From: an uncultured Lachnospiraceae bacterium
GTDB taxonomy: Bacteria; Bacillota; Clostridia; Lachnospirales; Lachnospiraceae
DNA length: 47,189 bases
Assembly: GCA_944384105.1 (NCBI GenBank)
Contig: CALWSC010000069.1
Span: 1 to 47,189, forward strand
Reading direction: 5' to 3'
Shown here: positions 1 to 47,189 of the stretch, piece after piece
Position numbering within the stretch: position 1 is the first letter of the stretch
How the letters are laid out: each line of letters starts with the position of its first letter
The notes under the pieces: model-generated
Database searches by the model: none
Told to the model about the DNA's origin: nothing
What the model saw: the letters and a program-made list of their open reading frames with translations, nothing else
Position numbers and translations under genes: made by a program

Positions 1-1
1 A

Positions 2-2257
2 GCACTTGATACCGAGACGAGTATTCAGGTTATGGAGCTTCTAAAGGAAGTCGCAAAAGACCGCCTTGTCATCATGGTAACGCATAACCCGGATCTGGCA
101 GAACGCTATGCCACCCGTATCGTTCGCCTGAGCGACGGTGAGATTACGGACGACAGTGATCCGTACAGCCTGGACGAAAAGAGCCTTGCCCCGGCAGAGC
201 ATAAGAACATGGGCAAATCATCCATGAGTTTTCGCACAGCCCTGGCGCTGAGCTTTAACAACCTGCGAACGAAGAAGGGAAGAACATTTCTGACCGCATT
301 TGCAGGCTCGATCGGAATTATCGGCATCTCGCTGATCCTGGCACTCTCAAGCGGCGTGGACACTTATATCGAGGATATCCAGAGAGAGACGATGACTTCC
401 TATCCGATCACAATCGATGCACAGACGCTTGATTTAAGCAGCATTATGGAAAATGTCACAGCCGGTCATACAAAAAAAGATGCCGGTCACAGTCTCGACG
501 GCGTTTACGCAGACAGTGCAGCACTCGAGATGGCAAATCAGATCACGACGAGCGTCACGGAGAACAATCTGACCGAATTCAGAAAGTACCTTGATGATGC
601 GAACAGCGAAATCCGCCAGTACCTTGGCGAAAACGGCGTGATTTACTCCTACGACGTGCCGTTTTCCGTATACGCCAGAAATGAAGAGGGTGAGTTTCAG
701 GACACTGCGGACAATGGAATGGGAAATACAGAGGATATGTATGCTTCCTCCGGTATGTCCCAGGAAGTGCAGCAGGGGATGATGAACACGATGTCCTCCT
801 GGATGGATTCTGCAGGAGGCTTTGCAATGTACAATAACAGTGTATTTGACGAGATGCTTCCGGGAGCGGACGGCGAGCTTGTGAGCGCAGTGACGAAGGA
901 CAGTTATGACGTTGTGGCGGGAGATTATCCGAAGCAGTACGATGAGGTCGTGCTGGTGCTTGATGAAAAAAATGAGATTTCCACTACCATGCTGTACTCC
1001 CTTGGAATGATTCCCAAGGAGGATTACAGCGCGATGCTTGAGGCAATCAACAGCGGGGAGGAATTTGAAGCAAAAGAGTACTCCTGGAGTTATGATGAGC
1101 TGCTTGGCAGGAACTTCTGGCTTGTGCCCGCATGCGAATACTATGAGGACAACGGCGATGGTACCTGGAGTTATATCGGCGATGACCCGATAAAGAGAGA
1201 AAAACGCGCAGAAAACGGCATCCCTCTGACAGTTTCCGGGATCATCCGCCCGAAGGAGGATGCGAAGAACGCAACTATCTCAGGAGCGGTGGGATATACG
1301 AATGCATTAACCGACTATTTAATTGATTATGCGGATGAAAGCCCGGTGGTTCTGGCTCAGCAGAGCAGTCCGGACGTGAATATTCTGACCGGTATGGGAT
1401 TTGAGCCGGGGACAGAAGAAGAGAAGATCGAAGATACCAGGACCTATATTCAGAAACTTGGAATCTCAGGAAAGGCGGCGCTCTGGAAGAGCCTGGCGGG
1501 CGCCATGTATTCCGGAGATGAGGCGGCATATCAGCAGATGGCCGCAATGGACGAGACACAGCTTGCAGCGATGCTGGATCAGTATATGACAAATCCGGAT
1601 AACGAGGTTCTGCTTTCAATCTACGATAACTATATCTCTGCCGGAAGCTATGACGACAATATGACAGCCTTTGGCTTTGTGAGCAGAGAAGCGCCGTCGT
1701 CCATCAGCATATATGCGGATACGTTTGAAGATAAAGACAAGATTGCAGAGTGCATTACGAACTATAACGAGAAAACAGAAGCGGAAAATCAGATCACATA
1801 TACGGACTTTGTGGCCATGATGACCTTTTCAATCACTACAATTATTGATGTGATTTCCTACGTATTGATCGCGTTTGTGGCAGTATCGCTCGTGGTATCC
1901 TCGATCATGATCGGAATCATCACTTACGTCTCTGTTCTGGAGAGAACAAAGGAAATTGGTATCCTGCGTGCAATCGGAGCCTCTAAGCATAATATTTCTC
2001 AGGTATTCAATGCGGAAACCGTGATTATTGGACTGTGCGCCGGAGCACTCGGCGTTGGAATCGCCGCGCTTTTGACCATACCGATCAATGCAGTTATCCA
2101 CAATCTGATCGGAAACAGTGATGTCAATGCGTATATACCCGCGGTGAGCGCTTTGATTCTGGTGATTTTAAGTACAATTCTCACCCTGATCGGCGGACTG
2201 ATTCCCGCGAAGAAGGCAGCGAGAAAGGATCCTGTAAAGGCTTTGAGAACAGAATAA
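2..2257 (+). CDS. ABC transporter ATP-binding/permease fusion (MacB/FtsX type), 5'-truncated by window edge
   Basis: This is the 3' part of an ABC exporter-like protein in which the ATPase is fused to the permease; 751 codons remain. The reading frame is open from base 2, so the start lies outside the window. The first residues are the D-loop (ALDTETS), followed by the H-loop (MVTHNP), so Walker A, signature and Walker B are upstream. A first membrane helix follows at about bases 280-350. Next come about 500 extracellular residues rich in Asp, Glu and Tyr, then three helices near the C-terminus with the FtsX/MacB signature (ERTKEIGILRAIGAS) and the usual end (IPAKKAARKDPVKALR). This four-helix layout with a large outer domain is that of MacB/FtsX mechanotransmission transporters, which move peptides or lipoproteins or respond to antimicrobials. 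The substrate cannot be told. A hairpin terminator follows directly. Confidence 0.9.
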   Translation, partial: ALDTETSIQVMELLKEVAKDRLVIMVTHNPDLAERYATRIVRLSDGEITDDSDPYSLDEKSLAPAEHKNMGKSSMSFRTALALSFNNLRTKKGRTFLTAFAGSIGIIGISLILALSSGVDTYIEDIQRETMTSYPITIDAQTLDLSSIMENVTAGHTKKDAGHSLDGVYADSAALEMANQITTSVTENNLTEFRKYLDDANSEIRQYLGENGVIYSYDVPFSVYARNEEGEFQDTADNGMGNTEDMYASSGMSQEVQQGMMNTMSSWMDSAGGFAMYNNSVFDEMLPGADGELVSAVTKDSYDVVAGDYPKQYDEVVLVLDEKNEISTTMLYSLGMIPKEDYSAMLEAINSGEEFEAKEYSWSYDELLGRNFWLVPACEYYEDNGDGTWSYIGDDPIKREKRAENGIPLTVSGIIRPKEDAKNATISGAVGYTNALTDYLIDYADESPVVLAQQSSPDVNILTGMGFEPGTEEEKIEDTRTYIQKLGISGKAALWKSLAGAMYSGDEAAYQQMAAMDETQLAAMLDQYMTNPDNEVLLSIYDNYISAGSYDDNMTAFGFVSREAPSSISIYADTFEDKDKIAECITNYNEKTEAENQITYTDFVAMMTFSITTIIDVISYVLIAFVAVSLVVSSIMIGIITYVSVLERTKEIGILRAIGASKHNISQVFNAETVIIGLCAGALGVGIAALLTIPINAVIHNLIGNSDVNAYIPAVSALILVILSTILTLIGGLIPAKKAARKDPVKALRTE

Positions 2258-2269
2258 AGAAAGACAAAT

Positions 2270-2308
2270 ATGCAGCCGGAAGCGCATCCCGGCTGCATTT
2301 GCCTTTTT
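2270..2308 (+). terminator. Intrinsic terminator after the ABC transporter
   Basis: A perfect 10-bp stem (ATGCAGCCGG, 2270-2279, with CCGGCTGCAT, 2289-2298) has a 9-nt loop and is followed by a T-rich stretch ending near 2308. It starts 13 bases after the stop codon. Confidence 0.85.
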
Positions 2309-2315
2309 ATGCCCC

Positions 2316-2345
2316 TTGTAAAGATACATCATTGTAGTGTATAAT
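2316..2345 (+). promoter_or_regulatory. Sigma-A promoter of the DUF5717 operon
   Basis: TTGTAA (2316-2321), an 18-bp spacer and a perfect TATAAT (2340-2345) lie 51 bp before the GTG start at 2396. This is the only good match between the terminator and the gene. Confidence 0.65.
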
Positions 2346-2395
2346 CTAATGATAATGAGAAAATTTACATACACTGACAAGAAAAGGATAAGCAG

Positions 2396-5300
2396 GTGAA
2401 CGATTTGAAGAGAAGAATGGAACAGCTTGTCAACGGAAGATTTGAATTCGAGGTTCCGCCTCTGACTCTGTCCGTCCGGGAAGTGCATCTGACGACCGGT
2501 GCGGGGGAGAATATAAGAGATGAATTTTATATCGGCGCTAAGAACGGACGGAGGGTCAAGGGTGTGCTTTCGACTACGAACCGCAGAATTGTGCTCGGCA
2601 GAGACAAGTTCTCCGGAGACGTGGTGGGAATTCCCTACGGCATTGACGTTGCGGGACTTGGTGAGGGAGACACGGTTAAGGGCAGTATTGTCATCCAGAG
2701 CGATCTCGGAGAGCAGTATATTCCTGTGACAGTAGATATACAGTCTGACAATGTGCGCAGCTCTTTCGGCGAGGTGCATACGCTCGGAGACTTTGCGCAG
2801 CTTGCCCAGAAGGACTACAGAGAGGCATTTTATCTGTTTACAAGCGAGAAGTTTACGAGTCTGTTAAGAGGAGAGGATGCCTGCCGCGCGGCGCTGTACC
2901 GCGGCATGTCGAAAAATCCCGTAACCTACCAGCACATGGAGGAGTTTTTGATCGCTGCCGGAAAGAAAGAGCCGGTAAAGCTCGAGATCCGCAAAAAGGG
3001 CAGGGCGTCTTACCGTCTGGAGCGTTCCATGAAGGATACGCTTGCGATCTCGCGAAGTACCTGGGGATATGTGCGCGCGGAGGTAGAAATCTGCGGCGAC
3101 TTTCTCGAGGTCGAGAAGCGTGTTATCACATCCGAGGATTTCATCGGCAGCGTGTTCGGACTGGAATACATTGTGCGAAGAGAAAAGATAGGCGCAGGGC
3201 GTCACTACGGAAAGATTATTCTTCGGACAGTCTGCCAAACCCTGGAGTATGAAATAGAGGCTTCGATTGACAATGGAATTCAGGAGGTGCGCGGCTATCT
3301 TGCCAGCCATCTGAAGGTGGATATGGCGCAGGACTACTTGGCACTCTGCCTCGGAAAGATGGATCAGCAGGAGTGGGGACGCCGTACAGCCGCAAATTTG
3401 AAGCAGTTTGAGGAGAGCGGCAGCAAAGAAATCCTGATGGATCTGTATGCGGCATATGCGGCGTATAAGCAGGGGGAGTCGTACCGCGCGCTTGAGCTCC
3501 TGTTCCCGTACCGAGACTATGAATTCGGTCCCGGTGAAGAGGAAGAGCAGGGCGTTTATCTGTATCTGGCAAAATATACGGAGCTTCTTCCGGTTGAGAA
3601 GCGGGATATTTCCGTAAGGCTTTATTCTCTGCAGAAGCGCCGCCCGGATTCCTTCCTGCTGCTGACGCTCCTTCTGACGGAAGATGAGGAATTTAAGAAT
3701 TCTCCGGCAAAGCAGCTTTACCGAATGGAAAAGCTCTTTGAGATCGGCGGTACAAGCCCGTTTCTCTATCTGGCAGCGTGCGAGATTCTGATACAGGATG
3801 ACGGGATGCTCTGCAAACTGTCCGAATTCATGATCCAGGTGCTTCGCTTCGCGCTGCGCCATGATATTTTGACGAAAGCGCTTGTGGAACGGGCAGCATA
3901 TCTGTCGGGGCATGAAAAGACATTCCGCCGGTCGCTTTATCGTCTGCTGGCAGGAGGATATGAGAAGTTCGGCGGCAACGATGTACTCGAGGCGGTCTGC
4001 CGCCTGATTATGCTCGGCCATCCTACAGACCGGGAATATTTCAAGTGGTACGCGCTGGCTGTTGAGAAGGAGCTGCGCCTGACACGGCTGTATGAATACT
4101 ATATTGAGACGATGGGCGAAGACTTCAGCGGTGTGCTGCCGCAGGTTATCCGCATGTACTTTGCGTATAATAATACGATCGGAAATAAGAAGCGTGCGTT
4201 TATCTACGCGAACGTCATCCGCAACAGGGAAGTCGACCGCACGACATACATGAACTACAAAAAACCGATGGAGCAGTTTGCCAGAGAACAGCTCAAAAAG
4301 CGCAGGATGAACGAGGACTATGCAGTGATTTACCAGGAGTGCATTCCGCAGCTTACAGACGCGGCAGCTGCGGATGCGATGGCGGATGTGATGTTCGTTC
4401 ACCGCCTGACCTGCCATGACAGAAATATCCGCAGAGTCATTGTCTGCCACGAGGCGCTCCAAAGCGAAGCGTCGTACCCGTGCGTGGACGGTACGGCATA
4501 TATTTCGCTTTATACGCCGCAGGCGCAGATCCTCTTTGAGGACGAGAAGCGCCGCCGTTTTGCCTCCACCGTTCCGTATAAGGTGGAAAAGCTGATGGAC
4601 ACCGGTGAATATGTGAAGGCGTGCGCAGCGCTCGATGTGGATAACTTCGGATTTCAGCTTCATCTGTGCGGGGAGAGTGATATGAAAGTCGGTATCCGCA
4701 GCCTCAATGCATTCCGCAGCGCTTCGGAGAACGAGGCTTTTACAGAACAGTACCGTCAGAAACTGCGCCGCTGCCTGCTTGACTACTATGCAGCGCACGC
4801 CGGCGAAGATATGCTCGACGAATATCTGGCAAAGCTGGACTGCGAGGCATTTGCCCGCGTGGACAAGGCAGCGCTTGTGGAGATTCTCATTGACCGCAGG
4901 ATGTATGCCCAGGCTTTTCAGATTATCTGCGACTACGGCTATGAGAATATCCGCATCGGCTCCCTGCTGCGCCTGTGCAGCCGTCAGATCCTGAACCTGG
5001 AGTATGAGGAAAATGAAGAGCTTGTCTATCTGGCGCACTATATATTTTCGCAGGGAAAATACGACGAGGTGATTCTGACTTATCTGCGCGACCACTTTGC
5101 AGGACCGGTGGAGGAGATGTGCGCTGTCTGGGAGCGCGTCAAGGGCTTCGGGCTGGAGAGCTACTATCTGGATGAGCGGATTTTGGTGTACTCCATGTTC
5201 GTGAGAAGATATCCAAAGCAGGGGGCAAAGATTCTGGAGAGCTATGTGAGCCAGCAGGGCAGAGAGCTTGTCATTATGGCGTATCTGACATTTGAAGCGT

Positions 5301-5944
5301 GCGGCTATTTCATGGGGGCGCATATGCCAGAGCCTGTGATTTTTGAGTTTCTTGAGGCTGTGTACGACAGAGAGTGGGAAATGGATCAGATCTGCCGGCT
5401 CGCTCTCTTAAAGCACGACGCGTCGCTTGAGAAGCTCACGGAAAAGCAGGAGAATCAGGCAGGGAAACTGCTGGAAGAGTTTATTCAGAAGAATCTGCGG
5501 TTTGCATTTTATCAGAATCTGCCGGCACAGCTTATCAAGGCGTATCAGCTCGAGGATAAGATATTTGTGGAGGAGAAGCTGCCGGCTGCGGCGCGCGTTA
5601 CGATTCACTACCGTATGGAGCGCCAGGGTGAGCCGGTGCAGGAGTACAAGAGTGAGCCAATGAAAAATATGTACCAGGGTATCTTCGGAAAAGAGTTTCT
5701 GCTCTTCTACGGGGAGACGCTGCGCTACCGCATGACTGTGGAGGTCGGAGAGGACAGCTATGACACTGAGGAGAAGAACGTGACCCTGCAGGAAATTTCC
5801 ACATCCGGAGAGAGCCGCTATCAGCTCTTAAATCAGATGCTCTGCGCCTGTGCAATGGGGCAGGAAGACGATCTGCAGCGCGCGATGCAGCGGTATCTGA
5901 TGCAGGAGAAGCTCACAGAAAACGTATTCTCTATCCTCGACTGA
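2396..5944 (+). CDS. DUF5717-family large protein: beta-sandwich domains plus helical solenoid
   Basis: An 1182-residue protein with no enzymatic motif that I recognise; it matches my recollection of DUF5717, a Clostridia family of unknown function. Residues ~10-120 read as an Ig-like beta-sandwich, with an LSTTNRRIVL strand and later an 'extra-Gly' strand ending IPVTVDI. A second similar unit spans ~190-300. Residues ~300-1050 are almost wholly helical with spaced Leu/Tyr/Ala, like a TPR/SEL-type solenoid. Residues ~1045-1140 look beta-rich again. There is no signal peptide or membrane segment, so it is probably cytoplasmic. The start is GTG with a weak Shine-Dalgarno (aggataag); an in-frame ATG at 2417 is an alternative. 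It is co-directional with the Hsp70-like gene (19-nt gap) and the TPR gene, suggesting one complex. The family call is from memory; the domain reading is inference from sequence. Confidence 0.75.
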   Translation: MNDLKRRMEQLVNGRFEFEVPPLTLSVREVHLTTGAGENIRDEFYIGAKNGRRVKGVLSTTNRRIVLGRDKFSGDVVGIPYGIDVAGLGEGDTVKGSIVIQSDLGEQYIPVTVDIQSDNVRSSFGEVHTLGDFAQLAQKDYREAFYLFTSEKFTSLLRGEDACRAALYRGMSKNPVTYQHMEEFLIAAGKKEPVKLEIRKKGRASYRLERSMKDTLAISRSTWGYVRAEVEICGDFLEVEKRVITSEDFIGSVFGLEYIVRREKIGAGRHYGKIILRTVCQTLEYEIEASIDNGIQEVRGYLASHLKVDMAQDYLALCLGKMDQQEWGRRTAANLKQFEESGSKEILMDLYAAYAAYKQGESYRALELLFPYRDYEFGPGEEEEQGVYLYLAKYTELLPVEKRDISVRLYSLQKRRPDSFLLLTLLLTEDEEFKNSPAKQLYRMEKLFEIGGTSPFLYLAACEILIQDDGMLCKLSEFMIQVLRFALRHDILTKALVERAAYLSGHEKTFRRSLYRLLAGGYEKFGGNDVLEAVCRLIMLGHPTDREYFKWYALAVEKELRLTRLYEYYIETMGEDFSGVLPQVIRMYFAYNNTIGNKKRAFIYANVIRNREVDRTTYMNYKKPMEQFAREQLKKRRMNEDYAVIYQECIPQLTDAAAADAMADVMFVHRLTCHDRNIRRVIVCHEALQSEASYPCVDGTAYISLYTPQAQILFEDEKRRRFASTVPYKVEKLMDTGEYVKACAALDVDNFGFQLHLCGESDMKVGIRSLNAFRSASENEAFTEQYRQKLRRCLLDYYAAHAGEDMLDEYLAKLDCEAFARVDKAALVEILIDRRMYAQAFQIICDYGYENIRIGSLLRLCSRQILNLEYEENEELVYLAHYIFSQGKYDEVILTYLRDHFAGPVEEMCAVWERVKGFGLESYYLDERILVYSMFVRRYPKQGAKILESYVSQQGRELVIMAYLTFEACGYFMGAHMPEPVIFEFLEAVYDREWEMDQICRLALLKHDASLEKLTEKQENQAGKLLEEFIQKNLRFAFYQNLPAQLIKAYQLEDKIFVEEKLPAAARVTIHYRMERQGEPVQEYKSEPMKNMYQGIFGKEFLLFYGETLRYRMTVEVGEDSYDTEEKNVTLQEISTSGESRYQLLNQMLCACAMGQEDDLQRAMQRYLMQEKLTENVFSILD

Positions 5945-5963
5945 CGGGAGGCGAAGATAAGCA

Positions 5964-7208
5964 ATGGAAAAGAGAAACATTATAGCAGGATTTGAACTGG
6001 GAGAAAGGACGTCCCAGATTACAATATATGACAGAAAAGAGAACAAAGCCGCCTGTGTCCCGGTCAAGATCGGGGGAAGCGACAGTGAATTTGCCTCGGC
6101 GCTCAGCCGCAGGGAGGACGGCGGACCGTGGCACTTCGGCCGCGAGGCGGAATACTTCGCAGCACAGCAGCAGGAAGTCCTGATTGACAATCTGTATGCA
6201 TTGTGCAAAGACAATAAGGATACGGAGATCGGTACAGACAGATATCCGGCGTCGTACCTTCTGACCGTATTTCTGCGGGAAGCTCTGCGCCTTGCAGGCA
6301 TCAGCGAGCCGTCGCTGGAACTTTCAGCGCTGATGGTGACTGTGCCGGGAATCACCAGAGAACTTGTTGAAAATATGCGGATTGCATTTCAGGAGCTTGG
6401 AATTTCCAGGGGAAGAGGATTTCTGCAGGATTACGATGAAAGCTTCTATTATTATACGCTCTACCAGCGCCCGGACATCTGGAGCCGCAAGGTTGGTATG
6501 TTTCTGTTCGAGGACAGGGAGGTATCATTTAAGAGCCTGGACATGAACGATAAGACACGTCCCGTACTCGTCAGCGTCGGTCAGGGAGAGCACATCACAC
6601 TGCCGGAGGATCCCCGCGAGAAGGACAGCGCTTTTCAGGCTATGATCGATCGAGTATTCGGGGATGATGTCTACTCCTCCGTATTCCTGATGGGAGACGG
6701 CTTCTCCCGCGACTGGGCAAAGAAATCGGTGCTGCTGCTGTGCCGCCACCGCCGCCACGTATTTATGGGCAATAACCTCTATGTAAAGGGCGCGTGCTAC
6801 GCGGCCAAGGAAAAGATTGAGGAGCGGATGCTGAAGGGATATCTCTTCGTCAGCCGCGATCTCGTAAGGCACAATATCGGTATGGATATGACAGTAAACG
6901 GAAGCAGCACATACTACCTTCTGATACCCGCGGGCATCAACTGGTATGAGGCAGTGCGGGATGTGGATATATTGCTGAACGGGGAAAGAGATCTTGCGTT
7001 CTCTGTCAGCAGTATGGACGACGGTACGAGAAACCGCTACAGTATGGAGCTTCCGGGGCTTCCCCAGAGACCGGACAAGGCGACAAGGCTGCACCTGCAT
7101 CTCGAGTACATTTCCCCGGAGGAGTGTACGATCGAGGTCACAGACGAGGGCTTTGGAGAACTGTTTCCATCCAGCGGGCTTACCTGGAAGGAAACTATGA
7201 GAGGATAA
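5964..7208 (+). CDS. DUF5716-family protein, probable degenerate Hsp70/actin-fold ATPase
   Basis: A 414-residue protein of a Lachnospiraceae family (DUF5716, from memory). Read by eye it follows the DnaK plan. Residues 9-23 (GFELGERTSQITIYD) align with DnaK phosphate-1 (GIDLGTTNSCVAIMD), with Glu for the Mg-binding Asp. Residues 125-130 (VTVPGI) and 157-160 (YDES) match the 'ITVPA...NEPTAA' region. Residues 177-190 sit where DLGGGT should be, but that motif is lost. Residues 242-251 (LMGDGFSRDW) and 273-281 (YVKGACYAA) match the adenosine motif and the 'VAxGAA' helix. Residues ~290-402 look beta-rich, where Hsp70 has its substrate-binding domain. The missing phosphate-2 glycines suggest weak or no ATPase activity. 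It has a good RBS (gggaggcgaagataagca, ATG). Its neighbours suggest a partnership with the solenoid and TPR proteins. The fold is inference; no function is demonstrated. Confidence 0.75.
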   Translation: MEKRNIIAGFELGERTSQITIYDRKENKAACVPVKIGGSDSEFASALSRREDGGPWHFGREAEYFAAQQQEVLIDNLYALCKDNKDTEIGTDRYPASYLLTVFLREALRLAGISEPSLELSALMVTVPGITRELVENMRIAFQELGISRGRGFLQDYDESFYYYTLYQRPDIWSRKVGMFLFEDREVSFKSLDMNDKTRPVLVSVGQGEHITLPEDPREKDSAFQAMIDRVFGDDVYSSVFLMGDGFSRDWAKKSVLLLCRHRRHVFMGNNLYVKGACYAAKEKIEERMLKGYLFVSRDLVRHNIGMDMTVNGSSTYYLLIPAGINWYEAVRDVDILLNGERDLAFSVSSMDDGTRNRYSMELPGLPQRPDKATRLHLHLEYISPEECTIEVTDEGFGELFPSSGLTWKETMRG

Positions 7209-7218
7209 GGAGAGAAAA

Positions 7219-8082
7219 ATGAGCGGATACATTTTATGTCAGGTGGAAAAGGCGAAATCGCCTTACTATATAGAAAATATCAGCGTGAATATCTACTCCA
7301 TAGAGGAACTCTGCTTTTATCTTCGGCACAACATCTATCTGCTGGACGAGACGATCATCAACGAGGAACTCTGCCGCTGGATACGCGACGAGCTGAAATT
7401 AAAGAGACTGTATCAGAAGCTCTACGCGATTCTCGATAAGGAGCACGCAGTCGGAGACTTCATTCTTCCGATCTTCAAGGAGATCAACTATCTCTCCCTC
7501 GCGGAATTCCGCGAAATGAACGAGAAGCTTCAGCAGTTTGCCGAACAGCCGGAAATCGTTCGACGCAAGAAAAAGGCCGATTATCTCTATGAGAACGGCA
7601 AATTTGTCAATGCCGTGAAGGTATACAAAAAGACGCTGGAACTGCGGCAAGAGCTTCTGAAATCCGGCGAGAGCCCGGACAACCTCGGCGTGCAGTTTGT
7701 GGGCAGCATCTACAACAATATGGGATGCGCCTACGGCAGGATGTTTCAGATGGAAGAGGCGATGGAGTGCTTTCAGAAGGCCAATGATATGCTCGGCTCT
7801 GAGGCGTCGCAGAGAAGTCTCCTTTACGCGTGCTGGATGTCACGCTCCCAGGAGGAATATGAGAAATTTGCAGATTCGCTGAATACCGGTGAGAAAATCC
7901 GCCGCCAGGTGGAGGACACCATCGCCGATGCCCGCCGCGACAGCAGCGGCACCGAAGCAGCGGCAGAGTATGAGAAGGTACAGGAAATCTATAAAAAGGA
8001 CGGCGGACAGGCGGGAAAAGAAGCGATGAGAAAACTGCTTGAGAGCTGGACAGCCAAGTATCATAGACAGACAGGATATTAA
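7219..8082 (+). CDS. TPR-repeat protein, third gene of the DUF5717/DUF5716 operon
   Basis: A 287-residue soluble protein. The N-terminal ~110 residues are a helical domain that I do not recognise (many Leu/Tyr/Glu). Two tetratricopeptide-like repeats follow at ~115-148 (ADYLYENGKFVNAVKVYKKTL) and ~162-192 (IYNNMGCAYGRMFQMEEAM). The C-terminal ~90 residues are charged and helical, probably coiled coil. It starts 10 nt after the DUF5716 stop with a strong RBS (aaggagag), and a terminator follows its stop, so it closes the operon. TPR proteins often serve as Hsp70 co-factors, which fits the Hsp70-like neighbour, but no specific Hsp70-binding clamp can be assigned from the sequence alone. Confidence 0.8.
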   Translation: MSGYILCQVEKAKSPYYIENISVNIYSIEELCFYLRHNIYLLDETIINEELCRWIRDELKLKRLYQKLYAILDKEHAVGDFILPIFKEINYLSLAEFREMNEKLQQFAEQPEIVRRKKKADYLYENGKFVNAVKVYKKTLELRQELLKSGESPDNLGVQFVGSIYNNMGCAYGRMFQMEEAMECFQKANDMLGSEASQRSLLYACWMSRSQEEYEKFADSLNTGEKIRRQVEDTIADARRDSSGTEAAAEYEKVQEIYKKDGGQAGKEAMRKLLESWTAKYHRQTGY

Positions 8083-8093
8083 ATATATTCGCG

Positions 8094-8131
8094 ATAAAGC
8101 CGGAAATCAGAAGATAGATTTCCGGCTTTAT
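8094..8131 (+). terminator. Intrinsic terminator of the DUF5717 operon
   Basis: A perfect 15-bp stem pairs 8094-8108 with 8117-8131 around an 8-nt loop. The 3' arm ends in TTTAT and A/T-rich bases follow. It lies 11 bases after the TPR gene stop. Confidence 0.85.
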
Positions 8132-8173
8132 CTATGCAGCCTTAAAAATACTTCGAGGATATGCACATTTTGG

Positions 8174-8202
8174 TTGACAGATATATTTTAGTGTGATAAA
8201 GT
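8174..8202 (+). promoter_or_regulatory. Promoter of the amino acid ABC importer
   Basis: A perfect TTGACA (8174-8179), a 17-bp spacer and a TGa-TAAAGT extended -10 (8194-8202). The start codon is 45 bp downstream, with RBS cggaggg. Confidence 0.75.
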
Positions 8203-8247
8203 GATACCATGTCATAAAGAAGAAAAAGTAAATCGGAGGGAGTATAT

Positions 8248-9114
8248 ATGAAAAGGAAAGTATTTGCAATGTTTTTATCATCTGTGCTTGCCGTTGCTAT
8301 GTTTGCCGGCTGTGGATCGGAGGAGAAGAAGGACAGTACGGCAGATACGGGCAGCAGTTCTCAGACCAGTTCGGATGACGGGGAGCGTGCAGCAGCGGAT
8401 ACGACATACGGCACTGCCGAGGAGGGCAAGTTTGTCGTTGGGTTTGACCAGGAGTTTCCGCCTATGGGATTTGTGGATGAGAACGGCGGATATACGGGCT
8501 TTGACCTGGAGCTTGCCGAGGAGGTGGCAAAGCGCCTGGATCTGGAGTTTGTGGCGCAGCCGATTGCGTGGGACGCAAAGGATATGGAGCTGTCTTCGGG
8601 AACGATTGACTGTATCTGGAACGGTTTTACAATGACAGGCAGAGAGGAAGATTACACATTCTCAGAGCCGTATCTGAATAACCGACAGGTATTTGTGGTG
8701 AATGAGAATTCGGATATTCAGTCCGCAGCCGATCTGGCCGGAAAGATTGTGGAGGTGCAGGCGGATTCCGCAGCAGAAGCGGCGCTTAATGAGAATACAG
8801 AGCTTTCTTCCGCATTTACGATGCAGGCGGTACCGGATTATAATACTGCCATGATGGATCTGGAGCAGGGCGCGGTTGACGCGATCGCGATGGATGAGGT
8901 GGTTGCCTCTTATCAGATCACTTCCCGCGGCAGCAAGTTCCGCGTGCTGGACGAGGAAATTTCATCCGAGGAGTATGCAATCGGTTTTCTGAAGGGGAAC
9001 GACAAGCTGAAAGAGAGCGTGGAAGGCGCGCTTCAGGAGATGGCGGACGATGGAACGCTTGCGAAGGTTTCGGAGGAGTGGTTCGGGTCTGATATTACCA
9101 CATTTGGAAAGTAA
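8248..9114 (+). CDS. Amino acid ABC transporter substrate-binding lipoprotein
   Basis: A 288-residue extracellular lipoprotein of the SBP_bac_3 family, which captures polar amino acids for the importer encoded downstream. It has a signal peptide with the lipobox FAGC near residue 22, then a Ser/Thr/Asp-rich linker to ~60. The mature domain starts VVGFDQEFPPMGF and has the family hallmarks GFDLELAEEVAKRL, DCIWNGFTMTGRE and ADLAGKIVEVQADSAAE. The pattern is that of cystine/glutamine/arginine-type binding proteins; the ligand cannot be fixed by eye. It is first of three co-directional genes (binding protein, permease, ATPase). The 76-nt gap to the permease carries a stable hairpin without a U-tract, which may keep the binding protein in excess. 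Confidence 0.93.
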   Translation: MKRKVFAMFLSSVLAVAMFAGCGSEEKKDSTADTGSSSQTSSDDGERAAADTTYGTAEEGKFVVGFDQEFPPMGFVDENGGYTGFDLELAEEVAKRLDLEFVAQPIAWDAKDMELSSGTIDCIWNGFTMTGREEDYTFSEPYLNNRQVFVVNENSDIQSAADLAGKIVEVQADSAAEAALNENTELSSAFTMQAVPDYNTAMMDLEQGAVDAIAMDEVVASYQITSRGSKFRVLDEEISSEEYAIGFLKGNDKLKESVEGALQEMADDGTLAKVSEEWFGSDITTFGK

Positions 9115-9132
9115 GAAAATACAGTGAACTGC

Positions 9133-9164
9133 AGCGGGCGTCCGGTGATTCCGGGCGACCCGCT
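9133..9164 (+). other. Intercistronic hairpin between binding protein and permease
   Basis: Bases 9133-9145 and 9151-9164 form a GC-rich 13-bp stem with one bulged A, one G-U pair and a 5-nt loop (tgatt). No T-run follows (taaaatggg). It fits an mRNA-stability or partial-termination element that lowers permease/ATPase levels relative to the binding protein; this is inference. Confidence 0.6.
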
Positions 9165-9190
9165 AAAATGGGCTTTAGGAGGTTTTTGGG

Positions 9191-9841
9191 ATGTCGCTGA
9201 TTGATATTTTTCAGCATCTGCTGCCGGGTATCGGCAAGACGATAGGAATTTTCGTCTGTACGCTGGTCTTTTCGATGCCGCTGGGACTGATTGTGGCGTT
9301 CGGAAGGATGTCGAAATACTTTGTTTTGAGAAATGTGGTAAAGATTTATATTTCCGTGATGCGCGGTACGCCGCTGATGCTGCAACTGATGGTAGTGTAT
9401 TTTGGACCGTATTTCATTTTTCGGATTCAGATCAGCAGCTCGTACAGACTGTATGCGGTGCTGATTGCGTTTGCGCTGAATTATGCCGCGTATTTTGCGG
9501 AGATTTACAGAGGCGGTATCGAGTCTATGCCGCAGGGGCAGTATGAGGCGGCGCAGCTTCTAGGATACGGGAAAGGGCAGACGTTTTTTAAAATTATTCT
9601 GCCGCAGGTGATGAAGCGGATTTTGCCGTCTGTGACAAATGAGGTCATCACACTGGTGAAGGATACGTCGCTGGCGTTTTCCATCGCTTATACGGAGATG
9701 TTTACTATGGCAAAGGCGCTGGCGTCCTCGCAGACGAGCGTGCTGCCGTTTGTGGCTGCCGGTATTTTTTATTATGTGTTTAACCTTCTTGTGGCAGTGG
9801 TCATGGAGAAGCTGGAGAAGAAGTTATCTTATTATCGTTAG
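9191..9841 (+). CDS. Amino acid ABC transporter permease (His/Glu/Gln/Arg family)
   Basis: A 216-residue integral membrane subunit, the usual length for this family. Hydrophobic helices lie near residues 15-40, 55-80, 85-105 and 185-205. The HisM/GlnP hallmarks are present: VMRGTPLMLQLMVVYFG near residue 57, NYAAYFAEIYRGGIESMPQGQYEAA near 97, and the EAA-loop region ending in IILPQVMKRILPSVTNE. The RBS (taggagg) is well placed before the ATG. It is translated just ahead of the ATPase (12-nt gap), with which it forms the importer core as a homodimer. Confidence 0.93.
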   Translation: MSLIDIFQHLLPGIGKTIGIFVCTLVFSMPLGLIVAFGRMSKYFVLRNVVKIYISVMRGTPLMLQLMVVYFGPYFIFRIQISSSYRLYAVLIAFALNYAAYFAEIYRGGIESMPQGQYEAAQLLGYGKGQTFFKIILPQVMKRILPSVTNEVITLVKDTSLAFSIAYTEMFTMAKALASSQTSVLPFVAAGIFYYVFNLLVAVVMEKLEKKLSYYR

Positions 9842-9853
9842 GAGTTAGTAGAA

Positions 9854-10609
9854 ATGCTGTTGAAAATGAATCATATCAGGAAGAGCTTTAACGGTGTGGA
9901 TGTGCTGAGGGATATTTCACTGTCTGTAGAGCAGGGAGAGATCGTGTCTATCATCGGCCCGTCCGGTTCGGGAAAGTCCACGCTGCTGCGGTGCGCCACG
10001 ATGCTGGAGACGATTGACGGCGGGGAAATCGCATACATGGGGGAGAAGGCAGTGTGGGTAGAGAACGAAAAGCCTATCTTCGCAAAAAAGGATAAAATGA
10101 AGGAGATACGCTCGTGTTTTGGGCTGGTGTTTCAGAACTTTAATCTCTTTCCGCATTACAGCGTGATGCAGAATATCACAGATGCGCCGATTCACGTTCA
10201 GAAGCGAAAAAAAGACGAGGTCTTTGAGGAGGCGAGAGAGCTTCTTCGCAAGATGGGGCTTTCCGACAAGGAGAGTGCTTATCCCTGGCAGCTTTCCGGA
10301 GGCCAGTGCCAGCGCGTAGCCATCGCAAGAGCGCTGGCGCTGAACCCGAAGATTCTGTTTTTCGACGAGCCGACCTCCGCGCTGGATCCGGAGCTGACCG
10401 GTGAGGTGCTCAAGGTCATTCGATCCCTGGCAGATCTGGATATCACCATGGTGATTGTCACCCACGAGATGAATTTCGCGAGGGACATATCGGATCGTGT
10501 CATTTTTATGGATGGCGGCGTGATCGCTCTGGAAGGAAGCCCGGAGGAGGTCTTTGGGGCAGAGCATGTCAGAATGAAGGAGTTTTTGGGAAGATTTCAT
10601 GGAAAGTGA
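9854..10609 (+). CDS. Amino acid ABC transporter ATP-binding protein
   Basis: A 251-residue ATPase of the GlnQ/HisP type that powers the adjacent permease. Walker A is GPSGSGKST (residues 35-43), the Q-loop is [10 protein letters not shown] (91-100), the signature is LSGGQ (146-150), Walker B is ILFFDE (166-171), followed by the D-loop SALDPE and the H-loop VTHEM. A ~20-residue insert after residue 60 ([13 protein letters not shown]) is lineage-typical. It is the last gene of the operon. No convincing terminator follows, only a weak CGCGT/ACGCG hairpin near 10695-10711. Confidence 0.95.
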
Positions 10610-10611
10610 CG

Positions 10612-10837
10612 GCGGCGCTGCGGATCTTTCTTACCATAAGAAGACGTATGACAATCACATAGAGGACCGGCAGGAGAAAGACAAGAATCGGCTTCGCGTA
10701 TCGTGACGCGGTTCTGTGTTATGATATCGCGCCAAAACAGTCAGAGATAGCCGGGAAGAAGAGCAAACTCTCCGAATATCGCTTACAGGTTATACAGGAG
10801 TCCCTTGATTTTCTTGGAATTTTCATCATAAGTAAGC
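10612..10837. other. Non-coding stretch between the amino acid ABC operon and the purB promoter
   Basis: No gene is convincing here. A 35-codon frame (10599-10706) overlaps the ATPase stop but has no RBS or recognisable product. Only weak inverted repeats are present. I saw no purine riboswitch, T-box or tRNA. The purB promoter and dyad follow at 10838-10926. Confidence 0.5.
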
Positions 10838-10866
10838 TTGCTTTTCCTACAGGGGTGGTATATAAT
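10838..10866 (+). promoter_or_regulatory. Candidate purB promoter
   Basis: A perfect TATAAT (10861-10866) lies 17 bp after a poor -35, TTGCTT (10838-10843). Transcription would start near 10873, leaving a leader of about 180 nt before purB. Confidence 0.55.
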
Positions 10867-10903
10867 TACCGTGGAGTCGGAATCTGAGTTTTATGGCGCG
10901 TTC

Positions 10904-10926
10904 TTTTATAAGTACTGCTTATAAAA
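10904..10926 (+). promoter_or_regulatory. Inverted repeat in the purB leader (candidate operator)
   Basis: A perfect 9-bp inverted repeat TTTTATAAG (10904-10912) / CTTATAAAA (10918-10926) with a 5-bp spacer. It lies about 31-53 bp downstream of the predicted purB start point. The same TTATAAG/CTTATAA half-sites occur before purA, making a shared repressor site likely (inference). Confidence 0.55.
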
Positions 10927-11051
10927 CAGGAACTTTTTAGAAGAAAAGCATAAGAATTTGCAGATGTTCTGCCTTCATGTGAAAAACAGAAACACTTGTG
11001 ATACGGTATCAAGCACCTGGTGTCATGAAAAAATAAAGGAGAACAAAAAGA

Positions 11052-12485
11052 ATGAGTACAGACAGATATGTAAGCCCGCTTTCTGAGCGGTATGCGAGCC
11101 GTGAGATGCAGTATATCTTTTCCCCGGACATGAAGTTCCGCACCTGGAGAAGGCTGTGGATTGCTCTGGCAGAGACAGAAAAGGAGCTGGGACTGCCGAT
11201 TACCCAGGAGCAGATCGATGAGCTCAAGGCACATGCAGATGATATTAATTACGATGTGGCAAAAGAGCGCGAGCGTCAGGTTCGCCATGATGTCATGTCC
11301 CATGTATATGCGTACGGCGTGCAGTGTCCGAAGGCTAAGGGAATTATTCACCTCGGAGCAACCTCCTGCTATGTAGGAGACAACACGGATATTATTGTGA
11401 TGACAGAGGCGCTCAAGCTTGTAAAGAAGAAACTTGTGAACGTGATCGCAGAGCTTGCGAAGTTTGCAGAAGAGTACAAGGCGCTTCCGACGCTTGCATT
11501 TACACATTTCCAGCCGGCACAGCCGACGACAGTCGGAAAGAGGGCGACGCTGTGGATGCAGGAGTTTTTACTGGATCTGGAAGATATCAACTATGTGCTG
11601 GGCGGCATGAAGCTGCTTGGATCCAAGGGAACGACGGGTACGCAGGCAAGCTTCCTCGAGCTGTTTGACGGAGATCAGGAGACGATTGACAAGATTGATC
11701 CGATGATTGCGGAGAAGATGGGCTTCAAGGCGTGCTATCCGGTATCCGGACAGACATATTCCAGAAAGGTGGACACGAGAGTGCTCAATGTCCTCGCAGG
11801 CATTGCGGCGAGCGCGCACAAGTTCTCAAATGATATCCGCCTGCTGCAGCATTTAAAAGAGGTGGAAGAGCCGTTTGAGAAGAGCCAGATCGGTTCCTCA
11901 GCAATGGCATATAAGAGAAATCCGATGCGCAGCGAGCGTATTGCATCTCTGTCCCGCTTCGTGATTGTAGATGCGCTGAACCCGGCGATCACCTCAGCAA
12001 CACAGTGGTTTGAGAGAACGCTTGACGATTCTGCAAATAAGAGACTGAGCATTCCGGAAGGCTTCCTCGCAATTGACGGTATCCTTGATCTGTGCCTGAA
12101 TGTTGTGGACGGACTGGTCGTATACCCGAAGGTTATCGAGAAGAGACTGCGCTCCGAGCTTCCATTCATGGCTACGGAGAATATTATGATGGACGCTGTA
12201 AAGGCGGGCGGCGACCGTCAGGAGCTGCATGAGAGAATCCGCGAGCTCTCCATGGAGGCCGGCAGAAATGTCAAGGTTGAGGGCAAAGACAATAATCTGC
12301 TCGAGCTGATTGCTGCAGACCCGGCATTTAATCTGACGCTGGAGGATCTGCAGAAGACTATGGATCCGGCGAAGTATACGGGCCGCGCAGAAGTGCAGGT
12401 CAACGCATTCCTCAAGAATGTGGTAAATCCGATCCTGGAGGAGAATAGGGAACTTCTCGGCGTAAAGGCGGAGATTAACGTATAA
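11052..12485 (+). CDS. purB: Adenylosuccinate lyase
   Basis: A 477-residue cytoplasmic enzyme of the fumarase/aspartase superfamily. It cleaves SAICAR to AICAR and adenylosuccinate to AMP, each releasing fumarate. The signature loop is SSAMAYKRNPMRSE, near residue 280, closer to the eukaryotic-like long PurB form (SSAMPYKRNPMRSE in human ADSL) than to the SSAMPHKRNP type. Other family marks are LGATSCYVGDNTD near 105, TFQPAQ-like FTHFQPAQPTTVGKRA near 155, and GTTGTQASF near 190. The RBS (aaaggag) precedes the ATG. purA follows in the same direction after 139 bp carrying its own promoter and dyad, so the two AMP-branch steps are adjacent but probably separately started. Confidence 0.97.
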   Translation: MSTDRYVSPLSERYASREMQYIFSPDMKFRTWRRLWIALAETEKELGLPITQEQIDELKAHADDINYDVAKERERQVRHDVMSHVYAYGVQCPKAKGIIHLGATSCYVGDNTDIIVMTEALKLVKKKLVNVIAELAKFAEEYKALPTLAFTHFQPAQPTTVGKRATLWMQEFLLDLEDINYVLGGMKLLGSKGTTGTQASFLELFDGDQETIDKIDPMIAEKMGFKACYPVSGQTYSRKVDTRVLNVLAGIAASAHKFSNDIRLLQHLKEVEEPFEKSQIGSSAMAYKRNPMRSERIASLSRFVIVDALNPAITSATQWFERTLDDSANKRLSIPEGFLAIDGILDLCLNVVDGLVVYPKVIEKRLRSELPFMATENIMMDAVKAGGDRQELHERIRELSMEAGRNVKVEGKDNNLLELIAADPAFNLTLEDLQKTMDPAKYTGRAEVQVNAFLKNVVNPILEENRELLGVKAEINV

Positions 12486-12520
12486 GCTTTTATAACTACA
12501 GATAATAAGCGGACGCTGCT

Positions 12521-12549
12521 TTATAAGTAATAATAAGTTTTACTTATAA
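12521..12549 (+). promoter_or_regulatory. Inverted repeat over the purA promoter (candidate operator)
   Basis: A perfect 9-bp inverted repeat TTATAAGTA (12521-12529) / TACTTATAA (12541-12549) with an 11-bp spacer. Its right arm overlaps the -35 and spacer of the purA promoter, as expected for a repressor site. The half-sites match those in the purB leader; the half-site spacing differs by exactly 10 bp (about one helical turn). Confidence 0.6.
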
Positions 12550-12566
12550 GAAAAGTGTGTTAGAAT
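12538..12566 (+). promoter_or_regulatory. purA promoter (extended -10)
   Basis: TGt-TAGAAT (12558-12566) is a good extended -10. The -35 seventeen bases upstream is poor (TTTTAC, 12538-12543), consistent with a regulated promoter. A small GGGAaaaTCCC hairpin lies in the leader near 12575-12586. Confidence 0.6.
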
Positions 12567-12624
12567 AAAACGGTGGGAAAATCCCGCTAAACTAAAGGTG
12601 ATATACACATAGGAGGATATGAAT

Positions 12625-13908
12625 ATGGTTAAGGCAGTTGTAGGAGCTAACTGGGGAGATGAGGGAAAAGGTAAAATTACCGATATGCTTGGCAAGGAGG
12701 CAGATATCATCGTGCGTTTCCAGGGCGGAGCCAATGCAGGCCATACCATCGTGAACGACTACGGGAAGTTTGCGCTGCACACGCTGCCGTCCGGCGTTTT
12801 CTACAATCATACCACGAGCGTAATCGGAAACGGCGTTGCGCTGAATATACCGGTTCTGTTCAAGGAGATTCAGGGGATTGTAGACAAGGGAGTTCCGATG
12901 CCGAAGATCAAGGTATCAGACCGTGCGCAGATGGTAATGTCTTATCATATTTTATTTGACCAGTACGAGGAGGAGCGTCTGGGAGGCAAGTCCTTCGGTT
13001 CCACAAAGTCTGGTATTGCGCCTTTTTATTCAGATAAATATGCAAAGATCGGCTTTCAGGTAAGCGAATTATTTATGGATAAGGACGAGCTGATGGACAA
13101 AGTGGCACGCGTGTGCGAGACGAAGAACGTCATGCTGGAGCACTTATACCATAAACCGCTGCTCGAACCGGAGAAGATCTACGAGGAGCTGATGGAGTAC
13201 AAGCAGATGGTGGAGCCGTACGTATGTGACGTTTCCCTGTATCTGTGGAATGCGATCAAGGAGGGAAAGGAGATCCTGCTTGAGGGACAGCTTGGTTCCC
13301 TGAAGGATCCGGATCACGGTATTTATCCGATGGTTACGTCTTCCTCTACGCTGGCTGCTTACGGTGCGATCGGAGCAGGCATTCCGCCGTACGAGATCAA
13401 GCAGGTTATCACAGTCTGCAAGGCATATTCCAGTGCAGTCGGCGCCGGCGCGTTTGTATCCGAGATCTTCGGCGAGGAAGCGGATGAGCTGAGACGCCGC
13501 GGCGGAGACGGCGGAGAGTACGGAGCTACTACTGGACGACCGAGACGGATGGGAGGGTTAGACGTTGTTGCATCCAAGTACGGATGCCGTATGCAGGGAA
13601 CAACGGATGTTGCATTTACAGTTCTCGATGTGCTGGGATACCTGGATGAGATTCCGGTCTGCGTAGGATATGAGATTGACGGAAAGGTTACAACGGAGTT
13701 CCCGACCACGCATCTCTTAGAGAAGGCTAAGCCTGTTCTGGAGACGCTGCCGGGCTGGAAGTGCGATATCCGCGGTATCCGCAGATACGAGGAGCTGCCT
13801 GAGAACTGCAGAAAGTATATTGAATTTATCGAGGAGAAAATCGGCTTCCCGATCACCATGGTAAGCAACGGACCGGGAAGAAACGACATCATCTACCGCA
13901 AAAAATAA
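12625..13908 (+). CDS. purA: Adenylosuccinate synthetase
   Basis: A 427-residue GTP-dependent enzyme that joins IMP and aspartate to make adenylosuccinate, the first step of the AMP branch. The N-terminal GTP loop is [11 protein letters not shown] (Asn for the more usual Gln). Other marks are [33 protein letters not shown]-like [11 protein letters not shown] near 305 and the C-terminal [11 protein letters not shown]. The start at 12625 is chosen because AGGAGG (12611-12616) is 8 nt away. An upstream in-frame ATG at 12619 is only 2 nt from it and would add two residues. glyS follows after 25 nt. Confidence 0.96.
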
Positions 13909-13933
13909 ACGAGAACAGGAGACTATCGTTATT

Positions 13934-15328
13934 ATGGAAAAGACAATGGACAAGATCGTAGCTCTGGCAAAGAACAGGGGCTTCGTATATCCGGGTTCTG
14001 AGATTTACGGCGGACTTGCCAATACATGGGATTACGGCAATCTCGGCGTAGAGCTGAAGAATAATGTAAAGAAGGCATGGTGGCAGAAGTTCATCATGGA
14101 GAGCCCGTACAATGTGGGTGTGGACTGTGCGATTCTGATGAATCCGCAGACATGGGTGGCTTCCGGTCATCTCGGCGGATTCTCTGACCCGCTGATGGAC
14201 TGCAAGGAGTGTCATGAGCGTTTCCGCGCAGATAAGCTGATCGAGGATTTCTGCGAAGAGAAGGGCATTGCGCTTGAGGGAAGCGTGGATTCCTGGAGCC
14301 AGGAACAGATGAAGAATTTCATCGATGAGCATCAGATTCCGTGTCCGACCTGCGGCAAGCACAATTTTACTGACATCCGCCAGTTCAACCTGATGTTCAA
14401 GACATTCCAGGGTGTGACAGAGGATGCAAAGAATACGGTATACTTAAGACCTGAGACAGCGCAGGGTATTTTTGTAAACTTTAAGAACGTGCAGAGAACA
14501 TCCAGAAAGAAACTGCCGTTCGGTATCGGCCAGATCGGAAAGTCCTTCCGAAATGAGATCACGCCGGGCAACTTTACGTTCCGTACCAGAGAGTTTGAGC
14601 AGATGGAACTGGAGTTCTTCTGCAAACCGGATACCGATCTGGAGTGGTTTGCATACTGGAAGCAGTTCTGCCTTGACTGGCTGCATAATCTTGGCTTAAA
14701 GGACGACGAGGTGCGCTACCGCGATCACTCTCCGGAGGAGCTGTGCTTCTACAGCAAGGCTACGACGGACGTGGAGTTTAAGTTCCCGTTTGGATGGGGC
14801 GAGCTGTGGGGAATAGCTGACCGTACAGATTATGACCTGACGCAGCATCAGAACGTATCCGGACAGGATATGACGTATTTTGACGATGAGAAGAACGAGC
14901 GCTATATCCCGTACGTTATAGAGCCGTCCCTGGGAGCTGACCGTATGGTACTCGCATTCCTGTGCAGTGCTTACGATGAGGAGGTTCTGGACGCAGAGAA
15001 GAACGACGTGCGTACAGTGCTTCACTTCCATCCGGTGCTGGCTCCGGTGAAGATCGGCGTACTGCCGCTGTCCAAGAAGTTAAATGAGGGCGCTCTGAAG
15101 ATTTATGAGCAGCTTTCCAAGAAGTATAACTGTGAATTTGATGACCGCGGAGCAATCGGAAAGCGTTACCGCCGTCAGGATGAGATCGGTACTCCGTTCT
15201 GCATCACATATGATTTCGATTCACAGGAGGACGGAGCCGTGACTGTGCGCGATCGCGACACGATGGAGCAGGTGCGCATCAAGATTGAAGAGCTGGATGC
15301 TTACTTTGCGGATAAGTTTACATTTTAA
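13934..15328 (+). CDS. glyS: Glycyl-tRNA synthetase (single-chain alpha2 type)
   Basis: A 464-residue class II aminoacyl-tRNA synthetase that charges tRNA-Gly. The N-terminus has the family hallmark [12 protein letters not shown], with [15 protein letters not shown] after it. Motif 2 is [22 protein letters not shown], given here by its start [11 protein letters not shown] near residue 210, and motif 3 lies at [14 protein letters not shown] near 330. The C-terminal anticodon-binding domain begins around residue 360 ([10 protein letters not shown]). Length and motifs are those of the dimeric GlyQS type, not the tetrameric GlyQ/GlyS pair. The gene lies only 25 nt after purA, with no T-box leader, so it is probably co-transcribed with purA. 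Confidence 0.96.
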
Positions 15329-15357
15329 TTCAGGTGTGATACAGATGAGATGGAGTT

Positions 15358-15391
15358 GGGTGCTGCATGAAGAGGTCATACAGCACCCTTT
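15358..15391 (+). terminator. Weak intrinsic terminator after glyS
   Basis: GGGTGCTG (15358-15365) pairs with CAGCACCC (15381-15388). An inner ATGA/TCAT helix lies beyond one mismatch, with loop agagg. Only TTT follows, so termination may be partial. Confidence 0.65.
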
Positions 15392-15414
15392 GCTGTATGG
15401 AGAAGGAGGATGAA

Positions 15415-16107
15415 ATGGAATTTCAGAAGTACGGATTTTCGGATGGGGAGATGATTTACGGAAACAGTTTGGAGAAGCCGGAGGATATTTCGGATTTTAT
15501 CCTGGAGGGAAAGGCGAAGATCACCTTTCCTGATGGCTGTATGAGGATGGAGAACATCTGCAGCGCGGATGAGGGACAGAAGGCGAACTATGTGCTGTGG
15601 TGTCCGAGGGAGTTCCCGGAGGATATCTGCGTGCAGTGGGATTTTCGGCCGCTGGAAAATCCGGGGCTGTGCATCCTGTTTCTTGCCGCCAGGGGACGCT
15701 GCGGCGAGGATTTATTTGACAAAAGACTGCGGAAGCGTACCGGGGAATATCCTCAGTATCACCATGGAGATATTCATGCGTTTCACATTTCCTATTACCG
15801 AAGGAAAGAACCGGATGAGAGAGCATTTCATACCTGTAATCTGCGCAAGAGCTACGGCTTTTATCTTGTGGCACAGGGGGCAGACCCGATTCCGGATGAA
15901 ACGGATGCGAAGGGATTTTACAGGCTTACGGCAGTGAAGCAGGGCGCACAGGTACGGTTTTATATTGATGATCTGCCGATTTTTTCTTTTACGGATGATG
16001 GCAGTACATATGGAGAGCGCCTGAGCGGCGGAAAGATTGGATTCCGCCAGCTTGCACCACTGGTGGCAGAGTATCGGAATCTGAGTGTGTACCGGATTCT
16101 GAAATGA
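15415..16107 (+). CDS. DUF1961-family protein, YesU-like
   Basis: A 230-residue protein resembling B. subtilis YesU (DUF1961), encoded in rhamnogalacturonan clusters. The fold is probably a concanavalin-type beta-jellyroll that binds or acts on a carbohydrate; its activity is not known to me. Family features are the WDFRPLENPGLCILFLAA strand region near residue 80, GDIHAFHISYYRR near 115, TCNLRKSYGF near 140 and a C-terminal GGKIGFRQL. No signal peptide is seen, so it is cytoplasmic. ATG 15415 has a fine RBS (aaggagg, 15403-15409); an earlier in-frame ATG at 15367 lies inside the glyS terminator and is rejected. The YesS-like regulator follows in the same direction. Confidence 0.85.
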   Translation: MEFQKYGFSDGEMIYGNSLEKPEDISDFILEGKAKITFPDGCMRMENICSADEGQKANYVLWCPREFPEDICVQWDFRPLENPGLCILFLAARGRCGEDLFDKRLRKRTGEYPQYHHGDIHAFHISYYRRKEPDERAFHTCNLRKSYGFYLVAQGADPIPDETDAKGFYRLTAVKQGAQVRFYIDDLPIFSFTDDGSTYGERLSGGKIGFRQLAPLVAEYRNLSVYRILK

Positions 16108-16135
16108 GCGCACAGTCTGCAGCGGAAGGAATGGA

Positions 16136-18445
16136 GTGAGAAGTGTGCAGAGAGGAAATGTGATAAGAAAGCGCCGGAGAAAATATGAGCACCAGATGTT
16201 CCTGCGCCTGCTGATTATTGTGCTGATCCCTCTGGTGCTGGGCGGAATCGTATCGGTCTCCCTGTACACCAGAAAGGCTGACGAGCAGAATGAATTGATT
16301 ATCCAGGGGGCGTACGAGGATGTCTATAACCATTATGAGGAGATCTTTCGAACAGTCAAGGAATACTATGTATCCCTGATGGAGCGGGAAGATGTCAAGT
16401 GGCTTGAGCAGACAAATGAAGTTCCATACCGGAATCTGCTGCGCGTTTGGAGCGCCCAGAATGCTCTGCAGGGAGGTAATCTGATTAACAGCTATATCCA
16501 GAGCTACAGCTACCTGAATATGGACAAGGGCTGGGTGCTGAGCAATTATGGAATGTATAGCATTGACGAAGTCAGCAATGCCGCAGAGATAGAGCAGTTC
16601 CTTGAGGAACAGTCAGAACAGAGCGGATCGGTGTATTATTTGAACAGGGAAGGGGAGAGAATTTCAGGAGAATATACTCAGAAACGGCGGTATGTCAATC
16701 TTTCCGGGAAAATGCTGGTTCTGAAGCTCTCAACAAATGAGAACAGTGATAATACACTGGTCGTTCGCCTGAATTTCCAGAGAATCCGTACCGGTATTGG
16801 AGCGGAACTGCAGAATTCCACGTTTCAGCTGGGGGTTTTTGACCGCGAAAATCAGGTTCTCTATACGACAGATGACAAGATGATGGATATTTGCAGCAGA
16901 TTTTCCGACATCGGGGACAGAGTGATCCGCGTCAGGGATGAAGAAAATTATGAGGCGATTGTTTCATCTCGCTCCACAAATGGATTTGTCTACGTTGTGG
17001 GGTATGATCAGCGTAAGGACACAGGCATGCAGTTTCAGATCCTGATTATCCCGGCTGTTGTGGGCATTATCCTGATGTCAGCGCTTTATATGGTATATAG
17101 GAGCACGCAGTTTTTATACCGCCCGATTGAAGGTGTGATGCTCTCCGTGCAGCAGCTTACGGGAAAGAGCGGCGAAGTTGTGGATGAATTCAGCTATATC
17201 CGTACAGGGGTGGGAGAGCTGGCAGAGTCAAGGGCACAGCTTCAGGAAATGGTAGCGCACCAGGAGAGCCAGCTTGAGGAATTGTTTTTTATACGCCTGA
17301 TCCGCAGTGAGGCGGGCAGAGAGACGATAGCGAAGACACTGGAACAGCTGGGAATCAAACCCAGATCCTGTTATCGTGTGGCTGCGATCTTCCCAATGCT
17401 CGGAGAGGATTCTCAAATAGAGCTGCAGCTTCAGCAGGAGGTGCTCGGTCTGGAGATTGTAGAACAGATGTCTGAGAACCAGAAAAAGAAGATGTTCCTG
17501 ACTCCCATCGTCATGTCGAGCGAGATACTTATGATCTTTGGCGGAGAGGAGGAAGAAGAACTTGCGCAGCGGGTCGCTGATTGTGTAGATGAACTGGAGA
17601 AGTTTATCCGAAAGAAGATGGGATGCTATGCGGGCATGGGCGTCAGCAGGGTGTTCCACAGCCTGACACATGTGCGCAACGCCTACAACGAGGCACTGGA
17701 GGCGCTTCGCAATGCGAATATTCAGAAGAACAGCGCGGTTACGTTCTTTGACAATGTGCAGGCGGCGGAGCATGTCCGCAACGGTTATAATATCACGCTG
17801 GAGAAAGAACTCACGGAAGCGGTGGATAACGGCGACGCAGAGCTTGCCTGTACGCTCGCCAATCAGTTTGTTGACAGACTTTCTGAGATTGGTGCCAGTG
17901 GGGAAGAGTATCAATTTTATGTAGAGCGCCTTGTGGTAGCGATTCTGTGCGTACCTTACAATGCGGGAATCGCGATCAACGAGCTTTGGAGGGATGAGCA
18001 GAAGCGTCAGATCTTCCGTGAACTGAGTCATATCTATGACGACGGTCAGCTCAAGACGTGGCTGAGGCGCACGGTGATTGAACCGATTTCATTGAATATT
18101 ACTGAGTTCAGAAAGGACAGTTCCCATGATATCATCCGGCAGATTGAAAAGCTGGTGGAACAGTGCGGCGGAGATATCACGCTGGAGGAGTGTGCCCAAC
18201 ACCTCAGCTACCATCCGAGTTATATTTGGAAAGTGCTTAAAAATGAGAAGGGTCTGACATTCACAGATTTGGTCAACCGCAAGAAGCTGGAGCGTGCGAT
18301 GCAGATGCTCGAGGAGAGCAATCGGACCGTAGCGGATATTGCAGCCGAACTGGGGTATTCCAATGTGCAGAATTTTATCCGCTTTTTCAGCAAAATGACG
18401 GGCACAACGCCGGGAAAATACAGAAAAGAGAAGCGGAATTTATAA
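16136..18445 (+). CDS. Membrane-anchored AraC-family regulator, YesS-like
   Basis: A 769-residue regulator, close in length to B. subtilis YesS. A basic N-terminus (RKRRRKYEH) leads to a first membrane helix (FLRLLIIVLIPLVLGG, ~24-45). An extracellular sensor of about 250 residues follows, then a second helix (ILIIPAVVGIILMSALYMVY, ~303-322). Cytoplasmic residues ~420-560 form a GGDEF/HD-like linker typical of this group. The C-terminal ~100 residues carry two helix-turn-helix motifs (ITLEECAQHLSYHPSYIWKVL and VADIAAELGYSNVQNFIRFF). It probably senses pectin fragments at the cell surface and activates the transporter operon downstream. The start is GTG 16136 (RBS aagga) or GTG 16160 (RBS gagagg); I cannot decide. 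A strong terminator follows. Confidence 0.9.
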   Translation: MRSVQRGNVIRKRRRKYEHQMFLRLLIIVLIPLVLGGIVSVSLYTRKADEQNELIIQGAYEDVYNHYEEIFRTVKEYYVSLMEREDVKWLEQTNEVPYRNLLRVWSAQNALQGGNLINSYIQSYSYLNMDKGWVLSNYGMYSIDEVSNAAEIEQFLEEQSEQSGSVYYLNREGERISGEYTQKRRYVNLSGKMLVLKLSTNENSDNTLVVRLNFQRIRTGIGAELQNSTFQLGVFDRENQVLYTTDDKMMDICSRFSDIGDRVIRVRDEENYEAIVSSRSTNGFVYVVGYDQRKDTGMQFQILIIPAVVGIILMSALYMVYRSTQFLYRPIEGVMLSVQQLTGKSGEVVDEFSYIRTGVGELAESRAQLQEMVAHQESQLEELFFIRLIRSEAGRETIAKTLEQLGIKPRSCYRVAAIFPMLGEDSQIELQLQQEVLGLEIVEQMSENQKKKMFLTPIVMSSEILMIFGGEEEEELAQRVADCVDELEKFIRKKMGCYAGMGVSRVFHSLTHVRNAYNEALEALRNANIQKNSAVTFFDNVQAAEHVRNGYNITLEKELTEAVDNGDAELACTLANQFVDRLSEIGASGEEYQFYVERLVVAILCVPYNAGIAINELWRDEQKRQIFRELSHIYDDGQLKTWLRRTVIEPISLNITEFRKDSSHDIIRQIEKLVEQCGGDITLEECAQHLSYHPSYIWKVLKNEKGLTFTDLVNRKKLERAMQMLEESNRTVADIAAELGYSNVQNFIRFFSKMTGTTPGKYRKEKRNL

Positions 18446-18452
18446 TAAATGG

Positions 18453-18507
18453 AAACAATCATCTTATTACTTCGGTGGATAGAAGGTGATAAGATGATTG
18501 TTTTTTT
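18453..18507 (+). terminator. Strong terminator after the YesS-like regulator
   Basis: A perfect 15-bp stem pairs 18453-18467 with 18489-18503, and the T-run extends to 18507. Confidence 0.9.
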
Positions 18508-18564
18508 ATATATCGCTGTAAATTAAGGGATGGTTTTTTGAAAAAAGCGGCAAAATGACGAAGC

Positions 18565-18590
18565 AAAAGGGTGGTTGTCACCCTTTTTTT
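18565..18590 (+). terminator. Second hairpin terminator upstream of the transporter promoter
   Basis: AAAAGGGTG (18565-18573) pairs with CACCCTTTT (18579-18587) around a 5-nt loop, followed by TTT. It is only about 60 bp after the first terminator. It may be a back-up, or it may end a short transcript begun in between (not shown). Confidence 0.7.
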
Positions 18591-18601
18591 CTATGTAAAA
18601 A

Positions 18602-18618
18602 GCGCGTAAAATGCGCGT
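18602..18618 (+). promoter_or_regulatory. Direct repeat GCGCGT-N5-GCGCGT upstream of the transporter promoter
   Basis: GCGCGT occurs at 18602-18607 and 18613-18618, in phase at 11 bp, and ends 25 bp before the -35 box. AraC-type activators often bind direct repeats here, so it is a candidate YesS-like site. This is inference from position and form. Confidence 0.35.
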
Positions 18619-18643
18619 GATACAACAGGATAGATAAAGATTA

Positions 18644-18672
18644 TTGTAAGTTATGCGGTGTAACTGTACAAT
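18644..18672 (+). promoter_or_regulatory. Promoter of the LplB/LplC-type transporter operon
   Basis: TTGTAA (18644-18649), a 17-bp spacer and TACAAT (18667-18672). An imperfect dyad GTGTAAC (18658-18664) / GTTACAT (18689-18695) spans the -10 and start point. The rest of the 340-bp gap between 18446 and 18785 holds the two terminators and a leader of about 105 nt with no visible gene. Confidence 0.6.
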
Positions 18673-18785
18673 TTGACTTGTAAAAAAAGTTACATACACA
18701 GCAACGCTGAGAAAAATGCCCTTGAAGCTATGCAGGAAACGGAAGCGGACTGTGAATGTGCAAAAAAAGGAGGTAGCAAAAAGAA

Positions 18786-19763
18786 ATGACGAAAACGAAA
18801 ACCGCGGCACATTCTTCCGCGCGTAAGAAACCAGTCAACGGCACATGGAAGCACGCGCTGCAATCACACAAGTGGCTGTACATACTGATCATTCCCGGTG
18901 TGGCTTACATGATTGTCTTCAATTTTCTTCCGATGCTCGGATTGGTGATGGCATTCCAGGACTTCAGTCCCTATAATGGAGATACTGCTATCGATGCTCT
19001 GATCCACAGCCCGTTCGTTGGACTGGATGTATTTAAGAAATTTTTCACAGGTCCGGACTTCTGGAGGCTGCTGAAAAATACGCTGTCAATCTCGATTGCC
19101 AGCCTGATTTTTTATTTCCCTATGCCGATTATTCTGGCGCTGCTGCTCAACGAGATCCGCTGCAGCTGGTATAAGAGAGTATCCCAGACGCTGGTATACA
19201 TCCCGCACTTTATTTCCATGGTAATCGTGGCATCCCTGACCTATCAGCTGTTCAATACGTCAGACGGTTATATCTATCACCTGCTGCAGCAGGTTTTGGG
19301 GAAAAACGCTCCCGATTTCCTGAGTGATTCCGGGCTGTTCGTACCTCTGATTCTTGGACAGAATATATGGAAAGAGACCGGATACGGAACCATCATCTTC
19401 CTGGCAGCTCTGGCAGGGGTGGATGTGGAACTCTATGAGGCAGCCAGAGTGGATGGTGCCGGACGCTGGAAACAGATGTGGCATATTACGCTTCCCGCAA
19501 TCAAGGCTACGATCGTTATTATGCTCATTCTGAAAGTGGGACAGATCCTGAATACAGGATATGAGCAGATTTACCTGATGCAGAATTCCATGAACCGTAC
19601 CGTATCGGATGTGTTTGATACCTATATTTATACAAAAGGTATTGAAGGCGGTCAGTATTCACTGTCAACAGCGGCAGGTCTGTTTAAATCACTGGTCGGC
19701 ATGATAATGGTTATAGGCGCGAACAAGCTGGCGAAGCTGTTCGGTGAATCCGGATTATATTAA
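18786..19763 (+). CDS. Carbohydrate ABC transporter permease 1 (LplB/YtcP-group)
   Basis: A 325-residue membrane protein of the LplB type, which with the next gene forms the oligosaccharide channel. The N-terminal ~30 residues are polar, and the first helix is WLYILIIPGVAYMIVFNF (~36-53). The LplB-like marker GLVMAFQDFSPYNG follows. Other helices lie near 100-125, 135-160, 185-210, 240-260 and 300-318. The EAA loop is YEAARVDGAGRWKQMWHITLP near 215. LplB/LplC partners of YesS-type regulators import rhamnogalacturonan oligosaccharides in B. subtilis-like systems. The RBS AGGAGG (18768-18773) is 12 nt from the ATG, slightly long. Confidence 0.93.
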   Translation: MTKTKTAAHSSARKKPVNGTWKHALQSHKWLYILIIPGVAYMIVFNFLPMLGLVMAFQDFSPYNGDTAIDALIHSPFVGLDVFKKFFTGPDFWRLLKNTLSISIASLIFYFPMPIILALLLNEIRCSWYKRVSQTLVYIPHFISMVIVASLTYQLFNTSDGYIYHLLQQVLGKNAPDFLSDSGLFVPLILGQNIWKETGYGTIIFLAALAGVDVELYEAARVDGAGRWKQMWHITLPAIKATIVIMLILKVGQILNTGYEQIYLMQNSMNRTVSDVFDTYIYTKGIEGGQYSLSTAAGLFKSLVGMIMVIGANKLAKLFGESGLY

Positions 19764-19780
19764 GAGGGGGGACAGAAGAG

Positions 19781-20704
19781 ATGGCTAAGAGCAAGACGGT
19801 ATACAGAACAAAACATGCCAACAGGATCAAAAGGACACCGGGCGATCAGGCGGTGCAGGTTCTCATCTATCTGATCATCGCGTTCTGCGCGATCGTAACG
19901 GTGCTTCCGTTCATCTATGTGGTGGCTGGCTCGTTTGCGACAGAGCGTGAATTGACGGAACGCGCATTCTTCCTGTTCCCAAAAGAGATCTCTCTGAACG
20001 CGTATCAGTACATATTTAAGACAGGAGATGCGATCAGAGGTCTGCGCAACTCGATTCTGGTAACGGTTGTAGGTACTCTGATTAATATGTTTTTCAGCTG
20101 CACCCTGGCATACCCGCTGTCCAGAAAGTATTTTAAGGGCAGAAATTTCTTTACCAACATGGTCATCGTAACCATGCTGTTTTCCGGCGGTATGGTACCC
20201 AGCTATATTCTGATCGCTCAGATTCTTCATCTGACGAATACCTACTGGGCGCTGTGGCTTCCGGGCGCGATCAACGCGTTCAACATGATCATTATTAAAA
20301 ACTATTTTCAGGGGATTCCCCAGGAGCTGGAGGAAGCGGCCCGCATGGACGGATGCAACGACTTGTTTATCTTCTGGAAGATTATTCTTCCGGTATCCAA
20401 GCCCGTGCTTGCCTCGATCTCCCTGTTTTATGCGGTAACACACTGGAATTCTTATTTCAACGCAATGATGTACATCAATGACAGAAGCATGGAAGTGATT
20501 CAGATCGTTCTGCGAAGAATTATCTTCCTGACCACGAGTCTGACGACAGATTCGACATTTGACTGGGGCGCATTCGGAACCCCGCCGGAGAAGGCGGTCA
20601 AGATGGCGACCACAGTGGTGGCAACCGTACCGATCCTGATCGTGTACCCGTTCATCCAGAAGTATTTTACCAAGGGCGTTATGGTAGGCTCTGTAAAGGG
20701 CTGA
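19781..20704 (+). CDS. Carbohydrate ABC transporter permease 2 (LplC/YtcP-like)
   Basis: A 307-residue second permease of the heterodimeric sugar channel (MalG branch). The first helix is VLIYLIIAFCAIVTVLPFIYVVAGSFA by position 27-53. Family marks are LNAYQYIF near 75, NTYWALWLPGAINAFNMIIIKNYF near 165 and the EAA loop ELEEAARMDGCNDLFIFWKI near 187. The C-terminus ends PFIQKYFTKGVMVGSVKG, the typical MalG-type end. It lies 17 nt after permease 1 with RBS gagggggg. No ATPase gene is in the locus; such importers usually share an MsmX-like ATPase encoded elsewhere. Confidence 0.93.
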   Translation: MAKSKTVYRTKHANRIKRTPGDQAVQVLIYLIIAFCAIVTVLPFIYVVAGSFATERELTERAFFLFPKEISLNAYQYIFKTGDAIRGLRNSILVTVVGTLINMFFSCTLAYPLSRKYFKGRNFFTNMVIVTMLFSGGMVPSYILIAQILHLTNTYWALWLPGAINAFNMIIIKNYFQGIPQELEEAARMDGCNDLFIFWKIILPVSKPVLASISLFYAVTHWNSYFNAMMYINDRSMEVIQIVLRRIIFLTTSLTTDSTFDWGAFGTPPEKAVKMATTVVATVPILIVYPFIQKYFTKGVMVGSVKG

Positions 20705-20737
20705 TATGCGTATAAACATTTTAAGGAGGCAAAGACT

Positions 20738-22294
20738 ATGAAAAAAAGAATGAAAAAGGCAACCGCACTGACACTTGCGTCCGCAATGGCGCTGTCTCTG
20801 GCTGCGTGCGGAGGAAACAGCAGCAAAAAGGAAACGGCGTCGACAACAGAGGACGGAACTCCTGTTATTACCTTTATGGCGCCGTCCTTCTACGGAACGG
20901 ACCTGGCGAACGAGAATTCCGATCAGGTTATTGAGAAATATGAGGATTATACCGGAATTTCTGTAGACTGGCAGTGGGAGAACAACGATACCTACAGTGA
21001 GAAACTGGGTCTGACCTTGATGGATAAATCCAATATGCCGATGATTCTGACGGTCAGCGGTGACCTCACTACGAATACAAATATCGTGGACGCTGCCCAG
21101 AGAGGCGCATTTTGGGATCTGAGTGAATTTTTGGAGGACAGTGAGGCGTATCCGAATCTGTCCCAGTATAACAAAGACGTTGCAAAGGCACTGACCGTGG
21201 ACGGACAGCTTATCGGAGTTTACCGCGCCAGAGCGATCGGACGATATGGCTTATCCTACCGCACCGACTGGGCAGAGGCGGTAGGTATTACAGAAGCGCC
21301 GAAGACAGTGGAAGACGTATATGACATGCTGTATAAATTCACCTACAACGATCCGGACGGAAACGGACAGGATGACACCTATGGTCTGGAGCTGACCAAG
21401 TATACGGGTCCTCTGGATATCATGCAGACCTGGTTTGGTGTGGGAAACCAGTGGGTAGAGCAGGACGGACAGCTTGTGCCGGTACATCAGACAGAGGAAT
21501 ATATGGAGGCGCTCAACTGGATGCGCAAGATCTATGAGGACGGACTGGTTCGTAAGGATTGGGCGACCATCGACTCCGGTACCTTCGGAGAGGCGTGCAA
21601 CAAAGGGGAAGCAGGCGCATATATTGATGTTATGGACGGCGGAAAGCGTATCTGGAACTACTTCACCAACAATAATATCCCGTCTGTAGTTGACAGCAGC
21701 AAAACCGCAACGATGACACTCTCCGGAGCAGTGAACGGCAAAACGCTTGCTACCTCAGGATTTAACGGATTCTATCTGATCACCAAGGACGGAGCGAAGA
21801 CAGAGGAAGACGTGAAGAACTGCCTGACCTTCCTTGACAAGATGTGCGACGATGAGATGCTGGCACTGGCAGACTACGGTCTGGAGGGCGTAACCTATGA
21901 TCTCAACGAAGAAGGCAAGGTTGTTACCAGAACAGATCTGGAGATCTCCGAAGCTCCTCAGGTTGGCTTAAACCAGGCAGTGTGCTATATCCCGAATCTG
22001 TCGGCTACAACGCCGGAGCTGGAGAAGAATGAAGCTACTCTGGCGCAGGATGCAGCATATGAGGCTAACGAGTCGGTAGCAGTTCTGAACCCGGCAGCAG
22101 GATACCTGGCAAATTCTGAGACAAACGCAGAGGTTGGTACAGACATCCAGCAGATTCTTGACGATGCAAGAACACAGTATATCTGCGGACAGCTTGACGA
22201 GGCGGGCCTTGAGTCAGCATTCCAGCAGTGGAGCGACCGCGGAGGCGCGCAGGTAATTGAAGAGGTAAATGAGGCATACGCAGCTGACAAGTAA
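20738..22294 (+). CDS. Extracellular sugar-binding lipoprotein of the rhamnogalacturonan importer
   Basis: A 518-residue solute-binding lipoprotein of the LplA/YtcQ size class. The signal peptide starts KKRMKKATALTLASAMALSL and is followed by the lipobox LAAC near residue 23 and a Gly/Ser/Lys linker. The mature domain begins near TPVITFMAPSFYG and contains the typical FTYNDPDGNGQDDTYGL segment near 205. The C-terminus is long and acidic. It binds oligosaccharides outside the cell and passes them to the two permeases just upstream (33-nt gap, RBS taaggagg). The ligand is inferred from the neighbouring pectin enzymes. A hairpin with a modest T-tract follows. Confidence 0.93.
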   Translation: MKKRMKKATALTLASAMALSLAACGGNSSKKETASTTEDGTPVITFMAPSFYGTDLANENSDQVIEKYEDYTGISVDWQWENNDTYSEKLGLTLMDKSNMPMILTVSGDLTTNTNIVDAAQRGAFWDLSEFLEDSEAYPNLSQYNKDVAKALTVDGQLIGVYRARAIGRYGLSYRTDWAEAVGITEAPKTVEDVYDMLYKFTYNDPDGNGQDDTYGLELTKYTGPLDIMQTWFGVGNQWVEQDGQLVPVHQTEEYMEALNWMRKIYEDGLVRKDWATIDSGTFGEACNKGEAGAYIDVMDGGKRIWNYFTNNNIPSVVDSSKTATMTLSGAVNGKTLATSGFNGFYLITKDGAKTEEDVKNCLTFLDKMCDDEMLALADYGLEGVTYDLNEEGKVVTRTDLEISEAPQVGLNQAVCYIPNLSATTPELEKNEATLAQDAAYEANESVAVLNPAAGYLANSETNAEVGTDIQQILDDARTQYICGQLDEAGLESAFQQWSDRGGAQVIEEVNEAYAADK

Positions 22295-22307
22295 GCAGAA
22301 GAAAAGG

Positions 22308-22354
22308 GGACTGCTGCACCGGCAGAGAATCTGCGGTGCGGCAGTCCTCCTTTT
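22308..22354 (+). terminator. Hairpin terminator or attenuator after the binding protein
   Basis: GGACTGC (22308-22314) pairs with GCAGTCC (22341-22347). Inside it are a T-G wobble and a GCACC/GGTGC plus GCAG/CTGC helix. TCCTTTTAT follows. The enzyme genes lie directly downstream with no separate good promoter, so it may let part of the transcripts through. Confidence 0.7.
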
Positions 22355-22381
22355 ATGTATACGGAGGCAGAAACAGAGATT

Positions 22382-25009
22382 ATGAAGCTGAGAAAATTGG
22401 AAAACCGCTCAGCCCGTGGATATGTCACGTTTGGCTGTGTCTGGGAAGAAGGTGAAGTAAAGGAAGATACACAGTTTTCCGTGAGAGGGGAGGATGGCCG
22501 GGAGGTTTCGGCACAGAGCCGTGTGACGGCCTGGTATCCCGACGGAAGCGTGAAATGGACGGCGCACACTGCGTCTGCGGGAGCGCTTGGAAACTGTGCG
22601 GAGGTACTGCCTGTTAGAGAAGGCAGGGAAGGTTCAGACGATACGGGTGAAGGATGCAGGGAAACAGAGAAGGGATGGTTTCTGGAGTATGGAAGAGTAT
22701 CCATGTGGATTCCAAAAAGCGGCAGTCTGCTTTTTTCCGACCTCTGTCTGGACGGAGAACTGCGTGTTCCTGCAGCCAGGGCAGTGCTGCTCTGGGAAAC
22801 GCGGAAACGGGGAGATAAGAGCAGTCTGATGATGGAGAGAGAGCTGGGTACAAAACTTCTGCGGGTAAAGATAGAGGAGCAGGGCAGATTGTGCGTATGT
22901 GTGAAATGGGAGGGGGTTCATACAGACGGAAATCTGGAGCGAATCCCGTTCGTTCTTCGAATGCGCGTGGGAACGGACAGCGGGAGGCTGGATTTTACAG
23001 AGACGTTTTTCTACGATGGGGATGAAAAACGTGAATTTTTAAAAGGAGTCGGTATCCGGCTGGAAAACCGCATGAGCGGAGAGATTTATAACCGCCACGT
23101 GAAATTTGCTCTGGAACATGGAATGTTCCGTGAGAGCGCAGCGCTTCTGTCCTCCTGGCGTCCGAGACTGCCGCAAGGACTCTACGAGGCGCAGTGCGCA
23201 GAACTCCCGATCTCTCCGGAAGTAGCCGTAAAGGACGAGATTGCTCAGGTTATGGAGAATATCCCGCTCTGGGATTCCTACGAATTGCATCAGGATAATC
23301 CCTGGCACTTTATTGCGGAGAAGAAGACGGCTACAGCGGACGTCTGCCGGATTCCATGTATCGAGGGAAGCCGCGCGCCAGGCTGGGGAGCAGTATCTTC
23401 GGGAACGGGATGCATGCTTTTTGCGATTCGGAATTTTCGTGAGAAGGCACCTGCAGGATGCTCCGTCTCAGGTTTAACAAAAGAGCTGGGGGAAGTCACG
23501 CTGTGGTTTTATTCACCGAAAGCCGGCGCTATGGATTACCGGCACTACACGGACAGAGGATATAACCAGACATACTACGAAGGGTATGATAAGTTCGGGG
23601 CAGATCCGTACGGGATCGGCGTCACCTGCGAAGCATCCGTGGAACTCTCCGGCGATTTCATGCCTTCTGACCAGGAACTGGAAGCTTTCGGAAATTCCGT
23701 CAGCCGTCCTGCGGTATATGTGGGGACGCCGGAATACTATCACCGTCTGCACGCTTTCGGTCGCTGGAGTCTTCCGCATCGAGACACACAGATGGAGAAC
23801 TGGCTGGAGGAGCAGCTGGACAGAGCATTTTGCTTCTATCAGCAGGAGGTGGAGCAGAGAGGATGGTATGGCCTGTATAATTACGGCGATGTTATGCACA
23901 CCTACGATGCAGCCCGCCACTGCTGGAACTATGATATGGGCGGTTATGCCTGGGACAACACCGAGCTGGTTCCCACGCTCTGGCTGTGGCTATATTTCCT
24001 GCGCACAGGCAGGGAGGACGTATTTTCTATGGCGGAAGCGCTGACGCGGCACACTTCAGAGGTTGACGTCTATCATTTCGGACCGCTGAAGGGGATGGGA
24101 TCCCGGCATAACGTACGCCACTGGGGCTGTCCATGTAAAGAAGCAAGGATTGCGATGACAGGCCATCACCGCGTGTACTACTATCTGACAGGGGATTACC
24201 GGCTGGGTGATATTTTCGATGAGATGAAGGATACGCAGGAGACATTTCTGAAGAAGGATCCGCTGGAAGAGTTTTATGACAGAGCCGAAATGGTCTATCC
24301 GACACATGCCAGAAGCGGACCGGACTGGTCCTCGCTTTGCGCAAACTGGATGACACGCTGGGAGCGGCATCGGGATGAGGAATACCGCAGGAAGATTGAG
24401 ACCGGCATTGAGGATATCGCCAGGATGCCTCTTCGGCTGATATCGGGTCCCGACATGGAGTTTGACCCAGCCACGGCGCATCTGCGCTATATCGGAGAGC
24501 GCACTTCCGGAGGCACGCATCTGCAGATCTGTATGGGAGCGCCTCAGATTTGGCTGGAGCTCTCAGAGCTATTGAAGGATGAGAAATTTAAGGAAATGCT
24601 GGCAGAGTACGGAAGGTTTTACTATCTTCCGAGAGAAGAACAGCTCAGACGGTCAAACGGCATCCTTGCGGACCGCGAATTTTCTCTGCCGTTTATGGCA
24701 GCAGCAATGGCGGCTTACGGCGCGTCATATTACGGAGACCGCACGCTGGCAAAGACCACCTGGTCGATCCTGCTTCGGACGCTGGCGGAACCGGGAAATT
24801 ACAGCGGATTTGCATGGCAGGAGCTGAGAGAATGCGCCGGTCGGGAGCATCTGAAGGAAATTCCGTGGATATCCACGAACTTTACCGCGCAGTGGTGTCT
24901 GAATGCAATCATGGCTCTGGAGTTCATCCGGGAGGATTTACCGGAAGAGTTTGAGGAGGCAGACAGGCTTCTTCAGGAAGCACCGCAGTCTTTGTACAGG
25001 AAAGCATGA
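22382..25009 (+). CDS. YetA-like exo-rhamnogalacturonan lyase family protein (PL26-type)
   Basis: An 875-residue protein of the PcRGLX/YetA group. Its characterised fungal member is an exo-acting rhamnogalacturonan lyase (PL26). The N-terminus (GYVTFGCVWEEGEV) is the characteristic start of the RIFT-type barrel domain. A beta-rich domain runs to ~450. An (alpha/alpha) barrel follows with aromatic-rich segments such as GWYGLYNYGDVMHTYD (~500), NYDMGGYAWDNTE (~515) and HNVRHWGCPCKEARI (~575). There is no signal peptide, so the enzyme is cytoplasmic, releasing unsaturated disaccharides from imported oligosaccharides. The start is uncertain: ATG 22382 (ggagg 14 nt upstream) is preferred over ATG 22355, which sits within the terminator hairpin tail. 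The PL11-CE12 gene follows after 10 nt. Confidence 0.87.
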   Translation: MKLRKLENRSARGYVTFGCVWEEGEVKEDTQFSVRGEDGREVSAQSRVTAWYPDGSVKWTAHTASAGALGNCAEVLPVREGREGSDDTGEGCRETEKGWFLEYGRVSMWIPKSGSLLFSDLCLDGELRVPAARAVLLWETRKRGDKSSLMMERELGTKLLRVKIEEQGRLCVCVKWEGVHTDGNLERIPFVLRMRVGTDSGRLDFTETFFYDGDEKREFLKGVGIRLENRMSGEIYNRHVKFALEHGMFRESAALLSSWRPRLPQGLYEAQCAELPISPEVAVKDEIAQVMENIPLWDSYELHQDNPWHFIAEKKTATADVCRIPCIEGSRAPGWGAVSSGTGCMLFAIRNFREKAPAGCSVSGLTKELGEVTLWFYSPKAGAMDYRHYTDRGYNQTYYEGYDKFGADPYGIGVTCEASVELSGDFMPSDQELEAFGNSVSRPAVYVGTPEYYHRLHAFGRWSLPHRDTQMENWLEEQLDRAFCFYQQEVEQRGWYGLYNYGDVMHTYDAARHCWNYDMGGYAWDNTELVPTLWLWLYFLRTGREDVFSMAEALTRHTSEVDVYHFGPLKGMGSRHNVRHWGCPCKEARIAMTGHHRVYYYLTGDYRLGDIFDEMKDTQETFLKKDPLEEFYDRAEMVYPTHARSGPDWSSLCANWMTRWERHRDEEYRRKIETGIEDIARMPLRLISGPDMEFDPATAHLRYIGERTSGGTHLQICMGAPQIWLELSELLKDEKFKEMLAEYGRFYYLPREEQLRRSNGILADREFSLPFMAAAMAAYGASYYGDRTLAKTTWSILLRTLAEPGNYSGFAWQELRECAGREHLKEIPWISTNFTAQWCLNAIMALEFIREDLPEEFEEADRLLQEAPQSLYRKA

Positions 25010-25019
25010 GGAGGAATAT

Positions 25020-28000
25020 ATGAGAAGGGAAAAGATATGGATAACAGCCTGCGGGGCGGAGCATGTGACCGTTCGGTGGGAAAAAGCATCGGAAGCAGAG
25101 CTTTACCGCATCTACTGGGCGGACAGAAATCATGACACTACGCGTTTTGTGTGTATCAGTGAGACAAAGGAGACGGAGTTTACCCTGAAAAGATCCACAC
25201 ATATTCCGCAGTATCTGCGGGTGGTTCCCGCTGCAGGAGGGATTGAGGGCGAGGCATACCAAACGGTTGAGACGCCGGTGGGAAAAGTCATGGATGAACA
25301 TCTCGGACAGCTGAACCGGGGACTTATGCCAGTGCGAGTGAAAAACGGCGTGTTTCTGAGCTGGCGGCTGTTCAAGAACGAAGTGAGCGGCTGGTCTGAG
25401 ACCGGGCTTACCGGCACAGACTTTGCGGTTTATCGCGGCGAGGAGCAGATCGCGCTTGTGACTGACAGCACGAATTATCTGGACCGGGAGGGACAGGCGG
25501 ATTCCGTCTATCGGGTAGCTCCCGTAAATGAGGGTGTGCAGGGAGAGCCCAGCTCTCCGGCAAGCGCCTGGGACCGCCCGTACCTGGATATCCCCCTGAC
25601 GCGCCCGGAGGGAGGGGTGACGCCGGCGGGGGAAGCGTTCGTTTATCATGCAAACGATATGAGCGTCGGCGATGTGGACGGTGACGGAGAGCTGGAATAT
25701 CTGGTTAAATGGGACCCGGACAATTCACATGACGTTTCCATTAAGGGGTATACGGGAAGATGTCTTATCGACTGCTATAAGCTGGACGGGACACTTATGT
25801 GGAGACTGGATATGGGAGAAAATATCCGTGCGGGAGCGCACTATACCCAGTTTATGGTCTGCGATTTTAATGGCGACGGAAAAGCGGAGATGTGCGTCAA
25901 GACGGCGCCGGGCACGAAGATGACTCTTTATCATGACGACGGAAGCATCATCAGGGAAAGTTATATTACGATGCCGCAGGAGGATCTTGATGCGGGATAC
26001 AGCCACAGCGATTCCTATGTCTGCTCTGCCTCGGACTATGAGAAACATCTGACAGAGATGTTTATGAACTGGCAGGAGCATCCGGAGGTAAAAAACGGCC
26101 GCTGGCCGAAGACGCTGGAAGAGTGTTTCGGAATAGAGAAGAGGTATGTCTATCCGCTGAGCGTCATGGACGCGCAGGCACTTACGGATTACTTTCTTGA
26201 CGTATACGCGCCGGCCCGCAGTCCGAAGAATGAACTGAGAAAATTTGAGGGATTTATTTACAGCGGCCCTGAATATCTGACTATGTTCGCCGGGGACGGC
26301 TCAGAGCTGGAGACGATACATTTCCCGTTCCCTCGCGTGGATGACGGGCTGATGTGGGGCGACTACGCGATGAACCGCATTGAGCCGTGCAATCGCGTGG
26401 ACCGCTTCCTCTCAGGCACGGCATATCTGGACGGAGAGAGACCGTATCTGATTATCTGCCGCGGATACTATACGAGAACGGCAGTTGCGGCATATGACTT
26501 CTTTGAGGACACTTTCCGCGAATATTTCAAGGCAGATTCCGGCTTTGTACCTATGAAAAACCCGTTTTGCGGCGAACCTCACGGATGCGAGGGAACAGAT
26601 CCGGTATTCGGAAAGCTTGCCGGGCAGGGAAATCACAGTCTCTCCGCTGCGGATGTGGACGGAGATGGAAAGATGGAGATCATTTACGGGGCGGCGTGCA
26701 TTGACCATGACGGCTCTCTGCTGTACAGCAGCTACGATGTCCATCCCCATACGGGTGAACTGGTGAAGCTGGGACATGGAGACGCTATGCATGCAGCTGA
26801 CATTGATCCGGACAGGCCGGGCATGGAGATCTTCAATGTTTTTGAGGGAGCCCAACATGTGCCGTACGGCTATGCGCTTCGAAAAGCTGAAAACGGAGAA
26901 GTGATATTCGGGCAGTTTGCGGACACGGATCTCGGACGCTGTATGATCGGGGATATCGTGCCGGGGCAGCGCGGGCTGCAGTGCTGGGTCAATGAGGTTT
27001 ATGACTGCCATGGAAACCGCCTGAACGCGGAAGCGCCGGGAACGGACGCCAACATCCGCTGGGCGGCAGATCTTTCGACGCAGATTGTGGACGGGAGAGA
27101 CTATCTGAACCAGCATCCCATTGGAAGAATCAGCGATCTGACACACGGAGTGATGCTGGAGCCGGAATTTACCGAGACTAATAACGGAACCAAAGGGAAT
27201 CCCTGTCTGGTGGCGGATGTGTTCGGGGACTTTCGGGAGGAGATCCTGCTTCGGACTGCAGACGACTCGGCAATCAGAATTTATATGAATACGGAAGTGA
27301 CAGATCACAAACTGTTCACGATGCTTCACGATACCCAATATCGCTGCGGTGTGGCATGGCAGAATAACTGTTATAACCAGCCGGTCTATCCGAGTTTTTA
27401 CTATGCTTCCGATATGGCGTTTGAAGAGGTGCTGCCGCAGATGAAACGAAAGCCGGTGATTTATCTTGCGGGAGATTCTACGATGCAGTGCTACGCACAG
27501 GAGCAGCGCCCGCAGACGGGATGGGGGGAGAAGCTGGCCGCGCAGTTTCGGGGAAAGGAAGCCGTCCGGACATACCGCCGTGCTGACTGTCCGTTTGAGC
27601 AGGAAATGATCTATGAGCTTGCAAATGTGAAAATTGACAACTGCGCTATGGCAGGCAGAAGCAGCAGAAGTTTTGCAGAGGAAGGCAGGCTTGCGGATAT
27701 CAGGGCACATTTACAGCCGGGCGACTTTCTGTTTGTACAGTTTGCCCACAACGATGCCGCCAAAGACAAAACGGAACGATACGTTCCTGTTGAGAAATTT
27801 GCAGAGTCTCTGATGCAGTACATTGATGCGGCGCGCGGGAAACAGGCGTACTGTGTGCTGGTGAGCCCCATTGCGCTCCGAGACTGTCCGCAGACAGAAC
27901 AAATGAGAGATCATGACAGCGGCGTCAGCTATCCGGCATATCGTGAGGAAATGCGAAAACTCGCGCAGAGGGAGCGGCTGCTTTTCGTGGACATGGGGCT

Positions 28001-28169
28001 TGAGACTGCAGAGTATGTGCGCACGCTGAACGAGGAGGAGACAGCTCAGATCTACAGGGATGAGGCGCACCTGCTGGATTACGGCGCGCAGATCTTTGCT
28101 GAGAAATTTATTGCAGCTCTGCACAAAGCGCCTCTTGCCCCGGGAAAAGAGATTCTGATAAAATTGTAA
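25020..28169 (+). CDS. PL11 rhamnogalacturonan lyase fused to CE12-type acetylesterase
   Basis: A 1049-residue bifunctional protein. Residues ~1-85 form an Fn3-like beta module. The PL11 lyase starts near 90 (LNRGLMPVRVKNGVFLSWRLF) and runs to ~800 as an eight-bladed propeller with Ca-binding loops DVDGDGELE, DFNGDGKAE and DVDGDGKME. Residues ~808-1049 are an SGNH esterase of the YesT/RGAE type: block I GDST (Ser820), the GRSS block, HND (910-912) and DEAH (Asp1014, His1017). It would cleave the rhamnogalacturonan-I backbone and remove O-acetyl groups. In B. subtilis these are separate genes (YesW/YesX and YesT). No signal peptide is present, so it acts on imported chains. ATG 25020 has RBS aggagga; the in-frame extension to 24903 only overlaps the previous gene and is rejected. 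Confidence 0.9.
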   Translation: MRREKIWITACGAEHVTVRWEKASEAELYRIYWADRNHDTTRFVCISETKETEFTLKRSTHIPQYLRVVPAAGGIEGEAYQTVETPVGKVMDEHLGQLNRGLMPVRVKNGVFLSWRLFKNEVSGWSETGLTGTDFAVYRGEEQIALVTDSTNYLDREGQADSVYRVAPVNEGVQGEPSSPASAWDRPYLDIPLTRPEGGVTPAGEAFVYHANDMSVGDVDGDGELEYLVKWDPDNSHDVSIKGYTGRCLIDCYKLDGTLMWRLDMGENIRAGAHYTQFMVCDFNGDGKAEMCVKTAPGTKMTLYHDDGSIIRESYITMPQEDLDAGYSHSDSYVCSASDYEKHLTEMFMNWQEHPEVKNGRWPKTLEECFGIEKRYVYPLSVMDAQALTDYFLDVYAPARSPKNELRKFEGFIYSGPEYLTMFAGDGSELETIHFPFPRVDDGLMWGDYAMNRIEPCNRVDRFLSGTAYLDGERPYLIICRGYYTRTAVAAYDFFEDTFREYFKADSGFVPMKNPFCGEPHGCEGTDPVFGKLAGQGNHSLSAADVDGDGKMEIIYGAACIDHDGSLLYSSYDVHPHTGELVKLGHGDAMHAADIDPDRPGMEIFNVFEGAQHVPYGYALRKAENGEVIFGQFADTDLGRCMIGDIVPGQRGLQCWVNEVYDCHGNRLNAEAPGTDANIRWAADLSTQIVDGRDYLNQHPIGRISDLTHGVMLEPEFTETNNGTKGNPCLVADVFGDFREEILLRTADDSAIRIYMNTEVTDHKLFTMLHDTQYRCGVAWQNNCYNQPVYPSFYYASDMAFEEVLPQMKRKPVIYLAGDSTMQCYAQEQRPQTGWGEKLAAQFRGKEAVRTYRRADCPFEQEMIYELANVKIDNCAMAGRSSRSFAEEGRLADIRAHLQPGDFLFVQFAHNDAAKDKTERYVPVEKFAESLMQYIDAARGKQAYCVLVSPIALRDCPQTEQMRDHDSGVSYPAYREEMRKLAQRERLLFVDMGLETAEYVRTLNEEETAQIYRDEAHLLDYGAQIFAEKFIAALHKAPLAPGKEILIKL

Positions 28170-28193
28170 AAAACGAAAATGGAGGAAATACAA

Positions 28194-28997
28194 ATGGAAC
28201 TGGAAAAGATCGTTTATACTTGTTTCCCGGGAGGAAAGTACAAGGTGCTGACCATGAGCTACGATGACGGAAGACTGGAGGACCTCCGGCTGGTGGAGAT
28301 TTTTAACCGCAGCGGCATCCGCGGCACGTTTAACCTGAACGCCGGACTGATCCGTGAAGACAGGATTCCGAAGGAAGAATATCAAAAGCTCTACCGCGGC
28401 CATGAGGTTGCGTGTCATACATATCAGCATCCGACGATCGCCCGCTGCCCGCTCACCCAGGTAGCGACGCAGATACTGCGCGACAGACAGGAGCTTGAGG
28501 CGGTTATGGGATACCCGGTGCGCGGATTGGCATATCCGAACGGCTCTCTGACCGAGGAGATTGCCGGAATGCTTCCGGCTCTTGGCATCCGTTACGGAAG
28601 GGTTGTGGGAAATTCAGATAGCTTTGCGATGCCGGAAGATTTCATGAGGTGGAAAGCGACCTGCCATCATAATCACAATCTGCTGAAGCTCGGAGAAGAA
28701 TTTCTGGGACTATACAAGAGTCAGTACCTTTATATGATGTACGTTTGGGGTCACAGCTATGAATTCCCGCGGGATGATAACTGGGAACTGATGGAGAAGT
28801 TCTGCGGTATGATGGGAGGACAGGACGATATCTGGTACGCGACGAACATTGAAATTGCGGATTATATGGAGGCTGCAAAGCGTCTGATCTGCACGGTGGA
28901 CATGAAGAAAATCTATAATCCGAATTCCCAGTCTGTCTGGGTCAGCGCGGATGGAGAGAGCTTTGAGATTAAGGGCGGAGAGACACTTAGCCTTTAA
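28194..28997 (+). CDS. NodB-type polysaccharide deacetylase family protein
   Basis: A 267-residue protein of the CE4 superfamily. Motif 1 is SYDDG (Asp24, Asp25), motif 2 is HTYQHP (His75, His79), which together bind the metal, and motif 3 is RGLAYPNG near residue 112. No signal peptide or membrane anchor is present, unlike cell-wall deacetylases, so it is cytoplasmic. Its position between the lyase-esterase and the GH105 hydrolase suggests it removes acetyl groups from imported pectin oligosaccharides or their products (inference). The start is ATG 28194, because ggagg (28181-28185) lies 8 nt upstream; ATG 28179 would contain that RBS. Confidence 0.87.
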   Translation: MELEKIVYTCFPGGKYKVLTMSYDDGRLEDLRLVEIFNRSGIRGTFNLNAGLIREDRIPKEEYQKLYRGHEVACHTYQHPTIARCPLTQVATQILRDRQELEAVMGYPVRGLAYPNGSLTEEIAGMLPALGIRYGRVVGNSDSFAMPEDFMRWKATCHHNHNLLKLGEEFLGLYKSQYLYMMYVWGHSYEFPRDDNWELMEKFCGMMGGQDDIWYATNIEIADYMEAAKRLICTVDMKKIYNPNSQSVWVSADGESFEIKGGETLSL

Positions 28998-29018
28998 AGA
29001 CAAGGAGAGAGAAAGAAA

Positions 29019-30068
29019 ATGGGAAAATTACTATATGACAGAGAACAGATTGAACAGGTGATCAATCAGATTGTTGAGCGCACAATGCGTATGGACATGA
29101 CGTGGGACTGGCCCTGCGGCGTTGCATATTTTGGGATCTGTGAGGCGTATGAGGTCACAAAAAATGAGAGGTATCTGTCTTTGCTGAAGGAACGCGTGGA
29201 TGAGCTGATCGAGCTGGGGCTCCCGGCCTGGACGGTTAATACCTGTGCGATGGGGCACTGCCTGATTACGCTGTACCAGCACACCGGCGAAGAGAAGTAT
29301 CTCGAAATTATTAAGAGTAAGGTAGACTATTTGGAGAATTCCGCTCTGCGCTTCGGCGACCGTGTGCTGCAGCATACCGTATCAGCGAATAATGATTTTC
29401 CAGAGCAGTGCTGGGGAGATACGCTGTTTATGGCGGCGTTCTTCCTGCTGCGGGTCGGTGTGATGTTAAAGGATGAAGCGCTGATTCACGATGCGCTGAA
29501 CCAGTATCAGTGGCATATTCAGTATCTTCAGGATGAGAATACCGGTCTGTGGTATCACGGATACGACAACATTCATAAAGATCATATGTCAGGATTTTAC
29601 TGGGGCAGAGCGAACTGCTGGGCGGCATACACCATGTCTGAGGTGGGAAGACGCCTTCCGGAGTGCTATCTGTATCCGGAATATCTGGATATTGTAGGAT
29701 CATTAAATGAGCAGCTGGCTGCGCTGAAGCTGCTGCAGACGGAGAACGGGCTGTGGCGCACAATCTTGGACGATGAGGAATCCTACGAGGAGGTATCCGC
29801 CTCTGCCGGAATCGCTGCTGCGATGATTCTCAAGGGGAATCCCCTCCATATTAAATATATTAATAAGTCGATCCGGGGAATGTTGGAGAATGTGTCCGAG
29901 GATGGAAGAGTACGGAATGTTTCCGGAGGAACCGCAGTCATGAAGGACCGCGACGGCTATCGCAATATCTCCAGAAAATGGATTCAGGGCTGGGGGCAGG
30001 GCATGGCGCTCGCATTCTTTTCGGACGTGCTGAACTATGAAAATATCGCAAGTGACGGGGCGCTGTAA
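29019..30068 (+). CDS. Unsaturated rhamnogalacturonyl hydrolase (GH105, YesR/YteR-like)
   Basis: A 349-residue (alpha/alpha)6-barrel hydrolase, the usual GH105 length. It removes the unsaturated uronic acid from the disaccharide made by rhamnogalacturonan lyases, giving rhamnose and a ketouronate. Family features are WDWPCGVAYFGICEAYEVT near residue 26, VNTCAMGHCL near 78, and the catalytic region FPEQCWGDTLFMAAFFL near 128 (the Asp of CWGD fits the known general acid). SGFYWGRANCWAAYTMSEVG lies near 190, and the C-terminal GWGQGMALAFFSDV is also conserved. No signal peptide, so cytoplasmic. It is the last gene of the locus, 21 nt after the deacetylase, and ends at a strong terminator. Confidence 0.93.
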   Translation: MGKLLYDREQIEQVINQIVERTMRMDMTWDWPCGVAYFGICEAYEVTKNERYLSLLKERVDELIELGLPAWTVNTCAMGHCLITLYQHTGEEKYLEIIKSKVDYLENSALRFGDRVLQHTVSANNDFPEQCWGDTLFMAAFFLLRVGVMLKDEALIHDALNQYQWHIQYLQDENTGLWYHGYDNIHKDHMSGFYWGRANCWAAYTMSEVGRRLPECYLYPEYLDIVGSLNEQLAALKLLQTENGLWRTILDDEESYEEVSASAGIAAAMILKGNPLHIKYINKSIRGMLENVSEDGRVRNVSGGTAVMKDRDGYRNISRKWIQGWGQGMALAFFSDVLNYENIASDGAL

Positions 30069-30108
30069 AGATTATCCGCCCTGCCGGGCATAAGATATGT
30101 AAAATGAC

Positions 30109-30151
30109 AAAAACCCAAAAGGCATGCGGTGCGACAGCCTTTTGGGTTTTT
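30109..30151. terminator. Bidirectional terminator between the pectin locus and the DUF6062 gene
   Basis: A perfect 15-bp stem pairs 30109-30123 with 30137-30151. Its base is A5/T5, so it can stop transcription from both strands. The two flanking genes converge on it. Confidence 0.9.
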
Positions 30152-30180
30152 GCCATGTATGCCTGACGGTCTGAAATAAA

Positions 30181-30954
30181 TCAATAATCAATCTTAAACA
30201 CAGGATCTGCCGGGTACCCTCCGGCTGCCTTCTGCATGCATCTTTGCACACTGTCGCGAGAGTTGCCCCAGTCCTTATCTTTGTTCAAATAGTCATTCTT
30301 TGCGGCAAACCAGTTTACTTCGTCCTCAAGACGCTTCATATTTTCCTCCATCAGTCGGAACAGAACCGGATAAAACGCTTCTTTCTGCTTGTCGTTCAGT
30401 TTCTTTTCGGCCGTCTCCACGAGATCTTTAAAGTGCGGAAGGCAAAAGCCCTTGCTTTCCTGGAATAATTTTACAAAATCCGGGTTACTCTTATACATAT
30501 CGAAAAACGTATCGAGATACCGCTCATATGTGGAGCGGAAATGATCGCAGACATAGCAGGTTGAAAGTTTCTCGTCCACCCAGTGCCCGATATTTGTCGT
30601 AGATTCTGTGGCGCTTAAGTTTGTCTTTTTCATGCGGTTCAGAAAAGAAGTCTTCTGCGGCTTGAACTCTTCGACCTGTTTTTTTAGTTCCTCATTGAGT
30701 TTCTTGAAATGGGTTCCCAGAATCAGAGAAGCCCCCAGCCGGTTGCCGTAATCGTACATCATTTTATAATGATGGCGGCAGAATCCGTTCTTATCAGTAT
30801 CTGCGCGGATATCGTCCTCCATATAGGATGCTCCGGCACCCAGGATAAATTCGATTGCGTGCTGCTCTGCCTCGCGCTCAAGAAAGCAGAACGGACACTC
30901 ATCCTTGGCGTTGAATGCGTCCATCAGCGGAATTGTGTAAATAGATTCTTTCAT
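30181..30954 (-). CDS. DUF6062-family protein with duplicated Cys/His motifs
   Basis: A 257-residue cytoplasmic protein matching my recollection of DUF6062, common in Lachnospiraceae and without known function. The sequence shows two copies of one pattern: CPFC near residue 13 then GFCRHH near 50, and CYVC near 125 then GFCLPHF near 165. Each pairs a CxxC with a Gly-Phe-Cys-x-x-His, suggesting two metal sites or one shared site. The middle is a charged, coiled-coil-like stretch (KKLNEELKKQVEEF). The start is ATG 30954, with ggaagggg 9 nt upstream on the minus strand. The frame runs open to 31047 but that part covers the promoter and is not coding. Confidence 0.8.
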   Translation of the reverse strand: MKESIYTIPLMDAFNAKDECPFCFLEREAEQHAIEFILGAGASYMEDDIRADTDKNGFCRHHYKMMYDYGNRLGASLILGTHFKKLNEELKKQVEEFKPQKTSFLNRMKKTNLSATESTTNIGHWVDEKLSTCYVCDHFRSTYERYLDTFFDMYKSNPDFVKLFQESKGFCLPHFKDLVETAEKKLNDKQKEAFYPVLFRLMEENMKRLEDEVNWFAAKNDYLNKDKDWGNSRDSVQRCMQKAAGGYPADPVFKIDY

Positions 30955-31000
30955 ATGCATGTACCCCTTCCTGCATTTCAGTGACAAAAGTCCTGCTCTA

Positions 31001-31029
31001 ATCATACCGCGTATTGCAGCGAATGTCAA
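31001..31029 (-). promoter_or_regulatory. Promoter of the DUF6062 gene
   Basis: On the minus strand a perfect TTGACA (31029-31024), a 17-bp spacer and TATGAT (31006-31001) precede the ATG at 30954 by 46 bp. Confidence 0.75.
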
Positions 31030-31125
31030 AATGTAAAAAATAATCAAAATTCATAAAAGAAATTGAAATAACATGAAAAACAGATAGATAAAAAAGATAG
31101 AAAATGCAGAATATTAAAAATTAAC

Positions 31126-31154
31126 TTGTAAAATATGCACAATAACTATATAAT
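31126..31154 (+). promoter_or_regulatory. Promoter of the phosphofructokinase gene
   Basis: TTGTAA (31126-31131), a 17-bp spacer and a perfect TATAAT (31149-31154). The start codon is 80 bp downstream. Confidence 0.7.
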
Positions 31155-31234
31155 GGTATCATGACGCCGGGAAAGGAAAGCGCCCTGCCGCCTTCAGCTC
31201 CGGCAAAAGCGGAAAATCAAGGAGGATTATTATT

Positions 31235-32488
31235 ATGAGAGAAATGAGAAATATCATCGTCGGACAGTCCGGAGGTCCTACCTCTGTTATCAATTCCAGC
31301 CTTGCCGGGGTATATGTAGCTGCCAGAGAGAGAGGATTTCACAAGGTATACGGTATGCTGCACGGTATTCAGGGACTTCTGGATGAGAAATATGTGGATC
31401 TCTCCACACAGATCCATTCTGAGCTTGATATAGAGCTGTTAAAGCGTACTCCGTCTGCATTTCTGGGTTCCTGCCGCTATAAGCTTCCGGAGATTTATGA
31501 GGATATGGAAATTTATGAGAGAATCTTTGAGATCCTGGACCGCCTGGAGATCGAGGTGTTCATATACATCGGAGGAAATGACTCCATGGACACGATCAAG
31601 AAGCTGTCTGATTTCGCGATTGTAAAAGGCCACACTCAGAAATTCCTTGGTGTTCCGAAGACAATTGATAATGACCTTGCGCTTACAGACCACACGCCGG
31701 GCTTCGGAAGCGCTGCAAAATACATCGGAGCATCCACAAAAGAGGTTATTCGTGACGCGCTCGGACTGACCTACAATAAAGAGATGATAACAATTATCGA
31801 GGTCATGGGCAGAAATGCCGGCTGGCTGACCGGAGCAACCGCTCTTGCCAAGACGGAGGAGTGTGAGGGGCCGGATCTCATTTACCTGCCTGAGCTGCCG
31901 TTTGACATCGATAAATTCCTCGAGAAAATAAAGGAACTGTTAAAGGTAAAGAAGTCTATTGTAGTTGCTGTATCCGAGGGCATCAAGCTTGCCGACGGCA
32001 GATACGTCTGCGAGCTCGGAAGCGTCGGAGATTATGTGGATGCATTTGGTCATAAACAGCTTCAGGGAACCGCAGCATACCTTGCCGGCTTCTTAAGCTC
32101 GGAGATCGGCTGCAAGACAAGAAGCGTGGAATTCTCCACCCTGCAGAGAAGTGCTTCTCATATGGCATCCCGCGTGGACATTGACGAGGCATTTATGGTG
32201 GGAGGTGCTGCCGTAAAGGCTGCGGATGAGGGTGATACCGGCAAGATGGTCGTAATCGACCGTGTATCCGACGATCCATATATGAGCGCAACAGGAATCT
32301 ATGACGTACACCGTATCGCAAACGATGAGAAATTTGTTCCGAGAAACTGGGTAAACGAAGAGGGAACGTACGTTACGAAGGATTTCGTTGATTATGTAAA
32401 ACCGCTGATTCAGGGCGACTACCAGCCGATTATGGTAAACGGTCTTCCGCGGCACCTTGTTTTGAACAACCACGGGCTGTCTGATTGA
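31235..32488 (+). CDS. 6-phosphofructokinase, predicted pyrophosphate-dependent
   Basis: A 417-residue phosphofructokinase that makes fructose 1,6-bisphosphate. The start is the nucleotide loop GQSGGPTSVINSS (10-22), and PGFGSAAKYIG follows the catalytic PKTIDND (141-147). Two positions decide the phosphoryl donor. ATP enzymes have Gly in GGDGS and PGTIDND, while PPi enzymes have Asp and Lys. Here the sequence is GGNDS (113-117, Asp116) and PKTIDND (Lys142), the PPi type, with Asn115 for the usual first Asp. If so, it is a diphosphate-fructose-6-phosphate phosphotransferase (pfp). A strong RBS (aaggagg) precedes the ATG. The adjoining gene is ppdK, whose glycolytic direction also uses PPi. 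Confidence 0.93.
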   Translation: MREMRNIIVGQSGGPTSVINSSLAGVYVAARERGFHKVYGMLHGIQGLLDEKYVDLSTQIHSELDIELLKRTPSAFLGSCRYKLPEIYEDMEIYERIFEILDRLEIEVFIYIGGNDSMDTIKKLSDFAIVKGHTQKFLGVPKTIDNDLALTDHTPGFGSAAKYIGASTKEVIRDALGLTYNKEMITIIEVMGRNAGWLTGATALAKTEECEGPDLIYLPELPFDIDKFLEKIKELLKVKKSIVVAVSEGIKLADGRYVCELGSVGDYVDAFGHKQLQGTAAYLAGFLSSEIGCKTRSVEFSTLQRSASHMASRVDIDEAFMVGGAAVKAADEGDTGKMVVIDRVSDDPYMSATGIYDVHRIANDEKFVPRNWVNEEGTYVTKDFVDYVKPLIQGDYQPIMVNGLPRHLVLNNHGLSD

Positions 32489-32536
32489 GTTCCATTGCCC
32501 CGGCAGTATATTTTTTAATAAATCAGAGGAAATATC

Positions 32537-32564
32537 TTGACTATGCTTGTCAATATGTTACAAT
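32537..32564 (+). promoter_or_regulatory. ppdK promoter (extended -10)
   Basis: TTGACT (32537-32542), a 16-bp spacer and TGt-TACAAT (32556-32564). The -35 is part of a short dyad TTGAC-N7-GTCAA (32537-32553), which may be a regulator site. Confidence 0.7.
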
Positions 32565-32654
32565 AATTGTGTGCGATTTGTGCGCTATGTAATAGAAGAA
32601 ACTCTGTTCAGGGAGATTCTTGCTATTCAAAACACCTATAGGAGGATGAAAATC

Positions 32655-35288
32655 ATGGCAAAATGGGTTTATATGTTCACAGAGGGCGACGCTACCATGC
32701 GCAACCTGCTGGGCGGTAAGGGAGCAAACCTTGCTGAGATGACAAACCTGGGTCTTCCGGTACCGCAGGGCTTCACCATCACAACAGAAGCCTGCACGCA
32801 GTACTATGAAGACGGAAGAAAGATCAACGACGAGATCATGGAGCAGATTATGGAGGCTATCACAAAGCTGGAGGGAGTTACCGGCAAGAAGTTCGGTGAC
32901 AAAGAGAATCCGCTTCTGGTTTCCGTTCGTTCCGGTGCGAGAGCATCCATGCCTGGTATGATGGATACTATCCTGAACCTGGGTCTGAACGAAGAGGTTG
33001 TTGAGACTCTGGCTGAGAAGTCCGGCAATCCGCGTTGGGCATGGGACTGCTACAGAAGATTCATCCAGATGTATTCTGACGTAGTAATGGAAGTTGGTAA
33101 GAAGTACTTTGAAGAGCTGATCGACGAGATGAAGGCTAAGAAGGGCGTTACACAGGACGTAGAGTTAAACGCTGACGACCTGAAGACCCTGGCTGAGCAG
33201 TTCAAGGCTGAGTATAAAGAGAAGATCGGTACAGACTTCCCGTCCGACGCAAAAGAGCAGTTAATGGGCGCTGTCAAAGCCGTATTCCGTTCCTGGGACA
33301 ACCCGAGAGCAAACGTATACCGTCGTGACAACGATATCCCGTATTCCTGGGGAACCGCTGTTAACGTACAGATGATGGCATTCGGTAACATGGGTGATGA
33401 CTGTGGTACAGGTGTTGCATTCACACGTGACCCGGCTACCGGAGAAAATGGACTCTTTGGTGAGTTCCTTACAAATGCACAGGGCGAGGACGTTGTTGCC
33501 GGCGTTCGTACTCCGATGCACATTTCCGAGATGGAAGAGAAGTTCCCGGAGGCATTTGCTCAGTTTAAGAGCGTATGCAAGACTCTGGAGACACACTACA
33601 GAGATATGCAGGATATGGAGTTTACTGTAGAGCATGGTAAACTGTACATGCTGCAGACACGTAATGGTAAGAGAACAGCGAAAGCAGCTCTGAAGATCGC
33701 ATGCGACCTGGTTGACGAGGGCATGAGAACAGAGGAAGAGGCAGTCGCTATGATCGACCCGAGAAACCTGGATTCTCTGCTTCATCCGCAGTTTGATGCG
33801 GCTGCTCTGAAGGCAGCTACTCCGCTTGCAAAAGCACTGGGAGCATCACCGGGAGCTGCTTGCGGTAAGATCGTATTCACAGCAGATGACGCTGTAGAAT
33901 GGGCTGCAAGAGGCGAGAAAGTCGTTCTGGTACGTCTTGAGACATCACCGGAGGACATTACAGGTATGAAGTCCGCTCAGGGTATTCTGACTGTACGCGG
34001 CGGTATGACATCTCACGCAGCAGTAGTTGCTCGTGGTATGGGAACCTGCTGTGTATCCGGATGCGGTGACATCACCATGGATGAGGAGAACAAGAAATTC
34101 ACTCTGGCTGGAAAAGAGTTCCATGAGGGAGATCCGATTTCCCTGGATGGTTCTACAGGTGCAATCTACGATGGTATTATCCCGACTGTAGACGCTACGA
34201 TTGCCGGAGAGTTCGGACGCATTATGAGCTGGGCTGATAAGTACAGAACTATGAAAGTTCGTACAAATGCTGATACACCGGCTGACGCAAGAAAAGCTCG
34301 TGAGCTGGGCGCTGAGGGTATCGGACTTTGCCGTACAGAGCATATGTTCTTTGAGGGCAACAGAATCGATGCATTCCGCGAGATGATCTGTGCAGAGACA
34401 ACAGAGGAGAGAGAGGCAGCTCTGGAGAAGATCCTTCCGGAGCAGCAGGGAGACTTCGAGAAGCTGTACGAGGCACTGGAAGGAAACCCGGTAACAATCC
34501 GCTTCCTGGATCCGCCGCTGCATGAGTTCGTTCCGACTGAGGAAGAGGACATCAAGAAGCTGGCTGACGCACAGGGTAAGACTGTTGAGCAGATCAAAGC
34601 TATTATTGACAGCTTACATGAGTTTAACCCGATGATGGGTCACCGTGGATGCCGTCTGGCAGTTACTTATCCGGAGATCGCAAAGATGCAGACAAAGGCT
34701 GTTATCCGTGCGGCTATCAATGTACAGAAGGCTCATCCGGGCTGGAAGGTACAGCCGGAAATCATGATTCCGCTCGTTGGCGATGTCAAAGAGCTGAAGT
34801 ATGTGAAGAAATTCGTTGTTGAGACAGCAGACGCTGAGATCGCGGCAGCAGGCAGTGACCTTGAGTATGAGGTTGGTACCATGATCGAGATCCCGAGAGC
34901 TGCTCTGACAGCAGACGATATTGCAAAAGAGGCAGACTTCTTCTGCTTCGGTACAAACGACCTGACACAGATGACCTACGGATTCTCCCGTGACGACGCT
35001 GGTAAGTTCCTGAACGCTTACTACGATGCGAAGATCTTCGAGAATGATCCGTTTGCAAAACTGGATCAGGTTGGCGTAGGCAAACTGATGAAGATGGCTA
35101 TCGAGCTTGGCAAGCCGGTAAATCCGAAGCTTCATATCGGAATCTGCGGCGAGCACGGCGGAGACCCGAGCTCTGTAGAGTTCTGCCACCAGATTGGTCT
35201 TGACTATGTATCCTGCTCACCGTTCCGTGTGCCGATCGCAAGACTGGCAGCGGCACAGGCAGCTATCAACAGCAAGAAAAACAAATAA
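32655..35288 (+). CDS. ppdK: Pyruvate, phosphate dikinase
   Basis: An 877-residue enzyme that interconverts phosphoenolpyruvate + AMP + PPi and pyruvate + ATP + phosphate. The N-terminal ATP-grasp domain holds VSVRSGARASMPGMMDTILN near residue 90. The swivelling phosphohistidine domain has GGMTSHAAVVARGMG with His454, close to the His455 described for the Clostridium symbiosum enzyme. The C-terminal TIM barrel has LCRTEHMFF (~558), GHRGCRL (~660) and the CGEHGGDP substrate loop (~830). ATG 32655 has RBS ggagga 8 nt upstream; the in-frame extension to 32547 overlaps the promoter and is rejected. Codon use is visibly biased (many GCT, GGT, CGT, AAC, GAC), as expected of a very abundant enzyme. 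A strong UUCG-loop terminator follows. Confidence 0.97.
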   Translation: MAKWVYMFTEGDATMRNLLGGKGANLAEMTNLGLPVPQGFTITTEACTQYYEDGRKINDEIMEQIMEAITKLEGVTGKKFGDKENPLLVSVRSGARASMPGMMDTILNLGLNEEVVETLAEKSGNPRWAWDCYRRFIQMYSDVVMEVGKKYFEELIDEMKAKKGVTQDVELNADDLKTLAEQFKAEYKEKIGTDFPSDAKEQLMGAVKAVFRSWDNPRANVYRRDNDIPYSWGTAVNVQMMAFGNMGDDCGTGVAFTRDPATGENGLFGEFLTNAQGEDVVAGVRTPMHISEMEEKFPEAFAQFKSVCKTLETHYRDMQDMEFTVEHGKLYMLQTRNGKRTAKAALKIACDLVDEGMRTEEEAVAMIDPRNLDSLLHPQFDAAALKAATPLAKALGASPGAACGKIVFTADDAVEWAARGEKVVLVRLETSPEDITGMKSAQGILTVRGGMTSHAAVVARGMGTCCVSGCGDITMDEENKKFTLAGKEFHEGDPISLDGSTGAIYDGIIPTVDATIAGEFGRIMSWADKYRTMKVRTNADTPADARKARELGAEGIGLCRTEHMFFEGNRIDAFREMICAETTEEREAALEKILPEQQGDFEKLYEALEGNPVTIRFLDPPLHEFVPTEEEDIKKLADAQGKTVEQIKAIIDSLHEFNPMMGHRGCRLAVTYPEIAKMQTKAVIRAAINVQKAHPGWKVQPEIMIPLVGDVKELKYVKKFVVETADAEIAAAGSDLEYEVGTMIEIPRAALTADDIAKEADFFCFGTNDLTQMTYGFSRDDAGKFLNAYYDAKIFENDPFAKLDQVGVGKLMKMAIELGKPVNPKLHIGICGEHGGDPSSVEFCHQIGLDYVSCSPFRVPIARLAAAQAAINSKKNK

Positions 35289-35316
35289 TTCCTGCGTATC
35301 AAAGTGAGGAAATCAG

Positions 35317-35350
35317 CAGCGCTCTGTTCTTCGGAACAGGGCGCTGTTTT
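35317..35350 (+). terminator. Strong ppdK terminator with UUCG tetraloop
   Basis: CAGCGC (35317-35322), a T-G wobble and CTGTTC (35324-35329) pair with GAACAG (35334-35339) and GCGCTG (35341-35346) around a cTTCGg tetraloop, followed by TTTT. Confidence 0.95.
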
Positions 35351-35436
35351 GCGGAAAAGAAGAATTTGCGGTTTCATAATTGATGATGTATGTGTAAGGA
35401 TATGCGTTATAAAGGATAGAAAAAAAATCGGGAAGA

Positions 35437-35445
35437 TGGTACAAT
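35437..35445 (+). promoter_or_regulatory. Extended -10 promoter of the SsuA/TauA-type importer
   Basis: TGg-TACAAT (35437-35445) lies 38 bp before the start codon. No good -35 is present. Confidence 0.5.
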
Positions 35446-35482
35446 ACGAATGAATATAGTTAAAACAAGGAGGAAATATACG

Positions 35483-36547
35483 ATGAAAAATAAGATTCTT
35501 TCCATGTGCCTGGCGGCGGTTCTGGCAGCGGCTTCGCTGGCAGGGTGCGGTGCGAAGGAAGAGGCTTCTGAGCCGGAGGAGACCGTGAAGACGGAAAACA
35601 GTGAGGAGGAAGCTGAAGTGACCGAGGAGCCTCAGACGCAGCCTGTGGATGTAAATGTCATGGCGCTGAAAGGTCCAACTGCGATGGGAATGGTGAAATT
35701 CATGGATGATGCAGACAATGGCGGCATTGATACAGAGAACTATACGTTCTCCATTGCTGCATCCGCGGATGAGGTAACTCCAAAACTTGTACAGGGGGAA
35801 ACGGATATTGCAGCGGTTCCGGCGAACCTGGCATCTGTTTTATATCAGAAGACCAACGGAGGTGTAGAGGTGCTCGCAGTCAACACCCTTGGCGTGCTGT
35901 ATATTGTAGAGAGCGGCGAGAGCGTACAGTCTGTTGCCGATTTAAAGGGAAAGACGATCTACGCCAGCGGCAAAGGCTCAACACCGGAGTACGCGCTCGA
36001 TTATATCCTGTCCGCAAATGGCATTGATCCGGAGAAAGACGTGACCATCGAGTGGAAGAGCGAGCACTCTGAATGTGTCGCCGCAATCACTTCCCAGGAA
36101 AACGGCATTGCAATGCTGCCGCAGCCATTTGTGACGACAGCAGAGATAAAGAACCCGGCAATCCGCACAGCTCTCGACCTGACGGAGGAATGGGATAAGG
36201 TACAGCAGAATGAAGAGCAAAAGAGTGCGCTGATTACCGGAGTTGTCGTAGCCCGTTCCGAATTTGTTGAAGAAAATCCCGAGGCAGTGGAGGATTTCAT
36301 GACGCGCTATGAGCAGTCGGTAGACTACGTCAATGCCAATACAGAGGATGCGGCACAGCTTGTAGGCAATTATGATATCGTGACGGCTGAGGTGGCGCAG
36401 AAGGCGCTCCCGGAATGCAACATCGTATTTATAAGCGGTGATGAAATGAAGGAGCAGCTCTCGGGATACCTTGCTGTTTTAAAGGAGCAGAACCCCGAAT
36501 CGGTGGGCGGAGACGTACCTGGAGATGATTTCTATTACGCGGGATAA
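35483..36547 (+). CDS. ABC transporter substrate-binding lipoprotein (SsuA/TauA/ThiY-like)
   Basis: A 354-residue extracellular lipoprotein. The signal peptide MKNKILSMCLAAVLAAASLAG ends at lipobox LAGC, with Cys22 modified, and a Glu-rich linker runs to ~55. The mature domain starts VNVMALKGPTAMGMVKFM and has VQGETDIAAVPANLASVLY, SVADLKGKTIYASGKGSTPEY and IAMLPQPFVTTAE, the layout of nitrate/sulfonate/taurine/thiamine-precursor binding proteins. No riboswitch precedes it, so the ligand stays open. The start is ATG 35483 (RBS aaggagg); an in-frame ATG at 35450 is too near the promoter. Its 3' end overlaps the fused transporter gene by 23 nt, indicating translational coupling. Confidence 0.9.
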   Translation: MKNKILSMCLAAVLAAASLAGCGAKEEASEPEETVKTENSEEEAEVTEEPQTQPVDVNVMALKGPTAMGMVKFMDDADNGGIDTENYTFSIAASADEVTPKLVQGETDIAAVPANLASVLYQKTNGGVEVLAVNTLGVLYIVESGESVQSVADLKGKTIYASGKGSTPEYALDYILSANGIDPEKDVTIEWKSEHSECVAAITSQENGIAMLPQPFVTTAEIKNPAIRTALDLTEEWDKVQQNEEQKSALITGVVVARSEFVEENPEAVEDFMTRYEQSVDYVNANTEDAAQLVGNYDIVTAEVAQKALPECNIVFISGDEMKEQLSGYLAVLKEQNPESVGGDVPGDDFYYAG

Positions 36548-37949
36548 GGATAAAAAGTATCAGGGGGCAGCGGTAAAGGCGGCTGCAGTTATATTCTGGA
36601 TTGCAGTCTGGCAGGCGGCAAGTATGGCGATAGGGCAGGAGATCCTGCTCGCCTCTCCTGCAGCTGTGCTTGTCCGCCTGTGCAAACTTGTAATAAAAGC
36701 GGATTTCTGGCAGTCCGTAGCATTTTCCATGCTTCGGATTCTGCTGGGTTTTCTTCTCGGAACAGCGTCGGGCATATTACTGGCAGGACTTGCATCCTGC
36801 CTTTCCTGGATTCGGGCGCTTATTGCCCCCGCGGTAATGACGGTCAAGGCAATCCCGGTTGCTTCATTTGTGATTCTGGTATTAATCTGGGTACCATCCC
36901 AAAATCTGTCAGCAGTGATTTCGTTTCTGATGGTGTTTCCGATACTGTACACAAACGTGCTTGGAGGAATCGAGAGCACGGACGGGAAGCTGCTGGAAAT
37001 GGCGTCTGTATTTCGCCTCTCCCGTATGCGCAGAATCCGTTTTATTTATATTCCCCAGGTGATCCCGTTTTTCTGCTCCGCCTGCTCTGTTGCGCTTGGT
37101 CTGTGCTGGAAAGCGGGCGTGGCGGCGGAGGTCATCGGCATTCCGGACGGTTCCATCGGGGAGCGGCTTTATCAGGCAAAAGTCTATCTGGACACACCGG
37201 ATTTGTTTGCGTGGACAGCAGTGATCATTGTGGTAAGTCTGGTGTTTGAAAAGCTCTTTCTGGCAATGATCTACCGTGCGGCGGGATACCTGGAGGCTGG
37301 AAATCGCCTGTACGGGACAATTCATCCGGGCAGAGCGGCGGCGGCACGAACGCAGGATACTGCGCCGCAGCAAAGCATACGAGTGAGTCATCTGTATAAA
37401 AGCTACAGGGAGAATCATGTCCTGAAGGATTTCTGCGCCAGCTTTGCGTCGGGAAAAATTACATGCATCATGGCGCCCTCCGGCAGAGGAAAGACTACGC
37501 TGCTTCGCCTTCTCATGGGGCTTGAGCAGCCGGACGGCGGTGAGATAAGCGGTATGAAGGGTAAGAAACTCTCTGCCGTCTTTCAGGAAGACCGCCTCTG
37601 CCCGAACCTGTCAGCAGGGGCCAATGTCTGCATTGCCCTGAAGATATCTGAAACCGATGCTTCACGCCTGGCGGAAGAATTCCGCAGCATGAATCTGCCC
37701 GAAGCATGTATTTCGCAGGCAGCGCGGACGCTCTCCGGAGGAATGAAACGCCGTGTTGCAATTCTGCGGGCACTCTTTTCACCGTGGGATATTCTGATCC
37801 TGGACGAGCCCTTCCAGGGGCTGGATGTCAGAACAAGAACGAAGGTTCTGAATACTATCCGCAGACATTGCGCAGGAAGAACGGTCATCTGTGTGACTCA
37901 TGAGGAGAGAGACGCAAAGGAACTGGGAGCGGAGATTGTGAGAATGTAA
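36525..37949 (+). CDS. Fused ABC permease-ATPase (SsuC-SsuB type)
   Basis: A 474-residue single chain. Residues ~15-250 are an SsuC/TauC-type permease with about six helices and an EAA-type loop (EMASVFRLSRMRRIRFIYIPQVIP, by position 158-181). A ~35-residue Ala/Gly/Arg/Gln-rich linker (256-285) leads to an SsuB-type ATPase (~286-474). Walker A is APSGRGKTT (317-325), the Q-loop Gln is 354, the signature LSGGM spans 403-407, Walker B is DILILDEP (422-429) and the H-loop His is 459. All catalytic motifs are present, so it should be active. Normally these are two genes; I see no frameshift or stop in the linker, so the fusion is real in this sequence. Two chains would form the complete importer core. 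Confidence 0.92.
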   Translation: MISITRDKDKKYQGAAVKAAAVIFWIAVWQAASMAIGQEILLASPAAVLVRLCKLVIKADFWQSVAFSMLRILLGFLLGTASGILLAGLASCLSWIRALIAPAVMTVKAIPVASFVILVLIWVPSQNLSAVISFLMVFPILYTNVLGGIESTDGKLLEMASVFRLSRMRRIRFIYIPQVIPFFCSACSVALGLCWKAGVAAEVIGIPDGSIGERLYQAKVYLDTPDLFAWTAVIIVVSLVFEKLFLAMIYRAAGYLEAGNRLYGTIHPGRAAAARTQDTAPQQSIRVSHLYKSYRENHVLKDFCASFASGKITCIMAPSGRGKTTLLRLLMGLEQPDGGEISGMKGKKLSAVFQEDRLCPNLSAGANVCIALKISETDASRLAEEFRSMNLPEACISQAARTLSGGMKRRVAILRALFSPWDILILDEPFQGLDVRTRTKVLNTIRRHCAGRTVICVTHEERDAKELGAEIVRM

Positions 37950-38055
37950 GAGAGAAAAAATCTCATAAAATGACGTGAATATGCAGTGCCGGACCAAGCA
38001 TCTAAAGGCAAAGTCTGTACATCGGCTGTAAGTGCTGGGCTATAGAATGCGTTTC

Positions 38056-38106
38056 ATTTATCAGAAAAAAGCTGTCGCGGGAAGCGGCAGCTTTTTTCTG
38101 ATAAAT
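38056..38106. terminator. Long bidirectional terminator between convergent genes
   Basis: A perfect 19-bp stem pairs 38056-38074 with 38088-38106, extended inward by a T-G wobble and CGC/GCG around GGGAA. An A6/T6 block within the stem gives U-tracts on both strands. It separates the fused ABC gene (plus) from the CdaR-like gene (minus). Confidence 0.85.
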
Positions 38107-38127
38107 ATTCTGACAGAAGCCCTATGC

Positions 38128-39252
38128 CTATTTGAGCTTCATCAGATAATTCATGAGATATTTACACAGTTCCTTATCCCTGTAATTGTGGAAAGGAGAT
38201 ATATTCAGAAAATCCCGTATTTTGCCAAATCGGGTAACCAGGGTGTTCTTGTGGATAAACATTGCCTTGCTTGCCTCTGAGAGGTTATAGTTGTGCTGGA
38301 TCAGCGCGTCCATAATGGAAGTGAAGTTGCTGCGGAAGTCCTCTGTCGTCTGGGAGGAGTATACATTGAACATTCCATGAAGCTCCCTGAAGGAGATCAG
38401 GGAGTTCATATACTGATCTACATAATTGTAAATATACAGAATCGTATTGCACTCTGTGAGATTATCGTTCATCCATATACAGTGGTGATACCCATAGTGA
38501 TAGTACTTCCATTCGCTTTGAAAGCTTCCGACGCAGACCTTAAAGGAAATCTTCTGCGTCTCAAGTTCATGAAGGACAGGGTCGAGATATTCCTCCGTGT
38601 AATGGCGATACTCGCGTGAAAATTTCTCAAAAGATCCGGGGAAAGTCTTAAAAATCATAATCTGAAAATCACTCTGTGCAAAGATAATATCCTGGCTGGA
38701 GTACAGCGGCGATGCCGTCAAAAGCTCCATACAGACCTCTGGAAGGTCGGTATCCTGCGCGCGAAGCAGGATGGGGATGCGCAGAGCTGCCTCATAATGT
38801 AGCTGCCGTGCGTAGAAGGACTCCTTTCTGCCATTGTCCTGCGGAGGGGAGCATAATAGTTCAAAGAAAGAAGCAAGGCTGCTCTTCTTTGCAAGCCCCC
38901 GGGAACGAGGCTCTTCGCAGTCCAGCATTTCCTCAAGCAGAAGCTTCAGAATATAGGCGGTATTGCGCATCTTATCGGGATCGCCGCTAATGCCAATGAT
39001 GCCTGCCAGGCTGCCGTTGTGGCGGACAGCAAGATAAATGCCCGATTCTGTGCCGGTGTACTGCTCTGATTCGCGGACAGGCTGCTCTGATATGAAGCTT
39101 CGTGCCATCCGATAGGCAATTTCATGAAAATTTCCAACGCAGGAAGCATTCGTATCGGCGACAATGATACCCTTATCGTTCATAATATGAATGCCGCAGG
39201 GGGTATAATCAGATACTTTAGAGATAAATTGTTCTGCCAGATGTCTTGTCAA
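38128..39252 (-). CDS. CdaR-family transcriptional regulator (sugar-diacid type)
   Basis: A 374-residue regulator. The N-terminal ~135 residues match the diacid-recognition domain (QFISKVSDYTPCGIHIMNDKGIIVA, by position 8-32; GIIGISGDPDKMRNTAYILKLLLEEML near 83-109). The middle is a weakly conserved linker domain. The C-terminal ~60 residues are a PucR-type helix-turn-helix (ALIQHNYNLSEASKAMFIHKN, then TLVTRFGKI). CdaR proteins activate glycerate/glucarate use in response to sugar acids, but no such genes are near, so its target is unclear. The start is TTG 39252, with ggaga 8-9 nt upstream on the minus strand; no in-frame ATG fits better. Confidence 0.88.
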   Translation of the reverse strand: MTRHLAEQFISKVSDYTPCGIHIMNDKGIIVADTNASCVGNFHEIAYRMARSFISEQPVRESEQYTGTESGIYLAVRHNGSLAGIIGISGDPDKMRNTAYILKLLLEEMLDCEEPRSRGLAKKSSLASFFELLCSPPQDNGRKESFYARQLHYEAALRIPILLRAQDTDLPEVCMELLTASPLYSSQDIIFAQSDFQIMIFKTFPGSFEKFSREYRHYTEEYLDPVLHELETQKISFKVCVGSFQSEWKYYHYGYHHCIWMNDNLTECNTILYIYNYVDQYMNSLISFRELHGMFNVYSSQTTEDFRSNFTSIMDALIQHNYNLSEASKAMFIHKNTLVTRFGKIRDFLNISPFHNYRDKELCKYLMNYLMKLK

Positions 39253-39393
39253 AATTAAATTCTCCGTTACTTAAATATTTGAAAATGGAAATTCAGGAAA
39301 ATATGAAAAAAATAATGACCGGTAACAGAAAACAGTATGCTTCCGATACCGTTCTGTTATGCATGATTTGGAAAACAATGAAACTATACTATA

Positions 39394-39422
39394 ATTATAC
39401 GGATTATCATGCGAAAAAGCAA
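39394..39422 (-). promoter_or_regulatory. Promoter of the CdaR-like gene
   Basis: On the minus strand TTGCTT (39422-39417), a 17-bp spacer and a perfect TATAAT (39399-39394). The leader to the TTG start is about 135 nt. The -10 also reads as TATAAT on the plus strand (39390-39395), behind TTGGAA (39368-39373). Confidence 0.6.
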
Positions 39423-39459
39423 CAGCCAGCAGCAAATTTGGGCGGCAAAACACGAAAAA

Positions 39460-39508
39460 ATGTAACGGCGTACCATTTTTAGACGTAATTTATGGTACGC
39501 CGTTACAT
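39460..39508. repeat. 17-bp perfect inverted repeat upstream of the FCD-type GntR gene
   Basis: Bases 39460-39476 and 39492-39508 are perfect reverse complements separated by 15 bp. Each arm is itself pseudo-palindromic (pattern ATGnnACGnCGTnnCAT), and the arm centres are 32 bp apart. No T-run follows on the plus strand, but six T follow on the minus strand. It may be a double operator or a minus-strand terminator. The rest of the 363-bp gap between 39253 and 39615 holds promoters only. Confidence 0.7.
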
Positions 39509-39527
39509 GGTATAGGACAAGAAAGCA

Positions 39528-39536
39528 TATTATACT
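39528..39536 (+). promoter_or_regulatory. Candidate promoter -10 of the FCD-type GntR gene
   Basis: The stretch TATTATACT (39528-39536) contains two overlapping -10 matches. The -35 is poor; TTACAT (39503-39508) in the right arm of the inverted repeat is 19 bp upstream, so the repeat would cover the -35 region. Confidence 0.35.
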
Positions 39537-39615
39537 AGAGATGAAGCGGAAATTCGGAAATTCGGAAAATAATGCAGACTGATCATTTAGAAGTGTTGAG
39601 GTGGTAGTCATACAA

Positions 39616-40308
39616 GTGCCGAAGAAAAATGTAACAGAACAGGTACTGGAATTTATGAAGGAACAGCTCCGGGTGGGGCGCTGGACGTATGGAGAGAAGA
39701 TTGATTCTGAGAATCAGCTCACATATGAACTGAACGTGAGCAGGGCAAGCGTACGTCACGCAATTCAGCAGCTCGTGGCGCTCGGCGTTCTGGAGAGTTT
39801 TCAGGGAAAGGGAACCTTTGTAAAGACGCTTCCGGAGGACGTGATGCTGAACAGACTGGAGAATATCTATCTGAATCAGGATCTGCACACGCTCGCGCAG
39901 TTCCGCAGTGCTGTAGAGTCGGCTGCGTGCCGGGAGGCTGCGGCGAGTATCGCATCCGGGACTCTGCAGCAGATGGAGATGCTGGTGCGCGTCATGGAGG
40001 AGACGGGCGATGCGGAGGAGTTTATGCGAGCTGATGAACAGTTCCATAGCTGTATCCTGCATGCGTCAGGAAATCGCATTTTTGAGGAGAGCATGGCGAT
40101 GGTGGCGGCGGAGATCCGTAAGCAGCACCTCCCGTTTCAGACACCGAGTACCATGAGGCGTGCGGCGGAGTATCACAGAGGGATTCTGGAGGCGATGAAG
40201 GCAGGCAGACGGGAGCTTGCATCCGGGCTTATGGAGCAGCATTTGACTGCAGTGGAGAATGAGATCCGTGGAGAATGCGGACAAGATGAAACCTATTCAG
40301 CAAAGTAA
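39616..40308 (+). CDS. GntR-family regulator, FadR/FCD subgroup
   Basis: A 230-residue repressor-type regulator. The N-terminal winged helix contains SENQLTYELNVSRASVRHAIQQL near residue 32 and the wing GVLESFQGKGTFV near 62. The C-terminal helical FCD domain (~85-225) has FRSAVESAACREAA near 97 and, further on, DEQFHSCILHASGN (~140) and a late EYHRGILEAMKAG with the His that binds metal in this family. FCD regulators typically respond to organic acids or sugar acids. The start is GTG 39616, about 10 nt after gaggtgg; GTG 39601 would add five residues but lacks a good RBS. No obvious target gene is adjacent; the inverted repeat at 39460-39508 may be its own operator. Confidence 0.88.
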   Translation: MPKKNVTEQVLEFMKEQLRVGRWTYGEKIDSENQLTYELNVSRASVRHAIQQLVALGVLESFQGKGTFVKTLPEDVMLNRLENIYLNQDLHTLAQFRSAVESAACREAAASIASGTLQQMEMLVRVMEETGDAEEFMRADEQFHSCILHASGNRIFEESMAMVAAEIRKQHLPFQTPSTMRRAAEYHRGILEAMKAGRRELASGLMEQHLTAVENEIRGECGQDETYSAK

Positions 40309-40498
40309 GGAAGGATGTTTTCAACCGCGCGGGCGGAAAGAAAAATCTTCAAAAGTAAACTTTATGACAGCGGCGGTCATACCTGGATTGAAACAAAAAA
40401 TCTGCTGAAAAGCATCAAAAACCCTTGAAAAAACTGGAAAATCTTGTCAAAATATAGGAAAAGAGTATTTTCAGTGACAAAAGGGGGAGGATGATCGT
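40309..40498. other. Spacer between the GntR and sigma factor genes
   Basis: It holds an ATGAC-N7-GTCAT dyad (40362-40378) and a candidate promoter TTGTCA (40444-40449), 16 bp, TATTTT (40466-40471) for the sigma factor gene. No terminator or further gene is visible. Confidence 0.35.
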
Positions 40499-41038
40499 AT
40501 GCAGGAGCATCAATTAGCTGATTTTTACCGCAAATATTCTAAAATTGCTATGAAGATTGCTTATAATAAGGTAGAGGATTACTATTTGGCGCAGGATATT
40601 GTTCAGGAGGTATTTCTGAAGCTGTTTTTGAAAGGCAGCAGTCTCGAGGAGAATGTAGTAAAGCCCTGGCTTCTGGTTGTGACGGATCATACTGCAATTG
40701 ATTATCGGAGAAAGTATTTCAAGAGGAATATATTCTCTCTTATGGATACAGATCTTGATGAGGAAGCGGAGTGCAGTATGGAGAATCTGATAATGGAGGA
40801 AGAACAGAATCTGGCATACGATTGTCAGAGTCTTCAGAAAAAGATTTTTCATGGACTGGCAAAGAAAAATCATGTGTGGTACGATATTATTTTAAGTCTG
40901 TATGTAAAAGACAGGACACCGGAACAGGTGGCTGATCAAATGGGACTGACGCTGCCGCATATGCGTACGACGCTGAGTCGTGCCCGCAAATGGATCAGAA
41001 AGGAATATGGTAAGGAATTCAGAGAGCTTGGTCTGTAA
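40499..41038 (+). CDS. ECF-like RNA polymerase sigma factor
   Basis: A 179-residue sigma-70-family protein with only regions 2 and 4. Region 2 is at ~7-75, with the core-binding DIVQEVFLKLF near 30 and PWLLVVTDHTAIDYRRK near 57. Region 4 is at ~125-172 and contains the helix-turn-helix TPEQVADQMGLTLPHMRTTLSRARKW, by position 141-166. An acidic linker (DLDEEAECSMENLIMEEEQN) joins them. The RBS (gggggagg) is strong and a good terminator follows. There is no anti-sigma gene beside it, which is unusual for classical ECF factors; its signal and targets are unknown. Confidence 0.85.
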   Translation: MQEHQLADFYRKYSKIAMKIAYNKVEDYYLAQDIVQEVFLKLFLKGSSLEENVVKPWLLVVTDHTAIDYRRKYFKRNIFSLMDTDLDEEAECSMENLIMEEEQNLAYDCQSLQKKIFHGLAKKNHVWYDIILSLYVKDRTPEQVADQMGLTLPHMRTTLSRARKWIRKEYGKEFRELGL

Positions 41039-41062
41039 ATCAGACAGGAAGAAGATATGTGA

Positions 41063-41091
41063 GGGCGGCAGAGATGCTGCCCTGTTTTTTT
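41063..41091 (+). terminator. Terminator after the sigma factor gene
   Basis: An 8-bp stem GGGCGGCA (41063-41070) / TGCTGCCC (41075-41082) with one G-T wobble and a GAGA tetraloop, followed by TG and a run of seven T. Confidence 0.9.
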
Positions 41092-41103
41092 ACTGCCTGT
41101 TGT

Positions 41104-41130
41104 TGACTTTTTTTTCAATATGTTATAATA
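41104..41130 (+). promoter_or_regulatory. Promoter of the gntR-clpC operon
   Basis: TTGACT (41104-41109) and the extended -10 TGt-TATAAT (41122-41130), with a short 15-bp spacer. The -35 could also be TTGTTG (41101-41106) with an 18-bp spacer. Confidence 0.7.
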
Positions 41131-41142
41131 TTCGTATAACAC
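41122..41142 (+). promoter_or_regulatory. Inverted repeat over the gntR-clpC -10 box (candidate operator)
   Basis: TGTTATA (41122-41128) and TATAACA (41136-41142) are perfect 7-bp reverse complements with a 7-bp spacer, lying on the -10 box. Form and place suit a GntR/YtrA-type autorepressor (inference). Confidence 0.65.
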
Positions 41143-41192
41143 AGAAATAGAAAAGTAACCTAAGATACCGGAAGAGAAAGCGGGGAAACAAT

Positions 41193-41570
41193 ATGCGGAT
41201 TGAATTGCTCAATATTGATTTTGAGAGCGACGAGGCGATTTATATGCAGCTGCATAACCAAATCATCCTCGGGATTGCTACATCCCAGATCCGGGAGGGC
41301 GACACGCTTCCGTCGGTTCGGCAGATGGCAGAGCTGATTGGGATTAATATGCACACGGTCAGCAAAGCGTACAGCGTGCTGCGGGAAGAAGGTATCCTGA
41401 ATATTGACCGGCGCGGCGCAGTGATCCGGATAGATGCGGATAAGCTCTGTGCAATGAGGGATTTAAAGAGGGAACTTACATTTGCCCTGGCAAAAGGATT
41501 CTGTAAAAATATCAGCCGGGAAGAGGTGCATGTGCTCATTGACGAGATTTTTGACGAGTACGGCGAGTAG
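41193..41570 (+). CDS. GntR-family regulator, YtrA subgroup
   Basis: A 125-residue short GntR protein. The winged helix fills residues ~10-75: AIYMQLHNQIILGIATSQI, then GDTLPSVRQMAELIGINMHTVSKAYSVLREEG (38-69), with the wing NIDRRGAVI. A ~50-residue helical tail replaces the large effector domain, as in YtrA members. YtrA regulators are usually autoregulators of their own operon. Here the clpC gene follows on the same strand within about 50 nt, so this protein probably controls clpC in place of CtsR. Confidence 0.9.
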   Translation: MRIELLNIDFESDEAIYMQLHNQIILGIATSQIREGDTLPSVRQMAELIGINMHTVSKAYSVLREEGILNIDRRGAVIRIDADKLCAMRDLKRELTFALAKGFCKNISREEVHVLIDEIFDEYGE

Positions 41571-41621
41571 AAAGCCATGCCCGGCAGCAGAAAGAGGCAG
41601 GAAAGTAGGAGGACAGAAATT

Positions 41622-44075
41622 TTGAGAGAACAGTATACGGAACAGGCGAAGCAGGCAGTCACTCTGGCTGCGCGTACCGCCAGATACTGCAGACATAACT
41701 ATATTGGAACGGAACATCTTCTGATGGGACTTTTAAAGGAGGCGCACGGAACCGCGAGCATGGTGCTCATGGACATGGGAGTCGACGAGGAAAAATTGAT
41801 GGGACTGATCGACCGTCTGATTGCTCCGTCTTCGGATACCGTGTTAAAATCGGGTCAGGAATATACGCCGCGCGCGCGGCGCGTTCTGGATGCAGCGGCA
41901 GATGAGGCGGAACGATACAGAAGCGACAGTATCGGGACAGAGCATATCCTGATTGCGATGATCAAAGAGCCGGACTGTGTGGCAACGCGGCTTCTCTATA
42001 CAATGGGGGTAAATATTCAGAAGCTCTTTATTAACACCCTGATTGCTATGGGTGAGGATGTAAACCAGAAGAAAGAAGAAGTTCAGGGGCTGAAAAAGAA
42101 CAGCCGCCAGGAGTCTGCGGCAACTCCGACGCTTGACCAGTACAGCAGAGACCTGACGAGAATGGCACGCCAGGGTAAGCTTGATCCGGTGATTGGAAGG
42201 GAGAAGGAGATCACACGTCTGATTCAGATTTTAAGCCGCAGAAGCAAAAATAATCCCTGTCTGATCGGAGAACCCGGTGTCGGTAAGACTGCGATTGCAG
42301 AAGGTCTTGCACAGAGAATTGCAGAGGGAACGGTTCCTGCAACGATACAGGGCAAGAGACTGGTAGTTCTGGATTTGTCCGGCATGGTGGCAGGATCGAA
42401 GTACAGAGGAGAGTTTGAGGAGCGTATCAAAAATGTGGTAAGGGAAGTCATGACGGATAAGAATATCCTGCTGTTTATCGATGAGCTTCACACCATTATC
42501 GGGGCAGGAGGAGCGGAGGGGGCTCTTGATGCATCCAATATCCTCAAACCCTCTCTCTCAAGGGGAGAAATTCAGCTGATCGGAGCAACAACTGTAGAGG
42601 AGTACAGAAAATATATTGAAAAAGACGCCGCTCTGGAGCGACGTTTCCAGCCCGTTATGGTAGAGGAGCCGACAGAGGAGCAGGCGGAAGCGATTCTGCA
42701 TGGAATTCGTCCGTATTATGAGAAGCACCACGGGGCTATCATCACTGATGAAGCGCTGCACGCTGCAGTGAAGATGTCTGTGCGCTATATCAGCGACCGT
42801 TTTCTGCCGGACAAGGCTATTGATGTGATGGATGAGGCGGCTTCCATGGTGCAGCTTCAGGGGTGGCAGAGCCCTGACAACATTCGAAAGCTGGAGGAAG
42901 AGTTAAGAGAAATTCTTGCTGAGAAGGAAGCGTGTGTCAAGGCGGGAGATTTTGACCGTGCGCGTGCCTTAAAGGATGACCAGACGGAGGTTGAGAAGAA
43001 GCTTGCCGGCGCCAGAAGCCGATACGAGAAGAAGAATCGTGCCAGAAGACCGGAGGTTAACGAGGAGCACATCGCAAAGGTTATCTCCGGATGGACCAAA
43101 ATTCCAGTGGAGCGGCTTGCCGAGGAGGAAACAAAGCGACTGGCGCGTCTCGAACAGATTCTTCACAGGCGTGTGGTCGGGCAGGATGAAGCGGTAAAAG
43201 CCGTCTCGAAAGCTGTAAAGCGCGGCAGGGTAGGTCTGAAGGATCCGGCAAGACCGGTGGGATCGTTTTTATTCCTCGGGCCGACGGGCGTAGGCAAGAC
43301 AGAGCTTTCCAAGGCTCTTGCTGAAGCTGTGTTTGGAACAGAGCAGGCGATGATCCGTGTCGATATGTCAGAGTATATGGAGAAACACAGCGTTTCAAAA
43401 TTGATCGGCTCACCGCCGGGGTACGTAGGGTATGAAGAAGGAGGTCAGCTCTCCGAGAAGGTGCGCCGCAATCCGTACAGTGTGATCCTGTTTGATGAGA
43501 TTGAGAAAGCGCATCCGGATGTATTTAATATTTTGCTGCAGGTGCTCGATGATGGACATATCACGGACGCGCAGGGCAGAAAGGTTGACTTTAAGCAGAC
43601 GTGCATTATCATGACTTCAAACGCAGGAGCACAGTCTATCATTGAGCCGAAGAAGCTCGGGTTTATTTCTGTCGAGGATGCGGAGCAGGATTATAAGAGG
43701 ATGAAGGATCAGGTTATGGAGGAAGTACGCCGGATTTTCCGCCCCGAGTTTTTAAATCGTATTGATGAAATCATTGTATTTCATGCACTCGGCAGAGAGC
43801 ATATCCGCAAGATTGTCAATATTCTTCTGCGCAGCCTTGAAAAACGCTGCAAAGAGCAGATGGATATTGAATTAAAGGTACGCGACTCTGTAAAGGATTT
43901 CCTTGCGCAGGAGAGTTATGACAGTAAATACGGAGCGCGTCCGCTGCGCCGTGCAATCCAGAGCAAGATTGAGGATGCGCTTGCCGAGGAGATTCTGGAG
44001 GGCAGGATTCACAAGGGCGATAAGGTGGCGGTAGGGCTATCTAAAAAAGATATAAAATTTTCAGTGTGTGACTAG
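41622..44075 (+). CDS. clpC: ClpC-type AAA+ unfoldase (ATP-dependent Clp protease ATP-binding subunit)
   Basis: An 817-residue unfoldase that feeds proteins to ClpP. Two Clp_N repeats fill residues ~1-140 (YIGTEHLLMGLLKEAHGTA near 24 and SIGTEHILIAMIKE near 100). AAA-1 has Walker A GEPGVGKTA (~208). A UVR-type linker, the ClpC hallmark, lies near 405-450 (EKEACVKAGDFDRARALKDD). AAA-2 has Walker A GPTGVGKTE (~545) and the ClpP-docking tripeptide LGF (KKLGFIS, ~677). TTG 41622 is preferred: taggagg lies 9-10 nt upstream and the protein then starts MREQYTEQAKQAV, the ClpC-like N-terminus. ATG 41577 would add 15 residues without a clear RBS. ctsR, mcsA and mcsB are absent. Confidence 0.93.
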   Translation: MREQYTEQAKQAVTLAARTARYCRHNYIGTEHLLMGLLKEAHGTASMVLMDMGVDEEKLMGLIDRLIAPSSDTVLKSGQEYTPRARRVLDAAADEAERYRSDSIGTEHILIAMIKEPDCVATRLLYTMGVNIQKLFINTLIAMGEDVNQKKEEVQGLKKNSRQESAATPTLDQYSRDLTRMARQGKLDPVIGREKEITRLIQILSRRSKNNPCLIGEPGVGKTAIAEGLAQRIAEGTVPATIQGKRLVVLDLSGMVAGSKYRGEFEERIKNVVREVMTDKNILLFIDELHTIIGAGGAEGALDASNILKPSLSRGEIQLIGATTVEEYRKYIEKDAALERRFQPVMVEEPTEEQAEAILHGIRPYYEKHHGAIITDEALHAAVKMSVRYISDRFLPDKAIDVMDEAASMVQLQGWQSPDNIRKLEEELREILAEKEACVKAGDFDRARALKDDQTEVEKKLAGARSRYEKKNRARRPEVNEEHIAKVISGWTKIPVERLAEEETKRLARLEQILHRRVVGQDEAVKAVSKAVKRGRVGLKDPARPVGSFLFLGPTGVGKTELSKALAEAVFGTEQAMIRVDMSEYMEKHSVSKLIGSPPGYVGYEEGGQLSEKVRRNPYSVILFDEIEKAHPDVFNILLQVLDDGHITDAQGRKVDFKQTCIIMTSNAGAQSIIEPKKLGFISVEDAEQDYKRMKDQVMEEVRRIFRPEFLNRIDEIIVFHALGREHIRKIVNILLRSLEKRCKEQMDIELKVRDSVKDFLAQESYDSKYGARPLRRAIQSKIEDALAEEILEGRIHKGDKVAVGLSKKDIKFSVCD

Positions 44076-44110
44076 AATCCTGGAGGAATTTATATTATAA
44101 TAAAGGCAGT

Positions 44111-44129
44111 TCAGGGAGGAGTTCCCTGA
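44111..44129 (+). other. Small hairpin in the leader of the 137-residue protein gene
   Basis: TCAGGGA (44111-44117) pairs with TCCCTGA (44123-44129) around ggagt. It is 78 bp before the start codon and has no T-run. A TATAAT at 44096-44101 could be a -10 just before it, but no -35 is visible. Confidence 0.45.
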
Positions 44130-44207
44130 CCGCAAGAACACATAGGAAAACCAGACGGGCAGAAGTATCTGTCCGGAGGAGAAGAAGATACTAGGAGGAT
44201 GTTTTCT

Positions 44208-44621
44208 ATGGCAGTCATTAATGAATTAATCCGCGCAGAGCAGGATGGAAGTATCAGTTTCGGCAACTATGAGCTTGACACAAAGTCAAAGCGTTCAGAC
44301 TTCGAGCATAACGGCGATATGTATAAAGTAAAGACGTTTCATGAGATTACGAAGCTGGAGAGAAACGGTATGTTCGTCTATGAATCCGTTCCGGGAACCA
44401 CAGTAACCGGGCTTGAGCTTCGTGATAATGGAATGAAGTTCTTCGTGGAGGGCAGAGAGGATGCCCAGATTACCGTAGAGTTGGAGGCGGATACGGAATA
44501 CAAGGTACTCCTGGATGATGTAAATGTTGGACACATGATGACAAACCTTGGCGGAAAGCTTTCTTTCAGCGCAGAGCTCGGAGATGCAGATCAGGTAAAG
44601 GTTGAGATCGTGAAGCTATAA
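44208..44621 (+). CDS. Small conserved beta-rich protein, unknown function
   Basis: A 137-residue soluble acidic protein, predicted mostly beta strand. It begins MAVINELIRAEQDGSISFGNY. A conserved-looking turn is YKVKTFHEITKLERNGMFVYESVPG near 37-61. I recall relatives in Lachnospiraceae under the name 'endosialidase', but it is far too short for the phage enzyme and no catalytic motif is visible, so I do not accept an enzymatic role. The start ATG 44208 has AGGAGG 9 nt upstream; ATG 44199 directly abuts that RBS and is rejected. It sits between clpC and radA and has its own terminator. Confidence 0.75.
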   Translation: MAVINELIRAEQDGSISFGNYELDTKSKRSDFEHNGDMYKVKTFHEITKLERNGMFVYESVPGTTVTGLELRDNGMKFFVEGREDAQITVELEADTEYKVLLDDVNVGHMMTNLGGKLSFSAELGDADQVKVEIVKL

Positions 44622-44637
44622 TTAAGAATGAATGCAA

Positions 44638-44672
44638 AGCCGCTGCCGGTGGATGCCGGCAGCGGCTCTTTT
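44638..44672 (+). terminator. Terminator before radA
   Basis: A perfect 12-bp GC-rich stem pairs 44638-44649 with 44656-44667 around a 6-nt loop, followed by C and five T. It lies only 15 bp before the radA start, so radA needs read-through or a promoter I cannot see. Confidence 0.9.
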
Positions 44673-44686
44673 TGGAGTGATGAGAT

Positions 44687-46060
44687 ATGGCAAAGGCAAA
44701 AAAAATGGTATTTTTCTGTCAGAACTGCGGGTATGAGTCCTCTAAATGGATGGGACAGTGTCCGGGCTGCAGGCAGTGGAATACGTTTGTGGAGGAGCCG
44801 GTAAGCGCAAAGCCGGCACAGTCTGGAACGACCGGTACAAAGGGGGCTTTATCCCACCCGGTCAAGCTGTCGGAGATTCAGACAGACAGCGACGACAGGA
44901 TGGAGACGGGAATTGAAGAGCTGGACAGGGTGCTGGGAGGCGGAATTGTTCCGGGATCCCTGCTTTTGGTGGGGGGAGATCCCGGTATCGGAAAATCCAC
45001 ACTGCTGCTGCAGGTTTGTCGTAAGCTATCCGATAGGGAGGTGTCTGTACTATATATTTCGGGCGAGGAATCTCTGCGTCAGATCAAGATGCGCGCTATA
45101 AGGCTTGGGAATTTTACAGAACATTTAAAGCTGCTCTGCGAAACGAATCTGGACACAATCCGCGGCGTGATTGAGAGGGAAAAGCCAAGTGTCGTAATTA
45201 TAGACTCTATCCAGACTATGTACAATGAGGAAGTTAGCGCAGCTCCGGGCAGTGTTTCCCAGGTGCGGGAGTCCACAGGCGTCCTGCTGCAGATTGCAAA
45301 GGGGATGGGAATTTCGATTTTTATCGTGGGACATGTGACAAAGGATGGAAATGTTGCCGGGCCGAGAGTGCTGGAACACATGGTGGATACGGTTCTCTAT
45401 TTCGAGGGAGACCGCCATGCTTCCTACAGAATTCTGAGAGGTGTAAAGAATCGATTTGGTTCTACAAATGAGATCGGAGTCTTCGAGATGCGCCAAGAAG
45501 GACTTGTGGAAGTGAAGAATCCATCAGAATTCATGCTGAACGGTAAGCCCAAAGGAGCCTCTGGCTCTGTGGTTGCATGCTCGATGGAGGGAACGCGGCC
45601 GATTCTCATAGAAGTACAGGCACTCGTCTGCCACAGTAATTTTGGAATACCGAGAAGGACTGCGGCGGGAACGGATTTCAACAGAGTCAATTTGCTGATG
45701 GCAGTGGCAGAGAAGCGCGCGCGGATCAATCTCTCGTCCAGCGACGCATATGTGAATATTGCAGGCGGTATCAAGATGAATGAGCCGGCAATTGATCTCG
45801 CAATTCTGCTTGCAATCGTATCAAGTCAGAAGGACATTGTAATCGACGAAAAGACAGTCGCATTTGGAGAAATCGGCCTCAGCGGTGAAGTCCGCGCAGT
45901 GAGCATGGCAGAACAGAGAGTGCTTGAATGCAGAAAACTGGGCTTTGATACGGTGATTCTGCCAAGGGTATGTATGAAGACAGTGGCTTCTATTGAGGGA
46001 ATACGCCTTGTCCCGGTAGAGACTATCTATGATGCTATAAAGTACATCTGCGAAAAATGA
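44687..46060 (+). CDS. radA: DNA repair protein RadA
   Basis: A 457-residue RecA-like helicase that drives branch migration in recombinational repair. The N-terminal C4 zinc finger uses Cys11, Cys14, Cys25 and Cys28 (CQNCGYE...GQCPGC). Walker A is GGDPGIGKST (96-105) and Walker B is near 161-168 (PSVVIIDSIQT). The RadA-specific KNRFG motif is at ~251. The C-terminal third is a Lon-protease-like domain (NIAGGIKMNEPAIDLAILLA). Length and motif order are standard. It follows the small protein gene in the same direction. Confidence 0.97.
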   Translation: MAKAKKMVFFCQNCGYESSKWMGQCPGCRQWNTFVEEPVSAKPAQSGTTGTKGALSHPVKLSEIQTDSDDRMETGIEELDRVLGGGIVPGSLLLVGGDPGIGKSTLLLQVCRKLSDREVSVLYISGEESLRQIKMRAIRLGNFTEHLKLLCETNLDTIRGVIEREKPSVVIIDSIQTMYNEEVSAAPGSVSQVRESTGVLLQIAKGMGISIFIVGHVTKDGNVAGPRVLEHMVDTVLYFEGDRHASYRILRGVKNRFGSTNEIGVFEMRQEGLVEVKNPSEFMLNGKPKGASGSVVACSMEGTRPILIEVQALVCHSNFGIPRRTAAGTDFNRVNLLMAVAEKRARINLSSSDAYVNIAGGIKMNEPAIDLAILLAIVSSQKDIVIDEKTVAFGEIGLSGEVRAVSMAEQRVLECRKLGFDTVILPRVCMKTVASIEGIRLVPVETIYDAIKYICEK

Positions 46061-46134
46061 AACAATATGTAAAGCATCCGGAGAGAGACAGCCGCTGTTC
46101 CCGTATCGCTTCAGTGAGTTAGTGGAATAGTACG

Positions 46135-46187
46135 AAATAAGAGAACCTGCTGTTTGCCGTAAGGCGGACGGCAGGTTCTCTTATTTT
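46135..46187. terminator. Long hairpin terminator after radA
   Basis: A 16-bp stem pairs 46135-46150 with 46171-46186 and continues with eight more pairs, some G-T, to a GTAA tetraloop at 46159-46162. It ends in TTATTTT. It starts 74 bases after the radA stop; the A-rich 5' side could also serve the minus strand. Confidence 0.85.
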
Positions 46188-46230
46188 GTACAGGGAAAGC
46201 TTACAAATTTATTAAATGTATAAATAAGTG

Positions 46231-46259
46231 TTGATACATTTTTTCTATAAAAGTAGAAT
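46231..46259 (+). promoter_or_regulatory. Promoter of the BlaI-like gene
   Basis: TTGATA (46231-46236), a 17-bp spacer and TAGAAT (46254-46259), 44 bp before the start codon. Confidence 0.8.
46243..46258 (+). promoter_or_regulatory. BlaI-type operator 1
   Basis: TTCTATAAAAGTAGAA, a 16-bp dyad (TTCTA/TAGAA ends) overlapping the -10 box. It is the same kind of site as operator 2, with centres 32 bp apart. Confidence 0.7.
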
Positions 46260-46274
46260 ATAAATAGATAAAGG

Positions 46275-46290
46275 TTCTACAAGTATAGAA
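46275..46290 (+). promoter_or_regulatory. BlaI-type operator 2
   Basis: TTCTACAAGTATAGAA, a 16-bp dyad just after the predicted start point and next to the RBS of the BlaI-like gene. It contains the TACA/TGTA-like core of BlaI/MecI sites. Confidence 0.7.
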
Positions 46291-46302
46291 AGGAGAGCGG
46301 AA

Positions 46303-46707
46303 ATGATGAAGAGACAAATACCGAGGCTTCCGGATTCCGAGCTGAATATCATGCTTGTGCTCTGGAACGGCCATCCCGGGATGAGCCGCCCGGAAATTGA
46401 GGTTGTCGTCAATCAGAAGAAAAAGCTTGCTCCGACCACGATCCTGTCGCTGCTGGCAAGGCTGGAGAGTAAGGGGTTCGTATCGGTGAGAAAAGAAAAG
46501 CAGATGAATTACTATACGCCCCGGATCTCGAAAGACGATTATCAGAGCCAGGAGAGCAGGACGATCCTGGAAAAGCTGTATGGAAATTCACTGAAGAACT
46601 TCGTTTCGTCCCTGTATCATGGAAGAGAGGTTGAGACAGAGGAGATACGGGAGCTGGAGGATTATCTGCACGGTCTGGAAACAGAAAAAAACAATCGGCA
46701 TAAATAA
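46303..46707 (+). CDS. BlaI/MecI/CopY-family transcriptional repressor
   Basis: A 134-residue winged-helix repressor of the beta-lactam/antibiotic-responsive type. The N-terminus has the family hallmark LPDSELNIMLVLWNGHPGMS (residues 8-26 by position) and then PTTILSLLARLESKGFVSVRKEKQMNYY around 47-74. Helices at the C-terminus dimerise (SLKNFVSSLYHGREVETEEI). In working systems a BlaR1-type membrane peptidase cleaves it to release the operators. Here the expected BlaR1 gene starts 12-21 nt downstream but is truncated. The RBS (aaaggagag) is good. Two operators in its own promoter show autoregulation. Confidence 0.93.
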   Translation: MMKRQIPRLPDSELNIMLVLWNGHPGMSRPEIEVVVNQKKKLAPTTILSLLARLESKGFVSVRKEKQMNYYTPRISKDDYQSQESRTILEKLYGNSLKNFVSSLYHGREVETEEIRELEDYLHGLETEKNNRHK

Positions 46708-46728
46708 AACGGAGGGGGGATGAGGCTT

Positions 46729-46998
46729 ATGGAAGAATTTATTTTCCACATCATAAAACTAAATCTGTTCGCGGCAGCGGCAGTCGCGGCAGCTTGCGTT
46801 CTGGACAGATTCCTGCGCAGGAAGTATTCGGTCCGGTGGAGATATTCGGCTGAGATCTGTGGAGACGATCTGCGACGCGATACGGTATGCGGAAGAATAG
46901 GGAAAGGGAATCTCGGGTATGTAACGGATGCGTTACGAAAATTGAAAAAATATGTAAAAAAAGGGTTGACGATGACTCGGGAACGTGCTATTATATGA
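46729..46998 (+). pseudogene. Truncated BlaR1-like (M56) sensor gene fragment
   Basis: Only about 39 residues look like the N-terminus of an M56/BlaR1 sensor: MEEFIFHIIKLNLFAAA begins a membrane helix and FLRRKYSVRWRY ends the usual first loop, near base 46845. After that the frame continues to 46998 with residues unlike any membrane protein and running over a strong promoter (46966-46994). The zinc motif HExxH and the rest of the protein (normally several hundred residues) are missing. ATG 46729 is preferred (ggggg upstream); ATG 46720 is in frame. I infer a deletion or rearrangement that fused the sensor's 5' end to an rRNA-type promoter region; misassembly is the alternative. Confidence 0.7.
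46966..46994 (+). promoter_or_regulatory. Tandem strong promoter P1 (rrn-like)
   Basis: TTGACG (46966-46971), a 17-bp spacer and extended TGc-TATTAT (46986-46994). Confidence 0.8.
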
Positions 46999-47033
46999 AA
47001 GTTCCAAGCGGTGCGTCAGTACTGCGAAGAAGA

Positions 47034-47065
47034 TTTATCGCTGATAAACTAAATAATGCGATAAA
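47034..47065. repeat. Inverted repeat between P1 and P2
   Basis: TTTATCGC (47034-47041) and GCGATAAA (47058-47065) are perfect 8-bp reverse complements with a 16-bp spacer. The role is unknown. Confidence 0.5.
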
Positions 47066-47072
47066 AAAGTGC

Positions 47073-47101
47073 TTGACAAACAGGAAAGCACATGATAAAA
47101 T
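47073..47101 (+). promoter_or_regulatory. Tandem strong promoter P2 (rrn-like)
   Basis: Perfect TTGACA (47073-47078), a 17-bp spacer and extended TGa-TAAAAT (47093-47101). P3 has the same architecture 86 bp further on. A TTGTCGC/GCGACAA hairpin (47109-47128) follows. Confidence 0.88.
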
Positions 47102-47158
47102 ATCAGAGTTGTCGCGAAAGAGCGACAAACACGAAAAACAAAAAAGTTAAAAAAGTTC

Positions 47159-47187
47159 TTGACAAGCACAAAACGATATGATAAAAT
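47159..47187 (+). promoter_or_regulatory. Tandem strong promoter P3 (rrn-like), at window edge
   Basis: Perfect TTGACA (47159-47164), a 17-bp spacer and extended TGa-TAAAAT (47179-47187). The gene it drives lies beyond the window; repeated near-perfect promoters of this kind usually precede rRNA or tRNA operons. Confidence 0.88.
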
Positions 47188-47189
47188 AT

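Follow-up and report, generated by a model that had tools for sequence, protein, structure and literature searches.

The window, a stretch of 47,189 nucleotides from a contig of an uncultured Lachnospiraceae bacterium, carries three closely spaced genes, here termed A, B and C (Table 1), which are separated by 19 (A-B) and 10 bases (B-C) and whose reading frames agree exactly with the coordinates of a first-pass annotation of the sequence. By Pfam, A matches DUF5717_N (1.9e-254) and DUF5717 (2e-97), B matches DUF5716_C (4.7e-102) and C matches TPR_10 (6.4e-8), while none of the three has an NCBIfam match above cut-off. A (DUF5717: PF18984, PF18983) and B are both members of their Pfam families by the curated cut-offs, B scoring 341.4 bits against DUF5716_C (PF18980), for which the cut-off is 34.7, and each is present in a single copy in the window assembly. 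The genes had furthermore been credited with a promoter and a terminator of their own. A promoter-like site is indeed present upstream of A, but with 10 such sites in the stretch 2150-8350, as compared with 5.1 +/- 2.4 in shuffled sequences, the one before A is suggestive at most. Likewise a hairpin is present behind C, but it has no T-run and is absent from the list of the terminator scan of the same stretch, where the 6 terminator-like sites found are at chance level (5.3 +/- 2.4). Further downstream, at 8248-10609, lie genes that by eye resemble an amino-acid ABC transporter, and five of 20 family stretches (L050, L051, L054, L058 and L061) have comparable genes downstream.

Table 1. Features of the A-B-C operon and of the associated gene D. 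Coordinates are those of the window unless residues or another locus are given.
Feature	Position	Strand	Evidence and remarks
Promoter-like site 5' of A	2316-2345	+	TTGTAA-18-TATAAT; weak evidence
Gene A, DUF5717 protein	2396-5944	+	GTG start, 1182 aa; ORF list and Pfam
A, Ig domains, PapD/ASH-like	residues ~22-117 and 192-294		predicted (AF2)
A, helical solenoid	residues ~298-1050		predicted (AF2); small beta insert at 668-732
A, C-terminal beta-rich part	residues ~1055-1130		predicted (AF2)
Gene B, degenerate Hsp70 (DUF5716)	5964-7208	+	414 aa; ORF list and Pfam
B, NBD frame without subdomain IIB	residues ~4-297	+	alignments, predicted fold
B, SBD-beta, no lid	residues ~298-414	+	alignments, predicted fold
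B, IIB deletion site	6594-6611, ~residues 211-216	+	gap from B214/DnaK198 to B215/DnaK281
Gene C, TPR protein	7219-8082	+	287 aa; ORF list and Pfam; fused to B in some relatives
Hairpin 3' of C	8093-8132	+	16-bp perfect stem, 8-base loop, no T-run; by eye
Gene D, examples directly behind the TPR gene	L053:11753-12937, L061:11758-12945, L062:3099-4238, L078:3692-4852		

The protein encoded by B is a member of the Hsp70 superfamily by descent and by predicted fold. An Hsp70 order of motifs had been read in it before, and the alignments and the predicted fold show this order to be real. Folding was based on an alignment of 70 rows, comprising the window and 69 of 80 named loci, these being the best 80 of 509 relatives from a scan of named genomes, and it returned an Hsp70 fold rather than an unrelated one, with Hsp70s as the best structural matches. 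Membership in the superfamily is indicated both by the succession of an NBD frame and an SBD-beta and by a profile link to a PF00012-positive parent family, described below. B itself has no match to PF00012 in Pfam at E 1 and a search of the PDB with the single sequence gave nothing useful, whereas the profile of the B family does reach DnaK in the PDB, albeit weakly. Membership of B in another actin-fold family (MreB, FtsA or a ParM-like filament), which was considered, is disfavoured by the SBD-beta together with the Hsp70 top matches, although a second comparison would also allow for other families. The link of A and B to Hsp70 is new here, the Pfam descriptions of DUF5716_C and DUF5717 stating neither a function nor a relation to Hsp70.

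Both families are nearly universal in the Lachnospiraceae. DUF5716_C and DUF5717 are each found in 145 of 150 family genomes, the window's included; 144 hold both, four hold neither (G029, G091, G098 and G128), and one each holds only B (G020) or only A (G146), while 14 control genomes gave no match to either family. Among 299 genomes of the phylum PF18983 had five matches, namely the window, three family members and one weak match below cut-off, and in a similar sample of 299 phylum genomes the A900 profile had four, the window and three family members. The three genes had been proposed to form one operon and they do indeed occur together: in the best 80 of 509 relatives, which include Blautia wexlerae, Blautia schinkii and Fusicatenibacter saccharivorans, C lies downstream of B in all 80 loci, and in 79 B is preceded by A on the same strand, in some by a piece of A at a contig end, the sole locus without A being one in which B starts 118 bases from the contig end. 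Compared with the closest relative (L091), whose proteins are 89-90% identical, dN/dS (NG86) is 0.056 for A, 0.038 for B and 0.048 for C, values that are rough since dS exceeds 1 and that stem from a single pair. A gene that by its sequence resembles those of valyl-tRNA synthetases is included in the stretch at 9 of 20 family loci and at 2 of 19 loci from elsewhere in the order, and this shared neighbour fits vertical inheritance in place. A 538-residue protein with, by eye, a zinc-ribbon-like start is likewise encountered in five of the 20 family stretches (L045:3047, with kin in L047, L048, L049 and L056).

The operon had been suggested to be a machine of Lachnospiraceae, and although it is near-universal there, this is too narrow as an origin, since the system descends from an operon that other families of the order carry. 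Of 146 genomes of the order, 71 matched DUF5716_C (66 above the curated cut-off), namely 15 from the window's family and 56 of the 131 from other families, and no member of the window's family is found among the listed order genomes without a match. The genomes of other families mostly have two DUF5716_C matches in neighbouring frames of ~500-550 residues. Nineteen of these 56 stretches were picked by hand, some of them cut by contig ends, and they display an operon in the order DUF5717 N-part (~400 aa), solenoid (~900), Hsp70 (~560), GrpE-domain protein (~560-640), degenerate Hsp70 (~500; the parent of B), Hsp70 (~546), Hsp70-VWA (~690) and TPR protein (~390). All eight are separate frames in 9 of the 19 stretches (the first frame is cut at the stretch start in L068 and L076), and the remaining 10 are partial, fused (L072) or with split frames (L062). 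The operon models were built from these same 19 loci, and high model scores are therefore obtained by construction, but the Pfam matches are independent: in the L071 operon they comprise GrpE (2.4e-12), three HSP70 matches (1.1e-71, 2.2e-60 and 3.4e-93) and VWA_4 (6.2e-10), and none of its eight proteins matches a J-domain. Extra small frames are found between operon genes in L063, L066 and L067, and comparable ones in L065, L074 and L079. Eight such frames from the first three loci, one of which (L063:15646) in fact lies past the TPR gene, comprise by Pfam a Uma2 protein, two metallo-beta-lactamases, a hemerythrin, a phosphorylase, a Dam methylase, an S41 peptidase and one protein without a family, and we see no functional theme among them.

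B descends from the degenerate Hsp70 of ~500 residues of this eight-gene operon, which is kept in the sister families. In a tree of 59 of 91 aligned Hsp70 rows, made by a quick method with SH-aLRT alone, the B and parent rows lie on one side of a starred branch (100) and the other Hsp70s and DnaK on the opposite side; furthermore the B rows form one group (96, starred) which is joined by the parent of L062 (98, starred), although several long branches and a long-branch warning make deep placements unsure. The genome of L062 (G152), the nearest relative from the order in which the large operon is found, has a parent of 494 residues and a short GrpE frame of 279, as would be expected from an intermediate, but the Hsp70-VWA and TPR genes are each split into two frames at L062:4205-7384 and decay or an assembly error is therefore possible. 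Outside the order, the parent profile matched only G741 among 291 genomes of the class at E 1e-30, a result which says little on absence, since the limit was strict, scoring in the listed genomes covered no more than five candidates and family members went unmatched as well.

In the window's family the operon has been reduced: the GrpE gene and three ATPase-competent Hsp70s are gone and the two DUF5717 halves are merged into one gene. In 100 family stretches (20 plus the 80 named loci, the best 80 of 509 relatives), each of which holds one Hsp70-type frame, namely B, no match at E 1e-5 was obtained with the models for the GrpE gene, for the first Hsp70 or for the Hsp70-VWA protein, and no J-protein or GrpE partner is found among A-C by Pfam. 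Whole-genome matches to PF00012 number 2-5 in 8 family genomes as against 8-12 in 5 relatives from the order, bearing in mind that one protein may give two matches, and most of those in the family genomes fall in frames which, judging by their length, would be DnaK or MreB.

The reduction of the operon is paralleled within B by that of the nucleotide site. The phosphate-1 motif of the window's B reads G-F-E-L-G-E-R-T-S against the canonical G-I-D-L-G-T-T-N-S, so that just the frame is retained, and both the phosphate-2 motif D-L-G-G-G-T, the loss of which had been recognised before, and Lys70 are gone from the alignment. Furthermore ~82 residues of the bacterium's own DnaK (199-280), corresponding to subdomain IIB, are skipped cleanly, and by eye the alignment also lacks the conserved hydrophobic linker and the alpha lid, the protein ending after SBD-beta. 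The replacement of the phosphate-1 aspartate by glutamate, to which the first-pass annotation had drawn attention, is true of the window but is a minority state, with aspartate at this position in 51 of the 70 aligned rows (the window and relatives from the best 80 of 509), glutamate in 18 and glutamine in one. The 91-row alignment includes 49 rows from the other three Hsp70s of the large operon, 19 parent rows and 21 family B rows. The 49 rows nearly always keep D-[LF]-G-G-G-T, the Lys70 region and G-I-D-x-G-T-T-N-S. In the 19 parent rows phosphate-2 is degraded, with the aspartate kept in 18 and the first glycine in 15 and the remainder changed, and there is no common Lys70, yet residues are present across IIB. 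Among the 21 family B rows, finally, the GGDDFD segment of IIB is gapped in 12-20 rows and EAAEK in every row; beyond EAAEK, 16 of the 21 hold residues which the aligner has placed in IIB columns, so that the loss is most clear-cut in the window and its close relatives.

Subdomain IIB holds part of the GrpE contact, and exchange factors rotate it to release nucleotide, as outlined in the available text of PMC10825016. We read the loss of GrpE from the operon and of IIB from B as one event, which would mark the end of the nucleotide cycle. The earlier idea that B binds nucleotide without hydrolysing it appears difficult to maintain for the window's protein, judging from an alignment in which the phosphate-2 loop, Lys70 and the whole of IIB, and thereby one wall of the cleft, are missing. 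Nonetheless some ligand could still occupy the cleft, since phosphate-1 is acidic in 69 of 70 rows, the G-x-G-F loop remains at the adenosine-II position and the phosphate-2 column has aspartate in 11 of the 21 family B rows, although not in the window. In the 70 rows, drawn from the window and the best 80 of 509 relatives, 32 positions of B are at least 95% conserved across the NBD frame and SBD-beta, including E159-S160-F161, W251, G276-A277, R369-P370, D394 and G396-F397-G398, and the new invariant residues on the former nucleotide side suggest a surface that may have been re-used rather than left to decay.

The protein encoded by A was modelled with AF2 from an alignment of 45 rows, comprising 44 of the 80 named loci (the best 80 of 509 relatives) and the window, with a pLDDT of 88.3 and a pTM of 0.63, the latter meaning that the placement of the domains is unsure. 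The Ig domains match the ciliary proteins HYDIN, CEP192 and SPD-2 as well as MSP and PapD-type chaperones (Foldseek; VIA), but the matches to HYDIN, CEP192, SPD-2 and PapD-type proteins are taken to reflect the shared Ig fold rather than any specific kinship, and the Foldseek rows, with query TM-scores of at most 0.18, say little on the whole protein. A frame of 385 residues in L081 was considered as one part of a split A (385 + 853) and rejected, since it is not A.

With respect to C, the first-pass annotation had invoked the classic pairing of Hsp70 with a TPR partner. The eukaryotic pairing relies on a C-terminal EEVD, and the analogy is weak, B ending in WKETMRG. Better evidence for an association is that B and C form a single frame of 690-727 residues in 5 of 145 family genomes; both domains were confirmed in the five fusion loci (L042-L046), which had been chosen for their long frames, so that the fair count is 5 of 145 and not 5 of 20. 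One further fusion (L144) is found among the best 80 of 509 relatives. On a tree of 40 rows (21 family loci, 16 named loci, two parents and the window) three changes are required to explain the fusions, two of them forced by starred branches. A fourth gene, D, encodes ~390 residues which by eye have two apparent membrane helices between charged, coiled-coil-like halves, and has no consistent Pfam family. It is present in 52 and absent from 68 of 120 family genomes and was not found in the genome of the window or that of its congener. Of these 52 genomes, 51 have D 748-1259 bases past the DUF5716 match, on the contig and strand of the latter, and one (G092) has it on a different contig; D also adjoins the TPR gene in two relatives from the order (L062 and L078).

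The loss of IIB, the larger operon of the sister families and the fourth gene did not figure in the first-pass annotation. We propose that A-B-C is probably what remains, as a reduced core, of an ancestral machine with several Hsp70s, and that B no longer cycles. B would be a rigid adaptor without a nucleotide cycle, the NBD remnant of which may serve as a docking platform for A and C while SBD-beta holds a peptide or a segment of a partner. A, by way of its Ig domains and solenoid, would provide the scaffold and C a TPR arm of a stable A-B-C complex, which D, if its helices by eye are indeed membrane helices, could tether to the membrane in a good part of the family. The task of such a complex would probably be to hold or assemble a specific protein complex. 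It seems to us an even call whether the whole course can be told as the paring down of an operon with four Hsp70-type genes and GrpE to a nucleotide-free Hsp70 core, consisting of B, a scaffold of ~1200 residues and a TPR arm and partly hooked to the membrane, with the coupled loss of GrpE and IIB marking the abandonment of the cycle.

Alternatively, B could be a switch which binds nucleotide without hydrolysing it, in the manner of yeast Ssz1, ATP fixing one shape of the protein for its partners. This is unlikely in view of the missing IIB, phosphate-2 and Lys70 of the window's B, considering that the NBD chain of Ssz1 (4gni_B) has 384 residues, is numbered 12-402 over the match and is taken as complete. 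It is quite unlikely, too, that A-B-C regulates the housekeeping DnaK or assists it as a co-chaperone, for instance as an exchange or holding factor like Hsp110: Hsp110 proteins retain a full, ATP-bound NBD, whereas the window's B is without IIB, and neither A nor C matches a J-protein or exchange-factor family in Pfam. An anti-phage conflict system, or the remnant of one, akin to the GAP1-N2 GTPase systems, is suggested by a comparable list of parts in one theme of those systems (HSP70, GrpE and TPR/FNIII; available text of PMC7159879), by a TerD-linked cluster of three Hsp70s in another clostridial order (L175), by partial matches of two Hsp70s of the large operon to the PADLOC candidate PDC-M61B (4.4e-10 and 2.4e-7) and by a PADLOC match of C to PbeC (3.7e-4). 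A Pfam scan of the eight L071 operon proteins however shows no GTPase, effector or protease family, neither A nor B has a PADLOC match, and the Hsp70 and PbeC matches are read as shared Hsp70 or repeat sequence. Typical defence islands are furthermore patchy in distribution, which agrees poorly with an operon that is single copy and near-universal in its family, and this explanation is accordingly improbable. That A-B-C is a decaying relic without function, as might be implied by four of the eight genes and the catalytic motifs having been lost, is hardly credible given the retention of A and of B in 145 of 150 genomes each, dN/dS values of ~0.04-0.06 and the strongly conserved positions of B.

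We thus favour a reduced core built around a non-cycling B. Two DUF families which almost every sampled genome of a dominant gut family retains thereby acquire an evolutionary identity, and a candidate case is provided of an Hsp70 which has shed its nucleotide engine. Since the order holds both the full eight-gene and the reduced forms, the stepwise loss of a chaperone cycle should be directly amenable to study, and to our knowledge few, if any, pseudo-Hsp70s have been studied outside eukaryotes. No description of DUF5717 or of this operon was found in the open-licence PMC papers searched. DUF5716 occurs as a word in one paper, where the available text concerns an unrelated motif match in human MAX (PMC8115291), and neither DUF name occurs in the available text of PMC7159879, the nearest theme in the literature.

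With respect to known systems, B shares with DnaK and other Hsp70s (PF00012) the actin-like NBD frame and SBD-beta in identical order, but the window's protein differs in lacking IIB, phosphate-2, Lys70, the hydrophobic linker, the lid and a PF00012 match. Ssz1 of the yeast ribosome-associated complex and Hsp110/Sse1 are divergent Hsp70s that work in stable complexes, and the predicted fold of B is close to theirs, although both have a complete NBD where B has lost IIB. Moreover the partner of Ssz1 is a J-protein, whereas neither A nor C has a J-domain match in Pfam. The GAP1-N2 systems likewise have operons of HSP70, GrpE and repeat proteins, according to the available text of PMC7159879, but are GTPase-centric, and no GTPase family is found in A-C or in the L071 operon; the latter has four Hsp70-type genes and a DUF5717 scaffold, and DUF5716 and DUF5717 are near-universal in one family. 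Finally, the cluster L175:2092-11804, in a genome from another order of the class (G741), runs from TerD, TerC and a TerD/vWA-TerF-like gene into three Hsp70s with an unmatched gene of 476 residues among them, and although it differs in lying beside TerD and TerC genes and in having no DUF5717 by the operon models in the stretch, it shares with the eight-gene operon three Hsp70s in a row and a VWA gene nearby.
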